From Arthrobacter sp. B6 (GTDB taxonomy: Bacteria; Actinomycetota; Actinomycetes; Actinomycetales; Micrococcaceae), in the NCBI RefSeq assembly GCF_001663775.1, contig NZ_KV467169.1:537013-601012 (forward strand): 64,000 bases of DNA, in the 5' to 3' direction. Shown here piece by piece: positions 1 to 64,000 of this stretch. Each line of letters opens with the position of its first letter. The first letter of the stretch is position 1. Both the position numbers and the translations under genes were made by a program. Under the pieces are notes generated by a model. That model searched no databases and was not told where the DNA came from. It saw nothing but the letters and a program-made list of their open reading frames with translations.

Positions 1-546
1 GCCGGCCTCGACGTAGCTGACGAACTCGGGGCAGGCCACGGACGTGATTTCCAGGTCAGGCGCCGCAGCAAAAGTGTCCTCGTAGGCGCGGGAACCAACG
101 GTGGCCGACGTTCCTATAACGCCCACGCGTCCGCTCCGGGTGGCAGCGACGGCCCGACGCACGGCGGGCTGGATCACCTCGATCACGGGAATTCCGTATT
201 TGGCGGTGTACCGCTCACGGGCGTCGCGCAGGACAGCGGCCGACGCCGAATTGCAGGCGATGGTGAGCAGCTTGACGCCGGAATCCACGAGTTCGTCCAT
301 CACGCCAAGGGCGTTCGCCCGGACTTCGGCGATGGGCAGCGGCCCGTACGGCCCGTGGGCGGTGTCCCCCACGTAGAGGATCGATTCGTTGGGCAGCTGG
401 TCGATGATGGAACGCGCCACCGTCAGTCCGCCGACGCCGGAATCAAAAACTCCGATTGGCCGGGATCCCACGTGGCCGCCGGGAATGCTGCTGGCTGGGG
501 ACTCCGCCGCAGCTGCTGACGAATCCGTGCTCGAGGCTGTTGTCAT
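1..546 (-). CDS. murI: Glutamate racemase (C-terminus cut by window edge)
   Basis: Interconverts L- and D-glutamate in the cytoplasm, supplying D-Glu for peptidoglycan. The translation from the ATG at 546 has a Ser/Ala-rich leader of about 28 residues, then the family's N-terminal motif [13 protein letters not shown] with the substrate-binding Asp-Ser, then [11 protein letters not shown], and TIACNSASA with the first catalytic Cys. The frame stays open to base 1, so the second catalytic Cys region (VACPEF is visible) and the end of the protein are at or beyond the edge. It lies downstream of the clpS-DUF2017 pair on the same strand, a common actinobacterial arrangement. The 133-base gap upstream (547-679) shows no feature I can name. 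Confidence 0.93.
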
Positions 547-679
547 GATTATTCGAGGATAGGTCTTCCCGGTAGTCGCGGCCATCACATTGTGGCGGCC
601 GACTCATGTCTAATTTGTCACACTGCAGCTTATGGCCCGGGCGCAGCGCGGGGCGGACAGCCGCCGGACAGGATGTCGT

Positions 680-1246
680 TCAGGCCCGCGTGTCCAGGGA
701 CTGCAGCATCGCCTGGACCAGGGACTCCTGCAGCCACGTGGCGAAGTTGTACACGAGGGCGAGGTAGCTTTCCACGTCCTCCGCCTGGGACCAGTCCTGC
801 ATGAGATGGACGTGCTCGGCGTCTTCCTCGTCCCGGATGTCCAGCCGCTCGGCCAGAACCAGCCGGACATCATTCAGCGCCATCGACCAGTGCCTGGCAC
901 CCTCCGGGGTGAGGAGAATTTCGTCCTTGTCCAGGTCAAGGGCGGCGGCCCGCAGGGCGCCGATCTTGGTCTCCCGCAGCGAGCGCTCGGTGAGCTGGCG
1001 GAACTCCAGGGACGCGCCGTCGTCGTTTTTCATCACGTTGGGAAGGAGCCGCCTGACCGCGCGGTCCGTGGGTTCCTGGACGTCCATGTCCAACCCGATC
1101 ATCGCGGCCAGCGGATCCTGGTGGGTCCGTTCCTCCGGCTGGAGCATGGAGATGACGTCGTGGATCAGGCTGCGGAGCAGCTCCCGTTCCGCGGGTTCGA
1201 GGAATCCGGTGATGCCTTTGAGTCCGTACTTAAATGCCTTAGCCAC
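680..1246 (-). CDS. DUF2017 domain protein
   Basis: A 188-residue cytoplasmic protein of the DUF2017 family; its function is not established. I chose the GTG at 1246 (protein begins VAKAFKYGLKGITGF) because the longer upstream frame reads through the clpS coding region in a low-complexity Arg/Ala stretch. The start overlaps the end of clpS by 8 bases, so the two are probably translationally coupled. DUF2017 genes sit next to clpS in many actinobacteria, which suggests, but does not show, a link to Clp proteolysis. It is largely helical and acidic, with no signal peptide or membrane segment. Confidence 0.85.
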   Translation of the reverse strand: MAKAFKYGLKGITGFLEPAERELLRSLIHDVISMLQPEERTHQDPLAAMIGLDMDVQEPTDRAVRRLLPNVMKNDDGASLEFRQLTERSLRETKIGALRAAALDLDKDEILLTPEGARHWSMALNDVRLVLAERLDIRDEEDAEHVHLMQDWSQAEDVESYLALVYNFATWLQESLVQAMLQSLDTRA

Positions 1247-1619
1247 GCTTGCCCTTGCCCTGCCCTGATCCGCCAGTTTTGCCGGAGCCGCCCTGGCCGC
1301 CGGTTGCCTTCTCCACGGTGGCCCACAGCCCGAACCCGTGCATGGCCACGGCATGCCGTTCGACCTGTTCCTTGCTGCCGTGGGCGACGATGGACCGGCC
1401 CTTCTTGTGGACCTCCATCATGAGCTTGTTTGCCTTGCTCTCGGAGAACCCGAAGTAGCTCTGGAAAACATAGCTGACATAGCTCATCAGGTTCACGGGA
1501 TCGTTCCAGATCACCAGGTTCCAGGGGATGTCCGGGGCGGTCAGGGAGTCTGTGGACGCCTCTGTCCCGGTCCGGGTGCCCTCCTGGGTATCAGGGCCGA
1601 GCGCAACGCTTAAGGTCAT
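1239..1619 (-). CDS. clpS: ATP-dependent Clp protease adaptor ClpS
   Basis: Adaptor that binds N-degron substrates and hands them to the ClpC/ClpP protease. The 126-residue protein has the ClpS core: PWNLVIWNDPVNLMSYV with the Asn-Asp pair that recognises the N-terminal residue, then VHKKGRSIVAHGSKEQVE. The C-terminus carries a Gly/Lys-rich tail (GGQGGSGKTGG) that is longer than usual and probably disordered. It is divergent from pncB and overlaps the DUF2017 gene downstream. Confidence 0.94.
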   Translation of the reverse strand: MTLSVALGPDTQEGTRTGTEASTDSLTAPDIPWNLVIWNDPVNLMSYVSYVFQSYFGFSESKANKLMMEVHKKGRSIVAHGSKEQVERHAVAMHGFGLWATVEKATGGQGGSGKTGGSGQGKGKRG

Positions 1620-1726
1620 CTGTCCATTCTATGGGGAGGATGGGCCCGCGCCGGATGGGCCCACCCCGGAGCCCGCCGGGGAAGCGAAGCGAGACGTGGG
1701 AGCCGGTGGGGACTAGAGTGATTTTC

Positions 1727-3055
1727 GTGAGTACCTCCGCCGGCTGGGACCGTCCCCGCACGTCCTTTTACACAGACCACTACGAACTGACCATGCTGCA
1801 GGCGTCGCTCCACTCCGGTGCCGCACATCGCCGGTCAGTCTTCGAGGCCTTCGCGCGGCGGCTGCCGGACGGCCGCCGCTACGGGATTGTGGCGGGCACG
1901 GGCAGGCTCCTGGAGGGCATCGCCAACTTCCGTTTCGGCGAGGCCGAACTGGATTTCCTCGGCCGGACCGGTGTGGTCAACCAGGACACGCTGGACTACC
2001 TGGCGAACTACCGCTTCTCCGGGGACATCTGGGGCTATCCGGAGGGCGAGGCCTACTTCCCCATGTCGCCCATCCTCGTCGTCGAATCCACGTTCGCCGA
2101 AGCCTGCATGCTGGAGACCTACCTCCTCTCGGTCCTGAACCACGACAGCGCCATCGCTTCCGCTGCCTCCCGGATGATCACAGCGGCCGGCAACCGGCCG
2201 TGCATCGAAATGGGGTCCCGCCGAACGCACGAGGAATCGGCCGCCGCCGCCGCCCGCGCCGCCGTCATCGCCGGGTTCGACAGCACCTCCAACCTCGAGG
2301 CCGGAATCCGCTACGGCATCAAGACAGTGGGCACCGCCGCGCACTCCTTCACCCTCCTGCATGACACCGAGCGGGAGGCCTTCGAGGCGCAGGTCGCCTC
2401 GCTCGGGCCGGGAACGTCGCTGCTGGTGGATACGTACGACGTCGAAGCGGCCGTCCGTGCCGCCGTCGAGCTGGCAGGGCCCCGCCTGGGGGCTGTGCGG
2501 CTCGATTCAGGGGACCTCGTTGCGCAGGCCCAGTGGGTCAGGCAGCTGCTGGACGAGCTCGGCAACGAGGACACAAAGATCGTGGTCACCTCGGACCTGG
2601 ACGAATTCGCCATCGCTGCCCTGCAGTCCGCCCCTGTCGATTCGTACGGCGTCGGCACGTCGTTGGTCACCGGCTCAGGTGCACCCACCGCGAGCATGGT
2701 CTACAAACTCGTCAGCCGGACCGACGACGCCGGGAACTTCGTCCCGGTGGCGAAGGCTGCGAAGAACAAGACCAGCATGGGCGGGCGGAAGTATGCCCTG
2801 CGGAAGCTCAACGACCACGGCATCGCCACCCAGGAGATCGTGGGAATCGGACGCCGTCCCGAGGACGACGGCAACGATCGGCCGCTGCTCCAGCAGTTCA
2901 TGAAGAACGGCGAACTCCTTCCCGGCTGGACCGGGCACGAAGGCGTTCTTCGCGCCCGGCAGCGGCACGCGGACACCATGGCTGAGCTTCCACCAGTGGT
3001 CAACCGGCTGCAGCGCGGCGAAGCCGCCATCCCAACCATCTATGAGGAGTACTGA
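1727..3055 (+). CDS. pncB: Nicotinate phosphoribosyltransferase
   Basis: Converts nicotinate and PRPP to nicotinate mononucleotide in the Preiss-Handler NAD salvage route. About 442 residues from the GTG at 1727 (VSTSAGWDRPRTSF). Family features are FYTDHYELTMLQA near the N-terminus, the RLDSGDL phosphate-binding loop in the second half, and VGTSLVTGSGAPTASMVYKLV. A second in-frame GTG at 1718 has a better-spaced purine run (GGTGGGGA) before it, so the protein may be three residues longer. The stop overlaps the pncA ATG by one base (TGATG), so the two genes form an operon that takes nicotinamide to NaMN. Confidence 0.95.
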   Translation: MSTSAGWDRPRTSFYTDHYELTMLQASLHSGAAHRRSVFEAFARRLPDGRRYGIVAGTGRLLEGIANFRFGEAELDFLGRTGVVNQDTLDYLANYRFSGDIWGYPEGEAYFPMSPILVVESTFAEACMLETYLLSVLNHDSAIASAASRMITAAGNRPCIEMGSRRTHEESAAAAARAAVIAGFDSTSNLEAGIRYGIKTVGTAAHSFTLLHDTEREAFEAQVASLGPGTSLLVDTYDVEAAVRAAVELAGPRLGAVRLDSGDLVAQAQWVRQLLDELGNEDTKIVVTSDLDEFAIAALQSAPVDSYGVGTSLVTGSGAPTASMVYKLVSRTDDAGNFVPVAKAAKNKTSMGGRKYALRKLNDHGIATQEIVGIGRRPEDDGNDRPLLQQFMKNGELLPGWTGHEGVLRARQRHADTMAELPPVVNRLQRGEAAIPTIYEEY

Positions 3056-3702
3056 TGTCACGCGCCTTGATCATTGTGGACGTCCAGAACGATTTCTGTG
3101 AAGGCGGTTCGCTGGCTGTGGCCGGCGGCGCGGACGTAGCCGCAGCCATCAGCGATTATGTGGACGCCCACCACCTTGAATTCGACCACATCGTTGCCAC
3201 CCAGGACTGGCACATCGACCCCGGTGATCATTTCTCCGAGGCGCCCGATTTCAAGGACAGCTGGCCACCGCATTGCATCGCGGGAACCAGGGGAGCCGAA
3301 CTGCATCCGGACCTGGACACCGAATACATCCAGGCCTACTTCCAGAAGGGCCAGTTCGCGGCAGCGTACTCGGGCTTCGAGGGTCTCCTCGCACCTGAGG
3401 ACGCCGTACCCACCGGGGACCGCCAACCCGGAACCCTTGCCGCTGGCGCTGTGGCGGGTGATCCCGAAACGTACGCTGCGGCCGACGACGCCATCGGGCT
3501 TGATGACTGGCTGCAAAGCCACGATGTGGAGGACGTCGTGGTGGTGGGGATCGCTACGGATTACTGCGTGATGGCAACCTCACTGGATGCCGTCCAGGCG
3601 GGCTACTCCGTGACTGTCATCCGCTCCCTCACCGCGGGCATCGCCGAAGACCTTGAGGATGCTGTTGCCGAGATGGAGCTCGGCGGCGTCGACGTCGCCT
3701 GA
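3055..3702 (+). CDS. pncA: Nicotinamidase (isochorismatase fold)
   Basis: Hydrolyses nicotinamide to nicotinate, feeding PncB directly upstream. The catalytic triad is visible: Asp9 in IVDVQNDF, Lys98 in FQKGQF and Cys171 in TDYCVMAT. The metal site is Asp51/His53/His59 in DWHIDPGDHF plus His73 in PPHC. At 215 residues it is about 29 longer than the mycobacterial enzyme; the extra residues (about 117-147, Gly/Ala-rich) lie between the Lys and Cys of the triad. It is followed by a hairpin terminator at 3719-3751. Confidence 0.95.
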   Translation: MSRALIIVDVQNDFCEGGSLAVAGGADVAAAISDYVDAHHLEFDHIVATQDWHIDPGDHFSEAPDFKDSWPPHCIAGTRGAELHPDLDTEYIQAYFQKGQFAAAYSGFEGLLAPEDAVPTGDRQPGTLAAGAVAGDPETYAAADDAIGLDDWLQSHDVEDVVVVGIATDYCVMATSLDAVQAGYSVTVIRSLTAGIAEDLEDAVAEMELGGVDVA

Positions 3703-3718
3703 TTGCCTGTTGCTGCGA

Positions 3719-3751
3719 GAGTGGCCCCAGTGCTGTGCACCGGGGCCACTC
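3719..3751. terminator. Bidirectional hairpin terminator between pncA and the helicase gene
   Basis: A perfect 10-bp stem, GAGTGGCCCC (3719-3728) with GGGGCCACTC (3742-3751), and a 13-base loop, placed between two convergent genes. The T-tract is weak (CTTTCC), so termination may be only partly intrinsic. Confidence 0.7.
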
Positions 3752-3783
3752 CTTTCCAACGTCACCGCTGCTTCACGCCACGG

Positions 3784-5568
3784 CTATTTCCTGCCGATGA
3801 ACCAGTCCTGGAGCTTCCGCAGCCTTGACTGCAGCTGTTCCTCGTTGGCCTGGGCCACCGGCGGGCCCCCGCACACCGTCCGCAGCTTGGTGTGCACCAC
3901 ACCATGCGGGGTTCCTGTCCGCGCAGACCAGGCCGCCACGTTCTTGGCCAGCTCATTGCGCAGGTCCATAAGCATCCGGTGGTCCGGGACGGAGGGAGCC
4001 GCAGGGGCCTGCTCAGCGGCAGGCGAGCGCCGGTTCTTGCGGCTTAGCTGGTCGTGCTGACGCTGCCGGAGCAGGGTTCCCACCTGCTCCGCGTCAAGAA
4101 GCCCCGGGATGCCCAGGAAGTCCAGCTCGTCTTCTGAACCCACCTCTCCCCCGGTGCCGAACTCGCCGCCGTCGAACAGGACACGGTCGAAGGAGGCCTG
4201 CGAATCGAGTGCCTCGAACTTGCCCTTGGTCAGGCTGTCCGACGCTTTGTCCTCCCGGTTGGCCTCGGCCATGAGGGAATCCTCGGGATTGAACAGTCCG
4301 TCGGCGTCCTCTTTCTCGGGGCGGTCCAGTGCGTGGTCCCGTTCGGCTTCCATCGAGTTGGCCAGCGCCATCAGCTGTGGCACGGACGGCAGGAAGACCG
4401 ACGCCGTCTCACCCCGTTTCCGGGCACGCACAAAGCGGCCAACGGCCTGGGCGAAGAACAGCGGCGTGGAGGTGGACGTCGCGTACACACCCACGGACAG
4501 GCGGGGAACGTCAACACCTTCGGACACCATCCGGACGGCAACCATCCACCGCTTCTCGCTCGCGGTGAATTCCTCGATCTTGCTGGAGGCTTTCGCGTCG
4601 TCGGAAAGAATAACGGTGGGTGACTCGCCGGTGATCCGCTTCAGCTGGCCGGCATAGGCCCTGGCATCCTCGTGGTCTGTGGCGATGACCAGCCCGCCGG
4701 CGTCCGGGACTGTACGGCGCACCTCGCTGAGGCGTTTGTCCGCGCCGGCAAGGACGGCCGGAATCCATTCGCCGGCCGGGTTCAGCGCCGTCCGCCAGGC
4801 GTGGGAGGTGATGTCCTTCGTGACCGCGGCTTCGCCAAGCGAGGCGGCCATCTCCTCCCCGGCACTGGTACGCCAGCGCATCTGGCCGGAGTACGCCATG
4901 AACATCACGGGGCGCACCACATGGTCCCGGAGTGCGTTGCCGTAGCCATACGTGTAATCCGCTTTGGAGCGCCGGATGCCGTCCCGGTCCTGGGCATATT
5001 CCACAAAGGGGATGGGCGAAGTGTCGGACCGAAAGGGAGTACCTGTCAGCGACAGCCGCCGCGCCGCGGGATCGAACGCCTCGCGCAGGCCGTCGCCCCA
5101 GGACAGGGCCTCGCCGCCGTGGTGGATCTCATCGAGGATCACCAGGGTGCGGGCGGCCTCCGTCTTGGCCCGGTGCAGCATGGGTTTGCTGGCGACCTGG
5201 GCGTAGGTGACTGCCACACCGATGAACCCGCGGCCGTGCTGGCCGTCGGAGTTCTTGAAATTGGGGTCGATGGCGATGCCAACCTTGGCGGCCGCGTCTG
5301 CCCACTGTCGTTTCAGGTGGTCAGTGGGCGCAACGATGGTGACGCGGTTCACTGCACCGGATTCGATGAGCATGGACGCGACACGCAGGGCGAACGTGGT
5401 TTTGCCTGCGCCGGGCGTTGCTACCGCCAGGAAATCCCGGGGTCCGGTAGTGAAGTAAAGGTCAAGGGCTTCCTGTTGCCAGGCACGGAGTTTCGGGGCG
5501 GTTCCCCACGCTGCGCGTTCCGGATAGGCCGGAGGCAGGGTGGGGCCGCCAAAGAGCGTCTCCGTCAC
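3784..5568 (-). CDS. SF2 DEAD/DEAH-type helicase
   Basis: A 594-residue superfamily 2 helicase or translocase with a ResIII/XPB-like core. Motifs in order: Q-like region RAWQQEALD, Walker A TPGAGKTT (about residues 51-58), DEIH (146-149), motif III-like TGTPFR (175-180), SEGVDVPRL in the second RecA domain, and QAVGRFVRAR (motif VI with the arginine finger). The C-terminal 200 residues are acidic and helical and match no domain I recognise. The start is GTG, sharing one base with the stop of the DUF3039 gene (TAGTG), so translation is probably coupled. Substrate and pathway are unknown. Confidence 0.85.
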   Translation of the reverse strand: MTETLFGGPTLPPAYPERAAWGTAPKLRAWQQEALDLYFTTGPRDFLAVATPGAGKTTFALRVASMLIESGAVNRVTIVAPTDHLKRQWADAAAKVGIAIDPNFKNSDGQHGRGFIGVAVTYAQVASKPMLHRAKTEAARTLVILDEIHHGGEALSWGDGLREAFDPAARRLSLTGTPFRSDTSPIPFVEYAQDRDGIRRSKADYTYGYGNALRDHVVRPVMFMAYSGQMRWRTSAGEEMAASLGEAAVTKDITSHAWRTALNPAGEWIPAVLAGADKRLSEVRRTVPDAGGLVIATDHEDARAYAGQLKRITGESPTVILSDDAKASSKIEEFTASEKRWMVAVRMVSEGVDVPRLSVGVYATSTSTPLFFAQAVGRFVRARKRGETASVFLPSVPQLMALANSMEAERDHALDRPEKEDADGLFNPEDSLMAEANREDKASDSLTKGKFEALDSQASFDRVLFDGGEFGTGGEVGSEDELDFLGIPGLLDAEQVGTLLRQRQHDQLSRKNRRSPAAEQAPAAPSVPDHRMLMDLRNELAKNVAAWSARTGTPHGVVHTKLRTVCGGPPVAQANEEQLQSRLRKLQDWFIGRK

Positions 5569-5909
5569 TACTTGTTGTTGCCCGAGTCCCCTCCGGGACC
5601 CTTGCCGCCGTCGTTGCCCGGGCGGAGGCCCTCATAAACCTCTTTGCACATGGGACATACCGGGAACTTCTGCGGATCCCGGCCCGGCGTCCACACTTTG
5701 CCACAGAGGGCAATGACGGGCTCACCCGTCAGCGCGGATTCCATGATCTTTTCTTTGCGCACATAGTGCGAGAAGCGTTCCCGGTCTCCGGGCTCCACTT
5801 CCTGGCGCAGTTCCTCGCGCTCAATGGTGGCCGTGGACGTTCCAGCCCCGGAAAGCTCGCGCATCGGGTCGTTTTCGAGAGGGTCCGTCATGCTAGTCAT
5901 GGCATCCAT
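5568..5909 (-). CDS. DUF3039 domain protein
   Basis: A 113-residue soluble protein of the actinobacterial DUF3039 family, function unknown. It has a conserved centre (REKIMESALTGEPVIALCGK) followed by CPMCKEVY; the Cys of ALCGK plus the CxxC could form a metal site. The start at 5909 is preferred because GGAAAGG sits 5-6 bases upstream; in-frame ATGs at 5900 and 5891 are alternatives. The tail is Gly/Asn-rich. The stop codon overlaps the helicase start by one base, which suggests that the two products work together. Confidence 0.82.
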   Translation of the reverse strand: MDAMTSMTDPLENDPMRELSGAGTSTATIEREELRQEVEPGDRERFSHYVRKEKIMESALTGEPVIALCGKVWTPGRDPQKFPVCPMCKEVYEGLRPGNDGGKGPGGDSGNNK

Positions 5910-5960
5910 CTTAGCCTTTCCGGAACGGTGGCGTCCGACGCCGGGAGGACCGTTTCGCTC

Positions 5961-6743
5961 TCACAGCCCCTGCCAGGCGGGTTTGTTGTCATAGGTGTGC
6001 CGGTAGAAATCCGCCAGTTTCAGTGAGGACGCTGCGGCCTCATCCAGGAGGATGGTGGCATGCGGGTGGAACTGCAGGATGGAGGCTGCGCAGATGGCGG
6101 AGACTGGTCCCTCGACAAAGTCGCGGACCGTCGGGGCCTTCTGCGCTCCGGTGGCGATGAGGACAACGTGCCGGGCCTCGAGGATGGTACCCAGCCCCTG
6201 CGTCACCACGTGGTGCGGCACCTCCGCCAGGCTGGGGAAAAACCTTGCGTTGTCCCGGCGGGTCTGCTCGATCAGGCTCTTGATCCGGGTCCGCGACGCG
6301 AACGACGAGCCGGGCTCGTTAAAGCCGATGTGCCCGTCCGTGCCGACTCCCAGGAGCTGCAGGTCCACTCCGCCCAGGGACCGCATCTGGTCCTCGTAGG
6401 CACGGCATGCTGCCGGCAGGTCCTCTGCGGCACCGTCAGGAGTGTGCACGTTCTCCGGCAGGATGTTCACCCGGTCGGTGAACTCGCGCCTGATGACCTC
6501 GCGGTAGGATTCCGGGTGCCCGTGCTCGAGGCCCACGTATTCATCCAGCGCGAACGCATGCGCCGCGCTGAAGTCCAGCCCGTCACGCTCGTGCCGTGCC
6601 GCGAGCTCGTCATAGACGGGAAGGGGGGAGGACCCTGTGGCCAGCCCCAGGACCGCGTCGGGTTTGCGCCGGAGCAGCGCTTCGACGGCATCGGCCGCCA
6701 GCTGTCCTATTTGCTTGCTGCCTTGGAGGATGACAACTTCCAC
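5961..6743 (-). CDS. nagB: Glucosamine-6-phosphate deaminase
   Basis: Converts glucosamine 6-phosphate to fructose 6-phosphate and ammonia, the last step of amino-sugar catabolism. The 260-residue protein carries LGLATGSSP (phosphate loop), FALDEYVGL with the proton-transfer Asp, and GVGTDGHIGFNEPGSS with the active-site His/Glu region, followed by ASRTRIKSL. Length fits the bacterial NagB family. It begins 30 bases after the ABC permease gene and may share its transcript. No nagA or transporter is nearby. Confidence 0.95.
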   Translation of the reverse strand: MEVVILQGSKQIGQLAADAVEALLRRKPDAVLGLATGSSPLPVYDELAARHERDGLDFSAAHAFALDEYVGLEHGHPESYREVIRREFTDRVNILPENVHTPDGAAEDLPAACRAYEDQMRSLGGVDLQLLGVGTDGHIGFNEPGSSFASRTRIKSLIEQTRRDNARFFPSLAEVPHHVVTQGLGTILEARHVVLIATGAQKAPTVRDFVEGPVSAICAASILQFHPHATILLDEAAASSLKLADFYRHTYDNKPAWQGL

Positions 6744-6773
6744 TACCGGCCACCTTTCTGGCGTACTGCGGAT

Positions 6774-8345
6774 TCAGCGGTTAACAGTCAGCTGGGCCAA
6801 CAATTCCGGCCCGCGGGCGTCAAGCCATCTGCCGCCCAGCCGGACTCCGACCACAAAAAGCGAGAGTCCCAGTATCACGCCCACTGCCAGGTTGATCCAC
6901 CCGAAAAGGGCATTTCCCGTGACCAGGTGCGCGATGAACAGCCCCACTTCGGGCAAGACCAGCAGGCTCAGGATTCCCATGCCGGCGAACTGCACAGCCA
7001 AGGTCTGGCCCACGTTGCCCGGGGGCTTCTTGAACGGGCTGTCTCCGGGCAACGGCACGGCCACGGTGTAGCGTGCAGACACCACGGACGACAGTCCCAG
7101 CCCCGTGAACAGGATGCCCAGGCTGAGGCCCAGCTGGCCTGGCAGGGCGTCCCAGCTGCCCGTGAAGAGGCATTGGCCCACGGCGAAGACCAGCACCACC
7201 GGCAGGGCGAAGGCGAGGCAGGCGAGCGCCCGCCCGAGCCGGTCATCGGTTCCCTTGACTCCCGTGGCCAGGTGCAGGGCGAAAGCCGTGTTGTCGTAGG
7301 AGACGTCCGCCGAGATGGACCAGGCCAGCAGGAACGCCGCCAGGGGTGCTGCGAGCGCCAGGGTGGCGTAGTCACCGCTCTGGCTTCCTTGGAACACCAG
7401 CAGGATGGGCAGCAGCGGAACCACTACGAGCGAACCTGAGTAGCGGGGGTCCCGCAGCCAGTAGGTCAGCGCCCTCGCCGTTACGGCACCGGCAGGGGTG
7501 GGCGGCAGCAGGCCGAGGAGTCCCAGTTTTCCGCCTTTCCGGCTTCCGCTTCCGGAATACGGCGGATTGACCAGGGCCCGCTCCAGCAGCAGCTTCCAGC
7601 ACCAGGCGAGGCCGCCGAGCGTGGCCACCGCGACCAGGAACTTGGCTGTCGCCGCCACGGGGGCTCCGGCGGCAATCTCGCCGCCAAGGGACCAGGCCGC
7701 CCCCAGCGGCGTCCAGGAGAGTGTGGCCGCCAACTCCGGCAGGAAGCCTGAGGAGGCGGAGACACCCCTGCTCACCCCTGCCACGATCGGACCCATGAGG
7801 ACCAGCGGGATCATAAAGACGATGGCGCTGACATCTTTGAAGCGGCGCGAGGACGCGAGGCTGGCGGTCGCAGTGGTCACCACCTTGGACAGGACCACAC
7901 AGCTCAGGACGCCGACGCCGGCACCGACCAGTGCGGCAACGGCCGGAAGGGGGCCCCGGGCCCACGTCCATACGGTGGCGAGCGCCACGAGGGCAGTGGC
8001 GACGCCGGGAATGCCGATCAGCCCGCCAAGGGCCAGCCCGGTCAGGAGCTGCCGCATGGGAATCGCGGAGGTGGTGAAACGCGCGGGATCCAGCGTCATG
8101 TCTGCAGCGGCGGCGGCCACGGGGATGATGCCCCAGCCCAGGAGGGCCGCCGAACCGCCGAGCACCACTACAGTCTGGGCCAGTTCCGGGTCAGCGCGGC
8201 GCAAGAGGATTAGGGCCACGACCAGTGAGCCCACCAGCCCCAGCGCGTACAGCCCGCCGAAGGCCATGCCCACCAGCTGCCAGGGACTGCGCCGGAGGCC
8301 GTTGCGGAGCAGGGTCAGCTTCAGCCTTAGAAGGTGCGCAACCAT
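6774..8345 (-). CDS. ABC transporter permease (ABC-2-like exporter)
   Basis: A 523-residue integral membrane protein, with about a dozen hydrophobic segments, that pairs with the ATPase encoded just upstream. The ATG at 8345 is chosen (MVAHLLRLKLTLLRNGLRR): its basic amphipathic start followed by membrane segments is typical of exporter permeases, and the longer frame upstream is out-of-frame ATPase sequence. It overlaps the ATPase gene by 19 bases. The substrate cannot be read from the sequence. Confidence 0.82.
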   Translation of the reverse strand: MVAHLLRLKLTLLRNGLRRSPWQLVGMAFGGLYALGLVGSLVVALILLRRADPELAQTVVVLGGSAALLGWGIIPVAAAAADMTLDPARFTTSAIPMRQLLTGLALGGLIGIPGVATALVALATVWTWARGPLPAVAALVGAGVGVLSCVVLSKVVTTATASLASSRRFKDVSAIVFMIPLVLMGPIVAGVSRGVSASSGFLPELAATLSWTPLGAAWSLGGEIAAGAPVAATAKFLVAVATLGGLAWCWKLLLERALVNPPYSGSGSRKGGKLGLLGLLPPTPAGAVTARALTYWLRDPRYSGSLVVVPLLPILLVFQGSQSGDYATLALAAPLAAFLLAWSISADVSYDNTAFALHLATGVKGTDDRLGRALACLAFALPVVLVFAVGQCLFTGSWDALPGQLGLSLGILFTGLGLSSVVSARYTVAVPLPGDSPFKKPPGNVGQTLAVQFAGMGILSLLVLPEVGLFIAHLVTGNALFGWINLAVGVILGLSLFVVGVRLGGRWLDARGPELLAQLTVNR

Positions 8346-9121
8346 TCCAGGCCTTCCGTGTGGTTGCGTCCGCCCACCAGCTGGACGAACCTCTCCTCCA
8401 GGGACGCGCCGGCCCGGACCTCGTCCACCGTCCCGGCCGCGAGCAGCCGCCCGGCGGCAACGACGGCAACGTGGTCGCACATGCGCTGGACCAGGTCCAT
8501 GACATGGCTTGAGACGATGACCGTCCCGCCGGAGGCGACGTAGCGGTCCAGGATGGCGCGGATGTTTGACGCCGAGACGGGGTCCACGGATTCGAAGGGC
8601 TCGTCCAGCACCAGCAGCCGCGGCGCGTGGATCAGGGCCGAGGCGAGGGCGATCTTCTTCGTCATGCCGGCCGAGTAGTCCACCACCAGCGTGCCGGCGT
8701 CCTGGCTGAGGTCCAGGGCCGACAACAGCTCCCCTACCCGGGCAGCCAGGACGTCCTTCTCCATGCCGCGAAGCAGCCCGGCATAGGTGACCAGCTGCTC
8801 GCCGGTGAGCCGGTCAAAGAGGCGCACCCCGTCCGGGAGGATCCCCATCAGCTTCTTGGCCTCCAGCGGCCTGGCCCAGACATCCACGCCATGGACCACC
8901 GCAGTACCGAAGTCGGGCCGCAGCAGGCCGGTGGCCATCGACAGGGTGGTGGTCTTCCCGGCGCCGTTGGGGCCTACAATGCCAAAAAATGAGCCGGCCG
9001 GGACGTCGAGGCTGATGCCGTCGACGGCGATTTTCCCGCCGAAGCGCTTGGCGAGCCCGCGGATGGACAGGGCAGGAACGGGGCCGGCGTGCACCGAGGG
9101 ATCAGGATGCGGAGCAGTCAT
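8327..9121 (-). CDS. ABC transporter ATP-binding protein
   Basis: A 264-residue nucleotide-binding subunit. Walker A is GPNGAGKT (residues 50-57), the Q-loop region includes LMGILPDGVRLFD, Walker B is LLVLDEPFES, and the switch His is in VSSHVMD. The signature is YSAGM rather than LSGGQ, a variant common in ABC-2 exporter ATPases. There is no periplasmic binding protein gene in the cluster, so export rather than uptake is likely. Confidence 0.92.
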   Translation of the reverse strand: MTAPHPDPSVHAGPVPALSIRGLAKRFGGKIAVDGISLDVPAGSFFGIVGPNGAGKTTTLSMATGLLRPDFGTAVVHGVDVWARPLEAKKLMGILPDGVRLFDRLTGEQLVTYAGLLRGMEKDVLAARVGELLSALDLSQDAGTLVVDYSAGMTKKIALASALIHAPRLLVLDEPFESVDPVSASNIRAILDRYVASGGTVIVSSHVMDLVQRMCDHVAVVAAGRLLAAGTVDEVRAGASLEERFVQLVGGRNHTEGLEWLRTF

Positions 9122-9193
9122 AATGCCAGAGTAGCCCTACGGTCCCGCCTGACGGGTCCTCCCGCAGGAGTAGGGGCAAAGGAGTAGGGGTGC

Positions 9194-10291
9194 CTAGAAC
9201 GAACGCCGTGGCACGGCACGTTCATACTGCGGTGCCCAGGCAAGGTCGTGGCCCAGTTCGAAGGCTGCACGCAGCCACCAGTGCGGGTCCCGCAGCGCCG
9301 CACGGGCGATGAAAACGCCATCGGCCTGGCCGGTGGCAACAGCGTGCTCGGCCTGGCCAGGCGAGGTCAGGAGGCCTACGGTGCCGGTGGGGACACCTGT
9401 TTCGCGCCGGATCCGTGCTGAGAAGCCGGTCTGGTAGCCGGGACCCGGCTGGATCTCCTGGTGCGCCACTGCTCCCCCGCTGGAGACATCGATGAGGTCC
9501 ACGCCATGTTCGTGGGCCTGCGCGGCCAGGCGGATGGAGGCCTCGATGCCGATGCCGCCCTCCGCCCAGTCGGTGGCGGAGATTCTGAGCAGCAGGGGCA
9601 TGGACTCCGGCATGACGTCACGCACGGCGTCGATCACGGCGAGCGTCAGGCGGTTCCGTCCGGCTTCGTCCCCGCCCCACGAATCAGTCCGCAGGTTGGT
9701 CAGCGGGCTCTGGAACTGGTGCAGGAGGTAGCCGTGCGCGCCGTGCAGCTCGAGGGTGTCAAAGCCGGCGTCGACGGCCCTCACGGCGGCAGCGGCGAAG
9801 TCGCTGACCACCCCCTGGATCTGTTCCTCGCCCATCTCGGCAGGTTCGGCATAGCCGTCGAAGGCCGACGGCGACGGGCCCACCGTGGCCCAGCCGCCGT
9901 CGGACTCCGGGACGCTGCCGCGCCGGCCCGAAAACGGCCAATACGTGGAGGCCTTACGCCCGGCGTGCGCGAGCTGGGCGCCGATCTTCGCCTCTGCGGC
10001 CCCGTGGCGGTGCACAAAAGACGTGATCCGTTCCCACGCCTCAGCCTGTTCGTCGTTATACAGTCCGGCGTCCCGCGGGCTGATGCGCCCCTCGGCACTA
10101 ACGGCCGCCGCCTCCGAGAGGATGAGGGCGGCGCCGCCGGCCGCGAAAGAGCCCAGATGCATCAGGTGCCAGTCGTTGGGCACGCCAGGGGCGCCGTCGG
10201 GTCCGCAGCTGTACTGGCACATGGGTGACACCCAGCCGCGGTGCGTCAGCTCCAGTGAGCGCAGCTTCAGCGGCCGGAAGAGTGCCGGCAC
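9194..10291 (-). CDS. NADH:flavin oxidoreductase, old yellow enzyme family (YqjM-like)
   Basis: FMN-dependent ene-reductase of 365 residues. The N-terminal MCQYS motif with Cys25 matches the redox-sensing Cys of the YqjM (thermophilic-like) OYE class; QLAHAGRKAS and ELHGAHGYLLHQF are substrate- and FMN-binding motifs; GTVGLLTSP precedes the FMN phosphate site. The GTG start shares a base with the stop of the YbbN-like gene upstream (TAGTG). The physiological substrate is unknown; this class reduces activated C=C bonds. Confidence 0.93.
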   Translation of the reverse strand: MPALFRPLKLRSLELTHRGWVSPMCQYSCGPDGAPGVPNDWHLMHLGSFAAGGAALILSEAAAVSAEGRISPRDAGLYNDEQAEAWERITSFVHRHGAAEAKIGAQLAHAGRKASTYWPFSGRRGSVPESDGGWATVGPSPSAFDGYAEPAEMGEEQIQGVVSDFAAAAVRAVDAGFDTLELHGAHGYLLHQFQSPLTNLRTDSWGGDEAGRNRLTLAVIDAVRDVMPESMPLLLRISATDWAEGGIGIEASIRLAAQAHEHGVDLIDVSSGGAVAHQEIQPGPGYQTGFSARIRRETGVPTGTVGLLTSPGQAEHAVATGQADGVFIARAALRDPHWWLRAAFELGHDLAWAPQYERAVPRRSF

Positions 10292-11298
10292 TAGAACAGC
10301 ACGCGTGCCAGGCTCTGCCGGGCCTTCGCCACGCGCTCGTCGGAGCTGCCCACGACGTCGAAAAGTTCCAGGAGGCGGACACGGGCCGTTTCCCGTTCCG
10401 GGCCGAAGTTCCTGCCGATGAAGCTGACCACGCGGTTGAGGCCGTCTTCCACATGGCCGCCGGCCACGTCGAGGTCCGCAACGCCGAGCTGGGCGTCAAG
10501 GTTGTCCGGCTCCTCGGCTGCCAGGGTCCGCAGCGCCTCGGTCTCCTGGGCGGACAGGGACTGAAGCCTTGCCATCAGCTCCACCTGCGCCAGGCCAGCC
10601 TTGGCTTCGGCGTCGGCAGGCATCTCCAGCAGCGCCTGGCGGTAAGCGGCGGCCGCGGCGTTGTAATCGCCCTCCTCGATGGCGTCGTATGCGGCCTGGT
10701 GCAGCGGAGGAAGCGGCGCCGGTTCGGTTTCGGCTGGCGTTCCGTTGCCCAGGCTTCCGGTGACGCCGTTGGCCGCCGCGACTTTCAACAGTTCATCGAG
10801 CAGGGCCTGCACCTGTGCCTCGTCCGCACCTCCCTGGAAGAGCGGAACCGGCTGGCCCTTGAGCACTGCAACCGCGGTGGGCACGGCCTGCACCTGGAAG
10901 GCCTGAGCCAGCTGGGGGAAGGCGTCGATGTCCGCGGCGCCCAGCACCAGGCGGCCGCCATAGCTGTTGACCACCCGTTCGAGCGTGTCCAGCATCCCGG
11001 CGGATTCAGGTGAGTAGGCGGCCCACAAAGCGAAGACGACCGGCACTTTGGCCGAGAGTTCCACAAGCTCCTGGAAGTTGCCTTCGGTAACGTTGACCCG
11101 CAACGGACCCGGGCCCGCCTCGGAGGTTCCGGCGGAATCGCCTGGAACGGGCGGATTGCCTGGCGCGTTGCCAGGAGGGGTGCCGGGGCTGGCAGGTGGC
11201 GCCTGTCGCTGTTTCAGAGCGGAAAGGTCGACGGCGCCTCGCAGGTTAAGCAGGCTGGCAGCGGCTGGAGGGACTGGGCGGGAAGCTGGCGAACTCAT
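10291..11298 (-). CDS. YbbN/CnoX-like thioredoxin-fold protein with TPR-like C-terminus
   Basis: A 335-residue cytoplasmic protein. After a Pro/Gly-rich N-terminal linker (about residues 30-65), a thioredoxin domain starts at LRVNVTEGNFQELV. The usual WCxxC active site is replaced by ALWAAYSPESAG, with no cysteines, so it cannot act as a thiol oxidoreductase. The C-terminal half (AAYDAIEEGDYNAAAAAYRQ and following) is TPR-like, as in E. coli CnoX, a holdase that hands clients to chaperones. The ATG at 11298 is preferred over one 13 codons upstream. Chaperone function is inferred from the family. Confidence 0.85.
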   Translation of the reverse strand: MSSPASRPVPPAAASLLNLRGAVDLSALKQRQAPPASPGTPPGNAPGNPPVPGDSAGTSEAGPGPLRVNVTEGNFQELVELSAKVPVVFALWAAYSPESAGMLDTLERVVNSYGGRLVLGAADIDAFPQLAQAFQVQAVPTAVAVLKGQPVPLFQGGADEAQVQALLDELLKVAAANGVTGSLGNGTPAETEPAPLPPLHQAAYDAIEEGDYNAAAAAYRQALLEMPADAEAKAGLAQVELMARLQSLSAQETEALRTLAAEEPDNLDAQLGVADLDVAGGHVEDGLNRVVSFIGRNFGPERETARVRLLELFDVVGSSDERVAKARQSLARVLF

Positions 11299-11367
11299 GC
11301 TTTCCACTCTAGCCACTCCGGCCGCTGCCGGGTGCAATACACAGGAGGCTTGTACGCCCGCTGCCGC

Positions 11368-13083
11368 TTACTTGAAGCTTGCTCCGACCAGTCCGCGGGT
11401 GGCGGCGACGAGCTTGATGGGGTCCGTTGAGCCCGCGGGCGGGACATAGAGCGCCATCGACTCGGCGAAGTTCAGCACCATGCCGGTAGTGGTTTCCTTG
11501 CCCCCGGCGAGCGCCGCAGCATCGTCACCGATGGTGAGCTTGTCTCCGGACGCCTTGGGAGTGCCGTCGAACGCGAAATTCAGGCGGCCCAGGACCAGCG
11601 CGCCGCCGTCGGCCGTGCGGAACACCACGGTGCTTTCCGGCACCACCTTGTGGGTGAAGGTGAAGTTGCCGTTCTCGCCGGACTTGACCACTTCGGCCTG
11701 GTAGGAAAGGGTGTCGGCGATGTACGGCGAGGACTCCCCTTCCACCAGCTTGTCCTTGAAGGTGGAGTCCGCGGACGTGAGGCGGTCAGCCAGGCCTGCG
11801 AGGGCCTCCTCACCGCTGTAGAGGAGGCCGGTCTTGTCACTGGCCGCCAGCGTTTCCGTTCCGTCCCTTCCGATGGACGGGAACGTGGTGCCCGGCTGCA
11901 GCGGAGTGGTTTTTACGAGCTTGTAGTTCTCGCGCGGCGATGACTGAACCAGGGTCAGCAGTTGGGGCACCACGTTGCCATCGCCCTGGGTGACAGCCAG
12001 GACCTGGCGCGGCCAGTCCCGCTCGCTGGTGACAACGGTGGTGAGCAGCTTCGTGGAGCGGACAGGCATCCGTGCCTCGTAGGAGCCCACCTGGGAGCGG
12101 ATCTTGTAGTTCTGCGTCCGGACTTCCAGTTCGGTTCCGCCCACGCGGTCGGCCAGCTTACCCGCGTCCTTGGCTGCGTCGCCGGCGTCGGCGGCACTGG
12201 AAACCTGCTCCAGGATGCGCCGGAACTGCGCGTCAAGAAGGACGGGCGAGGACTGGGCAGCAGCGCCTTCGCCGGCGGCGGAAGCCGTGGGCTCCGTGGA
12301 GGGGGCAGGAGTTGTGGTTGCGTTTGCAGCCACGCCAGTTCCGGCCACCACGGCAGCAGTGACGGCAGCAGTGACCATGCCCGCGCTCACCATGCCCAGG
12401 CGGGCCGAGGACCGGGCCTCCGTCTTAGCGTTTGCCCGCTTGGCGAACACGCTTCCCTGCCCCGTGCCGTCGCCGTTCCGAGTGCGGGCAGAAAGGACAG
12501 CCAGAGCAATGCCGGCAAGGATCAGCAGTCCGCCAATAACCATCAGCGGGATGGCCCACGGCGTCGAGGTGTCATTCGGGAACGTCATCGACACGGTGCC
12601 CGGAGCGGCCTTGGTGCCGTCGGAGGCCAGCAGCAGCGACCATTCACCGTCCGCGGGAGGAGTCCACGAGTAGTCCAGTTCGCCACTTGCGTTTTCGCTG
12701 GATACCCAGAGATCCGAGCCCCCAGGGTTGGGGGCCGTGGGTTCACCGTCGGAGTGCTCCACCTGAAGGGCCTTGTTGCCTTCGGCGACCCCCGTAACGG
12801 TGTTGTGGGCAGCCTGGCCAACCCACGCGTCGATGTCGTCCGGACGGCCGGCAGCAAGGATGAAGTTGCCGTCACCCTTGATATTGATCTTTACCGTGCC
12901 GCCGTGAAGCGTGCGCAGGTTCTGGTCAATGACGGTCAGCGGCGCCTCGGCGGAATCTGTGGGTACCGAGGCCGTGAAGGTCTCGGAGGGAGCCCAGATG
13001 GTCTTCTGGCCGATACCGGCCAGGAGTGTCAGGAGGCCGAGCAGCACAAGTGCGACTGCAGTCTTGAAACGCAAAGGAAACAC
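11368..13083 (-). CDS. Conserved membrane protein of unknown function
   Basis: About 571 residues. Membrane segments are visible near residues 8-25 (AVALVLLGLLTLLAGI), about 180-205 (PLMVIGGLLILAGIALAVL) and about 232-262 (Ala/Val/Thr-rich). The part between the first two looks like an extracytoplasmic beta-sandwich-like domain; after the third comes a Pro/Thr/Ala linker and a large domain of about 300 residues, rich in Val/Thr and without cysteines. I do not recognise the family. The start is GTG at 13083 or TTG at 13086; neither has a clear ribosome site. The gene is divergent from the AI-2E family transporter. Confidence 0.75.
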   Translation of the reverse strand: MFPLRFKTAVALVLLGLLTLLAGIGQKTIWAPSETFTASVPTDSAEAPLTVIDQNLRTLHGGTVKINIKGDGNFILAAGRPDDIDAWVGQAAHNTVTGVAEGNKALQVEHSDGEPTAPNPGGSDLWVSSENASGELDYSWTPPADGEWSLLLASDGTKAAPGTVSMTFPNDTSTPWAIPLMVIGGLLILAGIALAVLSARTRNGDGTGQGSVFAKRANAKTEARSSARLGMVSAGMVTAAVTAAVVAGTGVAANATTTPAPSTEPTASAAGEGAAAQSSPVLLDAQFRRILEQVSSAADAGDAAKDAGKLADRVGGTELEVRTQNYKIRSQVGSYEARMPVRSTKLLTTVVTSERDWPRQVLAVTQGDGNVVPQLLTLVQSSPRENYKLVKTTPLQPGTTFPSIGRDGTETLAASDKTGLLYSGEEALAGLADRLTSADSTFKDKLVEGESSPYIADTLSYQAEVVKSGENGNFTFTHKVVPESTVVFRTADGGALVLGRLNFAFDGTPKASGDKLTIGDDAAALAGGKETTTGMVLNFAESMALYVPPAGSTDPIKLVAATRGLVGASFK

Positions 13084-13111
13084 CAATCATCAGCGGGGGT
13101 TTAGTTCAATA

Positions 13112-13127
13112 GTAACCGTTTTGTTAC
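13112..13127. promoter_or_regulatory. GTAAC/GTTAC inverted repeat in front of the membrane-protein gene
   Basis: GTAACcgttttGTTAC forms an interrupted palindrome 29 bases upstream of the GTG start at 13083, where it could be an operator or overlap the promoter. The half-site resembles the GTAAC-type boxes reported for the actinobacterial response regulator MtrA. That assignment is a guess from the half-site alone. Confidence 0.3.
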
Positions 13128-13280
13128 CAATAGCTCAGTCGGAGGCTTTCGGCGGCCATCCCTGGCTCCCCGACTTAAGCACTACTCCCTGCTGTTGACA
13201 AGGCTGCTGATAGTGTTTGCGATGATCATCACACCGGCCCGCAGCCGCGGCGCCACGCACGGAACAGGCCCCAAGAAGCA

Positions 13281-14588
13281 GTGACTGACAAGACGGAAGA
13301 ATCCCCCGCGGAACAGGACAATCCACCCGCCGTTCCCGGGAAGCAGGCTGGGCCGCAACAACCTGTTCCCGCCCGGCGGACAGGGGCGACAGCTGCCCTC
13401 GGGGCCGTGCTGCGCAGGCTCCGCCAGCCGTTGCCCGGCGCGCAGCCCCGGCTTCGTTTTGAAATGCCGCCCGAGTACTCCCCTCAGGATGAGGGCCCCG
13501 GCACCGAAGCGGTGCAGTCACCGCCACAGTTTGGCCAGCCGGGGCCGCGGATATCGCCGCAGCACCCGCTCTACCTCGGGTTTATGGGCACGGTGGGAGT
13601 GGGCCTGGCCCTGCTGGTCTACTGGATCGGCTCCAACACCACGCAGCTGCTGCTCTGGATTGTCGCGGCCCTCTTCATCGCGCTTGGCCTGGATCCGGTG
13701 GTGGGCTGGCTTGAGGGCAGGAAGATTCCGCGCCCCGCGGGCATCCTGATCTCCGTATCGGTACTGGTGACGGCGGTGGTGGGGTTCTTCGCCACGCTGA
13801 TCCCCACGATCGTGGAGCAGGTCACGGAAATCGTCCAACAGGCACCGGTCTGGGTGCGCGACTTTATTGATTCTGATTTCTTCCGCAGCGTCGATGACCA
13901 GTTTGGCGTCCGGGACCGGATTGAGGACGAATTGAATAAATTCGTCAACAATCCGGAGGCCATGAGCGGTATCTTCGGCGGGGTGGTGGGGTTCGGGTCA
14001 ACGGTGGCCAACGGGCTTTTCGGCACCCTGATCGTCCTCGTGCTGAGCCTGTACTTCCTCGCGGCCCTGCCCGCGATGAAGAAGTGGGGCTACCGCCTGG
14101 CACCCCGGTCCCGCCGGCCGCGCGTGGAGGCGCTCTCTGAGGAAATCACGCGCTCTGTTGGAAACTACGTCATCGGCCAGGCGTGCGTGGCATTGCTGAA
14201 TGCCACTTTCGCCTTTGTGGTGATGTCCATCCTGGGCATTCCATTCGCCGTCCTGCTCGCCTTCGTGGTGGCGCTGCTGGCGTTCATCCCCCTGGTGGGC
14301 GGCCTGATTGCGGCGGTAGTGGTGCTCCTCGTATCGCTGACGGAGGGCTGGCAGACGGCCGCCATCTACGCGGTATGCTACTTCGCCTACCTTCAGTTCG
14401 AGGCGTACTTCATCTCCCCCCGCATCATGCAGAAGGCGGTGGCTGTCCCTGGGGCGGTGGCCGTTATTTCAGTGATTGCCGGCGGCAGCCTGCTCGGCAT
14501 CCTGGGCGCACTGATAGCCATTCCCACAGCCGCCGCCATTCTCCTGCTGGTCAAGGAGATCTACATCGCCCGCCAGGACAAGCACTAG
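13281..14588 (+). CDS. AI-2E family transporter (permease)
   Basis: A 435-residue polytopic membrane protein of the AI-2E/PerM family, members of which export diverse small molecules; the name does not mean that it carries autoinducer 2. There is a long cytoplasmic Pro/Gln-rich N-terminus (about 95 residues), then membrane helices beginning LYLGFMGTVGVGLALLVYW. The family pattern of two helices, a soluble segment (about residues 180-235, VTEIVQQAPVWVRDF) and further helices is present, including FIPLVGGLIAAV and the C-terminal GGSLLGILGALIAIP. The GTG start at 13281 is the first in frame. Confidence 0.87.
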   Translation: MTDKTEESPAEQDNPPAVPGKQAGPQQPVPARRTGATAALGAVLRRLRQPLPGAQPRLRFEMPPEYSPQDEGPGTEAVQSPPQFGQPGPRISPQHPLYLGFMGTVGVGLALLVYWIGSNTTQLLLWIVAALFIALGLDPVVGWLEGRKIPRPAGILISVSVLVTAVVGFFATLIPTIVEQVTEIVQQAPVWVRDFIDSDFFRSVDDQFGVRDRIEDELNKFVNNPEAMSGIFGGVVGFGSTVANGLFGTLIVLVLSLYFLAALPAMKKWGYRLAPRSRRPRVEALSEEITRSVGNYVIGQACVALLNATFAFVVMSILGIPFAVLLAFVVALLAFIPLVGGLIAAVVVLLVSLTEGWQTAAIYAVCYFAYLQFEAYFISPRIMQKAVAVPGAVAVISVIAGGSLLGILGALIAIPTAAAILLLVKEIYIARQDKH

Positions 14589-14635
14589 GCTGCAGCAGGC
14601 ACCGGTCCGCGCCAGCAGCCGTGGCTGAGCCCGGG

Positions 14636-15436
14636 TCAGGCGGCGGCGGTGGCCACCGGGCCATCCCATTCCTGGGCCAGGCCGCCCGGACCTGAGCCTT
14701 CCTCCGTCACCTCATCCACGATTTCATTGAGCACCCGTGCAGCGTATTTCTCGCCCACCCACAGGTGCTTGGCGCCGTCGACCCCCACGACGCGTGCCTG
14801 CGGAACAAGCCGGAAGCGATCCGCAGCGGCCTCAGGCCGCAGGTAGTCGTCGTGTTCGGGGACCAGCACGGTCAGTGGCTTGCCGCTCTCCGCCCACGCG
14901 CCAAGGTGGGCATCAGAGGCCCGGTGCAGCGGCGGGGACAGCAGCACTGCGCCTTCCACCTGCGAAGCGACTGGCTCCACTGCGCCATACATGAGTGCGA
15001 GCTCGGTGCCGAAGGACCACCCCACCAGCCACCGGTTGGGCAGCTGCCTTTCGACGGCGAACCGGACTGCGGCCTCGACGTCGAACTTCTCGCCGATGCC
15101 CTCTTCAAACGTACCGTCGCTGGTCCCGCGGGGAGAAGAGGTTCCGCGCGTATTGAACCTCAGCACGGCCACGCCCGCCAGTGCCGGAAGCCGGTACGAA
15201 GCCTTCCGGTACACGTGCGAGTCCATAAACCCGCCGTGTGTGGGAAGCGGGTGCAGCGTGATCAGCGTGGCGTTGACCTGGCCCGATTCAGGGAGCGCCA
15301 GCTCGCCAACCAGGGTGTGCCCGTCCGCCGTGTGCAGCTCCACGTTCTCGCGCCTGGCAGGGAGGACGGTGGAGGCACGGATGGGTGCGGGGCCTTCAGG
15401 CTGGATAAACTCGTACGACGCCGGATCAAAGGTCAT
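14636..15436 (-). CDS. Alpha/beta hydrolase
   Basis: A 266-residue alpha/beta-hydrolase-fold protein. Visible features: TLHPLPTHGGFMDSH (oxyanion region), RFNTRGTSSPRG, the nucleophile-elbow-like GWSFGTE (Ser in GxSxG), and C-terminal EHDDYL and GAKHLWVGE, which supply a likely catalytic Asp and His. The ATG at 15436 (MTFDPASYEF) is chosen; the longer frame upstream has unlike composition and runs into the neighbouring gene. Substrate unknown. Confidence 0.82.
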   Translation of the reverse strand: MTFDPASYEFIQPEGPAPIRASTVLPARRENVELHTADGHTLVGELALPESGQVNATLITLHPLPTHGGFMDSHVYRKASYRLPALAGVAVLRFNTRGTSSPRGTSDGTFEEGIGEKFDVEAAVRFAVERQLPNRWLVGWSFGTELALMYGAVEPVASQVEGAVLLSPPLHRASDAHLGAWAESGKPLTVLVPEHDDYLRPEAAADRFRLVPQARVVGVDGAKHLWVGEKYAARVLNEIVDEVTEEGSGPGGLAQEWDGPVATAAA

Positions 15437-15510
15437 GCCTGCCAGCTTAGCGACTCTGTGCGGTCTGGATTCATCCCCGGTTCCGGCGCGCAGCACGGCA
15501 ATGCGCGGGC

Positions 15511-15879
15511 TCAGCGGTAGCGGTAGCTGCGCGACGCCCAGCAGTTGGTGTGCCAGTGGCGGCGCTCGGCAAGGCCTGCGGCCGCGCCGAAAAGGTGGTC
15601 GCCCTTCCAGACCACCAGGTGCGCCACGCCCGGCGGGACGGCCATAAAGCAGCCGGGGCAGACATAAGACTTTTCCGCGTTCCTGGCTGTCATGGTCCTG
15701 ACCATCCACTCGCCGTCGGGGGCGCTTTCACGGCGGGCGATGCCGGCCCTGGCCCGTTCCAGGTCGAGTTCCGGGACCTCGCCGTTTCCCTTCTTGCCCG
15801 CTGTCTTTCCGGCCGGGCCCGACTTTGCAGCCGCACCTTTTCCGGTGGCAGGACGGCGGGGGCGGTTGGAACGCGGCAT
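15511..15879 (-). CDS. Small CxxC protein of unknown function
   Basis: A 122-residue protein with a basic Lys/Arg/Gly-rich N-terminal third ([13 protein letters not shown]), then [18 protein letters not shown], and a C-terminal His/Cys cluster ([10 protein letters not shown]). The CPGC plus HWHTNC arrangement looks like a zinc site, and the basic tail suggests nucleic acid binding. This is inference; I recognise it only as an actinobacterial conserved hypothetical. The ATG at 15879 lies 37 bases from the divergent nucS start, so the two may share a control region. Confidence 0.72.
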
Positions 15880-15916
15880 GCCTCCATTCTGCCCCAGCCC
15901 CGGTAGTGTGTACGGC

Positions 15917-16612
15917 GTGCGACTTGTCATAGCCCGATGCTCCGTTGATTATGTTGGCCGGCTCAAAGCCCATCTCCCCCTTGCCACCAGGCTCCTGCTG
16001 GTCAAGGCCGATGGCTCGGTGCTGGTCCATTCAGACGGCGGCTCCTACAAGCCGCTGAACTGGATGAGTCCCCCTGCCACCCTCCGCGTCTCTTCCCCGG
16101 AGGACGTCGACCTCGAACTGGGGGTTACGGAACAGTGGACTGTCCAGTCCGCCAAGACCGATGACCGGCTCATCATCAACATCCACGAGTATCTCCACGA
16201 GTCCTCGCACGACCTTGGTGTTGACCCGGGCCTGATCAAGGACGGTGTCGAGGCGGATCTCCAGCGCCTGCTCGCAGATCAGATCGAAACCTTGGGTTCC
16301 GGATTTTCGCTGATCCGGCGGGAGTATTTCACCGCCATCGGCCCGGTGGACATCCTGGCGCGGGACGCCACGGGGGCCACGGTGGCCATCGAGCTGAAGC
16401 GCCGTGGCGATATCGACGGCGTGGAACAGCTCACCCGCTACCTTGAACTCCTGAACCGGGATCCGTTGCTGGCCCCCGTCCGTGGCATCTTTGCGGCCCA
16501 GCAGATCAAGCCGCAGGCCAAGGTCCTGGCAAACGACCGTGGCATCGACTGCGTCACCCTCGACTATGACGCCATGCGCGGCATGGACGACAGCGAATCC
16601 CGGCTTTTTTAG
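15917..16612 (+). CDS. nucS: Mismatch-specific endonuclease NucS (EndoMS)
   Basis: A 231-residue endonuclease that performs non-canonical mismatch repair in actinobacteria and some archaea lacking MutS/MutL. The GTG at 15917 gives the usual N-terminus ([16 protein letters not shown]). The RecB-like nuclease site is GPVDILARD with Asp145 and IELKRRGD with Glu159 and Lys161. The C-terminus, DSESRLF, resembles a sliding-clamp-binding motif. Length agrees with mycobacterial NucS. A GTG three codons upstream (15908) is a possible alternative start. Confidence 0.95.
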
Positions 16613-16705
16613 GCCCGCGCCGCACCGCCGGAGTGGCGAAGCGGCCCTGACAAGGGCGTTTACGCTTCTTTTACCCAAAATTTATCGGTTTGGCTGTCTG
16701 GACCG

Positions 16706-16734
16706 TTGACCTGACGGTCCTGTCATGAAATTCT
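16706..16734 (+). promoter_or_regulatory. Candidate promoter of the cold-shock gene
   Basis: TTGACC (16706-16711), a 17-base spacer and AATTCT (16729-16734) fit a sigma-70-type promoter in the 291-base gap before the cold-shock gene. It would give a 5' leader of about 160 bases, as is usual for cspA-type mRNAs. The rest of the gap (16613-16903) shows no gene. Confidence 0.4.
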
Positions 16735-16903
16735 TATCTGAGTCTTTGTGTAGGTGTTTTTCATGCTCGCAAGACATGTTGCGAGCGCGAAGCTCCTGCA
16801 GGGCCGGTTCCCAGGAACGGGCAGTCCAGGATTCTTCTCGCGGAGTAACCAAGGCCAGCACGAAGTGTGCTGAACTTAAAAGTTCCATAATGAGGAGAAA
16901 TAA

Positions 16904-17107
16904 ATGGCACAGGGAACCGTCAAGTGGTTCAACGCTGAAAAGGGCTTCGGCTTCATCACCCCGGATGACTCCGATGGCGATGTCTTCGTTCACTACTCTG
17001 AGATCCAGACCGGTGGCTTCAAGACCCTCGACGAGAACCAGCGCGTTCAGTTCGAAATTGGTCAGGGCGCCAAGGGTCCCCAGGCTACCGGCGTTACGCT
17101 GGTCTAG
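16904..17107 (+). CDS. Cold-shock protein, CspA family
   Basis: A 67-residue single cold-shock domain that binds single-stranded RNA/DNA as an RNA chaperone. RNP1 is KGFGFITP and RNP2 is DVFVHYSEI; the N-terminus [10 protein letters not shown] is typical. A strong ribosome site, GAGGAG (16892-16897), precedes the ATG by 6 bases. The gene is monocistronic and ends in a strong terminator. Confidence 0.97.
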
Positions 17108-17145
17108 TCCCCCGCCGCCGGCCGCATGTGCGGCCCCTGCGAATT

Positions 17146-17183
17146 AATGATCCCCGGCGTTATTGCCGGGGATCATTTTTTGT
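17146..17183 (+). terminator. Strong Rho-independent terminator of the cold-shock gene
   Basis: A 13-bp perfect stem (AATGATCCCCGGC, 17146-17158, with GCCGGGGATCATT, 17165-17177), a 6-base loop and a run of T. Because the stem is flanked by A on one side and T on the other, it may also stop transcription from the convergent membrane-protein gene. Confidence 0.93.
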
Positions 17184-17289
17184 CATGCGCAGCAACGGTA
17201 ATTGGGCGGAACCGAAATCCGAAGGATTCCGGCATTTCCGGCCACGACTTAACTGTCACAAAATGTTTCAGTTCCTGAAATGGCGCTTG

Positions 17290-19854
17290 TCAGGTCACCA
17301 GCTCCCGGACGAGCCGGGCACCCTGCCGCACGGACAGTCCGGGCAGGTAGGCCCGGGTGAGCGCCCTGCCTATGGCCGGCAGATGCAGCGGATCCTGGTA
17401 GTAAAGGTAGAGCGTGCGGTATTCAGGCTTGAACCGTGATTTGAAGGCTGCCAGCGAACGGAAACCGTAGACGGGCTCGAGCGCATGGCCAACGACATCC
17501 AGGATCCGGACCAGGTTCTCCGCAGCCACTGGCTCTTGCTGCCCCGCCTGCTGCCCGTCCCCGTGGCCGTCCTCGGGCCGCCGTGCCAGCGGCGATCCGG
17601 ACAACGAGATGACCTCCACCGACTTTCGGAGCTCCAGCACGGCCGAGGCAATCAGGAACTCCATGACCCCCGGGAAGCCCCCGGCGCCGCGGCGCATGAC
17701 GTCAAGGGTGCGGCTGACCACTTTGCCGCCCTCGTAGACGGGAAGCCAACTGGTCACCCCATGCACGGTGCCGTCCCCGTCGACGGCGAGGCAGCACAAT
17801 ACCTCATCATCCATGAGCTCATCCAGCCCACCGAGGGTGAAGCCCATCTCAGGCACAGACTTACCGGCCGCCCACTCCTCCGACACTTCACTGAGCTGCC
17901 CGCGCAGTGCCTGCGGCAGGCCGTGATAAGTTCCCCAAACGGCCGTAACCCCCATTTTGGCCGCGCGATTCAGTGCTGTCCGCACGTTCTGCCATTCCTT
18001 GCCGCGGAATTCGAGTTCCCGCACGGCCAGCCGTGTTTCCAGGGCGACCGCCACACGGTGGAAGCCGCGGTCCTGTAACAGCGGCCAGAGGCTGGAATCG
18101 CAGGAATAGAACGCGGGAATCAGGGCATGACGGCTGCAGTGGGCGAGGAAGCCTTCAGCCACGCCGGAACGCGATGCCGGCTCGCCGAAGGGTCCCGCCA
18201 GGGTGAGTGCGACGCTTCCATGCTGCTGGTAGGCAACAGCGCCTTTGAGGTCAGGGCTGAACCAGTAGGTGTTGGGTTCCCAAAGAGCCATCCAAGACAA
18301 TGAATCGCCGCCCTCATGCAACAGCCTTCGCACCCTTGTCCGGTCAGAAGCACCGGCGTCGCTGCCATGGTGACGGCCCAGGAGAATGAACCAGACGCCG
18401 GCCAGTGCGATGAACCAAAAAACGGGACCCGAAAAGGCGAAGATAAAGGACTCCGCGCCGTCCCGGTCAGCGAACACCCGCCGGTAGAGGTTGGGGATGG
18501 GGACAGGCATGTACTGCCGGGAGAGTTCGGCGAACAGCCCCAGGAGGCCGCCGTCCCGGGTCATTCCGCCGGCGCTGAGCCAGGCAACACTGTAGCCGCC
18601 TGCCAGCAGCAGCAAGGCACTTCCCAGCACAGCCAGGAGGGTGCGGCGGGCTTCAGGATGTGTTTCCACCCTGAACTGCCGCCTGTTGGCCCACAACACG
18701 GCGGCCAGCAGCAGGGGTACTGTCACAAGGGGCAGAATGTGCGCAAACCCGGACCCCATCGCCGCGGTATGGGGGCGCGACGGATAATGCGGAATCAGCG
18801 CGAACAGCGCCAGGTAGACGGCCGCCACCGCCGTGACTGCCAGCTGGACGGCCAGCGTAATGCGCAGCGCGAGCCGCCGCCCGCGGCGCATTCCGTCTGC
18901 GCAAATCAGCAGCAGGATGACGGGGACAACCGCCAGGGCCAGGCCCAGTGGTCCGGCGAACCCTTGCCGGCCGGCCTCCAGGCACGACGCTTCCACCGTG
19001 GAGCCGCCGCAGTAAAGTTCCAACTGGCCGAGGGTGGGCAACGGATTCAGGACCACGTCGCGCAGCAGGGCAAGGGGCCCTGTGGGGGTCCTTGCGACGC
19101 CCGTGAGGATGGGACCCACGGCAAAAACTGCCACCGTCAGAGCGAGCAGGTTGCGCGTTTCGCGGCCGGTGGAGCGGTGCCGGTGAAGGTGGCCGTCCTC
19201 GCCCTGGATCCACCATCCGGCGATCAGGCCAAGGAGCGCGCCCAGCAGTCCGATCACCGTTTCCGGATGGCCAACATAAAGGACAAGGAGAAGGGACACA
19301 GAGACCAGCCCAGTCCGCAGCCTCCGCCGCCAGAGGACCGAGAGCCGGCCGCTCGCCGCGAGACCAACAGCGAGAACAGCGGCATAGGGTCCGATGAGCC
19401 CGGTGTCCGCCATCAGCCCCAACCAACCGTCGCCCGCGTACCTGGCCAGCTGGGTGACCAGGAGGTATAGCGTCACTGCACCGAACTGGCCGGCGGCGAA
19501 GAAGAGGGCAGCCTGCAGTGTTCCAAGTTTCCGCTCTGCGAGTCCCAGAAGCAGGAGGATCATCAGTGATGCCGTCAGGTAGGCCAGCGGGTTGGTGGCG
19601 AAAAACATCGACGTAAACAGCGACCACCACAGGCCAGATTTCAATCCCGGTCCGCTGACACTGGCGATATCCAGCAATGTTGCCGGCGGACCGGCAAGAT
19701 AGCTTCCCGTGATGGCGCCGGTCAGAAGGAAGACGGCCAGGACGCCCAGGGTGAAGGGAATCGAGCTGAGCCGTGCCTTGGATCGCTGCCACGCCGGCCG
19801 GACCACGGTGGCCCAGGCCAGTGACGCGGGCCGGACATCCGGGCCGGCAGTCAC
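17290..19854 (-). CDS. MprF-like membrane protein: rhomboid-like N-terminus fused to a DUF2156 (lysyltransferase-type) domain
   Basis: About 854 residues. The N-terminal 200 residues have six membrane helices that resemble a rhomboid fold, but the catalytic GxSG is replaced by GPYAA, so protease activity is unlikely. Five or six more helices follow, and the last 330 residues are a DUF2156 domain as in MprF (RRLLHEGGDSLSWMAL, VALTLAGPFGEP, GFHRVAVALETRL). MprF proteins transfer lysine from Lys-tRNA to phosphatidylglycerol and flip the product; whether this protein does so is not shown. The GTG at 19854 overlaps the esterase stop by four bases (GTGA). Confidence 0.82.
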   Translation of the reverse strand: MTAGPDVRPASLAWATVVRPAWQRSKARLSSIPFTLGVLAVFLLTGAITGSYLAGPPATLLDIASVSGPGLKSGLWWSLFTSMFFATNPLAYLTASLMILLLLGLAERKLGTLQAALFFAAGQFGAVTLYLLVTQLARYAGDGWLGLMADTGLIGPYAAVLAVGLAASGRLSVLWRRRLRTGLVSVSLLLVLYVGHPETVIGLLGALLGLIAGWWIQGEDGHLHRHRSTGRETRNLLALTVAVFAVGPILTGVARTPTGPLALLRDVVLNPLPTLGQLELYCGGSTVEASCLEAGRQGFAGPLGLALAVVPVILLLICADGMRRGRRLALRITLAVQLAVTAVAAVYLALFALIPHYPSRPHTAAMGSGFAHILPLVTVPLLLAAVLWANRRQFRVETHPEARRTLLAVLGSALLLLAGGYSVAWLSAGGMTRDGGLLGLFAELSRQYMPVPIPNLYRRVFADRDGAESFIFAFSGPVFWFIALAGVWFILLGRHHGSDAGASDRTRVRRLLHEGGDSLSWMALWEPNTYWFSPDLKGAVAYQQHGSVALTLAGPFGEPASRSGVAEGFLAHCSRHALIPAFYSCDSSLWPLLQDRGFHRVAVALETRLAVRELEFRGKEWQNVRTALNRAAKMGVTAVWGTYHGLPQALRGQLSEVSEEWAAGKSVPEMGFTLGGLDELMDDEVLCCLAVDGDGTVHGVTSWLPVYEGGKVVSRTLDVMRRGAGGFPGVMEFLIASAVLELRKSVEVISLSGSPLARRPEDGHGDGQQAGQQEPVAAENLVRILDVVGHALEPVYGFRSLAAFKSRFKPEYRTLYLYYQDPLHLPAIGRALTRAYLPGLSVRQGARLVRELVT

Positions 19855-21161
19855 GGCTTGATACCCCAGCGGGAGGCCAGGAACCCGAGCCCGTCCGCCA
19901 TCCCCCGGGACGGAGTGTCCCACGAGTGGCCGGCATGCTGCACCTGCCCTGCTTCGACAGTGAAGCCCGCCTTGCTGGCCGCTTCGGCCAGGGTGTCCAT
20001 GTAGTCGACAAACTCAGGGTCCCGCTCGCCCGCCGCAAAATACACTGCGCTGGAATCGAAACGCTGATGCTTCATCCTGGACAGCGGGGTCTCGCGCTCA
20101 AAAGCAGCCGTGTCCCCGGCGTACGCTGCGTCGATTGTTTTCTGCCGCTCCTTGGCCAGGGCCGGTTCAATTTCACTGGAAAATGCCAGCACCGAGCTGT
20201 AGATGTCCGGATGCCGGGTGCCCATCTGCAGGGCACACGTTGCTCCGAAGGAGAACCCGCCGGCGGCCCATTGCCTGTGGCTGGGGTCCACGTCAAGGGT
20301 TGCGTTGATCCATGCCGGCAAGTCCACGGCCAGGTAGGTGTCCGCCCGGGCTATCCGGCTGTCCAGGCACAGGGTGTTGGCAGACTGTGACCCGTTAGGG
20401 TCCGCCACCACCACAACCGGTGCAATGCCGCCGTGGCCGGAAGCGAACTTGTCCAGGTGTGCCCGCAGCGCTCCACCGGTGAGCCAGTCGGACGGACCGC
20501 CGGGCTGTCCGGAGAAGAGCACCAGGACGGGCAGTGCGGGACGGTTTGTGGCGAAGTACGCCGGAGGCAGGTAAATATAGGCTTCCCGTGTTTCCAGCGC
20601 AGATGCCGGCCCGGGGATGTTCGCCTTCCGAAGGACGCCCCCACTGGGCATATCCCCCTGCGGTGCCCAGCCTTCCAGCGGCACCGGGGACGGGCCGCCG
20701 GGCTGGCGCATGAGGCCAGTCTCCAGGACCGGAATCCGGGCCAGCGCCGTGCCCATAAGGTCGCTGACCGTCCTGTTGAGGCCAAAGTAGGCATTGATCT
20801 GGACTCCGGTGAGCAGGAGCACCAGCAGAAATGCGACGATGCCGGCACTTTGCTGTCGCCTGCTGGCCCGCGGCATGCGGATCAGTGCCAGTATCAGGGC
20901 AGCGACGGCGGGGACCGACCAGAGCAATACGTCGTCCGGAAGATCCTCCGGAAAAGTCGAAAAGACGTCGATAAGGGCCCAGTGCACCATGCCGACCACG
21001 GCGATGCCGCCGGCGACGGAAACGAGAACTGACAGCCACCATGGGCGCGGTCCGGCCATTGCCGGGCGCCAGAGCAAATACACGGCTGCCGCCGCGCCCA
21101 GTGCGCAGGCGGTCCAAAATACCGGTCCGTCAGTCAGCCGGACATCAGAAAGGAAGTCCAC
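19851..21161 (-). CDS. Membrane-anchored esterase, alpha/beta hydrolase (esterase D/Ag85-like)
   Basis: A 436-residue protein with about four N-terminal membrane helices (roughly residues 12-140) followed by an extracytoplasmic hydrolase domain of about 270 residues. Visible: YIYLPPAYF, LVLFSGQPGGPSDW, the nucleophile motif GGFSFGATCA (Ser in GFSFG), AGERDPEF (acid) and AGHSWD (His). These fit the putative esterase/antigen 85 class acting on cell-envelope lipids or glycans. The GTG at 21161 lies 5 bases after the DUF2550 stop. Its coupling to the MprF-like gene points to envelope lipid metabolism. Confidence 0.83.
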   Translation of the reverse strand: MDFLSDVRLTDGPVFWTACALGAAAAVYLLWRPAMAGPRPWWLSVLVSVAGGIAVVGMVHWALIDVFSTFPEDLPDDVLLWSVPAVAALILALIRMPRASRRQQSAGIVAFLLVLLLTGVQINAYFGLNRTVSDLMGTALARIPVLETGLMRQPGGPSPVPLEGWAPQGDMPSGGVLRKANIPGPASALETREAYIYLPPAYFATNRPALPVLVLFSGQPGGPSDWLTGGALRAHLDKFASGHGGIAPVVVVADPNGSQSANTLCLDSRIARADTYLAVDLPAWINATLDVDPSHRQWAAGGFSFGATCALQMGTRHPDIYSSVLAFSSEIEPALAKERQKTIDAAYAGDTAAFERETPLSRMKHQRFDSSAVYFAAGERDPEFVDYMDTLAEAASKAGFTVEAGQVQHAGHSWDTPSRGMADGLGFLASRWGIKP

Positions 21162-21166
21162 GCCGG

Positions 21167-21598
21167 CTAGCGCCAGGTCCCCACACCGATGACGGGCCCG
21201 GCTTCCAGCCACGATGAGAGCCCGGTGTAGGCGTCAAACTTCATAGCCAGTCTCAGGTCCTGGCCCTCGTACCGCAGCTCCACAATAACGACGTCGGGCT
21301 GGACCTTCACGGCCTCTGCTTCCGTCGGCTTGCGGCGGCCCAGCAGTTCCAGGGAACTCCGTTTGAATTTGTGCTTGGGCCGGACACTGAGTGAAAGCAG
21401 ACGGAACCACTCAAGGTCGTTGTCCTGGTAACGACAAACCCCCATCTGCCAGCTGTTTCCAGCTACGCAAATGGAGGCGTCCACTGTGCCCAGGGCGCGC
21501 CGCAGGTTGAAGCGGCGCACCCCGGAAAGGCACAGTGCAAGTATCAGCAATCCAAAGGCGATTGCCAAGGCGATGAACGGAAGACTCGGAGCGTCCAT
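21167..21598 (-). CDS. DUF2550 membrane protein
   Basis: A 143-residue protein with one N-terminal membrane helix (LPFIALAIAFGLLILALCL) and a cytoplasmic domain containing SWQMGVCRY and WFRLLSLSVRPKHKF. DUF2550 proteins are encoded directly after atpC in many actinobacteria, as here; their role is unknown. The ATG at 21598 is chosen; the longer frame upstream reads across atpC out of frame. The gap from atpC is 10 bases, so it belongs to the atp transcript. Confidence 0.88.
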   Translation of the reverse strand: MDAPSLPFIALAIAFGLLILALCLSGVRRFNLRRALGTVDASICVAGNSWQMGVCRYQDNDLEWFRLLSLSVRPKHKFKRSSLELLGRRKPTEAEAVKVQPDVVIVELRYEGQDLRLAMKFDAYTGLSSWLEAGPVIGVGTWR

Positions 21599-21608
21599 CA
21601 AGGTCGTG

Positions 21609-21893
21609 CTAGCGGATCCCAGCAGTAGCCGCGTCACCCAGCTGGGCGTTGTCAGCAACAATAACCACACGGTTGTTGTCAACGGAGAAGAATCCGCCAT
21701 CGACAACTACGGCAATACGGTCACCCGAAGCCGGCTGAATCGCCAGTTCACCTTCGGCCAGGATCGCCAGCAGGGGCGAGTGGCCGGGCAGGATTCCGAT
21801 CTCACCATCGCTGGTGCGGGCCTTGACCATCGTGGCCGCTCCGGACCAAATAAAGCGGTCCGCTGCGACAATCTCAACCTCAAGCTCAGCCAT
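21609..21893 (-). CDS. atpC: F1Fo ATP synthase epsilon subunit
   Basis: A 94-residue central-stalk subunit. It has the N-terminal beta-barrel domain (MAELEVEIVAADRFIWSG, then EIGILPGHSPLLAIL) and a final beta strand. The C-terminal two-helix inhibitory domain of E. coli epsilon is absent, as in many actinobacterial epsilon subunits that are about 90 residues long. It begins one base after atpD ends. Confidence 0.95.
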   Translation of the reverse strand: MAELEVEIVAADRFIWSGAATMVKARTSDGEIGILPGHSPLLAILAEGELAIQPASGDRIAVVVDGGFFSVDNNRVVIVADNAQLGDAATAGIR

Positions 21894-21894
21894 A

Positions 21895-23433
<1,539 letters not shown>

Positions 23434-24324
23434 CTAGGACGCGAGGGCGTCTGCGCCGGCAACGATTTCGGAAAGCTCCTGCGTGATTTCAGCCTGGCGG
23501 GCCGTGTTGCGCAGACGCGTGTACTTCTTGATGAGGTCCGTCGCGTTGTCGCCGGCGGACTTCATCGCCCGCTGGCGCGCAGCAAGCTCGGAAGCTGCTG
23601 CCTGCAACATGGCTGCGAAGATACGGGATTCGATGTAGCGCGGCAGCAAGGCATCAAGAACCTGCTCCGTTTCCGGTTCGAACTCGTAGAGCGGCAAGAG
23701 GTCCGATTCCGAAGCTGCCTGCTCTTCAACGACCTCAAGCGGAAGCAGGCGGATTACCGTCGGCTCCTGGGTGACCATGGACTTGAAGCGGGTGTACACA
23801 ACGTGGATTTCGTCCACGCCACCCTCTTCATAGGCCGTTGCGAAATCCGTCAGCAGCGCTTCTCCGACTTCGCGGGCAGTGGCGAACTCAGGGGCGTCGG
23901 TGCCGCCGGTCCAGACCCGCGCGTACTCGCGGTTCCGGAACTCGTAGTACGCCTGTCCCTTGCGTCCGACCAGGTAGGTCTTGACTTCCTTGCCTTCAGC
24001 GTGGAGCAGCTCGTTGAGACCTTCCGCCTGCTTGAGCACACTCGCCGAGTAGGAACCTGCCAGGCCACGGTCCGAGGTGATTACCAGGACTGCGGCACGG
24101 CGGATCTGCTCCGGCTCAGTGGTCAGCGGGTGGTCGATTTCGCTTTGGCTGGCGACAGCAGAAACGGCGCGCGTGATGGCGTTCGCGTAAGGCAGTGAAG
24201 CTGCTACGCGCGCCCGGGCCTTGCCGATGCGCGAGGTAGCGATCAGTTCCATCGCCTTGAAGATCTTGCGCATCGACGTGGTCGAGCTGATCTTCTGGCG
24301 GTAGACCCGGATCTGGGCTCCCAT
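23434..24324 (-). CDS. atpG: F1Fo ATP synthase gamma subunit
   Basis: Central rotating shaft, 296 residues. The N-terminus ([25 protein letters not shown]) and [15 protein letters not shown] are typical, and the C-terminal coiled coil ([20 protein letters not shown], then [12 protein letters not shown]) is intact. The ATG at 24324 is preceded by an AGGAAAGGATAAG-type ribosome site. It is separated from atpA by a gap holding a perfect 16-bp hairpin. Confidence 0.98.
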
Positions 24325-24352
24325 ACTTATCCTTTCCTAAGATTCCGTAGCC

Positions 24353-24386
24353 CGGATGCGCCGGACCCGTGGGTCCGGCGCATCCG
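24353..24386. other. Perfect 16-bp hairpin between atpA and atpG
   Basis: Bases 24353-24368 and 24371-24386 are exact inverted complements (stem core GGATGCGCCGGACCC) with a 2-base centre. On the atp transcript there is no U-tract after the stem, so it is unlikely to be a full terminator. It could attenuate transcription or protect or process the mRNA between atpA and atpG. Confidence 0.75.
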
Positions 24387-24396
24387 ACCAGCGGAA

Positions 24397-26034
24397 CTAG
24401 CGCTTCTGCTTGACGATTTTTTCCTGGTCGACGTCGCCCTCGGAGATAGCATCATGCTCCTCGTGGCCGGCACCTACCAGGTGGTTGTCACCCTCGCCGA
24501 AGAAACCCTTTTTGAAGTCCACGATCGCGGTCTTCAGTGCTTCTGCGGTGTCATCGCCCAAGACGCTGGTCTGGGCCAGCGTGGTGAGGATCGATGACTT
24601 GTGCTTGAGGTGCTCCAGGAACTCGGCCTCGAAGCGGCTGATGTCTTCAACCGGCACGTCGTCGAGATAGCCGTTGGTACCTGCCCAGATGGACACAACC
24701 TGGTCCTCGACCGGGAACGGCGAGTACTGGCCCTGCTTGAGCAGTTCCATCAGGCGGGCGCCGCGGGTCAGCTGCTGGCGTGAAGCCGCATCCAGGTCCG
24801 AAGCGAACATGGCGAATGCCTGCATGTCGCGGTACTGGGCCAGGTCCAGCTTCAAGGTACCCGAGACCTTCTTCATGGACTTGACCTGGGCAGCACCACC
24901 AACGCGGGACACCGAGACACCAACGTCAACAGCAGGACGCTGGTTGGCGTTGAAGAGGTCCGACTGGAGGAAGATCTGGCCATCGGTGATCGAGATCACG
25001 TTGGTCGGGATGTAGGCGGAAACGTCGTTTGCCTTGGTCTCCACGATGGGCAGGCCGGTCATCGAGCCTGCGCCGAGCTCGTCGGAGAGCTTTGCACAAC
25101 GTTCCAGCAGACGGGAGTGCAAGTAGAACACGTCGCCCGGGTAGGCTTCGCGTCCCGGCGGGCGGCGCAGCAGCAGCGAAACGGCGCGGTAGGCTTCAGC
25201 CTGCTTGGACAGGTCGTCGAAGATCACCAGAACGTGCTTGCCGCCGTACATCCAGTGCTGGCCGATGGCCGAACCGGCGTAAGGGGCCAGGTACTTGAAG
25301 CCTGCGGGGTCGGAAGCGGGAGACGCCACGATGGTGGTGTACTCCAGTGCGCCGTGGTCCTCAAGGGTCTGACGGACGGCTGCGATGGTGGACGCCTTCT
25401 GGCCAACACCGACGTAGACGCAGCGCACCTGCTTGGTGACGTCTCCGGAAGCCCAGTTGGCCTTCTGGTTGATGATGGTGTCAACGGCGATGGCCGTTTT
25501 GCCGGTCTGGCGGTCGCCAATGATCAGCTGACGCTGGCCGCGGCCGATCGGGATCATGGCGTCGATGGCCTTGAGTCCGGTCTGCATCGGTTCGTGGACC
25601 GACTTGCGCTGGGTAACGCCGGGCGCCTGGAGTTCCAGCGCACGGGTGGTCTCAGCCTTGATTTCGCCGAGGTCATCGATCGGCTGACCGAGCGGGTCAA
25701 CTACGCGTCCAAGGAACGCGTCGCCAACCGGTACGGAAAGGATCTCACCGGTGCGGTGCACTTCCTGGCCTTCTTCGATGCCCGTGAAGTCACCGAGGAT
25801 GATGACACCGATTTCGCGGACGTCAAGGTTCTGGGCCAGGCCCAGAGTGCCGTCCTCGAAGCGAAGCAGCTCGTTCGCCATGACCGAGGGAAGGCCCTCA
25901 ACACGGGCGATGCCGTCACTTGCGGTGGTTACGCGGCCAACCTCTACGCGCTCTGCGTTTCCGGGTTCGTAGGACGCCGCGAACTCGTTCAACGCATTAC
26001 GGACGTCGTCGGCGTTGATGGTCAATTCGGCCAT
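24397..26034 (-). CDS. atpA: F1Fo ATP synthase alpha subunit
   Basis: Non-catalytic nucleotide-binding subunit, 545 residues from the ATG at 26034 ([11 protein letters not shown]). Walker A is [19 protein letters not shown] and the [10 protein letters not shown] signature follow. The C-terminus extends about 30 residues beyond the E. coli protein ([16 protein letters not shown]), which fits actinobacterial alpha subunits, where such an extension has been linked to suppression of ATP hydrolysis in mycobacteria. Confidence 0.98.
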
Positions 26035-26117
26035 CTGCAGTCCCTGCTCTCCTGTTTTCGTGATCATCGTTGCTCACGATGACCGGGGTTTCTATCAGTT
26101 AAGTTGTGCTTGTCCGG

Positions 26118-26945
26118 CTAGCTTGCCAGTTGGCGGTGAAGCTGGCCCAGCCGGGAAACAACGGAAGCGTCAAGCACTTCGTCGCCCACCTGGACACGGA
26201 TTCCGCCTATCAGTGCGGGATCAACATTGATGTTGACCTTGAGCTCGCGACCATACAGGGAGTTGAGCCCTGCCTGGAGGCGGCTGAACTGCGTCTCAGT
26301 CAAAGGACTGGTGACGCTGACAGTTGCAATCCAGCGCTGCTGCCGTTTGGCCGCCAACTCGGCGAACCGGGCCACCAACCTGGTCGGCTTGAGGCCGCGG
26401 GGCTGGGAGACGGCCTGGCCGATAAGGACTTTGGCTTCCTCGCTTGCGCCAGGAACCAGCCTCTCGGTGAGGGTGGTCTTTGCAGTACCGCTTGCCTGTG
26501 GTTCGGACAGAGCACGTTGTACCTCGTGGCTGGAGGCAACGGCCTGGTTGAAGGAGAACAGATCGTTCTCCAGCTCTTCCAGCCCAGAGATTCCGGAGGC
26601 AGAAACAGCCGACTTGTTTTCAGCGACGGCGATGACCACCGTTGCGGCAAGAGTCTCGAGTGCATCGCCGATATCCCGTGCCGATGCCCAGCGCAAACTG
26701 GCCAGCCCACCCGCGATATCCGCAGCATCAGCGGAGACTTTCCCGCCAAACAGCTGCTTGACCAGCGCCGACTTTTCGTCACCGCTACGGGACGGGTCAG
26801 TCAGGGCGCGGCGCAAGCCAGCCGAGCTGTCCACCGTTCCCAGGATTCCGAAGAGTTCCTTAGCCAACCCCAGCGAAGCCGTCGGAAGCTTGGCTTCCAA
26901 CGTGGTCAGTGCCGTGGCCAGCGATTCGCTCGATACACCTGCCAT
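26118..26945 (-). CDS. atpH: F1Fo ATP synthase delta subunit
   Basis: Peripheral-stalk subunit of 275 residues, about 95 longer than E. coli delta. The C-terminal half (KVNINVDPALIGGIRVQVGD, then SVVSRLGQLHRQL) is the conserved delta signature; the N-terminal helical domain carries the extra length. In mycobacteria delta is fused to a b-like segment; here no membrane helix is visible and a separate atpF is present. The ATG overlaps the atpF stop by one base (TAATG). Confidence 0.95.
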   Translation of the reverse strand: MAGVSSESLATALTTLEAKLPTASLGLAKELFGILGTVDSSAGLRRALTDPSRSGDEKSALVKQLFGGKVSADAADIAGGLASLRWASARDIGDALETLAATVVIAVAENKSAVSASGISGLEELENDLFSFNQAVASSHEVQRALSEPQASGTAKTTLTERLVPGASEEAKVLIGQAVSQPRGLKPTRLVARFAELAAKRQQRWIATVSVTSPLTETQFSRLQAGLNSLYGRELKVNINVDPALIGGIRVQVGDEVLDASVVSRLGQLHRQLAS

Positions 26946-27496
26946 TACTGAGTTGCACCTGCGTTCTGGTTCTCCAGATCTGCCAGGAAGCGGTCAACAA
27001 CGCGGGCCGCACGCTCGTCGTCGGTGAGTGCTTCACCAACAATGCGTCCTGCCAGCGTGGTGGCCAGTGTGCCCACCTCGGAACGCAGGGACACAACAGC
27101 GGCCTGGCGCTCCGATTCGATCTGCACGTGCGCCTGCGCAGTGATGCGGGCGGACTCTGCAGCAGCCTTTTCCTTCAGATCCGCAAGGATCTGAGCGCCT
27201 TCGGCACGGGCTTCCTCGCGGATGCGGTTGGCCTCTGCACGGGCGTCCGTGAGCTGCTGCTTGTATTCTTCGAGGGCTGCAGAAGCTTCTGCCTGGGCCT
27301 TCTCGGCCTTGGCGATGCCGCCCTCAATTGCCTCAGCGCGCTCTGCGAATGTCTTCTCGAACATCGGGACAACGAACTTGACCACGATGAACATGAGGAC
27401 AGCAAAGCCGACGAGGACAACGCCCATTTCCCAGACGTTGGGTACCAGTGGGTTAGTCTCGCCCTCTGTGGCGGCTGAGATGATCACCTGGTTCAT
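26945..27496 (-). CDS. atpF: F1Fo ATP synthase b subunit
   Basis: Peripheral-stalk subunit, 183 residues: one membrane helix near the N-terminus (WEMGVVLVGFAVLMFIVVKFV) and a long, highly charged, Ala-rich coiled coil (KAEKAQAEASAALEEYKQQL and following) that binds delta. It lies between atpE and atpH in the standard order. Confidence 0.96.
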   Translation of the reverse strand: MNQVIISAATEGETNPLVPNVWEMGVVLVGFAVLMFIVVKFVVPMFEKTFAERAEAIEGGIAKAEKAQAEASAALEEYKQQLTDARAEANRIREEARAEGAQILADLKEKAAAESARITAQAHVQIESERQAAVVSLRSEVGTLATTLAGRIVGEALTDDERAARVVDRFLADLENQNAGATQ

Positions 27497-27552
27497 AATT
27501 CACCCGTCCTTATCTACTCGGTTCTGGATGTTCGCTTGGTTCTGAAGACAGA

Positions 27553-27756
27553 CTAGAGAACGAAGGCGAAGACCAGGCCGAGGATGGCAAGGGCTTCAGT
27601 CAGCGCGAGGCCGAGGAACGCGATCGGCTGCAGGACGCGCTGGGCTTCCGGCTGGCGGGCCACACCGTTGATGTAAGCGGCGAACACCAGACCAACACCG
27701 ATACCACCTCCGATTGCGGACAGACCGTAACCTACGAGGTTGAGATTGCCTTCCAT
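27553..27756 (-). CDS. atpE: F1Fo ATP synthase c subunit
   Basis: A 67-residue hairpin of two membrane helices that forms the rotor ring. The polar loop is ARQPEAQ and the ion-carrying carboxylate is Glu54 in LALTEALAI. No sodium-site polar residues are obvious next to it, so protons are the likely coupling ion. The ATG at 27756 follows a strong GAAAGGAAG ribosome site, which fits the high c-subunit stoichiometry. Confidence 0.97.
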
Positions 27757-27802
27757 TTTTCTTCCTTTCAAGATGCCACCCATGTGGCAGGTTGTTTGGG
27801 TT

Positions 27803-27825
27803 GCTTCATCCCCGCGAGGGGAAGC
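27803..27825. other. Intercistronic hairpin between atpB and atpE
   Basis: In the 79-base gap, CCCC (27810-27813) pairs with GGGG (27818-27821) around a GCGA loop, and GCTT (27803-27806) pairs with AAGC (27822-27825) with three bases bulged. It sits between atpB (low copy) and atpE (high copy), where an RNA processing or stability element would make sense. Confidence 0.4.
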
Positions 27826-27835
27826 TTTTGGGAGC

Positions 27836-28636
27836 CTAGTGGCTGTCGGCGTGAAGTGCGCCTTCGATGTAGATCGCGGTCAGCAGGGTGAACACATAGG
27901 CCTGCAGGACCATGATCAGGGCTTCAAGCATGTACATGGCGATCGCGCCGCCAAGGACCAGGAGGGAGGTGCCCTTCAGCAGGATGTTCTCCTGCATGAT
28001 GAGGAACTCGATGCCATAGCCGGCGATCATCACAATGAGGTGGCCGGCGAGCATGGTCGCGAACAGACGGAGGCTGTGCGTGACAGGCCGGACCAGGAAG
28101 TTGGAGATGATCTCGATCGGGATGACGATCGGGAGGATGTACCAGGGAACACCGGAAGGAACGGTTGCGAGCTTGAAGTAGCGCAGTCCGTTCTTCTTGA
28201 TGCCGATGGCGATCCAGGTGAAGTAGACAATGCCAGCCAGGACATAGGCGCCGCCGACGTGTGAGAACGTGGGGAGCTGGAAGAACGGGATGGCCCCGTA
28301 GATGTTGTTCACCAGGATGAAGAAGAACAGGCTGAACAGCAGCGGGACGTACTTCATAAAGTCCCGGCCGCCGATGATGTCCTTGGCAATGCCGTTGCGG
28401 ACGAAGCCGTAGGCGGCCTCGCCGGCGAACTGGAGCTTGCCGGGTACCAGCTGCTGCTTGCGTGCGGCAAGCACGAAGAAGACGGCGATAAAGGCGACAG
28501 AGAGCAGGACAAGCAGCATCTGCTTGGAGAATCCCTCTGCGGCACCCCACGGCAGGATTGCCGGCAAATGCATTTCGTTAATTCCAGGAGGAGTGAAGTC
28601 TCCTGAATTTTGGGCCGGGAGCGCAAGCGCGATCAA
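27836..28636 (-). CDS. atpB: F1Fo ATP synthase a subunit
   Basis: Membrane subunit forming the proton half-channels, 266 residues, with five or six helices. The essential Arg is in the helix that includes [18 protein letters not shown], and the last helix, [18 protein letters not shown], has the conserved QAYVF motif. The ATG at 28636 starts just before a hydrophobic stretch (MIALALPAQ). Confidence 0.97.
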
Positions 28637-28727
28637 CGCGTTTCCTCTCTGCAGTGTCCATCATTGGGCGTTGGGCAGGGACCGGCGGCCGTTAGGCCTG
28701 CTGTTCCCGTTGTGAAATTATTTGGCA

Positions 28728-29057
28728 TTAGTGTTTGCCGTCCTTGGACGGCCCGCTGGCAGCAGGGCGATCCCCAGCCTTTTTTCGATTGCTGGTGAGG
28801 CCATGCATGTGGGAAAGGTAAAAACCTCCGACGGCTCCAAGCAGAGCGCCTGCGAGCACAATCCAGCGCGTTCCCCACAGATAATCCAGACCCCACCCTA
28901 TCAAACTCCAGACGATGATTCCGCCAATTATGTAGCTGAAGACGGCCATCCCGGCGTTGTATCCGCCGTCGTTGTTTTCACTGGACACGCCAGGGGCGGA
29001 ACCGGTTACCCGGGGCTTGGAGGAGCCACTGCTTCCCTCTCGTTTCCGATCAGACAT
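28728..29057 (-). CDS. AtpZ/AtpI-type membrane protein
   Basis: A 109-residue protein with a charged N-terminus, two membrane helices (AVFSYIIGGIIVWSLIGWGLDYL and the stretch including IVLAGALLGAVGGFYL) and a basic tail. GWGLDYLWGTRW resembles the AtpZ family, which with AtpI is implicated in c-ring assembly or divalent cation transport. The ATG at 29057 overlaps the end of the upstream atpI-like gene by 8 bases. Confidence 0.78.
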   Translation of the reverse strand: MSDRKREGSSGSSKPRVTGSAPGVSSENNDGGYNAGMAVFSYIIGGIIVWSLIGWGLDYLWGTRWIVLAGALLGAVGGFYLSHMHGLTSNRKKAGDRPAASGPSKDGKH

Positions 29058-29532
29058 CGCGCGGTTCCTTGGTCTCGGGGTCGTTGTAGATCTGCAGCCG
29101 GGCCTTGCTGAAGCCATAGATCTCGGCAGCCTGCCAAAGCACTACCGCGGCGACGGCACCTGTCAGGAACCAACGGCCGTGCAGCCACTCCGGGGCCCCA
29201 ATAACGAACAGGACAACGGCGAATCCCACGACCTTGACGAAGTACGTCGCAACAAACACGCCAATGGCGCCTGAGGGGTTGCTGCGTCCTACAAAGTGGC
29301 CTACCAGGAGGCTGATCCCGAAGAACACCATCACCAGCAGTCCGCCAGCGGCAGCCGACACGGCGCCGTTCACGCCATCGAGAAGCGCAGCAGCCACTGA
29401 GCACAGGACCAGGCCGGCCGAGGCGGCCAACGAGCTGAGTGCGAGGAGGCGAAGCCACAGCGACCCGGTGGGACCGGAGACGCCAACGGACCCGTTCCCG
29501 GACGCGGATCCGGAGTCGGCGTTGGAGGTCAT
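29050..29532 (-). CDS. AtpI-like membrane protein
   Basis: A 160-residue protein with four predicted membrane helices, encoded first in the atp cluster, where actinobacteria usually have an atpI-like gene. The ATG at 29532 (MTSNADSGS) is chosen; an upstream start at 29559 would add nine residues. Sequence similarity to AtpI cannot be judged by eye beyond topology and the C-terminal YGFSKARLQIY stretch, so the call rests partly on position. Confidence 0.68.
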   Translation of the reverse strand: MTSNADSGSASGNGSVGVSGPTGSLWLRLLALSSLAASAGLVLCSVAAALLDGVNGAVSAAAGGLLVMVFFGISLLVGHFVGRSNPSGAIGVFVATYFVKVVGFAVVLFVIGAPEWLHGRWFLTGAVAAVVLWQAAEIYGFSKARLQIYNDPETKEPRDV

Positions 29533-29634
29533 GTGATCCCAATCGTCGGTACCCGGCAAGCAGCCAGGAGAGGTGGAGGGACAGCTTCAGCTGCCCCTAA
29601 ATTCTACACGAGATAGAAATATTTCCGAACAGGG

Positions 29635-30747
29635 TTACGCCGCCGATTCTTCGCTCCTCCGGGTCAGGTAGGGCCACGCCGTTACGAGGCCCATTACCAG
29701 GGTCGCAAAAATGTCCACAGACAGCACGATTTGCCAGGGGAAGACGGCAAAGGCCAGGCCGCCGAAGGAGAGGACGCCAGTCCATAGGTACATCAGGATC
29801 ACCGCGGTCCGGTGCGAATAGCCGATGTCCAGCAGTTTGTGATGGAGGTGGCCGCGGTCCGCGGACCACGGCGAACGGCCGCGGGCTGTCCTCCTGACGA
29901 CGGCAAGGCCCAAGTCAAGCAAGGGCAGGAAGAGCACAGCGAACGGCAGCAGGATGGGTATGACGGTGGAGATACCGTTGGCGCGGTCGTACAGCCCTGA
30001 GGTGATCTGGCCTGTGGAGACGATGCCGGCAGATGACATCAGCAGCCCGAGCAGCATGGCCCCCGAGTCGCCCATGAAGATTTTCGAGGGGAACCAGTTA
30101 TGCGGCAGGAACCCGATGCAACTGCCCACCAGGACTGCAGTCAGGAGGGTAGCCAGGTCAGAATAGTCGAGAAGTACGGCATTCCGGTGGACCCAGTACG
30201 CGGTGAAGAAAAACGCGGTCCCGCCGATGATCGCCACACCGGCCGCCAATCCGTCGAGGCCGTCGATGAAGTTGAAGGCGTTCATGGTGGTGACGATGAG
30301 TCCGGCAGTCAGCACTATCCGGACCATCTCGTTCTCCAGGAAGATCGGCTCCGGAACCCAGGGAACAATTGTCATCCGGACTCCCCAGATGGCCACTACA
30401 AGGGCCGCAGCGCTCTGCCCGATGAGCTTGACCCACCAGCGGATATCCAGCAGGTCATCCGCCACGCCCACCAGGACGATCAGCGCCCCACCGGCCAGGA
30501 CGCCCCACGGCGAGAAGTTGTTTCGGTAGATGTCCTTGACGAAGAAAGATTGGCTGGCCACGATCAGGGCCACCATCACGCCAAGGAAAATGGCAACGCC
30601 GCCAAGCCGCGATACCGGCGTCGAATGCATGTCGCGGCTTCGGATGGGCATGTGGAGTTCAAGCCGGTTTCCGATGACCCGGGCACCCCAAGTGGCCGAG
30701 TAGGACACGACGGCAGCCGTCAAGCCCATAAGCAGGTACATAATCAT
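29635..30747 (-). CDS. WecA/MraY-family polyprenyl-phosphate sugar-1-phosphate transferase
   Basis: Attaches a sugar 1-phosphate, probably GlcNAc-1-P, to a polyprenyl phosphate to start a cell-wall glycan. The 370-residue protein has about 11 membrane helices. Family motifs: VADDLLDIRW (Asp-rich), FNFIDGLDGLAAG, KIFMGDSGA, and RGHLHHKLLDIG with the His cluster. The ATG at 30747 is used; the longer upstream frame is Arg/His-rich and non-coding in look. In mycobacteria the rfe/wecA gene also precedes atp. Confidence 0.92.
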   Translation of the reverse strand: MIMYLLMGLTAAVVSYSATWGARVIGNRLELHMPIRSRDMHSTPVSRLGGVAIFLGVMVALIVASQSFFVKDIYRNNFSPWGVLAGGALIVLVGVADDLLDIRWWVKLIGQSAAALVVAIWGVRMTIVPWVPEPIFLENEMVRIVLTAGLIVTTMNAFNFIDGLDGLAAGVAIIGGTAFFFTAYWVHRNAVLLDYSDLATLLTAVLVGSCIGFLPHNWFPSKIFMGDSGAMLLGLLMSSAGIVSTGQITSGLYDRANGISTVIPILLPFAVLFLPLLDLGLAVVRRTARGRSPWSADRGHLHHKLLDIGYSHRTAVILMYLWTGVLSFGGLAFAVFPWQIVLSVDIFATLVMGLVTAWPYLTRRSEESAA

Positions 30748-31052
30748 GCGATGGCGGCCGTTTCGTCGGTGCCTGCCGCGGCTCCTGGAGCTGTGACAGT
30801 GCTGGGCAGCCACATCATTGGCTGTTCCGTGGTCGATGGGCTCACTGGCCGGGGATCTGTTCTTCGATAAATGAAACTTCTCCGTCGCCGGGCGCGCAGC
30901 AGGCAGTGCTTTTTTCGTGTACGCAGTGCCTTACAGGGCTGTATTACAGTGGACTCTAGTCAAAGATACTAGCGCCAACGGCTTCATGGCTTCGCGCCAC
31001 ACGGCGCACTGCGAGCGGGGAATTCCCTGTCAGCCATGCTGAAAGGAAGTCC
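30748..31052. other. Divergent intergenic region between wecA-like and GT2 genes
   Basis: 305 bases without a gene, carrying the control regions of two divergent genes. GATACT (30965-30970) with TTACAG (30944-30949) is a weak candidate promoter for the GT2 gene (15-base spacer). CTAGT...ACTAG (30956-30960 and 30968-30972) is a short inverted repeat over the same place. No clear promoter is visible for the wecA-atp direction. Confidence 0.4.
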
Positions 31053-31949
31053 ATGACCCCCCGTATTGCTGTTGCTGCGGTGACCTTCGACCGTCACCGC
31101 GAACTGTCCATTCTGTTGGACGCCATCAACGCACAGTCCGTAACAGTGGATAGCATTTGCCTCATTGACAGCGGCACGAGTCCCGCACGTGACGTAGCCG
31201 CAACGCATCCCAACGTGGACTACGTCCGTTCGGAGGCCAACCTCGGCGGCGCCGGAGGCTTCGCCCTGGCAGCGCTCAAGGCCGTTGCCAGCGGGGCCGA
31301 ATGGATCTGGATGATGGATGATGACGCCGAACCGGCGGACCCGGAATGCCTGGCCATCCTGCTTCGCGAAGCTGAGGCCCGTGACCTCGAAGCCGTGGTT
31401 CCCCTCGTTGTCGCACCCGGCCAGCCCGACCGGCTGTCCTTCTTCTTCCGGCTTGACGGAAAAGTCACGCATGACCGTGCGGAGGTAGAGAAAGTGGGCT
31501 TCCTGCCGGATGACGGGCACTTCTTTAACGGTGCTCTGATCCGATCGGATGTCTTCTTCAAGGTGGGCCTGCCGGACATGCGCCTCTTCATCCGTGGCGA
31601 TGAAGTGGACTTCACGATTCGGCTCCGCAAGGCAGGCATCCGGTTCGGCACCGCAACCACCACGGCCATCACGCATCCGCATGCTTTCTCGGAAACCAAG
31701 CACGTCTATGGCGCCGGCTGGCATGTCATCGTGCCGGAGTCGGCTTTCAAGCGCTATTACTACTACCGCAACCGCGGCTACCTGATCCGCCGCTATTTCC
31801 GGATCAAGTCGTTCGTGGCCGATGTCGGCGGCTATGCCGGCTATTTTGTCCAGCGCCGGGACCTGGCCGGGTTCCTGGACTGGGCCAGGTCCTTCACCAC
31901 GGGCCTGCGTGCCAAGGGATTCGCTCCCCTGGAGGACCAGAAGTTCTAG
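31053..31949 (+). CDS. Glycosyltransferase family 2 (GlfT1-like)
   Basis: A 298-residue cytoplasmic GT-A enzyme. The N-terminus (RIAVAAVTFDRHREL) binds the nucleotide; WMMDDDAEP (residues 87-94) holds the metal-binding DxD; HFFNGALI and RGDEVDFTIRLRKAG supply the catalytic base region. Length and motif pattern resemble actinobacterial galactofuranosyltransferases of the GlfT1 type, which build the linker of wall galactan; donor and acceptor are inferred. A good ribosome site (GAAAGGAAG) precedes the ATG. It is the only plus-strand gene between 17 and 44 kb, and its TAG stop shares the palindrome CTAG with the stop of the convergent gene. Confidence 0.85.
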   Translation: MTPRIAVAAVTFDRHRELSILLDAINAQSVTVDSICLIDSGTSPARDVAATHPNVDYVRSEANLGGAGGFALAALKAVASGAEWIWMMDDDAEPADPECLAILLREAEARDLEAVVPLVVAPGQPDRLSFFFRLDGKVTHDRAEVEKVGFLPDDGHFFNGALIRSDVFFKVGLPDMRLFIRGDEVDFTIRLRKAGIRFGTATTTAITHPHAFSETKHVYGAGWHVIVPESAFKRYYYYRNRGYLIRRYFRIKSFVADVGGYAGYFVQRRDLAGFLDWARSFTTGLRAKGFAPLEDQKF

Positions 31950-32704
31950 GCGGTTCGTCTGAGGCGGCGTCGGGCAAGCAGCCACAGCAGCACCCACGGC
32001 TCACCGAAAACACGGTAGGCCACCCTCCTCGGGTGCAGAAGCAGGCGCCAGGCCCACTCAAGCCCCAACCGTCCCAGCCAGCGGGGAGCCAGCTTCTGGA
32101 CTCCGGCGATCTGCTCAATCGCTCCGCCCACGGTGCAGTAGATGGCCGGTGGAAGGGTGTCCAGCCTGCGCTGCAGCACTGATTCCTGCAAAGGCATGCC
32201 CAGTCCCAGCAGTACAAGCTGGGGACGCTGTCCGATGAGCCAGGCGGCGGCGTTGTCCTCGACGTCGTCGTTCCAGCCTTCGCCGGGAAAACCTGTGACC
32301 GTGGCGGACGGGACAATGCCTTCCAGCCTTGCCACGGCCTTGGCGTTCGCCTCGGTTCCGGCCCCGACCACCGCGATCCGTTCCAGTCCTGCCAGCTGCC
32401 CCAATGCAGGGATCCAGTCGGTTGAGCCAAGGCGGTACTCCATGACAGGCCCGGATGCCTGGCCGGTGCGGCTCCACAGCCAAAGCACCGGCGCACCGTC
32501 CAGGAGCACAACGTCGCTGTCCTCATAGAGCCGGCGGAAGCCGGGATCGGAGTGCGTCAGTGTCACGCTGTGAAGGTTATGGCCGACGACGGTCCGCGTC
32601 CGGCCGTCGCCCACGAACCCTTCGAGCACACTCATCAGCTCGTCAACTTTCAGGGGCGTGGCGTCGACTCCCAGGACCGGGATGCGCTGTCGGAGCAGGG
32701 TCAT
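31946..32704 (-). CDS. WecG/TagA/CpsF-family glycosyltransferase
   Basis: About 252 residues. The family is recognised by VVGHNLHSVTLTH, YEDSDVVLLDGAPVLW with the conserved Asp, RLGSTDWIP, and LVLLGLGMPLQE. TagA/WecG enzymes transfer ManNAc or related sugars to the lipid-linked GlcNAc made by WecA-type enzymes, so it probably works with the WecA-like protein and the GT2 nearby. The ATG at 32704 shares a base with the tsaC stop; GTG one codon earlier gives a 4-base overlap. Confidence 0.88.
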   Translation of the reverse strand: MTLLRQRIPVLGVDATPLKVDELMSVLEGFVGDGRTRTVVGHNLHSVTLTHSDPGFRRLYEDSDVVLLDGAPVLWLWSRTGQASGPVMEYRLGSTDWIPALGQLAGLERIAVVGAGTEANAKAVARLEGIVPSATVTGFPGEGWNDDVEDNAAAWLIGQRPQLVLLGLGMPLQESVLQRRLDTLPPAIYCTVGGAIEQIAGVQKLAPRWLGRLGLEWAWRLLLHPRRVAYRVFGEPWVLLWLLARRRLRRTA

Positions 32705-33570
32705 CACGCTTTTGGCTCCTGTTTGGGCCCGGCAGGCTCCGCGCCGGCTGCGCCTGCGGAAGGTTCATCTGCAGTTTCGTTTATCGGAGCTACAGCCACC
32801 GGAATTTCATCGGCGGAACGGTCATCGCCTGGAGTTTCAGGCACCGCAGCGTCGTCCACGGGAGCTTCAGTCACCGGAGGTTCGTCGGCCGGTTCTTCAG
32901 CCATCGGGATTTCGCCTAGCCCCAGCACTCCGGGAACGTGCTCCCGCAGCTGCTGCAGGGAGACGGCACCGTTCCGGACCACGCGGAGCAGGGGTCCGGT
33001 GGCATCAACAATCGTCGAAGGAACACCCTCGGTGCCCTCCAGGGGTCGGAATCCGCCTTCAAGGTAGACCTCCACCGACTCGGCAAGCTGCTCCCGCGCC
33101 TCGGCCGCGGTTTGCGCGGCGGCGTGGCCGGTCCGGTTGGCCGACGAAACCGCGAGCGGGCCGGTCAGCGTGAGCAGTTCCTGGGCCACCTCGTCGGCGG
33201 GCATCCGCAGGGCGACGGTTCCCTTGGTGTCACCCAGGTCCCAGTCCAGGGACGGCTGGGCGTGCAGGATCAGCGTCAGCCCGCCGGGCCAGAATGCTTC
33301 CGCGAGTTTCCGGGCGTCCGCGGACACATCGGTGGCGAGCCCGTCCAGGGCATTGATCCGCGGGATGAGCACCGGCGGCGGCATGCTGCGGCCACGTCCC
33401 TTGGAAACCAGCAGCATGGTGACAGCCTGCGGCGAAAAGGCATCGGCGGCGATTCCATAGACCGTGTCCGTGGGAAACACCACGCACTTCTTTTCGCTGA
33501 TGGCGCGCTGGGCGTGTTCCAGCCCCAGGGCGCGCTGATCGTCTGACGTGCAGTTGTAGGTTGTGGTCAC
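32704..33570 (-). CDS. tsaC: Threonylcarbamoyl-AMP synthase (Sua5/YwlC/TsaC) with acidic tail
   Basis: Makes threonylcarbamoyl-AMP from Thr, bicarbonate and ATP for t6A37 of tRNAs. The core (residues 1-217) has VVFPTDTVYGIAADA, the KGR loop (SKGRGRSMP), WPGGLTLIL, VALRMPAD and SSANRTGHAA. A Pro/Glu/Asp/Ala-rich tail of about 70 residues (218-288) follows with imperfect repeats (EEPADEPPVTEAPVDD, DEIPVAVAPINETADEP). It is not the Sua5 C-terminal domain and looks disordered. The gene is encoded 15 bases after prmC. Confidence 0.93.
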   Translation of the reverse strand: MTTTYNCTSDDQRALGLEHAQRAISEKKCVVFPTDTVYGIAADAFSPQAVTMLLVSKGRGRSMPPPVLIPRINALDGLATDVSADARKLAEAFWPGGLTLILHAQPSLDWDLGDTKGTVALRMPADEVAQELLTLTGPLAVSSANRTGHAAAQTAAEAREQLAESVEVYLEGGFRPLEGTEGVPSTIVDATGPLLRVVRNGAVSLQQLREHVPGVLGLGEIPMAEEPADEPPVTEAPVDDAAVPETPGDDRSADEIPVAVAPINETADEPSAGAAGAEPAGPKQEPKA

Positions 33571-33585
33571 TGTTTTATTCTTTCA

Positions 33586-34452
33586 TCACTCGCGGTGCGG
33601 CCCGGACAGCACGGCACTGGTTGCGCGTTCCTTACCGTTGAGGTCCAGGTGTGTGCTGATTCCGCTCCACACGCCGGACCGCGACAACATCGTCTTGATC
33701 CAGCCGGCCTGGACCTCTGCATGTTCCATCACGAAGTAGCCGCCGGGAACCAGCAGCCGGGCAGCGGAGGCTGCCGCCGCCGTCGGGAGTTCCATGCCGT
33801 CCGCTCCCCCGCCGTACAAGGCTTCCGGCGGATCGTGGAGCGCAACCTCCGGTTCGTTGGGGATGGCTTCTGCCGGGATGTAGGGCGGATTCGAAATGAC
33901 GACGTCGAAGGTTCCGTTGAGTTCGGGCAGCGCGTCCCGCAGGTCTCCCAGGACGAGTTCCACTCCGAGGGGCGACAGGTTCTTCGCGGCCCATGCGTGC
34001 GCGAAGGGACTGTACTCCACGGCATGCACCTCCGCGCCGGGAACCTCGTGGGCAATGGAACCGGCGATCGCCCCGGAGCCGGTGCCCAAATCCACAATCC
34101 GCGGGTGTTCCATGCCTTTGACGTAGTCAATGACCAACTGGACCACGGACTCAGTTTCGGGCCGCGGGACAAACACGCCAGGCCCGACGGCGAGTTCCAA
34201 ATAACGGAAGTGCGCAACTCCGGTGATGTGCTGCAGCGGGATCCGTTGCGCCCGTTCGGCCACCAAGTCGTCGTAGCCCACCGGTGCCGGAGATTCCCCC
34301 AGCATCATGGCCCGGAGCCGGCCGAGGCCTACTCCGAGCAGGTGGTCGGCGAGCAGTTCCGCGTCCACGCGGGGGCTGGGGACGCCGGCTTGCTTCAGGA
34401 TGGCCGTCGCCTCCCTGACGGCCGCCGCGAGGGTCCGCTCCGTACCAGGCAT
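33586..34452 (-). CDS. prmC: Peptide chain release factor N5-glutamine methyltransferase
   Basis: Methylates the Gln of the GGQ motif of release factors. The 288-residue protein has the N-terminal helical domain (RVDAELLADHLLGV, then PLQHITGVAHF), the SAM site (IVDLGTGSGAIAG) and the catalytic NPPYIP motif. It lies 12 bases downstream of prfA, its substrate's gene. Confidence 0.96.
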   Translation of the reverse strand: MPGTERTLAAAVREATAILKQAGVPSPRVDAELLADHLLGVGLGRLRAMMLGESPAPVGYDDLVAERAQRIPLQHITGVAHFRYLELAVGPGVFVPRPETESVVQLVIDYVKGMEHPRIVDLGTGSGAIAGSIAHEVPGAEVHAVEYSPFAHAWAAKNLSPLGVELVLGDLRDALPELNGTFDVVISNPPYIPAEAIPNEPEVALHDPPEALYGGGADGMELPTAAAASAARLLVPGGYFVMEHAEVQAGWIKTMLSRSGVWSGISTHLDLNGKERATSAVLSGPHRE

Positions 34453-34464
34453 GTCAACAGGCGG

Positions 34465-35538
34465 CTATTCGCCGATGGCGTCCAGGCGTGCCTGTTCGTC
34501 CATCTCGATGGCGGACTGGATCACGGGCTCAAGGTCGCCGTTCATGACCTGGTCCAGGTTGTACGCCTTGTAGCCGGTGCGGTGGTCCGCGATCCTGTTT
34601 TCCGGGTAGTTGTAAGTGCGGATGCGCTCAGAGCGGTCCATGGTGCGGATCTGAGACTTGCGCTGGGCCGAGTTCTCGGCGTCGATCTGCTCCTGCTGGT
34701 GCGCCAGGATGCGGGCCCGGAGGACACGCATGCCTGCTTCGCGGTTCTGCAGCTGCGACTTTTCGTTCTGCATCGCCACGACGATCCCCGTGGGAAGGTG
34801 GGTGATGCGGACGGCGGAGTCGGTGGTGTTCACGGACTGCCCACCAGGCCCCGAGGACCGGTAGACATCGATCTTGAGGTCGTTCTGGTTGATCTCGAGC
34901 TCTTCCGGCTCGTCAACTTCCGGCAGGACAAGGACACCGGCAGCCGAGGTGTGGATACGGCCCTGCGATTCCGTAACGGGCACACGCTGAACGCGGTGCA
35001 CACCCCCCTCGAACTTGAGCCGGGCATAAACACCTTCGGCGGGATCGTTGGAGTTGCCTTTGACGGCCATCTGGACGTCTTTGTACCCGCCCAGGTCAGA
35101 TTCGGTGGCGGAGATGAGTTCGGTCTTCCAGCCGCGCGATTCCGCGTACCGGGTGTACATCCGCAGCAGGTCGCCGGCGAACAGCGCTGCCTCGTCGCCG
35201 CCTTCACCGCCCTTGACTTCAAGGATCACGTTGCGGGCATCGTCAGGGTCACGGGGAATCAGCAGCCGGCGGAGTTTGGCCGACGCCGCCTCCATGGCGG
35301 CCTCCAGTTCAGGCACCTCAGCGGCGAACTCCGGATCTTCGGCAGCCATCTCCTTGGCCGCGGCAAGATCATCCTGCAGGCCTTCCCACTTGTGGTAGGC
35401 CTCCACAATGCCGTTCAGCTGGGCAGACCGCCGCCCCAGCTTCCGGGCCAGCCGCTGGTCAGCATAAACAGCAGGATCACCAAGCTGCGCCTGGATAGCA
35501 TCATGCTCATCAAGCAGGCCCTGTACGGACTCAAACAT
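34465..35538 (-). CDS. prfA: Peptide chain release factor 1
   Basis: Recognises UAA/UAG and triggers peptide release, 357 residues. [13 protein letters not shown] carries the GGQ that PrmC methylates; [20 protein letters not shown] and [15 protein letters not shown] are conserved RF1 segments. It lies downstream of rho, separated by 183 bases that contain a nested inverted repeat rather than the rpmE gene found at this place in mycobacteria. Confidence 0.98.
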
Positions 35539-35597
35539 TTCAAAACCTCTTTCGACTCTTACAAGTCTAGTAACGCGAAACGGTGGCTTAACGACGA

Positions 35598-35713
35598 ACC
35601 GCTCAAAATATGCCGGCCGGGGAGTGGCTTCGGGCCTGCCGGAGCCGGGTGGCTTGGGATCGTAGATCGCAAGCCACCCGGCGTAGGGGCGGGGCCGGCA
35701 TATTTTGAGCGGT
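35598..35713. repeat. Nested inverted repeat between rho and prfA
   Basis: Two arms of 21 bases (35598-35618 and 35693-35713, beginning ACCGCTCAAAATATG) are exact inverted complements. Inside lies a second hairpin: GCCGGGTGGCTTG (35644-35656) with its exact complement (35670-35682), its loop holding two GATC sites that can pair. The AT-rich part of the outer arm (CAAAATAT) is unlike the surrounding DNA. It could be a MITE/REP-type element, a terminator after rho, or an RNA element ahead of prfA. Confidence 0.85.
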
Positions 35714-35721
35714 GAGCTCAG

Positions 35722-37896
35722 CTACTTGTCGTTATCCGACTTCGCACCAAGCGTCGTCTTCTGGACCTGCATAAGGAACTCGACGTTGCTCTGGGTCTCC
35801 CGGATCTTGTTGGTCAGCAGCTCAAGGCTCTGCTGCGTTTCAAGTCCGGAGAGGACGCGGCGCAGCTTCCACATGATCTTGACTTCCTCGGGAGAAAGCA
35901 GGTTCTCCTCGCGGCGTGTGCCGGACGCGTTGACGTCCACGGCCGGGAAGATTCGCTTGTCCGCGAGCTGACGGGACAGGCGGAGCTCCATGTTGCCTGT
36001 GCCCTTGAACTCTTCGAAGATGACCTCGTCCATCTTGGAACCGGTCTCCACGAGGGCGGTTGCCAGGATGGTCAGCGAGCCGCCATTTTCGATGTTGCGG
36101 GCTGCACCGAAGAACCGCTTCGGCGGGTACAGCGCGGCGGAGTCCACACCACCGGACAGGATGCGGCCGGAGGCCGGTGCTGCCAGGTTGTAGGCGCGGC
36201 CCAGGCGGGTCATGGAGTCAAGGAGGACCACCACGTCCATGCCCATTTCCACGAGGCGCTTGGCGCGTTCGATGGAGAGTTCGGCCACGGTGGTGTGGTC
36301 GTCGGCGGGACGGTCGAAGGTGGAGGCAATGACCTCGCCCTTGACGGTGCGCTGCATGTCCGTGACTTCTTCGGGGCGTTCGTCAACGAGCACCATCATG
36401 AGGTGGACCTCAGGATTGTTGGTGGTGATGGCGTTGGCGATGGACTGCAGGATGAGCGTCTTGCCGGCCTTCGGCGGGGAGACGATCAGGCCGCGCTGGC
36501 CCTTGCCGATCGGGGCAACCAGGTCGATGACGCGGGGCCCGATCTTCTTGGGGTCCGTCTCCAGGCGCAGGCGCTCGGAGGGGTACAGCGGTACCAGCTT
36601 GGCGAACTCGACGCGGTCCTTGAGTTCTTCGGAGGTCTTGCCATTGACTGACGTCACGCGGACCAGGGCGTTGAACTTCTGGCGGGCGGACTGCTGGCTG
36701 CGGTCTTCGCCGTCACGCGGAGCGCGGATGGCGCCAACTACGGCGTCGCCCTTGCGCAGGTTGTACTTCTTGACCTGGGCCAGGGAGACGTATACGTCGT
36801 TCGGGCCCGGGAGGTAACCGGAGGTGCGGATGAACGCGTAGTTCTCCAGGACGTCCAGGATGCCGGCAACGGGCAGCAGGACGTCGTCCTCGGTGACCTC
36901 GACGTCGTCGACGTCCGGTCCCTGCGCGCGTCCCCGACGGCGGTCGTTCCGGTCGCGGAAACGGTCGTTGCGGGAGTTGTCCCGGCTGTCCTGGCCGCCT
37001 GAGCGGTCATTGCGGTCGTTCCGGTCCCGGCGGTTGCGGCGGTTCCGGCGGCTTCCGCCGTCTGCCTCGTCGCTGTCGCGGGTGTCGTCACGGCGGGTGC
37101 CTTCACGCTGGCCGGCCTCGCGGCTGCCTGCGTTGTCGCGGCCGCCGTCGGTTGTCTCCCGAACGGCCGTGTCGCGGGCGCCGCGGGTACGTCCGCCTTC
37201 ACGGCGGTCCGATCGCTGGCCGTCGCCGGACTCCGCACCCTGGGCGTCGGTGCGCTGGGTTTCGGTGCGCGGGGTTTCGGTGCGCTGGGCCTCCGCGCGC
37301 GGGGCTTCTGCCTGGCGCTGTTCGGCGGCCGGCTGTTCTGCCGGAGCTTCAGCGGCCTCGGCAGCCTGCGGGGCACTGGCCGCTGCTTCACCGCGGCGGC
37401 GGTTGCGGGTGCGCGGCTGGCGGCGTTCGCCGGTGCCTTCCGCTGACTCGCCGGATTCGGCGGGCTGGGCCACCGGAGCTTCAGCCGGGCTGGCGGCCGG
37501 GGCCTCGGTTGCTGTCGCGGCGGGGGCGGCAACCACTCCATCGCTGACGGCGCGACGGCTGCGTCCACGCCCACGGGCACGGGTTCCCTCTGCGGCCGGA
37601 GCCTCAGCAGTCTCAGCAGCGGCAGGCGCGGCAGCAACGGGGCTTTCAGTCGCCTTTTCGGCAGCCTTGGCCGGTGCCTTGGTGGCGGGAGTGCCTGCGC
37701 GATGGGCCGAAATGGCCGATACAAGGTCCCCCTTGCGCATGCGGGATCCGCCGGAAATACCCAGCTGGCTGGCGAGAGCCTGCAGCTGGGCGAGCTTCAG
37801 GCCGGCAAGGCCGCTGCTCTTGGCGGGTGCGGCCGGTGATTCGGCAGCAGAAGATGATAGTTCCACAGCTGGTGACAGCTCAGTGGTTTCGGTCAC
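35722..37896 (-). CDS. rho: Transcription termination factor Rho with large N-terminal insertion
   Basis: Hexameric RNA translocase that ends transcripts. The 724-residue protein has a Rho-N helical domain ([20 protein letters not shown], about 30-62), an inserted region of about 260 residues that is first Ala/Pro/Glu-rich and then very rich in Arg/Asp/Asn/Gly, the cold-shock-like RNA-binding domain ([20 protein letters not shown]), and the RecA-like core with Walker A SPPKAGKT and [13 protein letters not shown]. Such insertions are known in Micrococcus luteus and other actinobacteria and help Rho act on GC-rich RNA. The GTG start follows a GGGGGAAGGA site. Confidence 0.97.
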
Positions 37897-38134
37897 GAAG
37901 GATCCTTCCCCCTCGACGGCGTCCAGACTGGGAGCTGGACGCGATGATTTGATCTGGGCTGCAGTTCAGATCTGTAGCCGGATTGTTCGGCCTTGCCGGT
38001 TGGATTTCGGCCAGCAGGGCCGGATACTGATCACCTCACGCTCCGATTAATGGCGGAACGCTGGACTGACGGTTCAGGGGCAGACACTTCATGCTGCAGA
38101 TTCCTGCGACAGACCAAGCAGGTGGCACCGGAAA

Positions 38135-38163
38135 ATATTGCGCAGTAGGAGATCAAATAACAA
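38135..38163 (-). promoter_or_regulatory. Candidate rho promoter and long leader
   Basis: On the minus strand TTGTTA (38158-38163), a 17-base spacer and CAATAT (38135-38140) form a plausible sigma-70-type promoter about 240 bases before the rho start. The leader (37897 to about 38128) holds no gene that I can see; rho is often regulated by early termination in its own leader, which this length would allow. Confidence 0.5.
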
Positions 38164-38194
38164 CTGAATGCAGCTGCAGATCAGATAGGCGGAA

Positions 38195-39169
38195 TTACCG
38201 CCGGTGCAAGTCCACCTTAGCACCTTCGACGTCCACTGCGAGCTTCAGCACGCGCCAGGCGATGTCCGGCGTGTTTGACGCCGTAAAGGCTTCGATGAAG
38301 TCCAGGACCACGGCGGCGTCCGCCTCGCCGGCGGCCAGCACCAGGACCGTGGGACCGGCGCCCGAGACGACGGCCGCGTGTCCTGCCTTCCGCAGCGCAC
38401 TGATCAGCGCCGCGCTGGGCCGCATGGCCTCCGCGCGATAGCTCTGGTGCAGGAAGTCCTCGGTGCCTGCGAGCAGGAACTCGGGCTTTTGCGTCAGCGC
38501 ATGGATGAGCAGCGCGGCGCGGCCGGAGTTCATGGCCGCGGCGTGGTGGCCAACCGACGCCGGCAGCAGCGCACGGGCGGCTTCCGTGGACAGCTCGAAG
38601 TCAGGCACCGCAACAATCGGGATCACCGACTCCAGCACGGTGGCACACGTGCTGCTGTACTGGTCACTGTCCTGCCAGGACAGCGCCAGTCCGCCGAAAA
38701 TGGCTGGTGCGACGTTGTCCGGGTGGCCTTCCAGTTCACTGGTGAGCTGGAGGATCCAGTCCCGCCCCCGCTGCCCGGCGTCCGGCACCATGGCATTGGC
38801 CGCGGAGACTGCAGCCACTACAGCCGAAGCCGATGAACCCAGGCCCCGGCCGTGCGGGTTGACGTTTTTCGCGGTGATCTTCAGGCCGCCATGGCGGTAA
38901 CCCAGCCGTTCGAAGGCGGCTTCCATGGCCCGGACCACCAGGTGACTGGCATCCCGCGGCAGCGTTTCAGCCCCTTCGCCGCTGAGCTCGAAAAGCAGTT
39001 CATCGGTTTCCAGGCTCTCCACGGTCAGGGTGTCGTGCAACGTCAGGGCCAGGCCCAGGCTGTCATATCCCGGGCCGAGGTTGGCGCTGGTGGCCGGGAC
39101 CCGGACGGTGACGCGCTGTCCGGCCTCGATGACAGGCAGGCCAACAGTGGTGGGAGAGGTGGTTTCCAC
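38195..39169 (-). CDS. thrB: Homoserine kinase
   Basis: Phosphorylates homoserine for threonine synthesis; GHMP kinase fold, 324 residues. RVPATSANLGPGYDSLG is the N-terminal GHMP motif, NPHGRGLGSSASA the ATP phosphate loop, and VSGAGPTVLVLA the third motif. The GTG start lies two bases after the thrC stop, so hom-thrC-thrB are translated as one operon. Confidence 0.97.
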   Translation of the reverse strand: METTSPTTVGLPVIEAGQRVTVRVPATSANLGPGYDSLGLALTLHDTLTVESLETDELLFELSGEGAETLPRDASHLVVRAMEAAFERLGYRHGGLKITAKNVNPHGRGLGSSASAVVAAVSAANAMVPDAGQRGRDWILQLTSELEGHPDNVAPAIFGGLALSWQDSDQYSSTCATVLESVIPIVAVPDFELSTEAARALLPASVGHHAAAMNSGRAALLIHALTQKPEFLLAGTEDFLHQSYRAEAMRPSAALISALRKAGHAAVVSGAGPTVLVLAAGEADAAVVLDFIEAFTASNTPDIAWRVLKLAVDVEGAKVDLHRR

Positions 39170-39171
39170 GG

Positions 39172-40278
39172 CTACTTTTCTTCCAGTCCCAATTCGGCCG
39201 CGACGGTCACAACATCGTTGGAGACCTTGACCGGCTGTACGTCACTGCCGTCTTCCGTGCGGAGTGCCCACTGGGGATCCTTAAGGCCGTGGCCGGTGAC
39301 GGTGATGACGATCGTTTTACCTGTTGGGACGTCACCGGCGGCGTGCTTCTTGAGCAGGCCCGCCACTCCGGCGGCGGAGCCCGGCTCCACAAAAACGCCT
39401 TCGCGGGCGGACAGCCAGCGGTGGGCGTCCAGGATCTCTTCGTCCGTCACGGCGTCGATGAAGCCACCGGACTCGTCACGGGCAGCGATGGCACCGTCCC
39501 AGGATGCGGGGTTCCCGATCCGGATGGCGGTGGCAATGGTGTCCGGCTCAGTGATGGGATGCCCCGCCACGAACGGTGCGGCACCGGCGGCCTGGAAGCC
39601 CCACATCTGCGGCGTCTTGGTGGACACGGCGGGAAGCGTGCCTGCCGTTGCGGACTCGAAGGGCGCGGAGTATTCCTTATAGCCCTTCCAGTACGCCGTG
39701 ATGTTGCCGGCGTTGCCGACGGGCAGGACATGGATGTCCGGGGCGTCGCCCAGGGCGTCAACAACCTCGAAGGCGCCGGTCTTCTGGCCCTGGATGCGGG
39801 CCGGGTTGACGGAGTTGACCAGGAAAACCGGGTAGGACTCCCCCAGCTTCCGCGCGATGTCCAGGCAGTTGTCGAAGTTGCCGTCCACCTGCAGCAGCGT
39901 TGCGCCGTGCGCGATCGCCTGGCTCAGCTTGCCCATGGAGATCTTGCCTTCGGGTACCAGGACGGCGCACTTCAGGCCTGCCGCCGTTGCATACGCCGCG
40001 GCAGAGGCGGAGGTGTTGCCCGTGGAGGCACACACCACGGCCTGGGCCCCGGACTCGACGGCGGCCGTCATGGCCATGGTCATGCCGCGGTCCTTGAACG
40101 AACCGGTGGGGTTCATCCCCTCAACCTTCAGGTACACGGTGGAACCCGTCAGTTCGGACAGCTTCTGGGCGTGAACCAGCGGGGTGCCGCCCTCGCCCAG
40201 GCTGATCACCCGGGTGGATTCCGTCACGGGCAGACGGTCAGCGTATTCGCGGATGACACCGCGCCATTGGTGAGCCAC
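39172..40278 (-). CDS. thrC: Threonine synthase
   Basis: PLP enzyme converting O-phosphohomoserine to threonine, 368 residues, short (plant/actinobacterial class II-like) form. PLP Lys is in [25 protein letters not shown] and the Gly-rich [11 protein letters not shown] bind the cofactor phosphate. The GTG start follows the hom stop directly (TAA then GTG). Confidence 0.97.
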
Positions 40279-41595
40279 TTAGACTCCTTCTACCCGCAGA
40301 ACGGATGTAACTGAATTGATGACGTCCAGGCCCTTCACGGCCTCGACGGTGGCTGCGAGGGCAGCCTCTGATGCGCGGTGGGTGACGATCCGCAGTTCGG
40401 CGGACTCCACCTTGGACGCAGCGTCCGTGTGGATGGTCTGGCGCATGATCTCGATGGACACGCCGTGCTCCGCGAAGAGCTGGGCGATCCTGGCCAGTAC
40501 GCCGGGCTGGTCGGCGACGTCCAGGCCGATGTAGTAGCTGGTGACGGCAGAGTCGATCGGCAGGGCCGGAACGTGGCCGGTAGTGGTCTCGGTGCGGCCG
40601 GGACCACCGAGGACCAGGCGGCGGGCTGCCGAGACGAGGTCACCCAGCACGGCAGACGCGGTCGGGGTGCCGCCGGCACCCTGGCCGTAGAACATCAGCT
40701 CGCCGGCGTTTTCCGCTTCGATGAAGACGGCGTTGAAAGCGCCGCGGACGGCAGCCAGCGGGTGCTCGCGGGGAAGCAGCGTCGGGTGCACCCGGACGGA
40801 GACTCCCTCGCCGCCGTCGGCATCTGTCAGCTTTTCGGCAATGGCGAGCAGCTTGATGACGAATCCAGCGTCCTTGGCGGCCGCGATGTCGGCGGCGCTG
40901 ACGGACGTGATGCCCTCACAGTGGACGTTTTCCAGCGCAAACCGGGTGTGGAACGATAGGGAGGCGAGGATCGCGGCCTTCGCTGCGGCGTCGTGGCCTT
41001 CGACGTCTGCGGTGGGGTCAGCCTCCGCGTAGCCGAGCCGCTGGGCTTCGGCGAGGGCGTCCGCGAACTGGGCGCCGGTGGAGTCCATCTGGTCCAGGAT
41101 GAAGTTGGTGGTGCCGTTGACGATGCCAAGGACCCGGGTGATGCGGTCGCCGGCGAGGCTGTCGCGGATGGGTCGCAGGATGGGGATGGCTCCGGCTACG
41201 GCGGCTTCGTAAGAGAGCTGCAAGCCTGCCTTGTCTGCTTCTTCGTACAGCGTGGGGCCGTCCTGGGCAAGCAGTGCCTTGTTGCCGGTGACCACGCAGG
41301 CGCCATTGCGGAGCGCCGAGAGGATCAGCGTGCGGGCAGGTTCGATGCCGCCCATCAGCTCGATCACCAGGTCGGCGTCCTTGACCAGGGTCTCGGCGTC
41401 GGTGGTGAACAGCTCCTGCGGGAGTTCAACGTCCCGCTTGGAATTCACGTTGCGTACGGCGATGCCGTTGAGCTGCAGGTGTGCACCGGTACGGGCGGCA
41501 AGGGCGTCGGCGTCCTCAATGAGAATCCGCGCAACCTGGGCCCCAACGTTGCCACAGCCCAGCAGGGCCACTTTCAGGGTTCGCAATTCAGTCAT
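40279..41595 (-). CDS. hom: Homoserine dehydrogenase
   Basis: Reduces aspartate semialdehyde to homoserine, 438 residues. The NAD(P) site is LKVALLGCGNVGAQV; the catalytic domain has TGNKALLA, YEAAVAGAIPILRPI and GIVNGTTNFIL. A C-terminal ACT domain (YIGLDVADQPGVLARIAQLF) provides for allosteric control, usually by threonine. The ATG at 41595 is chosen; the gene overlaps lysA by 8 bases. Confidence 0.97.
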   Translation of the reverse strand: MTELRTLKVALLGCGNVGAQVARILIEDADALAARTGAHLQLNGIAVRNVNSKRDVELPQELFTTDAETLVKDADLVIELMGGIEPARTLILSALRNGACVVTGNKALLAQDGPTLYEEADKAGLQLSYEAAVAGAIPILRPIRDSLAGDRITRVLGIVNGTTNFILDQMDSTGAQFADALAEAQRLGYAEADPTADVEGHDAAAKAAILASLSFHTRFALENVHCEGITSVSAADIAAAKDAGFVIKLLAIAEKLTDADGGEGVSVRVHPTLLPREHPLAAVRGAFNAVFIEAENAGELMFYGQGAGGTPTASAVLGDLVSAARRLVLGGPGRTETTTGHVPALPIDSAVTSYYIGLDVADQPGVLARIAQLFAEHGVSIEIMRQTIHTDAASKVESAELRIVTHRASEAALAATVEAVKGLDVINSVTSVLRVEGV

Positions 41596-43060
41596 TCGGC
41601 ACTCCCATGTCGCGGTTAAGCAGATCTTCTTCGGTTTCCCCGCGGACAATCAGCCGGGCATATCCGTCGCGCACCGCGACAACGCCCGGCCGGGCCAGAT
41701 AGTTGTAGTTGCTTGACAGGGCCCAGCAGTAGGCGCCGGTACCCGGTACAGCAAGCAGATCACCGGCTGCCACGTCCTCGGGCAGATATACATCTCTAAC
41801 AACTATGTCGCCGCTCTCGCAATGTTTGCCCACTACGCGGGACAGCTGCGGGGACGCCGTGGAGGTGCGGGAGGCGAGAATCGCCGAATAATCGGCGTCA
41901 TAGAGCACCGGGCGGGCGTTATCGCTCATCCCGCCGTCCACTGACACATAGCGGCGCGGATACGTAACGTTCTCCTGCCCTTCCGCGTCAACCCGGACCG
42001 TTTTCAGCGTGCCCACCTCGTACAGCGTGAACGTGGTGCTGCCCACGATGGCGCGGCCCGGCTCAATGGAGATCCGGGGGGACGTGATGCCCAGTTCAGC
42101 GCAGGTGGAACGCACGACGGCGGCCATCGCCGTCGCGATGTCGGCTGCGGGGCGGGGGGTGTCAACGGGTGTGTAGGCAATACCGTAGCCGCCGCCAAGG
42201 TCCAGCTCAGGCAGTTCAATGGAGTACTTCCGTTGCACGGCTGCGAGGAACCGCAGCAGCTTTTCGGCAGCCAGTGCGAAGCCGTCAGGCTCGAAGATCT
42301 GCGACCCGATGTGGCAGTGCAGGCCCAGCAGTTCGATGCCGGGATGCGCGGAGGCTGCCGCCACCGCCTCCTCGGCCGCGGAGAGGCCTTCCTTGTCGGT
42401 GGAGTCCCCGGCCATGGACAGGCCGAACTTCTGGTCCTCGTGGGCCGTGGCGATGAACTCGTGCGTGTGTGCGTGGACCCCTGGGGTGAGCCGGAGCATG
42501 ACCTTGGCCTGCTGACCGCGGGCGTGCGCGATGGTGCCAACGCGGACCAGTTCGTCGAGGCTGTCCACCACGATGCGTCCCAGTCCCATATCCAGCGCCC
42601 GGTTGATTTCGGCGTCGGACTTGTTGTTGCCGTGCAGCGCCACCCGCTCACCGGGAATGCCGGCGCGCGCGGCTACTGCCAGTTCACCGCCGGAGGCGGT
42701 GTCCAGGCGCAGGCCCTCTTCCTCTACCCACTTGACAACGGCGGTGCAGAGGAAGGACTTGCCGGCATAGTAGACGTCCACTCCCCCGCAGATGTCCTGG
42801 AAGGCTGCGTCGAAGGCGTCCTTGAAGGCGCGCGCCCTGGCACGGAAGTCGGCTTCGTCCATCACAAAAAGCGGCGTTCCGAACTGTTCCTTCAGGGCTG
42901 CGACGTCGAGGCCGCCCACCGTGAGGACGCCGTCGTCGTTCCGCTGCACGCTGCCTGCCCACATGGGCTCGTGGAGGGCGTTCAGGTCCGCCGGCACCGT
43001 CAGCCAGTCGGGAGCAAGCGGGGACGCTGCATTTCCGGTCTGCACTGGCATGGGAATCAC
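41588..43060 (-). CDS. lysA: Diaminopimelate decarboxylase
   Basis: Last step of lysine synthesis, 490 residues with the GTG at 43060, which overlaps the argS stop (GTGA). PLP Lys is in YYAGKSFLC, a variant of the usual YAxKA; LHCHIGSQI, GGGYGIAY, EPGRAIVG and CESGDI follow as in the family. It directs the aspartate pathway's lysine branch, and hom starts the threonine branch from the same transcript. Confidence 0.96.
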   Translation of the reverse strand: MIPMPVQTGNAASPLAPDWLTVPADLNALHEPMWAGSVQRNDDGVLTVGGLDVAALKEQFGTPLFVMDEADFRARARAFKDAFDAAFQDICGGVDVYYAGKSFLCTAVVKWVEEEGLRLDTASGGELAVAARAGIPGERVALHGNNKSDAEINRALDMGLGRIVVDSLDELVRVGTIAHARGQQAKVMLRLTPGVHAHTHEFIATAHEDQKFGLSMAGDSTDKEGLSAAEEAVAAASAHPGIELLGLHCHIGSQIFEPDGFALAAEKLLRFLAAVQRKYSIELPELDLGGGYGIAYTPVDTPRPAADIATAMAAVVRSTCAELGITSPRISIEPGRAIVGSTTFTLYEVGTLKTVRVDAEGQENVTYPRRYVSVDGGMSDNARPVLYDADYSAILASRTSTASPQLSRVVGKHCESGDIVVRDVYLPEDVAAGDLLAVPGTGAYCWALSSNYNYLARPGVVAVRDGYARLIVRGETEEDLLNRDMGVPND

Positions 43061-44706
43061 ATCCGTTCCGGCGCGGAAACGCCAAGGAGGTCAAGGCCGT
43101 TGGCCAGCACCTGGCTGGTGGCGTCATTGAGCCACAGCCGGGTGCGGTTGACGTCGGTAACCGGCTCGTCGCCCATGGGAGCGATCCGGCAGGCGTCGTA
43201 CCAGCGGTGGTAGGCGCCGGCAATCACTTCCAGGTGGCGGGCCACACGGTGCGGCTCACGCAGCTCCGCCGCCTTGGCCACGATGGAGGGGTAGCTGCCC
43301 AGGTAGGAAAGCAGCTCATTTTCCGTGGCGTGGTCCAGCAGGGAAGCGTTGAACGCGCTCCGATCCACGCCTGCAGCCACGGCGTTGCGGGCCGCGCCGC
43401 GGGTGCGCGCGTGGGCGTACTGGACGTAGAAGACCGGGTTTTCGTTGCTGTGCTTCTTCAGCAGGTCCGGGTCCAGGGTGAGCGGTGAATCCGCCGGGAA
43501 GCGGGCCAGGGAATACCGCACGGCGTCCTTGCCCAGCCAGTCGATGAGGTCTTTGAGCTCGATGATGTTGCCGGCACGCTTGGACAGCTTGGCCCCGTTG
43601 ACGGAGACCAGCTGGCCGATCAGCACCTCGATGTTCCGGTCCGGGTCATCTCCTGCGCAGGCCGCGATGGCCTTCAGGCGGTTGATGTAGCCGTGGTGGT
43701 CAGCGCCGAGGAGGTAGATCTTTTCGGTGAAGCCGCGGTCCTTCTTGGAGAGGTAGTAAGCGGCATCGGCGGCGAAGTAGGTGGGCTCACCGTTGGCCCG
43801 GATCATCACACGGTCCTTGTCGTCCCCGAAGTCGGTGGTCCGCAGCCAGACGGCACCGCCGTCGTCGAACACGTGGCCCTGTTCGCGGAGGCGGGCAACG
43901 GCGCTTTGGATCGCGCCGGCGTCGTGCAGTTCCTGCTCGGAGAAGAACACGTCAAACTCGACGCCGAAGTCCGCCAGGGTGGACTTGATGTCCTTCATCT
44001 GGGCTTTGTAGGCGGCGGCGCGGATGACGGGGAGGGCAGCGACCTCGGTGAGCTCGCGGATATCAGGGTGCTCGGTAAGTACCTCATGGCCGAGGTCGGC
44101 GATGTACTGGCCGGGGTAGCCGCCGTCGGGCACAGGGAGGCCGTGGAGCCGGTTGTAGACGGAGTGGGCGAACACGTTCATCTGTGTGCCGGCGTCGTTG
44201 ATGTAGTACTCGGCGGTGACCTCGGCTCCGGAAGCGCGCAGCACGCGGGCGATGGCGTCCCCGAGGGCGGCCCAGCGGGTGTGTCCGATGTGCAGCGGTC
44301 CGGTGGGGTTGGCGGAGACGAATTCCATGTTCACGGTGTGGCCTGCGAGCGCGGAGTTGGTGCCGTATGTCCGCCCGGCTTCCACGATGGCTTTGGCCAG
44401 GGCGCCGGCCGCGGCGGCATCCACCGTGATGTTCAGGAAGCCTGGACCGGCGATGTCCACGGCCGAGACGCCGTTGATGGATTTCAGCCGGGCGCTGAGG
44501 ATCGTGGCGAGTTCGCGCGGGTTCGTCCCGGCCTGCTTGGCGAGCTGAAGGGCGATGTTGGTGGCCCAGTCGCCGTGTTCCCGGTTCTTCGGTCGCTCCA
44601 CGCGCACCACATCAGGGACAGCTGATGCGGAAAGCGCAATTTCGCCAGCGGCGACGGCGTCTTTCAGGCAGGCGGATATGGCGAGGGAGAGTTCTTCGGG
44701 AGTCAC
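43057..44706 (-). CDS. argS: Arginyl-tRNA synthetase
   Basis: Class I synthetase of 549 residues. The HIGH motif is in NPTGPLHIGHTRW, the KMSKS-like loop is GAKLSKRAGN, and the C-terminal DALR anticodon-binding domain begins near VQYAHARTRGA. The N-terminal Add1 domain has REHGDWATNIAL. It starts at the GTG at 44706 and leads the argS-lysA-hom-thrC-thrB block. Confidence 0.97.
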   Translation of the reverse strand: MTPEELSLAISACLKDAVAAGEIALSASAVPDVVRVERPKNREHGDWATNIALQLAKQAGTNPRELATILSARLKSINGVSAVDIAGPGFLNITVDAAAAGALAKAIVEAGRTYGTNSALAGHTVNMEFVSANPTGPLHIGHTRWAALGDAIARVLRASGAEVTAEYYINDAGTQMNVFAHSVYNRLHGLPVPDGGYPGQYIADLGHEVLTEHPDIRELTEVAALPVIRAAAYKAQMKDIKSTLADFGVEFDVFFSEQELHDAGAIQSAVARLREQGHVFDDGGAVWLRTTDFGDDKDRVMIRANGEPTYFAADAAYYLSKKDRGFTEKIYLLGADHHGYINRLKAIAACAGDDPDRNIEVLIGQLVSVNGAKLSKRAGNIIELKDLIDWLGKDAVRYSLARFPADSPLTLDPDLLKKHSNENPVFYVQYAHARTRGAARNAVAAGVDRSAFNASLLDHATENELLSYLGSYPSIVAKAAELREPHRVARHLEVIAGAYHRWYDACRIAPMGDEPVTDVNRTRLWLNDATSQVLANGLDLLGVSAPERM

Positions 44707-44887
44707 CCCTCTAGCCTACCGGCGGCCGCCACGTGGACGAATTTGAGCGTTGAGGGGCGCCCTGGCTATGTCCGGCCGCCGTGGTCTTCAGACACAGCGG
44801 CGCACGGACGAATCACAGGCTGAACCATTACGCTGAATCCGACGTTGAGAACACAGTAAGCACCCAGCCCACGAAACGAGACCCTTC

Positions 44888-45364
44888 ATGAGACCGTCAG
44901 TCCGCAAGAGTGTTTTCGCCGGCATCGCCGGCCTTTCCCTCGCAGGAACGGTGGCCGGCTGTGCGCCGTCCGCCACGCAGGGCACGCCGGCAACCACCGG
45001 GGGCACCTCACCCGAAGCATCCGCTTCCACCCCCTCGAGCACGTCGTCCTCGCTCGCCAGCAGCGGTTCCGTCTACAAGGACGGTACGTACAGCGCCGAC
45101 GGCACGTACGTTTCCCCGAACGGCACCGAAACTGTCGGCGTGGAACTGACCCTCGCTTCGGGCAATGTCACAGCAGTCAACATCACGCAGCATCCTTCCA
45201 ACCCAAACACCCGGAAATTCCAGGGCGAGTTTGCCGGCGGGATTGCAGATCAAATCGTGGGAAAGAGCATCGACGAACTGAACGTCTCCAAGGTGGCGGG
45301 GTCCTCGCTCACCAGCGGCGGCTTCAACCAGGCAGTGGACAAGATCAAGGCGGAGGCCCAGTAA
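44888..45364 (+). CDS. FMN-binding domain lipoprotein
   Basis: A 158-residue exported lipoprotein. The lipobox is VAGC (Cys25) after a short hydrophobic signal, then about 35 Ser/Thr/Ala residues as a linker, then an FMN_bind domain (YKDGTYSADGTYVSPNGTE, then VNITQHPSNPNTRKF). The flavinylation motif, SGATLTS in NqrC, reads AGSSLTSGG here (residues 137-145), so the acceptor would be Ser140. ApbE, which attaches FMN, is encoded four bases downstream, and the presumed electron donor follows. It is inferred to be a surface flavin redox carrier. Confidence 0.86.
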   Translation: MRPSVRKSVFAGIAGLSLAGTVAGCAPSATQGTPATTGGTSPEASASTPSSTSSSLASSGSVYKDGTYSADGTYVSPNGTETVGVELTLASGNVTAVNITQHPSNPNTRKFQGEFAGGIADQIVGKSIDELNVSKVAGSSLTSGGFNQAVDKIKAEAQ

Positions 45365-45367
45365 ACC

Positions 45368-46240
45368 GTGCCGCAGCCGGACTGGGACGGGTTCACCTTC
45401 GACGGGATCGGCACCCGCTGGGAAATATCCACGCCCCGGCCCATTAACGGCACCCTCAGCGCGCGGCTGCTGGCCGTTGTCGAGCGGTACGACGGCGACT
45501 GGTCCCGGTTCCGGCCCGATTCAACCGTCACTGCCATGACCCGCGCGGCGGGGCGGTACGAACTGCCGGAAGAGGCGGCTGCCCTCGGCAGTCTGTACCG
45601 CACCCTGTACGACATCACGGCCGGGGCCATGACGCCGTTGATTGGTGGCAGCCTGGAACAGCTGGGGTACGACGCGTCCTATTCCCTCCGGCCCGCAGGC
45701 CCGCCGGTTCCAGCGCCCCGTTGGGAGGATGCCCTGGCCTGGGACGGCAGCGAACTAATAACTTCCGTCCCGCTGGTCCTGGACATCGGAGCCGCGGGGA
45801 AAGGGCAGCTCGTGGATCTCCTGGCCGCGGAACTACGTTCACACGGGGAGGACAACTTCCTGATCGATGCCAGCGGGGACCTGCTTCACAGCGGCCCTGA
45901 CCCTGTGACGGTGGCCATGGAGCATCCGTACGATCCGACCAGGGCCATCGGCACGGTGTCGCTGGCAGGCGGGGCATTGTGCGCATCTGCCTCAAACCGT
46001 CGGGTGTGGGGCGACGGCTTGCACCATGTGCTGGAAGGAACCACCGGGCGTCCCGTCAGCACTGCGGTGGCTACATGGACGATGGCGGAAAGCACCATGG
46101 TGGCCGACGCCCTTGCAACAGCGCTGTTCTTCGTTCCCGGCGCGGTGCTGGAACGCACCTTTGATTTTTCCTGGCTGACGGTATTTTCTGATGGCAGCGC
46201 GGCCTATTCGGCCGGATTTGAAGGGACACTTTTCACATGA
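45368..46240 (+). CDS. apbE: FAD:protein FMN transferase ApbE
   Basis: Transfers FMN from FAD to a Thr/Ser of target proteins; 290 residues. Motifs: GIGTRWEIS at the start, DWSRFRPDS (substrate contact), DIGAAGKGQLVD (the Mg/FAD site), IDASGDLL, and HHVLEGTTGRPV. The start is GTG at 45368, three bases after the lipoprotein gene ends. No signal peptide is visible, although many ApbE proteins act outside the membrane. Its likely substrate is the preceding lipoprotein. Confidence 0.9.
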   Translation: MPQPDWDGFTFDGIGTRWEISTPRPINGTLSARLLAVVERYDGDWSRFRPDSTVTAMTRAAGRYELPEEAAALGSLYRTLYDITAGAMTPLIGGSLEQLGYDASYSLRPAGPPVPAPRWEDALAWDGSELITSVPLVLDIGAAGKGQLVDLLAAELRSHGEDNFLIDASGDLLHSGPDPVTVAMEHPYDPTRAIGTVSLAGGALCASASNRRVWGDGLHHVLEGTTGRPVSTAVATWTMAESTMVADALATALFFVPGAVLERTFDFSWLTVFSDGSAAYSAGFEGTLFT

Positions 46241-47796
46241 CCCCCGTTGACGCCCCCAAGGCGGGCGCAGCCGTTTCCCCTGCCGGCCGGCTGGATACCC
46301 TGCTGGGCAAGTACACGATGTACCGGCTGATCCTGCTGGTCCTGGCAGCATTGGCCCTGTACAGCCTCCTGCTGAACGTCCTCGGGTGGCTCACGTTCGG
46401 CATCCCACAGATGGTGGTCCACCTGGCGCTGTGCCTTGGCCTGACCTATGTGTCTAACCGGGGGCTGGCCGCGCTGTTTCGGGTGCGACCGCATTCCGAA
46501 TCCTCGCTCATCACCGGCTTGCTCCTTTACTTCCTGTTCTGGCCCACGTTTGTACCCATGGACTTGGCAGGAGTGGCGCTGGCGTGTGTCCTGGCTTCCG
46601 CCTCCAAGTACGCGCTCGCGTGGCGTGGCCGGCATATCTTCAACCCGGCCGCGGCCGGGGCATTCATCACCGGGCTGACGGGGATGAACATTGCGACGTG
46701 GTGGGCCGCGACCCCGGCCATGTTGTGGCTGCTGGTCCCCGGCATCCTGCTGGTGCTTTACCGAACCCGCAAGTTTCTGATGGCCGCGGTTTTCCTCGTG
46801 GTTTCCACCGCGATCATCAGCGCAGAGCTGCTGCAGGCCGGCTTCTCCTTCGGCGGCGCGCTCTGGCAGGCGCTGGCGCAACGCCCCCTCCTGTTTTTTG
46901 TGGGCTTCATGCTGACGGAGCCGCTGACGCTTCCACCGCGCCGATGGCAGCAGCTCGCACTGGCCGCGGTGGTGGGGGTGGTGTTTGCGGTGCCGTACAA
47001 CCTCGGCTTTGTCGCCAACTCCCCGGAGCTGGCCCTGCTGCTGGGTAACCTGCTGGCGTTCCTGGCGGGACAACGGGGCGGGTTGAAACTGCGCTTCACC
47101 GGTTCCCGTCCCCTGACGCCGAGCACCACAGAGTTCGCTTTTGAGCCGTCCCGGCCCGTCCGCTTTGTCCCGGGACAGTACATGGAGCTCGATCTTCCGC
47201 ACGCCAAATCCGACGGCAAGGGGCGGCGCAGGGTGTTCAGCCTGACCAGCGCCCCGGGCTCGGCCTCGGTCAGGTTTGGAGTCCGGACGGCAGAGCCCCT
47301 GTCCGCAGCCAAGAAGGTGCTGCTCGCGCTGAAGCCGGGCGATCAGGTGACCGCCACTTCCGTGGGAGGGGACTTCGTCCTGCCGCGGGATCCGGCCACG
47401 CCGCTGCTGCTGATAGCGGCCGGGATCGGCATCACGCCCTATCTGGCGCACCTGGCCTCCGGGGCAGCGCAGGACCGGGACGTGGTTCTGCTGCTGCTGG
47501 CAAGAAACGCTGAAGAGATTGCCTACGCCGATGAGCTTCGTACGTCGGGAGCGCGGATCATTGCCCGCCTCGCGGACGGTTCCGTCCCGCCGTCGTTCAT
47601 CACTGGGGCCGGGACTGCTGCGGGCGCCGGCGGGGGTGCCCGACTGGACGGGGCATCACTGCAGGCCCTCGTGCCCGATATCGCGGCACGTACGGTCTAC
47701 GTCTCCGGATCTCCCGGCAGCGTGGCTTCGCTGCGCCGCGCGGCCAAGAAGGCAGGTGCGCGGCGCGTGCATGTGGACTCGTTTTCCGGGTACTGA
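46237..47796 (+). CDS. Fused NqrB/RnfD-like membrane domain and ferredoxin-NAD(P)+ reductase-like protein
   Basis: 519 residues. Residues about 25-285 form eight or more membrane helices with HIFNPAAAGAFITG, the NPAA signature of RnfD/NqrB, and FMLTEPLTLPP. Residues about 290-519 are a flavodoxin-reductase-like module: FVPGQYMELDL, RRVFSLTSAP (FAD), LIAAGIGITPYLAHL (NAD(P)) and VYVSGSPGSV. There is no [2Fe-2S] domain and no visible SGAT flavinylation motif. The ATG overlaps apbE by four bases. Inferred role: pass NAD(P)H electrons through the membrane to the flavinylated lipoprotein. Confidence 0.85.
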   Translation: MTPVDAPKAGAAVSPAGRLDTLLGKYTMYRLILLVLAALALYSLLLNVLGWLTFGIPQMVVHLALCLGLTYVSNRGLAALFRVRPHSESSLITGLLLYFLFWPTFVPMDLAGVALACVLASASKYALAWRGRHIFNPAAAGAFITGLTGMNIATWWAATPAMLWLLVPGILLVLYRTRKFLMAAVFLVVSTAIISAELLQAGFSFGGALWQALAQRPLLFFVGFMLTEPLTLPPRRWQQLALAAVVGVVFAVPYNLGFVANSPELALLLGNLLAFLAGQRGGLKLRFTGSRPLTPSTTEFAFEPSRPVRFVPGQYMELDLPHAKSDGKGRRRVFSLTSAPGSASVRFGVRTAEPLSAAKKVLLALKPGDQVTATSVGGDFVLPRDPATPLLLIAAGIGITPYLAHLASGAAQDRDVVLLLLARNAEEIAYADELRTSGARIIARLADGSVPPSFITGAGTAAGAGGGARLDGASLQALVPDIAARTVYVSGSPGSVASLRRAAKKAGARRVHVDSFSGY

Positions 47797-47875
47797 GGCG
47801 AGTCGTTTTTCCTTGCAGGCCACCTTCCTGCTAAGCTCTAGGACGTCCCGCTGGCAACAGCAGGAACCCTGGATT

Positions 47876-47948
47876 GCCCTCGTAGCTCAGGGGATAGAGC
47901 GTCTGCCTCCGGAGCAGAAGGTCGTAGGTTCGAATCCTATCGAGGGCA
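47876..47948 (+). tRNA. tRNA-Arg, anticodon CCG
   Basis: 73 bases fold into a full cloverleaf. The acceptor stem is GCCCTCG with CGAGGGC (47876-47882 and 47941-47947) and discriminator A. The anticodon loop CTCCGGA contains CCG, reading CGG. The T-arm is GTAGG-TTCGAAT-CCTAT. The CCA end is not encoded. Confidence 0.97.
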
Positions 47949-47953
47949 CAACG

Positions 47954-47988
47954 AAACCCCTGCCGCTTGGAAAAGCGGTAGGGGTTTT
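47954..47988 (+). terminator. Terminator after tRNA-Arg
   Basis: A 15-bp stem (AAACCCCTGCCGCTT, 47954-47968, with 47973-47987; one G-T pair), a GGAA loop and a short T run, placed 5 bases after the tRNA. Confidence 0.88.
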
Positions 47989-48010
47989 CGCGTTCCCTCG
48001 GCCCGAACTG

Positions 48011-48180
48011 CGCGAACGTACACTTGCGGCCCCTCCCAATCGCGCGAACGTACACTTGCGGCCCTCCCAATCGCGCGAACCTACACTTGCGCCCCTCCCA
48101 ATCGCGCGAACGTACACTTGCGCCCCTCCCAATCGCGCGAACGTACACTTGTGGCCCTCCCAATCGCGCGAACGAGCACC
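48011..48180. repeat. Tandem array of about 31-bp units
   Basis: Five units begin at 48011, 48043, 48074, 48105 and 48136 (spacing 32, 31, 31, 31), each reading CGCGAACGTACACTTG, then G/C-rich CGGCCCCTCCCAATCG with 1-3 changes. A sixth copy at 48167 diverges into GAACGAGCACCTCAGG, which is itself repeated at about 48203-48217. There are no unique spacers, so it is not a CRISPR array. An inverted copy of the unit lies at 50118-50142. Confidence 0.9.
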
Positions 48181-48229
48181 TCAGGGCCGCTACCTTCGCA
48201 TGAATGAGCACCTCAGGCCCGCCTCGGCT

Positions 48230-49174
48230 TTATGGGGCCGACGGGGCTCCAGGGCAGCCCTGGCCTTGCGGATTCTGGTTGCAGTTGTCGGCGTAGTTTC
48301 GCGTGATGGACCGCCAGACGCTGACGGTCTGCGGCGCGGCACTGAACTGTCCCTGACCTGGGATGGGCAGCGGCGGACCGTTGTTCACGGAATACGTCCC
48401 TTGGAATGACGTGGTGAGCACAACCTGGAAGTCGCCGGTTTCCGCATAGGCGTGGCTGGTCCGGGTCTTCTCGCCCCAGCGCTCCTGCGGAAGGGGTCCG
48501 CCCATGGACGGCTGAGGGCCGAGCGCCGTGCCGTCGCCGTAGTTCCAGGTGTACTGGACGGGGGTGGCAACAACGTGCACCCGCTGCCCGAACATGGTGA
48601 CGTCGAACTGCTGTTCGGAAGCCTCGGCGTAGAAGTTTGTTTCTGCACCGCGCAGGGTGTGCGGGCTTGGCTGGGCCACGACGGTGCCGGCGTTGATCGG
48701 CAGACTCTCAAACTGCCTTTGGATGTCGGCAGCGATGCGGGGCAGCAGGTCCTCAGGCTTCGCGTCGTAAAGGCACGTGGGGCCGGAGTGATAGGACCAG
48801 ACGGGATTCGCAAAGCCTTTGGGGGCCGACAACCAAATAACTGGGATTCCTTCTTCCCTGCCTTCTGGCCCGCTCTTGCAGTCAACTTGGTCCCGCAGGC
48901 AGACAGAATTGAAGTCCCCACCGCCAAGGTGACATTGGAGTTCGTACTTGTAGATGTTGGGTTCTGTATTGGGGCTCCCAGGTTCCAACCGCCCATAGTC
49001 TTGGGTTTCAGGGTCCCAGGTCCAGCCGCCAATCTCCACAGCATCAGGCTTCCACGCTCCATCGAAATCAGGGTCCTCGCTTTCAGCACCGCGCGCCGGG
49101 GACCCAAGGAGGACCGTGAGCAAGATCGCTGCAGCGAAAGATACGGGGTATCCAAAGTATCGAGTCCCGGACAC
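48230..49174 (-). CDS. Secreted protein with a PKD-like domain
   Basis: A 314-residue exported protein. It has an N-terminal signal peptide (hydrophobic SFAAAILLTVLLG, cleavage probably after ARGA), six cysteines suited to disulphides, and a PKD-like fold segment (QYTWNYGDGTALG, then SHAYAETGDFQVVLTT). The C-terminus is Asn/Gln/Pro-rich with NCNQNPQGQGC. The GTG at 49174 lies three bases after the DUF6318 gene, so the pair is probably an operon. No catalytic motif is visible; a role in surface binding is possible. It lies between the repeat array and its inverted copy. Confidence 0.75.
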   Translation of the reverse strand: MSGTRYFGYPVSFAAAILLTVLLGSPARGAESEDPDFDGAWKPDAVEIGGWTWDPETQDYGRLEPGSPNTEPNIYKYELQCHLGGGDFNSVCLRDQVDCKSGPEGREEGIPVIWLSAPKGFANPVWSYHSGPTCLYDAKPEDLLPRIAADIQRQFESLPINAGTVVAQPSPHTLRGAETNFYAEASEQQFDVTMFGQRVHVVATPVQYTWNYGDGTALGPQPSMGGPLPQERWGEKTRTSHAYAETGDFQVVLTTSFQGTYSVNNGPPLPIPGQGQFSAAPQTVSVWRSITRNYADNCNQNPQGQGCPGAPSAP

Positions 49175-49177
49175 GGG

Positions 49178-49843
49178 TCAACCAACAATGCTTCCGACTT
49201 CGTGAAGTACCCACGAATTGTTCTGGAACGAAACTACGAGCAAATTTCCAGAGTCCGCGGCTTGAGGATCCGTGCGTGCCAATGTTCCGTCTGCTCGGAA
49301 GTACGAGAGCGGCTCCTGGTGGACTTGAACGGCCACCTTGTACTTCGCCTCGTTGTCCTTCGAAAAGGTCGTCTCCACCGTTGGAGTCGTCAGTTTGCCA
49401 CCGGCGAGCCATCTTCCTTCGGAGTGCCACGCCCGGATAGCCTCAGAAGACTTCTGGCAAGGTGCGCAGGTCTTTGGCGCCACGTTCTCGAGGAGCGTCA
49501 GGTCGCCAGTCTCGTAGGCGTAGCTCAAAACACTGAAAAAGAAGCTGCCAAAGGCCAGCGCCCCTTCCTTCGTCTCCGTCTTAGCCACATCTGGCAACAC
49601 CGGAATTGGCACGTTCTGCGCCGGGCCGCTGGCATCTGCAGGCCTGTAGACCGCTGTAGGAGAAGGAGTTGGCGTCGCGCTCGGTGTCGCCGACTCCGTC
49701 TTAGACACGGACGGGGACGGGGTGCCGCCGCTGTTGGGATCGCTGCCCATATTGCAGCCAGCTAAGGCCAAAGCGGCAGCCGCACAAGCCGCGAGTGGTG
49801 CCAGACGCACGCGCCGGGACGTGAAGAGATTGTGCGATGTCAT
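49178..49843 (-). CDS. DUF6318-type lipoprotein
   Basis: A 221-residue predicted lipoprotein: signal peptide with lipobox LAGC (Cys30), a Ser/Thr/Pro-rich linker (about 35-65), then a domain beginning YRPADASGPAQNVPIP with TCAPCQKSSEAI (a CxxC that probably forms a disulphide), as I recall for the DUF6318 family of Micrococcaceae. Function unknown. It is the first gene of a pair with the PKD-like protein. GC content looks a little lower than in neighbouring genes. Confidence 0.75.
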   Translation of the reverse strand: MTSHNLFTSRRVRLAPLAACAAAALALAGCNMGSDPNSGGTPSPSVSKTESATPSATPTPSPTAVYRPADASGPAQNVPIPVLPDVAKTETKEGALAFGSFFFSVLSYAYETGDLTLLENVAPKTCAPCQKSSEAIRAWHSEGRWLAGGKLTTPTVETTFSKDNEAKYKVAVQVHQEPLSYFRADGTLARTDPQAADSGNLLVVSFQNNSWVLHEVGSIVG

Positions 49844-50213
49844 GGGCAGCTATTCCCCCAATAGTTTCAAGACGCCTCGCTCCGAACAATGCCTTAAGGG
49901 TAGCCCAGGTCACATTTCAGCGCCCAGAGTTATCCACAGCCACCCGTCATCGGTTCTACCATCGACTTGTTCAGATATGAAGTCACATACACAGCTGCGC
50001 GAACCCATAACAACCCTGCTAACCGGGCGACAGTTACCGCTCAAGAAAGCCCGCCACTTTTCGCTGCGATTCACAGCTCCGGCACTATTTCTCCACGCAC
50101 CCTCAAGCCAGCGAGGCGAGGGCCACAAGTGTACGTTCGCGCCCGGGGTGTGTTTGCAGGACTTTGTCGGTGGCCCCTCGTAGGCTGTTCCAACCAACTT
50201 GAGGGGGTAGGCC
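49844..50213. other. Intergenic region with one DnaA-box-like site
   Basis: 370 bases without a gene. TTATCCACA (49930-49938) matches a DnaA box, but it is single. GCGCGAACCC at about 49995 resembles the start of the repeat unit. The inverted repeat copy (50118-50142) lies near the right end. Promoters of the divergent lipoprotein and protease genes must lie here, but none is obvious. Confidence 0.45.
50118..50142 (-). repeat. Inverted copy of the array unit
   Basis: 25 bases exactly complementary to 48135-48159 in the tandem array (core GCGCGAACGTACACTTG on the minus strand). With the array it brackets the two exported-protein genes. Confidence 0.9.
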
Positions 50214-51272
50214 ATGCATACTTCAGCCACATTCTGTTCCATCATTCCGCCTTACCTGCTGCGCCGGCTGGCCCGCCAGGACGCGCCGCAGTTTTCTGCG
50301 GCGGCCCGGGCCGCGAAGGAGGCCCTGAGCCATGTCCGGTCCGTCCAGGAGTCCCGCGCCCAGCCAGCCAGGACTACTCCCCCGGGGCTCCGGCAGGTCC
50401 AGCCGGGCCCACCTAACCGAAGCATCTACGACGCCGGCGGCGCCGAGAATCTCCCCGGCAAGCTCGTCCGCAAGGAGGGCGAACCGGCCTCGGGCGACGA
50501 AGCGGCGGACGAAGCCTACGACGGACTCGGACACACACACCGCCTGTACGCTGAGGTCTTCGGCCGGAACTCCATTGATGGTGAAGGGCTTCCCCTTGAT
50601 GCCACAGTCCATTTCGGAAAGCTCTACGACAACGCCTTCTGGGACGGAAGCCAGATGGTTTTCGGCGACGGCGATGGCGAGGTTTTCGAGCGCTTCACCC
50701 GGTCACTCAGCGTTATCGGCCATGAGCTCGCCCACGGGGTCACGCAATTCTCGGCGGGTCTGGCTTACCGCAACCAGGCCGGCGCCATCAACGAATCGAT
50801 GTCGGACGTTTTCGGTGCCTTGGTGGAGCAATACCTAAATCAGGAATCCTTCAAGGAAGCCAGCTGGCTCATCGGCGAAGGCCTCTTCACTGAGCAGGTG
50901 GAAGGGTCAGCCTTGCGTTCCATGAAGGCTCCCGGCACCGCGTACGACGACGACGTCCTCGGGAAGGACCCACAGCCGGACTCCATGGATTCGTACGTAC
51001 GCACGAGCGCGGACAACGGCGGCGTCCACATCAACTCGGGTATTCCCAACCGTGCGTTTTATCTCCTCGCGGAGGCACTGGGAGGCAATGCCTGGGAGTC
51101 CCCGGGCCGGATCTGGTACGAGACCCTCACCGGCGGTTCGTTACCCACTACAGCCACCTTCAGTGTGTTCGCGAGGGCGACGGCGGCGTCCGCCGTCGAA
51201 CTTTTTGGCACCGGTTCCACGGAGCATGACGCCGTGCGGCAGGCGTGGGAAACTGTGAAGGTCAAGCTTTAG
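50214..51272 (+). CDS. M4-family metalloprotease, protealysin type
   Basis: A thermolysin-fold zinc protease of 352 residues. The short propeptide has CSIIPPYLL near residue 8, matching the PPxL motif of protealysin-like precursors. The zinc ligands are His170 and His174 in GHELAHG with catalytic Glu171; Glu194 in NESMSD is the third ligand; DNGGVHINSGIPNRAF holds the transition-state His. No Sec signal peptide is visible, as in protealysins. An emfourin-like gene follows, as in protealysin operons. Confidence 0.92.
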   Translation: MHTSATFCSIIPPYLLRRLARQDAPQFSAAARAAKEALSHVRSVQESRAQPARTTPPGLRQVQPGPPNRSIYDAGGAENLPGKLVRKEGEPASGDEAADEAYDGLGHTHRLYAEVFGRNSIDGEGLPLDATVHFGKLYDNAFWDGSQMVFGDGDGEVFERFTRSLSVIGHELAHGVTQFSAGLAYRNQAGAINESMSDVFGALVEQYLNQESFKEASWLIGEGLFTEQVEGSALRSMKAPGTAYDDDVLGKDPQPDSMDSYVRTSADNGGVHINSGIPNRAFYLLAEALGGNAWESPGRIWYETLTGGSLPTTATFSVFARATAASAVELFGTGSTEHDAVRQAWETVKVKL

Positions 51273-51332
51273 TTGAATGCCTTCGCCGCCTTCCACCCAG
51301 CGGCCAGGCTGCAGGAAAGCCCGGGACCCGCC

Positions 51333-51656
51333 ATGAAGATCAGCGTGGAGCGCAGCGGCGGCGTCGCCGCCCTCACAAGAGTATGGACAGTGCACGCCCA
51401 GACCGAGAGCGCCAAAAGCCAGTGGCAGCCCATTGTCGAAGCGTGCCCGTGGGACGCAGTGCCTAAAACTGTCAGGGCGGCAGCCGCTCAGGCGGCGGGA
51501 AACCAGGCTGACCGTTTCATCTATGCCATCCGGGCAGGCCAGCGGCGGGCGGCGTTGCCGGAGCAGGCTGTCACCGGCCCCTGGCGGGTGCTGGTGGACA
51601 GTGCCCGGGCAGCCGCCGAGGACAAGCCCGGGCAGCACAGGCCAGCCGCTCCGTAG
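51333..51656 (+). CDS. Emfourin-like protease-inhibitor partner protein
   Basis: A 107-residue protein with MKISVERSGGVAALTRVWTV and RFIYAIRAG, resembling emfourin, the small protein encoded with protealysins and shown in Serratia to inhibit its protease. The ATG at 51333 is chosen because emfourins begin MKI/VxRSGG; a TTG 20 codons upstream is possible but gives an unusual extension. It lies 60 bases after the protease gene on the same strand, which supports a joint role. Confidence 0.85.
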   Translation: MKISVERSGGVAALTRVWTVHAQTESAKSQWQPIVEACPWDAVPKTVRAAAAQAAGNQADRFIYAIRAGQRRAALPEQAVTGPWRVLVDSARAAAEDKPGQHRPAAP

Positions 51657-51670
51657 CGGCGGGTCCCCAC

Positions 51671-52639
51671 TCAGCCAGCAGTCGCCAATTGCCCCCGGAA
51701 GGCCCGGCGGTAGGACTGCGGGCTGGTGTCCAGCACCTTGGAGAAGTGGTGCCGGAGCAGCACCGGATGGCCAAATCCCGACTCCCGGGCCACTTCGTCG
51801 ATGTTGAGGTCCGTGGATTCCAGCAATTCCTGCGCCCGAAGGACGCGCTGGGAGTTGAGCCACGCCGCCGGCGTCGCGCCCGTCTCCGAGCGGAACCGGC
51901 GCGCGAAGGTCCTCGGCGACATGTGCACCCGGGAAGCCAGCTCGCCGACGGTGTGCTCGCGGTCAAGATTCTGAACCATCCAGCGCAGCAGTTCCTCCAT
52001 CGGCGCGGAGCCGCAGGTGGGCATGGGCCGGTCGATGAATTGCGCCTGCCCGCCGTCGCGATGCGGCGGCACCACCATGTCCCGCGCAATCGCGGCGGCC
52101 ACGTTGGCGCCCAGTTCCACCCGCACCAGGTGGAGGCAGGCGTCGATCCCCGCCGCCGTGCCTGCACTGGAGATGATGTTCCCGTCCTGGACGTAGAGCA
52201 CGTTCTCATCCACCTGTACGTCCGGGTACCGGCTCGCGAGCTCGGTCGAATAGTGCCAGTGCGTGGTGCAGCGGCGGCCGTTGAGCAGGCCGGCGCGGGC
52301 CAGCGCAAAAGCTCCTGAGCAAATGGACATCACCCACGCCCCACGGGCGTCAGCGGCGCGCAGCGCCTCCATCACGGACTCGGGGACGTCTTCGTCCCGC
52401 CCGTACGGCGCCATGACCACCAGGTCAGCGTCCGCCGTGGCATCGAGCCCCAGGGGAACGTTCATGGACAGGCCGGATTTGAGCCTGACGTTTCCCGGTT
52501 CGGGTGTGCAGACGCGGAAGTCGAAGGCAGGCACGCCACCTCCGCGGGCGGTCCTGTCGATGCCGAAAACCTCGCACGCGGTAGCGAATTCGAAGATGGA
52601 GAAGTTGGGAACCACGATGACTGCCACTGATTTGAGCAT
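51671..52639 (-). CDS. GlxA-type transcriptional regulator (DJ-1/PfpI and AraC HTH)
   Basis: 322 residues. The N-terminal DJ-1/PfpI-like domain (VAVIVVPNFSIFEFATACEV, then WVMSICSGAFALARAGLL with the nucleophile-elbow Cys) is regulatory rather than enzymatic in this class. The C-terminal AraC-type domain has two HTHs (VGELASRVHMSPRTFARRF, then IDEVARESGFGHPVLLRHHF). The ATG at 52639 replaces a longer frame with poor composition. It is divergent from the 55-residue membrane protein gene; target genes are not evident. Confidence 0.92.
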   Translation of the reverse strand: MLKSVAVIVVPNFSIFEFATACEVFGIDRTARGGGVPAFDFRVCTPEPGNVRLKSGLSMNVPLGLDATADADLVVMAPYGRDEDVPESVMEALRAADARGAWVMSICSGAFALARAGLLNGRRCTTHWHYSTELASRYPDVQVDENVLYVQDGNIISSAGTAAGIDACLHLVRVELGANVAAAIARDMVVPPHRDGGQAQFIDRPMPTCGSAPMEELLRWMVQNLDREHTVGELASRVHMSPRTFARRFRSETGATPAAWLNSQRVLRAQELLESTDLNIDEVARESGFGHPVLLRHHFSKVLDTSPQSYRRAFRGQLATAG

Positions 52640-52720
52640 GAATCCATTGTGGCAGAAATTATAGCTTTTTGGGCATTTCTGCCACTGTTTGTTGAATGCG
52701 CACCGGAGCAGCATTGAGTC

Positions 52721-52888
52721 ATGGAAATCTTCGGAATCATCATCGTTGTACTGCTCCTCCTCGTCCTCGCCGCCACCGCATCTGCGCTCCTGCGTGACGG
52801 CCTCGGCCACACCCCGCCTGTCACGTCCGACCAGGCCTGGTCCGCCCTGGACCTGCCCAGCACCAGCTACACGCTGCGCATATTCTGA
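52721..52888 (+). CDS. Small single-pass membrane protein
   Basis: A 55-residue open frame from the ATG at 52721: an N-terminal membrane helix (MEIFGIIIVVLLLLVLAATA), then a hydrophilic tail with RDGLGHTPP, SDQAWSALDLPS and a C-terminal TLRIF. A terminator follows 33 bases later. Both the clean helix-then-tail layout and the terminator support a real gene. I recall similar short proteins in Arthrobacter, but I give no function. It sits between glxA-type and hrpA genes. Confidence 0.7.
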   Translation: MEIFGIIIVVLLLLVLAATASALLRDGLGHTPPVTSDQAWSALDLPSTSYTLRIF

Positions 52889-52921
52889 CCGCCGCACCCG
52901 CCCACGTCCCCTTCAACTTGC

Positions 52922-52951
52922 AAGGACCCGGCTCGTCAGGGCCGGGTCCTT
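52922..52951 (+). terminator. Terminator after the 55-residue protein
   Basis: Perfect 11-bp stem AAGGACCCGGC (52922-52932) with GCCGGGTCCTT (52941-52951), followed by TCTGTG. Intrinsic strength is uncertain because the T run is short. Confidence 0.75.
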
Positions 52952-53133
52952 CTGTGTGCGGCGGTGGGAGCCAGCCGGTGGTGTCCGGGCGGCGGATCAC
53001 AAGCTGAGGTACGACGGCGTCGTCCGCACCTGGGCGCGCGGCACAACGCCCGCCGCGGTTGCCCGTCGCGGCCCCCCGTTGTACAACGCCCGTCACAAGG
53101 GCCCCCGCGGCCCACAGTAGACTGGTTCAAGCC

Positions 53134-56100
53134 ATGACTTTTCACATCTCCTACCCCGCAGAGCTGCCGGTTTCCGAGCGCCGCGAGGACCTGATGGCCG
53201 CCATCGCCGCCAACCAGGTGACCATCATCGCCGGCGAGACCGGCTCCGGTAAGACCACCCAGATCCCCAAGATGTGCCTGGAACTGGGCTTGGGCGACAA
53301 CGGCCTCATTGGGCACACCCAACCGCGGCGGCTTGCAGCGCGGACGGTAGCCGAGCGCATCGCGGAGGAGCTCGGCGTCGAGATCGGCCAGGAGGTGGGG
53401 TTCCAGGTCCGGTTCACCGGCGAAGTCAGCCGTTCCACCAAGGTCAAGCTCATGACGGACGGCATCCTCCTGGCGGAAATCCAGCGCGACAAGCTGCTGC
53501 GCAAATACAACGCCATCATCATTGACGAGGCCCACGAGCGAAGCCTCAACATCGACTTCATCCTCGGGTACCTCAAGCGGATCCTGCCGCAGCGGCCGGA
53601 CCTCAAGATCATCATTACGTCGGCCACCATCGACCCGGAGCGTTTCGCCAAGCACTTCGGCAGCGATGACGAGCCCTCCCCCATCATCGAGGTGTCCGGA
53701 CGGACGTTCCCGGTGGAAATCCGGTACCGGCCGCTGTCGCAGCCTGCAGGCGGGCCCGCCGACAGCGAAGACGCTGACGCCTCCGACGACGAACTCGAAG
53801 AGGACCGCGATCCGCTCGACGCCGTCTGCGACGCTGTGGACGAACTCGCCGGCGAGGCTCCGGGTGACATCCTCATCTTCTTTTCCGGCGAGCGCGAAAT
53901 CCGTGACGCAGCCGAGGCACTCAACGCAAGGATCCAGTCCAACCGCCGTCTGGCCGGCACCGAGGTCCTGCCGCTCTTCGCCCGCCTGAGCCTGCAGGAA
54001 CAGCACAAGGTGTTCCACCCGGGCAGCAAGCGGCGCATTGTGCTGGCCACCAACGTGGCCGAAACGTCCCTGACGGTTCCCGGCATCAAGTACGTCATCG
54101 ATACAGGCACCGCCCGCATCTCCCGCTACTCGCACCGCACCAAGGTCCAGCGGCTGCCGATCGAACGGGTTTCGCAGGCTTCGGCCAACCAGCGCTCCGG
54201 CCGGTGTGGCCGAGTCTCCGACGGCATCGCCATTCGGCTCTATTCCGAAGAGGACTACGAGTCCAGGCCGCAGTTCACGGATCCCGAGATCCTGCGCACC
54301 AACCTGGCGGCCGTCATCCTGCAGATGACAGCCATGGGCGTAGCCCGCGGTCCCAAGGACGTGGAGAACTTCCCCTTTGTGGAGCCGCCGGACTCGCGGG
54401 CAATCAACGACGGCGTCACCCTCCTCCGCGAGCTTGGCGCCTTGAGTGCCGCCCGCACCCAGGACAACGGAGACAAGACAGCGGCCGACGGCGCCCGGCG
54501 CCCGGGTGCCGGCGCCAAGGATGCGGACCGGTCGCCCGGCAAGGGCGGCGGGCTGACCGCCGTCGGCCATAAGCTCGCCCAGCTCCCCGTCGATCCCCGG
54601 CTCGGCCGGATGATCGTGGAAGCCGGCAAGCGCGGCTGTGTCCGCGAAGTGATGATCCTTGCCGCGGCCCTGACCATCCAGGACCCGCGCGAGCGTCCGA
54701 CCGACAAACAACAGCTCGCCGCGGAGAAGCACGCCCGCTTCCGCGACGAGAACTCGGACTTCACGGGCTTCCTGAACCTGTGGAACTACCTGCAGGAGAA
54801 ACAGCAGGAACTCTCGTCCACCCAGTTCCGGCGCCTGTGCCGGAACGAATTCATCAACTACCTGCGGGTCAGGGAATGGCAGGACCTGTTCGCCCAGCTC
54901 CGGCAGCTGGCCCGGCCACTCGGAATCAGCCTGGACAACAAAAGGCTGGCCGATCCCGTGGGCAACCACGAGGGCATCCACATCAGCCTGCTGTCAGGGT
55001 TGCTCAGCCACATCGGCATCCTTGACGAACGCAAGCGCGAGTACATGGGCGCCCGCGGCAGCCGCTTCGCAATCTTCCCCGGCTCTGCGCTGTTCAAGAA
55101 GTCCCCCACATTTGTGATGGCGGCGGAACTGGTGGAGACCAGCCGCCTGTGGGCAAGGGTGGCGGCGAAGTTCGATCCCGTCTGGGCCGAACAGGTGGCG
55201 CCCGACCTCGTCAAACGCACGTACAGCGAGCCACATTGGTCCACGAAGATGGGCGCGGTGATGGCGTATGAGAAGGTCACGCTGTACGGCGTTCCGATCA
55301 TCCCCCAACGCCGGGTCAACTACAGCCGGGTGGATCCGGTGCTGGCCCGCGAGCTGTTCATCCGGCACGCGCTGGTGGAAGGCGACTGGAAAACACACCA
55401 TAAGTTCTTCCACCGGAACCGCGCCCTCCTCCTGGAGGTCGAAGAGCTCGAAGCCAGGATGCGCCGCCGCGACCTTCTGGTGGACGACGAAACGCTGTTC
55501 GAGTTCTACGACGCACGGATCGGCCCCGAGGTTGTGTCCGAGCGGCATTTCGACAAGTGGTGGAAGGACGCCAGGCAGAAAAACCCTGACCTCCTGGACT
55601 ACGACAAGTCGCTGCTGCTCAATGACGACGCCGATGACCTGGACGAGGCCGCATATCCAAAGACCCTGCTGCATAAGGGCTTCGAGCTGCCGCTCAGCTA
55701 CGAATTCCACCCGGTGGCGCCCGGTTCACCACCGAACCCGTCCGACGGCGTCACGGCCGAAGTGCCGGTGCTCTTCCTGAACCAGCTCGATGATGCCGCT
55801 TTCCGGTGGCTGATTCCGGGACAGCGCGCCGAGCTGGTCGCGGCGCTCATCAAGTCCCTCCCCAAGCAGATCCGGAAGAACTTTGTTCCCGCCCCGGACG
55901 TGGCACGGCAGGCTGTGGCTGCGCTGGAAGCGGACTTCGACCCCGCCGTCGACGAACTGGAAGCGTCACTGGAACTGGCCCTGCGCCGGATCCGCGGCCA
56001 CATCATCCCGCCCGGCTCCTGGAACTGGGACGCTGTGCCCTCCCATCTGCGGGTGAGCTTCAAAGTGGTGGACAGCAAGGGAAAGGTGCTGGACGAGGGC

Positions 56101-57141
56101 AAGGACCTGGCCGCCCTGCAGGAACGGCTGGCGCCGGCAACGCGCCGCGCCATTGCCGAATCGCTCGGGGCGACTCCCGGCACTACTGTTCCGAAGCTGG
56201 CAGGAAAGGCCTCCGGAGCCCGCGCCGCGGCGTCGGAAGCAGGCGGCGCCAACGGATCGACCCCGGGTTTCCGGGAGCAAAGCGGCCTGACAGCCTGGAC
56301 CTTCGGCACGGTGCAGCGGCAGGTGAGCAACACCGTCAAGGGCCACACCGTGACGGGCTACCCTGCGCTGGTGGACGAAGGGGCCTCCGTGGCGCTGCGG
56401 GTCTTCCAGACATCATCGGAGCAGCTGGAAGCCATGCGGGGCGGTGTGATCCGGCTCCTGGCCCTCCGGGTTCCGGCACCGGACCGCTACGTACTGGAGC
56501 ACCTCAACAACACGGAAAAGCTGACCTTCAGCCAAAACCCGCACGGTTCAGTGTCCGCCCTCATCGCAGACTGCGCCCTCGCCGCCATCGACAAACTGAC
56601 CCCCGCCGAGCTCCCCTGGGACCAGGCGTCCTTTGATGCCCTGTACGAACAGGTCCGCGCCGAACTCATCGACACCGTCTTCAGCGTCACGGCCGTAGTG
56701 GAGCGCATCCTGGCCAGCACCCGGCGCATCGAGAAGCAACTGAAGGGCACCACAAGCCTTGCCCTGATCAGCGCCCTGAACGACATCAGGAGCCAGCTGG
56801 AGCAGCTGGTTTTCCCGGGCTTTGTGGCGCGCACCGGCTACGCCCAGCTGAGTCAGCTGCCGCGCTACCTGGCGGCCATCGAAAAACGGCTCGAACGCCT
56901 GCCGGGCAATGTCCAGCGCGACGCCCTCGGCATGGCCGCCGTCCAGCGCCTGGAAGACGACTACGACGACGCCGTGTCGGCCCTGCTGCCCGGACGCCGC
57001 GCCGGTGCGGAGCTGGCACAGGTGCGCTGGATGATTGAGGAGCTCAGGGTGAGCCTCTTCGCCGTCGAACTGGGGACTGCATACTCCGTGTCCGAGAAAC
57101 GTATCCGCGCCGTGCTCAACAAGGCCCTCGCGCCGGCCTAG
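53134..57141 (+). CDS. hrpA: ATP-dependent RNA helicase HrpA
   Basis: A 1335-residue DEAH/RHA helicase. Walker A is GETGSGKTT (34-42), then TQPRRLAARTVA (Ia), DEAHERSLN (II), TSATID (III) and NQRSGRCGRV (VI). The HA2/OB region and a long DUF3418-type C-terminal half follow, as in E. coli HrpA (about 1300 residues), which acts on stalled mRNA-ribosome complexes. A Ser/Gly-rich patch (residues about 1030-1055) marks a linker. The ATG at 53134 gives the canonical N-terminus. Confidence 0.96.
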   Translation: MTFHISYPAELPVSERREDLMAAIAANQVTIIAGETGSGKTTQIPKMCLELGLGDNGLIGHTQPRRLAARTVAERIAEELGVEIGQEVGFQVRFTGEVSRSTKVKLMTDGILLAEIQRDKLLRKYNAIIIDEAHERSLNIDFILGYLKRILPQRPDLKIIITSATIDPERFAKHFGSDDEPSPIIEVSGRTFPVEIRYRPLSQPAGGPADSEDADASDDELEEDRDPLDAVCDAVDELAGEAPGDILIFFSGEREIRDAAEALNARIQSNRRLAGTEVLPLFARLSLQEQHKVFHPGSKRRIVLATNVAETSLTVPGIKYVIDTGTARISRYSHRTKVQRLPIERVSQASANQRSGRCGRVSDGIAIRLYSEEDYESRPQFTDPEILRTNLAAVILQMTAMGVARGPKDVENFPFVEPPDSRAINDGVTLLRELGALSAARTQDNGDKTAADGARRPGAGAKDADRSPGKGGGLTAVGHKLAQLPVDPRLGRMIVEAGKRGCVREVMILAAALTIQDPRERPTDKQQLAAEKHARFRDENSDFTGFLNLWNYLQEKQQELSSTQFRRLCRNEFINYLRVREWQDLFAQLRQLARPLGISLDNKRLADPVGNHEGIHISLLSGLLSHIGILDERKREYMGARGSRFAIFPGSALFKKSPTFVMAAELVETSRLWARVAAKFDPVWAEQVAPDLVKRTYSEPHWSTKMGAVMAYEKVTLYGVPIIPQRRVNYSRVDPVLARELFIRHALVEGDWKTHHKFFHRNRALLLEVEELEARMRRRDLLVDDETLFEFYDARIGPEVVSERHFDKWWKDARQKNPDLLDYDKSLLLNDDADDLDEAAYPKTLLHKGFELPLSYEFHPVAPGSPPNPSDGVTAEVPVLFLNQLDDAAFRWLIPGQRAELVAALIKSLPKQIRKNFVPAPDVARQAVAALEADFDPAVDELEASLELALRRIRGHIIPPGSWNWDAVPSHLRVSFKVVDSKGKVLDEGKDLAALQERLAPATRRAIAESLGATPGTTVPKLAGKASGARAAASEAGGANGSTPGFREQSGLTAWTFGTVQRQVSNTVKGHTVTGYPALVDEGASVALRVFQTSSEQLEAMRGGVIRLLALRVPAPDRYVLEHLNNTEKLTFSQNPHGSVSALIADCALAAIDKLTPAELPWDQASFDALYEQVRAELIDTVFSVTAVVERILASTRRIEKQLKGTTSLALISALNDIRSQLEQLVFPGFVARTGYAQLSQLPRYLAAIEKRLERLPGNVQRDALGMAAVQRLEDDYDDAVSALLPGRRAGAELAQVRWMIEELRVSLFAVELGTAYSVSEKRIRAVLNKALAPA

Positions 57142-57149
57142 GCCCGGGT

Positions 57150-57581
57150 CTAGGCGCTGCCGGGTACGAACTCCGCGTAACCGGCGGCCCGCAGCCCCTC
57201 GCGCAGCTTCTCGGCGTTGGCGTCAAGGACGGCCGGATCGGGGTGGTGGTCAGCCGAGGCAAAATCGAAGTCGGCCATGCTCCGGGACGGCCACACGTGG
57301 ACGTGGAAGTGGTCGATTTCGTACCCGGCAACGATCAGACCCGCCCGTTCCGCCGGGAAAATTTCCAGCTGCACGGCACCGATGCGGCGCGCCACTTCCA
57401 TCACCTTGGCGAGCGTTTCCGGCGATGCGTCTGTCCAGCGGTCCACTTCCTCAGTGGGCACTACCAGGGTATGTCCATCGGCCAGGGGCCCGGTGGTGAG
57501 GAAGGCCGCGACGTCCGGCTCGCGCCAGACGAAGCGTCCCGGGATCTCGCCGTTAAGGATTTTGGTGAACAGGGTACTCAT
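57150..57581 (-). CDS. HIT family protein
   Basis: A 143-residue histidine-triad nucleotide hydrolase/transferase-type protein. The triad is HFHVHVWP near residue 93; MSTLFTKILNGEIPGRFVWRE and TLVVPTEEVDRW are also typical. The substrate is not clear. It overlaps the alcohol dehydrogenase gene by four bases (ATGA) and is convergent with hrpA, eight bases apart. Confidence 0.92.
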   Translation of the reverse strand: MSTLFTKILNGEIPGRFVWREPDVAAFLTTGPLADGHTLVVPTEEVDRWTDASPETLAKVMEVARRIGAVQLEIFPAERAGLIVAGYEIDHFHVHVWPSRSMADFDFASADHHPDPAVLDANAEKLREGLRAAGYAEFVPGSA

Positions 57582-58738
57582 GCGTCTGCCTCCTTGGCCG
57601 AAGCCTGCAGGGTGCTGGCGTCCAGCACAAACCGGTATTTGACATCGCCTGCCACCATGCGGTCGTAGGCCTCGTTCAGCTGGTCAGCCCGCACCAGCTC
57701 GATGTCCGCCACCACTGAATGCGCAGCGCAGAAATCAAGCATCTCCTGGGTCTCGGCAATGCCGCCGATCAGTGAACCTGTGTACGCGATCCGCCGTCGG
57801 ATCAGGGCCCCCGGATTCACGGGGGGCATTGTGCCCGACGGCAACCCGAGCTGGAACAGTGCCCCGTCCCGGCGGAGGGTGCGGAAGAACGGGTTGAGGT
57901 CATGCGGGGCGGCCACAGTGTCGATGATGACGTCGATGCTGCGGTTGGCAGCTTCCATGGCCTCCGCGTCCCGGGAAAGAACCACCTCGTCCGCACCCAA
58001 CTCAAGCGCGGCGGGGACCTTTGAATCGGAGGTCGTGAAGACCACTACCCGCGCGCCCATGGCCTTGGCCAGTTTCACCGCCATGTGCCCCAGGCCGCCG
58101 AGTCCCACGACGCCCACGGTGGCGCCTTTCCTGACACCGAAGTGCCGGAGCGGCGAAAACGTGGTGACCCCGGCGCAGAGCAGCGGCGCCACGGCCGCCG
58201 GATCAAGGTTTTGCGGGACCCGGACCACGTACCGGCGGTCCACCACCACGGACGTCGAATAGCCGCCCTGGGTGACTGCTCCGCCGTTGCGGGCGTCCTT
58301 TGCCCCGTACGTTCCGGTCATGCCGTTTTCACAGTACTGTTCCTGGCCGTCCCGGCAGCTTCCGCATTCCCGGCAGGAATCAACGATGCACCCTACCCCC
58401 ACCAGGTCTCCCGGCATGAAGTCATCCACAGCCGACCCGACAGCGCTGACCCTGCCGACGATTTCGTGCCCGGGGACCAGGGGGTACTGCTGGCTGCCCC
58501 ATTCGCCCCGGGTTGCATGAACGTCCGAGTGGCAGAGGCCGCAGAAGTCAATGGCGATCTCGACGTCGTCCGCTTTGGGTGCCCGCCTGGCTACGGTCAG
58601 CGGCACCAGTCCGCTTTCCCCGGAAGTGGCGCCATAGGCAGCCGCCAGGCGGTCGTTTTCACGGCTGTCGTTTCCGTGGCTTTCGGCAGGCAGGACCGGG
58701 CGGGCAAAGGCAGGCGGTACGGGTCGTCCAGGGCTCAT
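57578..58738 (-). CDS. Zinc-dependent NAD(P) alcohol dehydrogenase (YahK/cinnamyl-type)
   Basis: A 386-residue medium-chain dehydrogenase. Catalytic zinc ligands are in FCGLCHSDVH and GHEIVG; structural zinc is held by CRECGSCRDGQEQYC; the Rossmann motif is VGLGGLGHMA. The N-terminal 30 residues (Pro/Arg/Asn-rich) are an extension, so a later start is possible. It probably reduces a range of aldehydes; the true substrate is unknown. Confidence 0.9.
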   Translation of the reverse strand: MSPGRPVPPAFARPVLPAESHGNDSRENDRLAAAYGATSGESGLVPLTVARRAPKADDVEIAIDFCGLCHSDVHATRGEWGSQQYPLVPGHEIVGRVSAVGSAVDDFMPGDLVGVGCIVDSCRECGSCRDGQEQYCENGMTGTYGAKDARNGGAVTQGGYSTSVVVDRRYVVRVPQNLDPAAVAPLLCAGVTTFSPLRHFGVRKGATVGVVGLGGLGHMAVKLAKAMGARVVVFTTSDSKVPAALELGADEVVLSRDAEAMEAANRSIDVIIDTVAAPHDLNPFFRTLRRDGALFQLGLPSGTMPPVNPGALIRRRIAYTGSLIGGIAETQEMLDFCAAHSVVADIELVRADQLNEAYDRMVAGDVKYRFVLDASTLQASAKEADA

Positions 58739-58799
58739 ACAGCGACGCTACCCCTGCGTTGCCGGATATTTCCACTCGGGGGTTTCCACCCGGCACCCG

Positions 58800-59639
58800 T
58801 CACCCTGGCTGGCCGCCCGCCACCACAGGCCGTTCCGGGTTGTTGGACCATTCGGAGAACGAGCCCGGGTAGAGCGACGCCGGGATGCCGGCGAGTTCCA
58901 ACGCCACGACCTCGTGGGCGGCCGTGACACCGGAACCGCAGTAGACCGCCACGGCTGCGTCCCCGGAGATTCCCAGCGCGCTGAAGCGCCGCCGCAGTTC
59001 GTCGGCGGGGAGGAACCGCCCTGATTGGTCGACATTCTCCGTCGTCGGCGCGCTGACGGCGCCCGGGATGTGGCCTGCACGCGGATCCACGGGTTCGAAT
59101 TCCCCGCGGTACCTTTCGCCGGCCCGGGCGTCGAGGAGTATTCCGGTGCGGGCCCAGGTCCCGGCAGCCTCCGCATCGATGGCGGGCATTAGTCCCTCGC
59201 GAAGGGTGACATTGCCTGGGACGGTCGGCGCGTCGCCGCCTTCCACGGGCAGTCCGGCGGCGCGCCAGGCGGCCAGGCCGCCGTCGAGCAGGTACACCTC
59301 CACGACGCCGGCGTGGCGCAGCATCCACCAAAGCCGCGCCGCTGCCATGTTTCCGCTGTCGTCGTAGGCCACCACAACGTCGCCGTCGTTGATTCCCCAC
59401 CGCCGTGCCGATCCCTGGAACTGCTCAAGGGGCGGAAGGGGATGCCTGCCCCGTTCCGGCTGGGCGGGAGCAGCCAGTTCGGTGGCCAAGTCCACAAAGA
59501 CGGCTCCAGGCAGGTGTGCCTCAAGGTAGTGATCCCGGCCGTGCGGATCGCCCAGTTTCCACCGGACGTCCAGCAGTACGGTGCGCTGGCCGGCCTGGAT
59601 TCGGGCGCGCAACGCCGCCACATCCATAAGGGGTCCCAT
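58800..59639 (-). CDS. Thiosulfate/3-mercaptopyruvate sulfurtransferase
   Basis: A 279-residue tandem rhodanese. The first domain has LLDVRWKLGDPHGRDHY and AAARLWWMLRHAGV but no catalytic Cys; the second has YCGSGVTAAHEVVALELAG with the active Cys. The loop CGSGVT is typical of 3-mercaptopyruvate sulfurtransferases. The ATG at 59639 is used; an internal ATG at 59627 is an alternative. It is divergent from the Cds1-like gene, so both probably serve sulfur handling. Confidence 0.92.
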   Translation of the reverse strand: MGPLMDVAALRARIQAGQRTVLLDVRWKLGDPHGRDHYLEAHLPGAVFVDLATELAAPAQPERGRHPLPPLEQFQGSARRWGINDGDVVVAYDDSGNMAAARLWWMLRHAGVVEVYLLDGGLAAWRAAGLPVEGGDAPTVPGNVTLREGLMPAIDAEAAGTWARTGILLDARAGERYRGEFEPVDPRAGHIPGAVSAPTTENVDQSGRFLPADELRRRFSALGISGDAAVAVYCGSGVTAAHEVVALELAGIPASLYPGSFSEWSNNPERPVVAGGQPG

Positions 59640-59724
59640 GAGGCTCCTGGTGGTAGGTATTGATCGGGCTTTGACCTGTCCACTCTAGCCCCGGCCCGGA
59701 GATCACCGCGGGTACGCTGGTCCG

Positions 59725-60804
59725 GTGAAGAACGCGCGCGCGGACAGGGCATGGGCTGACCAGGCCATCAGGAAAATCACCGCAGAAAACAACCGGTCCG
59801 CGGACACGCACCTGTATTCGGTGCCGCTCGCGGAGCACTGGGGAGTCCAGCTGTATCTCAAGGACGAATCGACCCACCGCTCCGGCAGCCTCAAGCACCG
59901 GCTGGCCCGCTCCCTTTTCCTCTTTGGCCTGGTCAACGGCTGGATCCGGGAAGACACCACCATAGTGGAGGCGTCCAGCGGCAGCACCGCCGTCTCCGAA
60001 GCCTATTTCGCGCAGCTCCTGGGCTTGCCCTTCGTTGCTGTGATGGCACGGACCACCAGCCCGGAAAAGATCGCCCTGATCGAACAGTTCGGCGGCGCGT
60101 GCCTCCTGGTGGACCATGCGTCCGAGGTCTACGCGGCAGCGGAGGAGATCGCAGCCACCAGCAACGGTCACTACATGGACCAGTTCACGTACGCGGAGCG
60201 GGCCACGGACTGGCGGGGCAACAACAACATCGCCGAGTCCATCTTCGAGCAGCTGGCCATGGAAGAGCATCCCGTCCCCCGCTGGATCGTGGTGGGTGCA
60301 GGCACCGGCGGAACCAGCGCAACCATCGGCCGCTACCTCAGGTACCACTCCCATGACACGGCCCTGGCAGTGGTTGACCCGGAGAACTCCGCTTTCTACC
60401 CCGGCTGGCGGGACGGCGTGGCGGAATTCACCACCGGGATGCCGTCACGGATCGAAGGCATCGGACGGCCGAGGATGGAACCCAGCTTTGTCCCGTCCGT
60501 CATCGACCGCATGATCCAGGTCCCCGATGCCGCATCCATCGCCGCCATGCGGCACCTTCGGGAACTCACCGACTTGCACGCCGGGCCGTCCACCGGCACC
60601 AACCTGTGGGGCGTCTGGCAGTTGGTCGCGGAGATGGTCGCCAAAGGCCAGCGCGGCAGCATTGTGTCCCTGATGTGCGACGGCGGTGACCGCTATGCGG
60701 GCAACTACTACAATCCTGCGTGGCTTGCCGGGCAGGGACTTGACCCCGAACCGCACGAGGCAGTCATCGGCCGGTTCTTCGAAACCGGCGTCTGGGCACC
60801 CTAG
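59725..60804 (+). CDS. PLP-dependent cysteine desulfhydrase, Cds1-like
   Basis: A 359-residue fold-type II PLP enzyme. The PLP Lys is Lys57 in [25 protein letters not shown] and [15 protein letters not shown] bind the phosphate. It closely matches what I recall of mycobacterial Cds1 (Rv3684), which makes H2S, pyruvate and ammonia from cysteine. The GTG start lies 85 bases from the divergent sulfurtransferase gene. The name rests on motif similarity; a cysteine-synthase-type reaction is possible. Confidence 0.85.
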
Positions 60805-61457
60805 ACATCGACCGTTTCGCGGACCGCCAAGTGGGTGAATTCGGTGCCATACTTAGCCCCGATCCGGGTCACATGCGACTCCACCATCTTCAGGCCCAAC
60901 TCGTTGAGGAGCCCGTCGTGGATCTGGAAGGCTTGCGGCGCCCGGACACCAATAACAAAGTCGACCACTTCGCTGGCCTTGTTCCACGGTGCATGGATCG
61001 GAACCAGCAGGGTCTTTACGCTAATGCCGTCCGGGACGATGAAGGAGTCGCCGGGGTGATAGACGTTTTCGTTAATGAGGTAGCCGATGTTCGCCACCAC
61101 CGGAACCTGGGGATGGATCAGGGCATGCTGGCCACCGAAGCTACGGACGCCGAACCCTGCCGCGGCAAAGGATGTCCCGGGTTCGACCGTATTGATCCGG
61201 TCTGCGGCTTGCGGTGCCTCTTCGCGCAAATGGCCCGCCACCCCCAACGGCGCGAACACAGCCAGACCACTGTCACCCCGCAGGGCGTTGACCAGGGCAG
61301 GAACATCGACGTGGTCGCCGTGCTCGTGCGTGACCAGCACCGCCTGCGCACCGTCCAGCGCTTCCTTCGCTTCGGAGAACGTGCCGGGGTCAAGGACCAG
61401 GACGCGCCCGTCTTCTTCGAGCCGGACGCAGGCGTGGGTGTATTTAGTCAGCTTCAT
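60801..61457 (-). CDS. MBL-fold metal-dependent hydrolase
   Basis: A 218-residue metallo-beta-lactamase-fold protein. The metal motif THEHGDH (His44, His46, Asp48, His49) is clear, with [18 protein letters not shown] and a final FQIHDG; these resemble UlaG-like hydrolases of unassigned substrate. It is convergent with the Cds1-like gene, the two stops sharing CTAG. Confidence 0.88.
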
Positions 61458-61568
61458 GGCGCCAGCCTAGGGCTCGGTCCGGGCAGGTGTCCACGGAACT
61501 CCTGCCCGCCAAGGTCCGGCTGGTAATCTTGATCTTTGCCACTGTCCCTCAGGGAAGCGAGTCCATCC

Positions 61569-62048
61569 ATGCCGTTTGGCACCAAGGCTGACGAATCCAG
61601 TCCATCAACTCCCGCGCCGGGTTCAGGCGCCGGTGTGGGCAAAGAGCAGCGCGTCACCAAGCAGCGACTGGCCATCAGCGCTGCCCTGGACGAACTGGAT
61701 GACTTCGTGAGCACGCAGGAGCTCTACCGTATCCTGCAGAACCAGGGTGTGTCCGTCTCCCTCGCGACGGCCTACCGGATCCTGCAGTCGCTGGCCGACG
61801 ACGGCCTAGTGGATGTGCTCCGCAACGGCGAGGGCGAGGCCGTCTACCGCCGCTGCGCGGTGACCGGCCACCATCACCACCTCCTGTGCCGGAGTTGCGG
61901 TAAAGCCGTTGAAGTCGAAGCTCCGGCAGTCGAAACGTGGGCTGCCCGGACAGCCAAGGACCACGGCTACACCGAGGTGGCCCATACTGTGGAAATCTTT
62001 GGCCTGTGCCCCGGCTGCACGGCACGTAAGGCTGCTGGCCTCCTCTGA
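61569..62048 (+). CDS. zur: Zinc uptake regulator Zur (Fur family)
   Basis: A 159-residue Zn-sensing repressor. The HTH includes VSLATAYRILQSLADDG; the metal-binding region is HHHHLLCRSCG and the C-terminus has LCPGC, giving the two CxxC pairs of a structural zinc site. The N-terminal 30 residues (Ser/Pro/Gly) form a variable leader. It is convergent with the zinc ABC genes it is expected to control. No palindromic Zur operator was found by eye near its own start. Confidence 0.9.
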   Translation: MPFGTKADESSPSTPAPGSGAGVGKEQRVTKQRLAISAALDELDDFVSTQELYRILQNQGVSVSLATAYRILQSLADDGLVDVLRNGEGEAVYRRCAVTGHHHHLLCRSCGKAVEVEAPAVETWAARTAKDHGYTEVAHTVEIFGLCPGCTARKAAGLL

Positions 62049-62096
62049 CCGGGCCCGTCGTTGAACGCGGGGGCCCGAAGTCCGCGCGACGCCCAG

Positions 62097-62972
62097 TCAG
62101 GCTGCGTGCAGCAGTCTGCCGTTGAGCCCCCGCCTGGCGCGGACCGTTCCAATGATCCGGCACACCACGTAAATCAGGAATGACAGTGTGGTGACGTATG
62201 GGCTGATCGGGATGCGGCCGCCCAGGGCCAGCAGAATTCCCCCCACGGTTGCGATCATCGCGAATGCCACGCTTAGCAGCACCACCGCGACCGGTGAGGA
62301 CGTTACGCGCAGGGCGGCTGCGGCGGGCGTAATCAGCAGGGCAAGGACCAGGAGGGCACCAACCACCTGGATGGACAGCGCGACGCTCACGCCCAGCAAA
62401 ACCATGAAGATCAGGGCAAGTGTCCGCACGGGAACGCCCCGGGCTTCCGCAAGTTCGGGGTCGACGCTGGCAAAGTTCAGCGGCCGCCAGATGATCACCA
62501 AGGCCACCATGACAACCACTGCCGTTCCCGCAAGGGCCTGCAGCTGGACAGTGTCAACAGAAACGATCTGGCCCGTCAGCAGGCCAAACTTATTAGCGGC
62601 CCGCCCTTCGTAAAGGGACAGGAACAGGATCCCCAGCCCCAGCCCGAACGGCATGATCACGCCAATAATTGAATTCTTGTCCCTGGCCCGCACGCCCATC
62701 AGCCCGAGGAGCAGCGCAGCGGCCACGGAACCGACGAGAGAGCCGAAGACGATGTCCGCGCCGATGAGCAGCGCAAAGGCCGCCCCGGCAAAGGAGAGTT
62801 CCGAGATGCCGTGAACGGCGAACGCAAGGTCGCGCTTCATCACAAACGTCCCCACGAGGCCGCCCAGCAGTCCCAGGACAGCCCCTGCCCAGATGGAGTT
62901 CTGGACCAGGACGAGGAGTTCGCCGTAGTTTTCGAAGCTGAAGATTGAGCCGATGATGCTGTCCGCGTCCAT
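62097..62972 (-). CDS. znuB: Zinc/manganese ABC transporter permease
   Basis: A 291-residue ABC-3 family permease with about eight or nine helices. Typical motifs: FAVHGISELSFAGAAFALLIG and VGALLVLALLITPAAAA. The ATG overlaps the znuC stop by one base (TAATG). Zinc rather than manganese is inferred from the adjacent zur. Confidence 0.9.
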   Translation of the reverse strand: MDADSIIGSIFSFENYGELLVLVQNSIWAGAVLGLLGGLVGTFVMKRDLAFAVHGISELSFAGAAFALLIGADIVFGSLVGSVAAALLLGLMGVRARDKNSIIGVIMPFGLGLGILFLSLYEGRAANKFGLLTGQIVSVDTVQLQALAGTAVVVMVALVIIWRPLNFASVDPELAEARGVPVRTLALIFMVLLGVSVALSIQVVGALLVLALLITPAAAALRVTSSPVAVVLLSVAFAMIATVGGILLALGGRIPISPYVTTLSFLIYVVCRIIGTVRARRGLNGRLLHAA

Positions 62973-63787
62973 TACGCCACCTCGCCGGCAGTAGCGTGGA
63001 CATCCGCGTGGTGGTGCGTGGTGGCGTCCGGGAGACCGACGACGACGATGCGCCCGTTTGTGTGGATGACCTCCACGTGGCTGCCGTAGAGGTCCGAAAG
63101 AACCTCGGTGGTCATGACCTCCTCCGGCGTCCCTACCCGGAAACGGCCTCCGGCCAGGTACAGCACGCGGTCAACGTAATCGATGATCGGATTGATTTCA
63201 TGGGTGACAAACACCACGGCACTGTTCTGTTCACGGCACTGCTTGTTGATCAGGGCACTGACGGCCTGCTGGTGGTGGAGGTCCAGGGACAGGAGCGGTT
63301 CGTCGCACAGCAGGACCAACGGGTTCGTCGCCAATGCCTGGGCGACCCGGAGGCGCTGCTGTTCACCGCCGGAGAGCTGCCCCACCGGAACCTTGGCATA
63401 GTCGGTGGCACCGACGAGTTCCAGGAGCTCATCGATCCGGTGGTTCGCCCTGCCAACCCCGAGGCGCATGCCCCACCGGTGGCCATCGACGCCTAGGCCC
63501 ACGAGGTCCCTGGCACGCATCGGGGTGTCCAGGGAAAACGACTTCTGCTGCGGGATGTAGCCGATCATCCGGCTCCCCCGTTCCACCGGATGGGCTCCGA
63601 GGCTGGCAGTGCCGGCGTGCAGCTGCTGCAGGCCGAGCAGCACTTTCAGGAAGCTGGTTTTGCCGCTTCCGTTGGGACCAAGCACGGCGAAGAACTCACC
63701 GGGCCTGATGTCCAGGTCGAGAGCCTCCCACAACGCCCTCCTGCCGAACTGCAGGGACGCCCCGCGGAGGCTCACAACAGGTTTCAA
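62972..63787 (-). CDS. znuC: Zinc ABC transporter ATP-binding protein
   Basis: A 271-residue ATPase. Walker A is GPNGSGKT, the signature is LSGGEQQR, Walker B is LVLLCDEPLL, and the switch His is in VTHEIN. The C-terminus has a His-rich tail (THHHADVHA) that may bind zinc. The start is a TTG at 63787, directly after the znuA stop; GTG four codons later is an alternative. Confidence 0.92.
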   Translation of the reverse strand: MKPVVSLRGASLQFGRRALWEALDLDIRPGEFFAVLGPNGSGKTSFLKVLLGLQQLHAGTASLGAHPVERGSRMIGYIPQQKSFSLDTPMRARDLVGLGVDGHRWGMRLGVGRANHRIDELLELVGATDYAKVPVGQLSGGEQQRLRVAQALATNPLVLLCDEPLLSLDLHHQQAVSALINKQCREQNSAVVFVTHEINPIIDYVDRVLYLAGGRFRVGTPEEVMTTEVLSDLYGSHVEVIHTNGRIVVVGLPDATTHHHADVHATAGEVA

Positions 63788-64000
63788 CTATTTTTTCTCC
63801 AAAACTTTGCTGATGTTCTCCACATTGTCCGTCATCCACTGCAGGTACGTCTTGCCCTCCGGCAAGGTTTCGCTGAAGTCGACCACCGGAACACCGGCTG
63901 ACTCTGCCGCCTTTTTCAGAGCCTCGGTCTGGGGACCTTCGGTCTGCAGGTTGTAGGCAAGGAAAGTCAGGTCCTTGGAGCCGGCAAGGTCTGTGGCCGC
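63788..64000 (-). CDS. znuA: Zinc ABC transporter substrate-binding protein (N-terminus beyond the window)
   Basis: The last 70 residues of the protein are inside the window. The fragment DLTFLAYNLQTEGPQTEALK, then GVPVVDFSETLPEG and YLQWMTDNVENI matches the C-terminal lobe of ZnuA/TroA-type lipoproteins. It is followed at once by the znuC start, giving the order znuA-znuC-znuB. Confidence 0.85.
   Translation of the reverse strand, partial: AATDLAGSKDLTFLAYNLQTEGPQTEALKKAAESAGVPVVDFSETLPEGKTYLQWMTDNVENISKVLEKK

Follow-up and report, generated by a model that had tools for sequence, protein, structure and literature searches.

The three adjoining genes described here, located in a 64,000-nucleotide stretch of the Arthrobacter sp. 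B6 genome (the window), probably form an actinobacterial version of the NQR/RNF-like flavinylation systems known from the literature, in which electrons would pass from NAD(P)H to the FMN of a lipoprotein and from there to the outside. Gene set, gene order and motifs, as well as the absence of Rnf-Nqr subunits and of a leader on ApbE, are read directly from the sequence. Fused systems of this type are known from the work of Meheust et al. 2021, with modelling by Huang et al. 2024 (PMC8238504, PMC10979944, PMC11334425); passages of the earlier paper report 127 clusters in 127 genomes, mainly of Actinobacteria and CPR, with electrons flowing one way from NAD(P)H and with VIT1 in six clusters (PMC8238504). 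Both the system type and the path from NAD(P)H to a surface flavin are already published and not new. The first-pass annotation, which had proposed that same path through one fused protein, is in line with our findings and with the NQR/RNF-like model, but the novelty it implied is unsupported. What the sequences add here is a predicted G-S-S flavin acceptor as a clade trait, a signature in the partner ApbE, and a leaderless ApbE with an exported substrate. A fused membrane protein, a lipoprotein and a maturation enzyme make the operon a very small candidate system for exporting electrons across the membrane, and it is conserved among common soil actinobacteria.

All three open reading frames lie on one strand, exactly where the first-pass annotation had placed them (Table 1). 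Its statement that the genes "overlap or nearly touch" corresponds, by ORF coordinates, to a gap of 3 bp between the lipoprotein gene and apbE, which share a frame (TAA-ACC-GTG), and to an overlap of 4 bp between apbE and the fusion gene. With TAA one codon before it, apbE has no possible start further upstream. Its assignment of the products to an FMN_bind lipoprotein, to ApbE and to an RnfD/NqrB-like domain joined to a reductase holds as well, with several Pfam scores at or below threshold. One flank of the operon is occupied by a tRNA-Arg, the other by genes we take to be argS/lysA-like.

Table 1. Features of the operon region (positions in the window).
Feature	Position	Strand	Evidence
Upstream footprint TGAACC-N16-CGTTG	44821..44847	+	conserved columns, 67 aligned genus upstream stretches
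FMN_bind lipoprotein, 158 aa; lipobox-like VAGC with Cys25; predicted flavin acceptor Ser140 in AGSS	44888..45364	+	
ApbE, FAD:protein FMN transferase, 290 aa, without export signal	45368..46240	+	PF02424, 118 bits (cut-off 25.6)
RnfD/NqrB-like membrane half of fusion, residues 1-285	46237..47091	+	PF03116 sub-threshold, residues 161-274
FAD/NAD(P)H reductase half of fusion, about residues 286-519	47092..47796	+	RRVFS, GGDFVLP, GIGITP

Beside its Pfam match, ApbE matched solved FMN transferases (best E 4.2e-13), and genome searches revealed neither a second ApbE nor a second FMN_bind gene in the window's genome. ApbE and FMN_bind occur together in one cluster, as in the published systems, with FMN_bind scores that straddle the cut-off of 22 bits: 21.3 (E 4.5e-4) in the Pfam scan and 22.1 in the whole-genome search. 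A weak second genome match to the A2 profile (E 2.9e-4) covered profile positions 4-75, the signal/linker part, and was not counted as FMN_bind. Outside the genus, the PF04205 profile placed two lipoproteins (L161 and L242) over the cut-off and gave no match for a third (L159). As modelled by AlphaFold2 (mean pLDDT 65), the lipoprotein has strands and helices that fit FMN_bind, with weak support from Foldseek: no match reached E<=0.001, rank 1 was a lipoyltransferase, and ranks 2-5 were FMN_bind structures (SaFMN3, CbFMN4, CPE2226) at 0.011-0.032. A search of the PDB by sequence returned no FMN_bind relative.

Distribution was assessed in 59 genomes, 37 of the genus (here the Arthrobacter/Pseudarthrobacter/Paenarthrobacter group, the window's genome included) and 22 from elsewhere in the order. 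The fusion was present in 31 of the 37 (in G030 in two pieces), G009 had a remnant, and 5 had none; the 22 other-genus genomes showed, among the matches listed, the reductase part or little more. In a draw from the phylum, 15 of 396 genomes had a match to the membrane profile at E<=1e-5 (8 with at least 87 bits, 7 with 44 or less), and in a draw from the class 21 of 296 had one to the lipoprotein profile. For named genomes, the best 80 of 313 confirmed places were retained; these belong to Arthrobacter, Pseudarthrobacter and Paenarthrobacter plus one Micrococcaceae MAG, and this set overlaps with the genus set, having strains in common. A search for the same three-gene order, which the first-pass annotation had proposed, found the genes together in 30 of 30 genus loci besides the remnant and in 79 of the best 80 named loci, the remaining one (L079) ending at a contig end without a lipoprotein gene and being excluded from the 79. 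The overlap between apbE and the fusion gene is 4 bp in 66 of these 80 (best of 313). Sixteen operons from outside the genus were compared in addition; they do not include L245 (genus), L162 and L163 (GAT type), L165 (weak, other architecture), L246 (paralogue alone) and L247 (no match), and two of them are imperfect, with ∼2.6 kb between lipoprotein gene and apbE (L160) or the fusion in two pieces (L164). Disrupted loci (L061 and L063, for lipoprotein and ApbE also L040) were left out of the conservation counts of 29-30 rows. At about 6329-6663 of L063 (G009), fragments of the lipoprotein-gene start and the fusion end stand side by side as a deletion remnant. The internal stop in apbE of L040 (G026) and the split fusions of L061 (G030) and L164 (G352) reflect decay or sequencing errors. 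G397 encodes a second FMN_bind-like lipoprotein (L246:5481-5903) with AGASGCS at the acceptor place, and the 11 kb examined around it contain no ApbE or fusion match.

As the first-pass annotation had proposed, Ser140 is the acceptor candidate; it is the fourth residue of AGSS and opens the final helix in the lipoprotein model. The ApbE substrate motif given in passages of PMC12052999 is Dxx[S/T]GA[S/T], from which SKVAGSS of the window departs at three places, the Gly and the final Ser alone fitting. AGSS is no peculiarity of this one gene, G-S-S being invariant in the whole clade. GSSLTS was present in all 31 genus lipoproteins besides the remnant (27 SKVAGSS, 1 AKVAGSS, 3 SKVSGSS) and in 79 of 79 named loci (best 80 of 313), and GSSLT[SA] in every one of the 16 outside-genus operons, which fall into the families f19 (6), f24 (9) and f22 (1). 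Because of this constancy AGSS is read as a clade trait; its occurrence throughout the clade rules out a local mutation. In contrast to G-S-S, the remote fused systems L162 and L163 have NTVTGAT and DTVSGAT at the acceptor, which indicates that the motif changed inside the actinobacterial clade and was then kept.

The same departures could mean that the acceptor site is degenerate, FMN being bound non-covalently or not at all and ApbE being an FAD hydrolase or vestigial. AGSS lacks the canonical Asp, Ser/Thr and Ala, and according to passages of PMC12052999, an exchange of Ala for Val reduced the flavinylation of a tested protein and some ApbEs hydrolyze FAD. We consider this reading unlikely, given that G-S-S is invariant, that ApbE was always present in the intact operons examined, and that 5 of the 16 outside-genus operons retain Asp at the canonical place, 3 of them as DKVSGSS, which is canonical except for Ala replaced by Ser.

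Where L162 and L163 have ATSG[ST]Y, ApbE of the clade carries CxSAxNRRxW, irrespective of whether genus loci (30 of 31, the exception being the interrupted L040), named loci (80 of 80, best of 313) or operons outside the genus (15 of 16; L238 has CASAVTRRAW) are considered; among 30 further ApbE loci of actinobacteria, none shows the signature and the majority have ATSS there. The G-S-S motif and the ApbE signature co-occur, as common descent alone would already bring about. We tentatively suggest that they may constitute a clade-specific pair, in which the CxSAxNRRxW enzyme recognizes [A/S]GSS and flavinylates the lipoprotein in the cell, so that the FMN-loaded lipoprotein crosses the membrane. 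If this is true, a flavin exporter would not be needed, and extracytosolic proteins would be flavinylated by a route unlike that known for secreted ApbEs. A fixed G-S-S acceptor would also show how far the specificity of ApbE can move.

That ApbE has no export signal is a point missed in the first-pass annotation. The most hydrophobic 12 of the first 30 residues had a mean hydropathy between -0.23 and 1.46 in the 80 named ApbEs (best 80 of 313), compared with 1.58 to 2.27 in 74 of the 79 lipoproteins of that set, the other 5 having values of 1.21 or less. A lipobox-like site was present in 77 of these 79 lipoproteins (best 80 of 313 places), and twin Arg before the first Cys in 4, one of them frame-disturbed; Tat is therefore unlikely as the general export route. 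As ApbE lacks an export signal and its substrate has one, flavinylation probably precedes export of the lipoprotein; ApbE would transfer FMN from cytosolic FAD to Ser140 before or during export. For comparison, 76 of 118 actinobacterial genomes had an ApbE match and 30 of these loci were examined. In no case did a hydrophobic stretch and a lipobox occur together ahead of the domain, as judged by hydropathy and by eye on unannotated starts: L183 and L191 have lipobox-like strings in low-hydropathy stretches, L198 and L200 hydrophobic stretches without a lipobox. The ApbE of L163 starts directly at its domain. With no credible leader in 30 other loci, the notion that a leaderless ApbE is special to the window operon was rejected; leaderless ApbEs seem to be common in actinobacteria. 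Passages of PMC12052999 describe a cytosolic ApbE with a cytosolic target in Klebsiella and an ApbE needed in the periplasm in Salmonella, and Meheust et al. left genes without a predicted signal aside, according to passages of PMC8238504. A search of open literature listed no paper whose title or displayed abstract deals with a leaderless ApbE and an exported target. The leaderless enzyme raises the question of the export stage at which FMN is attached in actinobacteria.

The fusion protein has PF03116 and PF00175 in the expected order from N to C terminus, each below its Pfam cut-off when taken singly (21.7 bits against 27.7, and 19.4 bits against 22). In 12 diverse fusion members, PF03116 was recognized in 5 (best 1.7e-9) and PF00175 in 9 at E<=0.1. 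Profile alignment (hhalign) paired window residues 168-272 with residues 229-333 of E. coli RsxD (E 2.7e-4, probability 41%), which is suggestive, not conclusive, and in a joint alignment the motifs SSLITGLLL and SALLTGLLL matched and the FNPA motifs coincided. The proposed relation to RnfD rests on the PF03116 matches, the hhalign result and these shared motifs. From FNPA to the aligned block there are 29 residues in the window fusion versus 104 in RsxD; we take the flavin site of RsxD to lie inside this longer stretch, which has no counterpart in the fusion. A motif scan of the fusion found no [ST]GA[ST] flavinylation motif, and the NqrB/RnfD flavinylation site is absent from the membrane half. 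The shorter stretch agrees with the non-conservation of this site in the NQR/RNF-like membrane family reported in passages of PMC10979944 and PMC11334425. Searching PDB sequences with the membrane profile gave no match at E<=1, and no NqrB/RnfD relative was found in the PDB by sequence. For the fusion, AlphaFold2 yielded a poor model (mean pLDDT 67); the 50 Foldseek matches listed of 1203 are reductases and NADPH oxidases, with no NqrB/RnfD, and the oxidases stand at 17-22 A across the full length. For the C-terminal half, the best NCBIfam match was flavohemoprotein (7e-18, residues 308-440), followed by BenC (2e-12) and further reductases; each of these matches lies far below the cut-off of its own model. 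The claim that the fusion has no Fe-S domain was borne out, as it contains no C-x4/5-C-x2-C (2Fe-2S) motif and Cys66 and Cys117 are its only cysteines. So was the claim that there is no Nqr/Rnf complex: PF02508 (Rnf-Nqr; NqrD/E, RnfA/E) is absent from the window's genome, the same search giving matches in 4 of 14 control genomes. A genome search with PF03116 at E<=0.001 gave no match either, which is a weak negative because even the window fusion itself was missed.

In the proposed mechanism, FAD in the fusion's cytosolic half would be reduced by NAD(P)H, electrons would cross the membrane via a flavin bound non-covalently in the RnfD/NqrB-like half, as in the published model, and would then pass to the FMN of the lipoprotein and to an external acceptor, one way and without ion pumping. 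Passages on the modelled Ktedonobacter complex place a covalent flavin near a non-covalent site (PMC10979944, PMC11334425). The direction of flow is unreadable from sequence and Rnf is reversible, so the complex might run in reverse or work with quinones of the membrane pool, for example by passing electrons from outside to NAD(P)+. This is very improbable, as there is no second electron path and no ion-pump subunit, passages of the published proposal have electrons flow one way from NAD(P)H (PMC8238504, PMC11334425), and a related FMN_bind protein has, according to passages of PMC10339131, a potential of -184 mV, above that of NAD(P)H. Ferric iron species are a doubtful first guess for the external acceptor, with quinone-like compounds as the next guess. 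The operon neighbors inspected yielded nothing decisive on the acceptor and no linking iron or quinone gene.

Like the NQR/RNF-like systems in the published passages, the operon combines an FMN_bind lipoprotein and ApbE with a protein that joins an NqrB/RnfD-like part to PF00175, and it lacks the membrane flavinylation site; it differs in the [A/S]GSS acceptor and the ApbE signature, which these passages do not mention, and in its leaderless ApbE. MsrQ-like flavinylation systems are likewise widespread in Actinobacteria, but rely on a haem protein (PF01794) in the membrane, and no such Pfam match was obtained here. Two of the genes are homologous to NqrC/RnfG and NqrB/RnfD of Na+-NQR and RNF, whereas NqrD/E or RnfA/E are absent. 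The Listeria PplA/FmnB route has other membrane partners. As described in passages of PMC12052999, it also uses a flavinylated surface lipoprotein to carry electrons out. Its FmnB is extracytosolic according to the abstract of another paper, whereas the operon here has a leaderless ApbE and one fused membrane protein.

The conserved footprint upstream of the operon (Table 1) is, we presume, possibly an ECF-sigma-type promoter. It had 13 matches in the genome, compared with 1 for the reversed control. As the 12 others all lie inside ORFs of at least 136 aa and TGAACC is absent from the four distant upstream regions examined, no regulon is supported. Of the 6 f19 loci, 4 were inspected (L159, L161, L234 and L238), and a response regulator and a histidine kinase adjoin the operon in 4 of 4 (Pfam-tested in L238 only); a similar pair lies downstream in the remote system L162. 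A pyridine-nucleotide oxidoreductase, presumably FprA-like, is nearby in 5 of 6 f24 loci inspected (of nine; Pfam-tested in L236 only). In the window, the tRNA-Arg is followed by 5.3 tandem copies of the 31-bp repeat GCGCGAACGTACACTTG (48010-48174), with one inverted copy at 50126-50142. At no more than 2 mismatches, the genome contains 145 copies, while the reversed control gives 1. Many of the copies form tandem or inverted pairs, which is REP-like.
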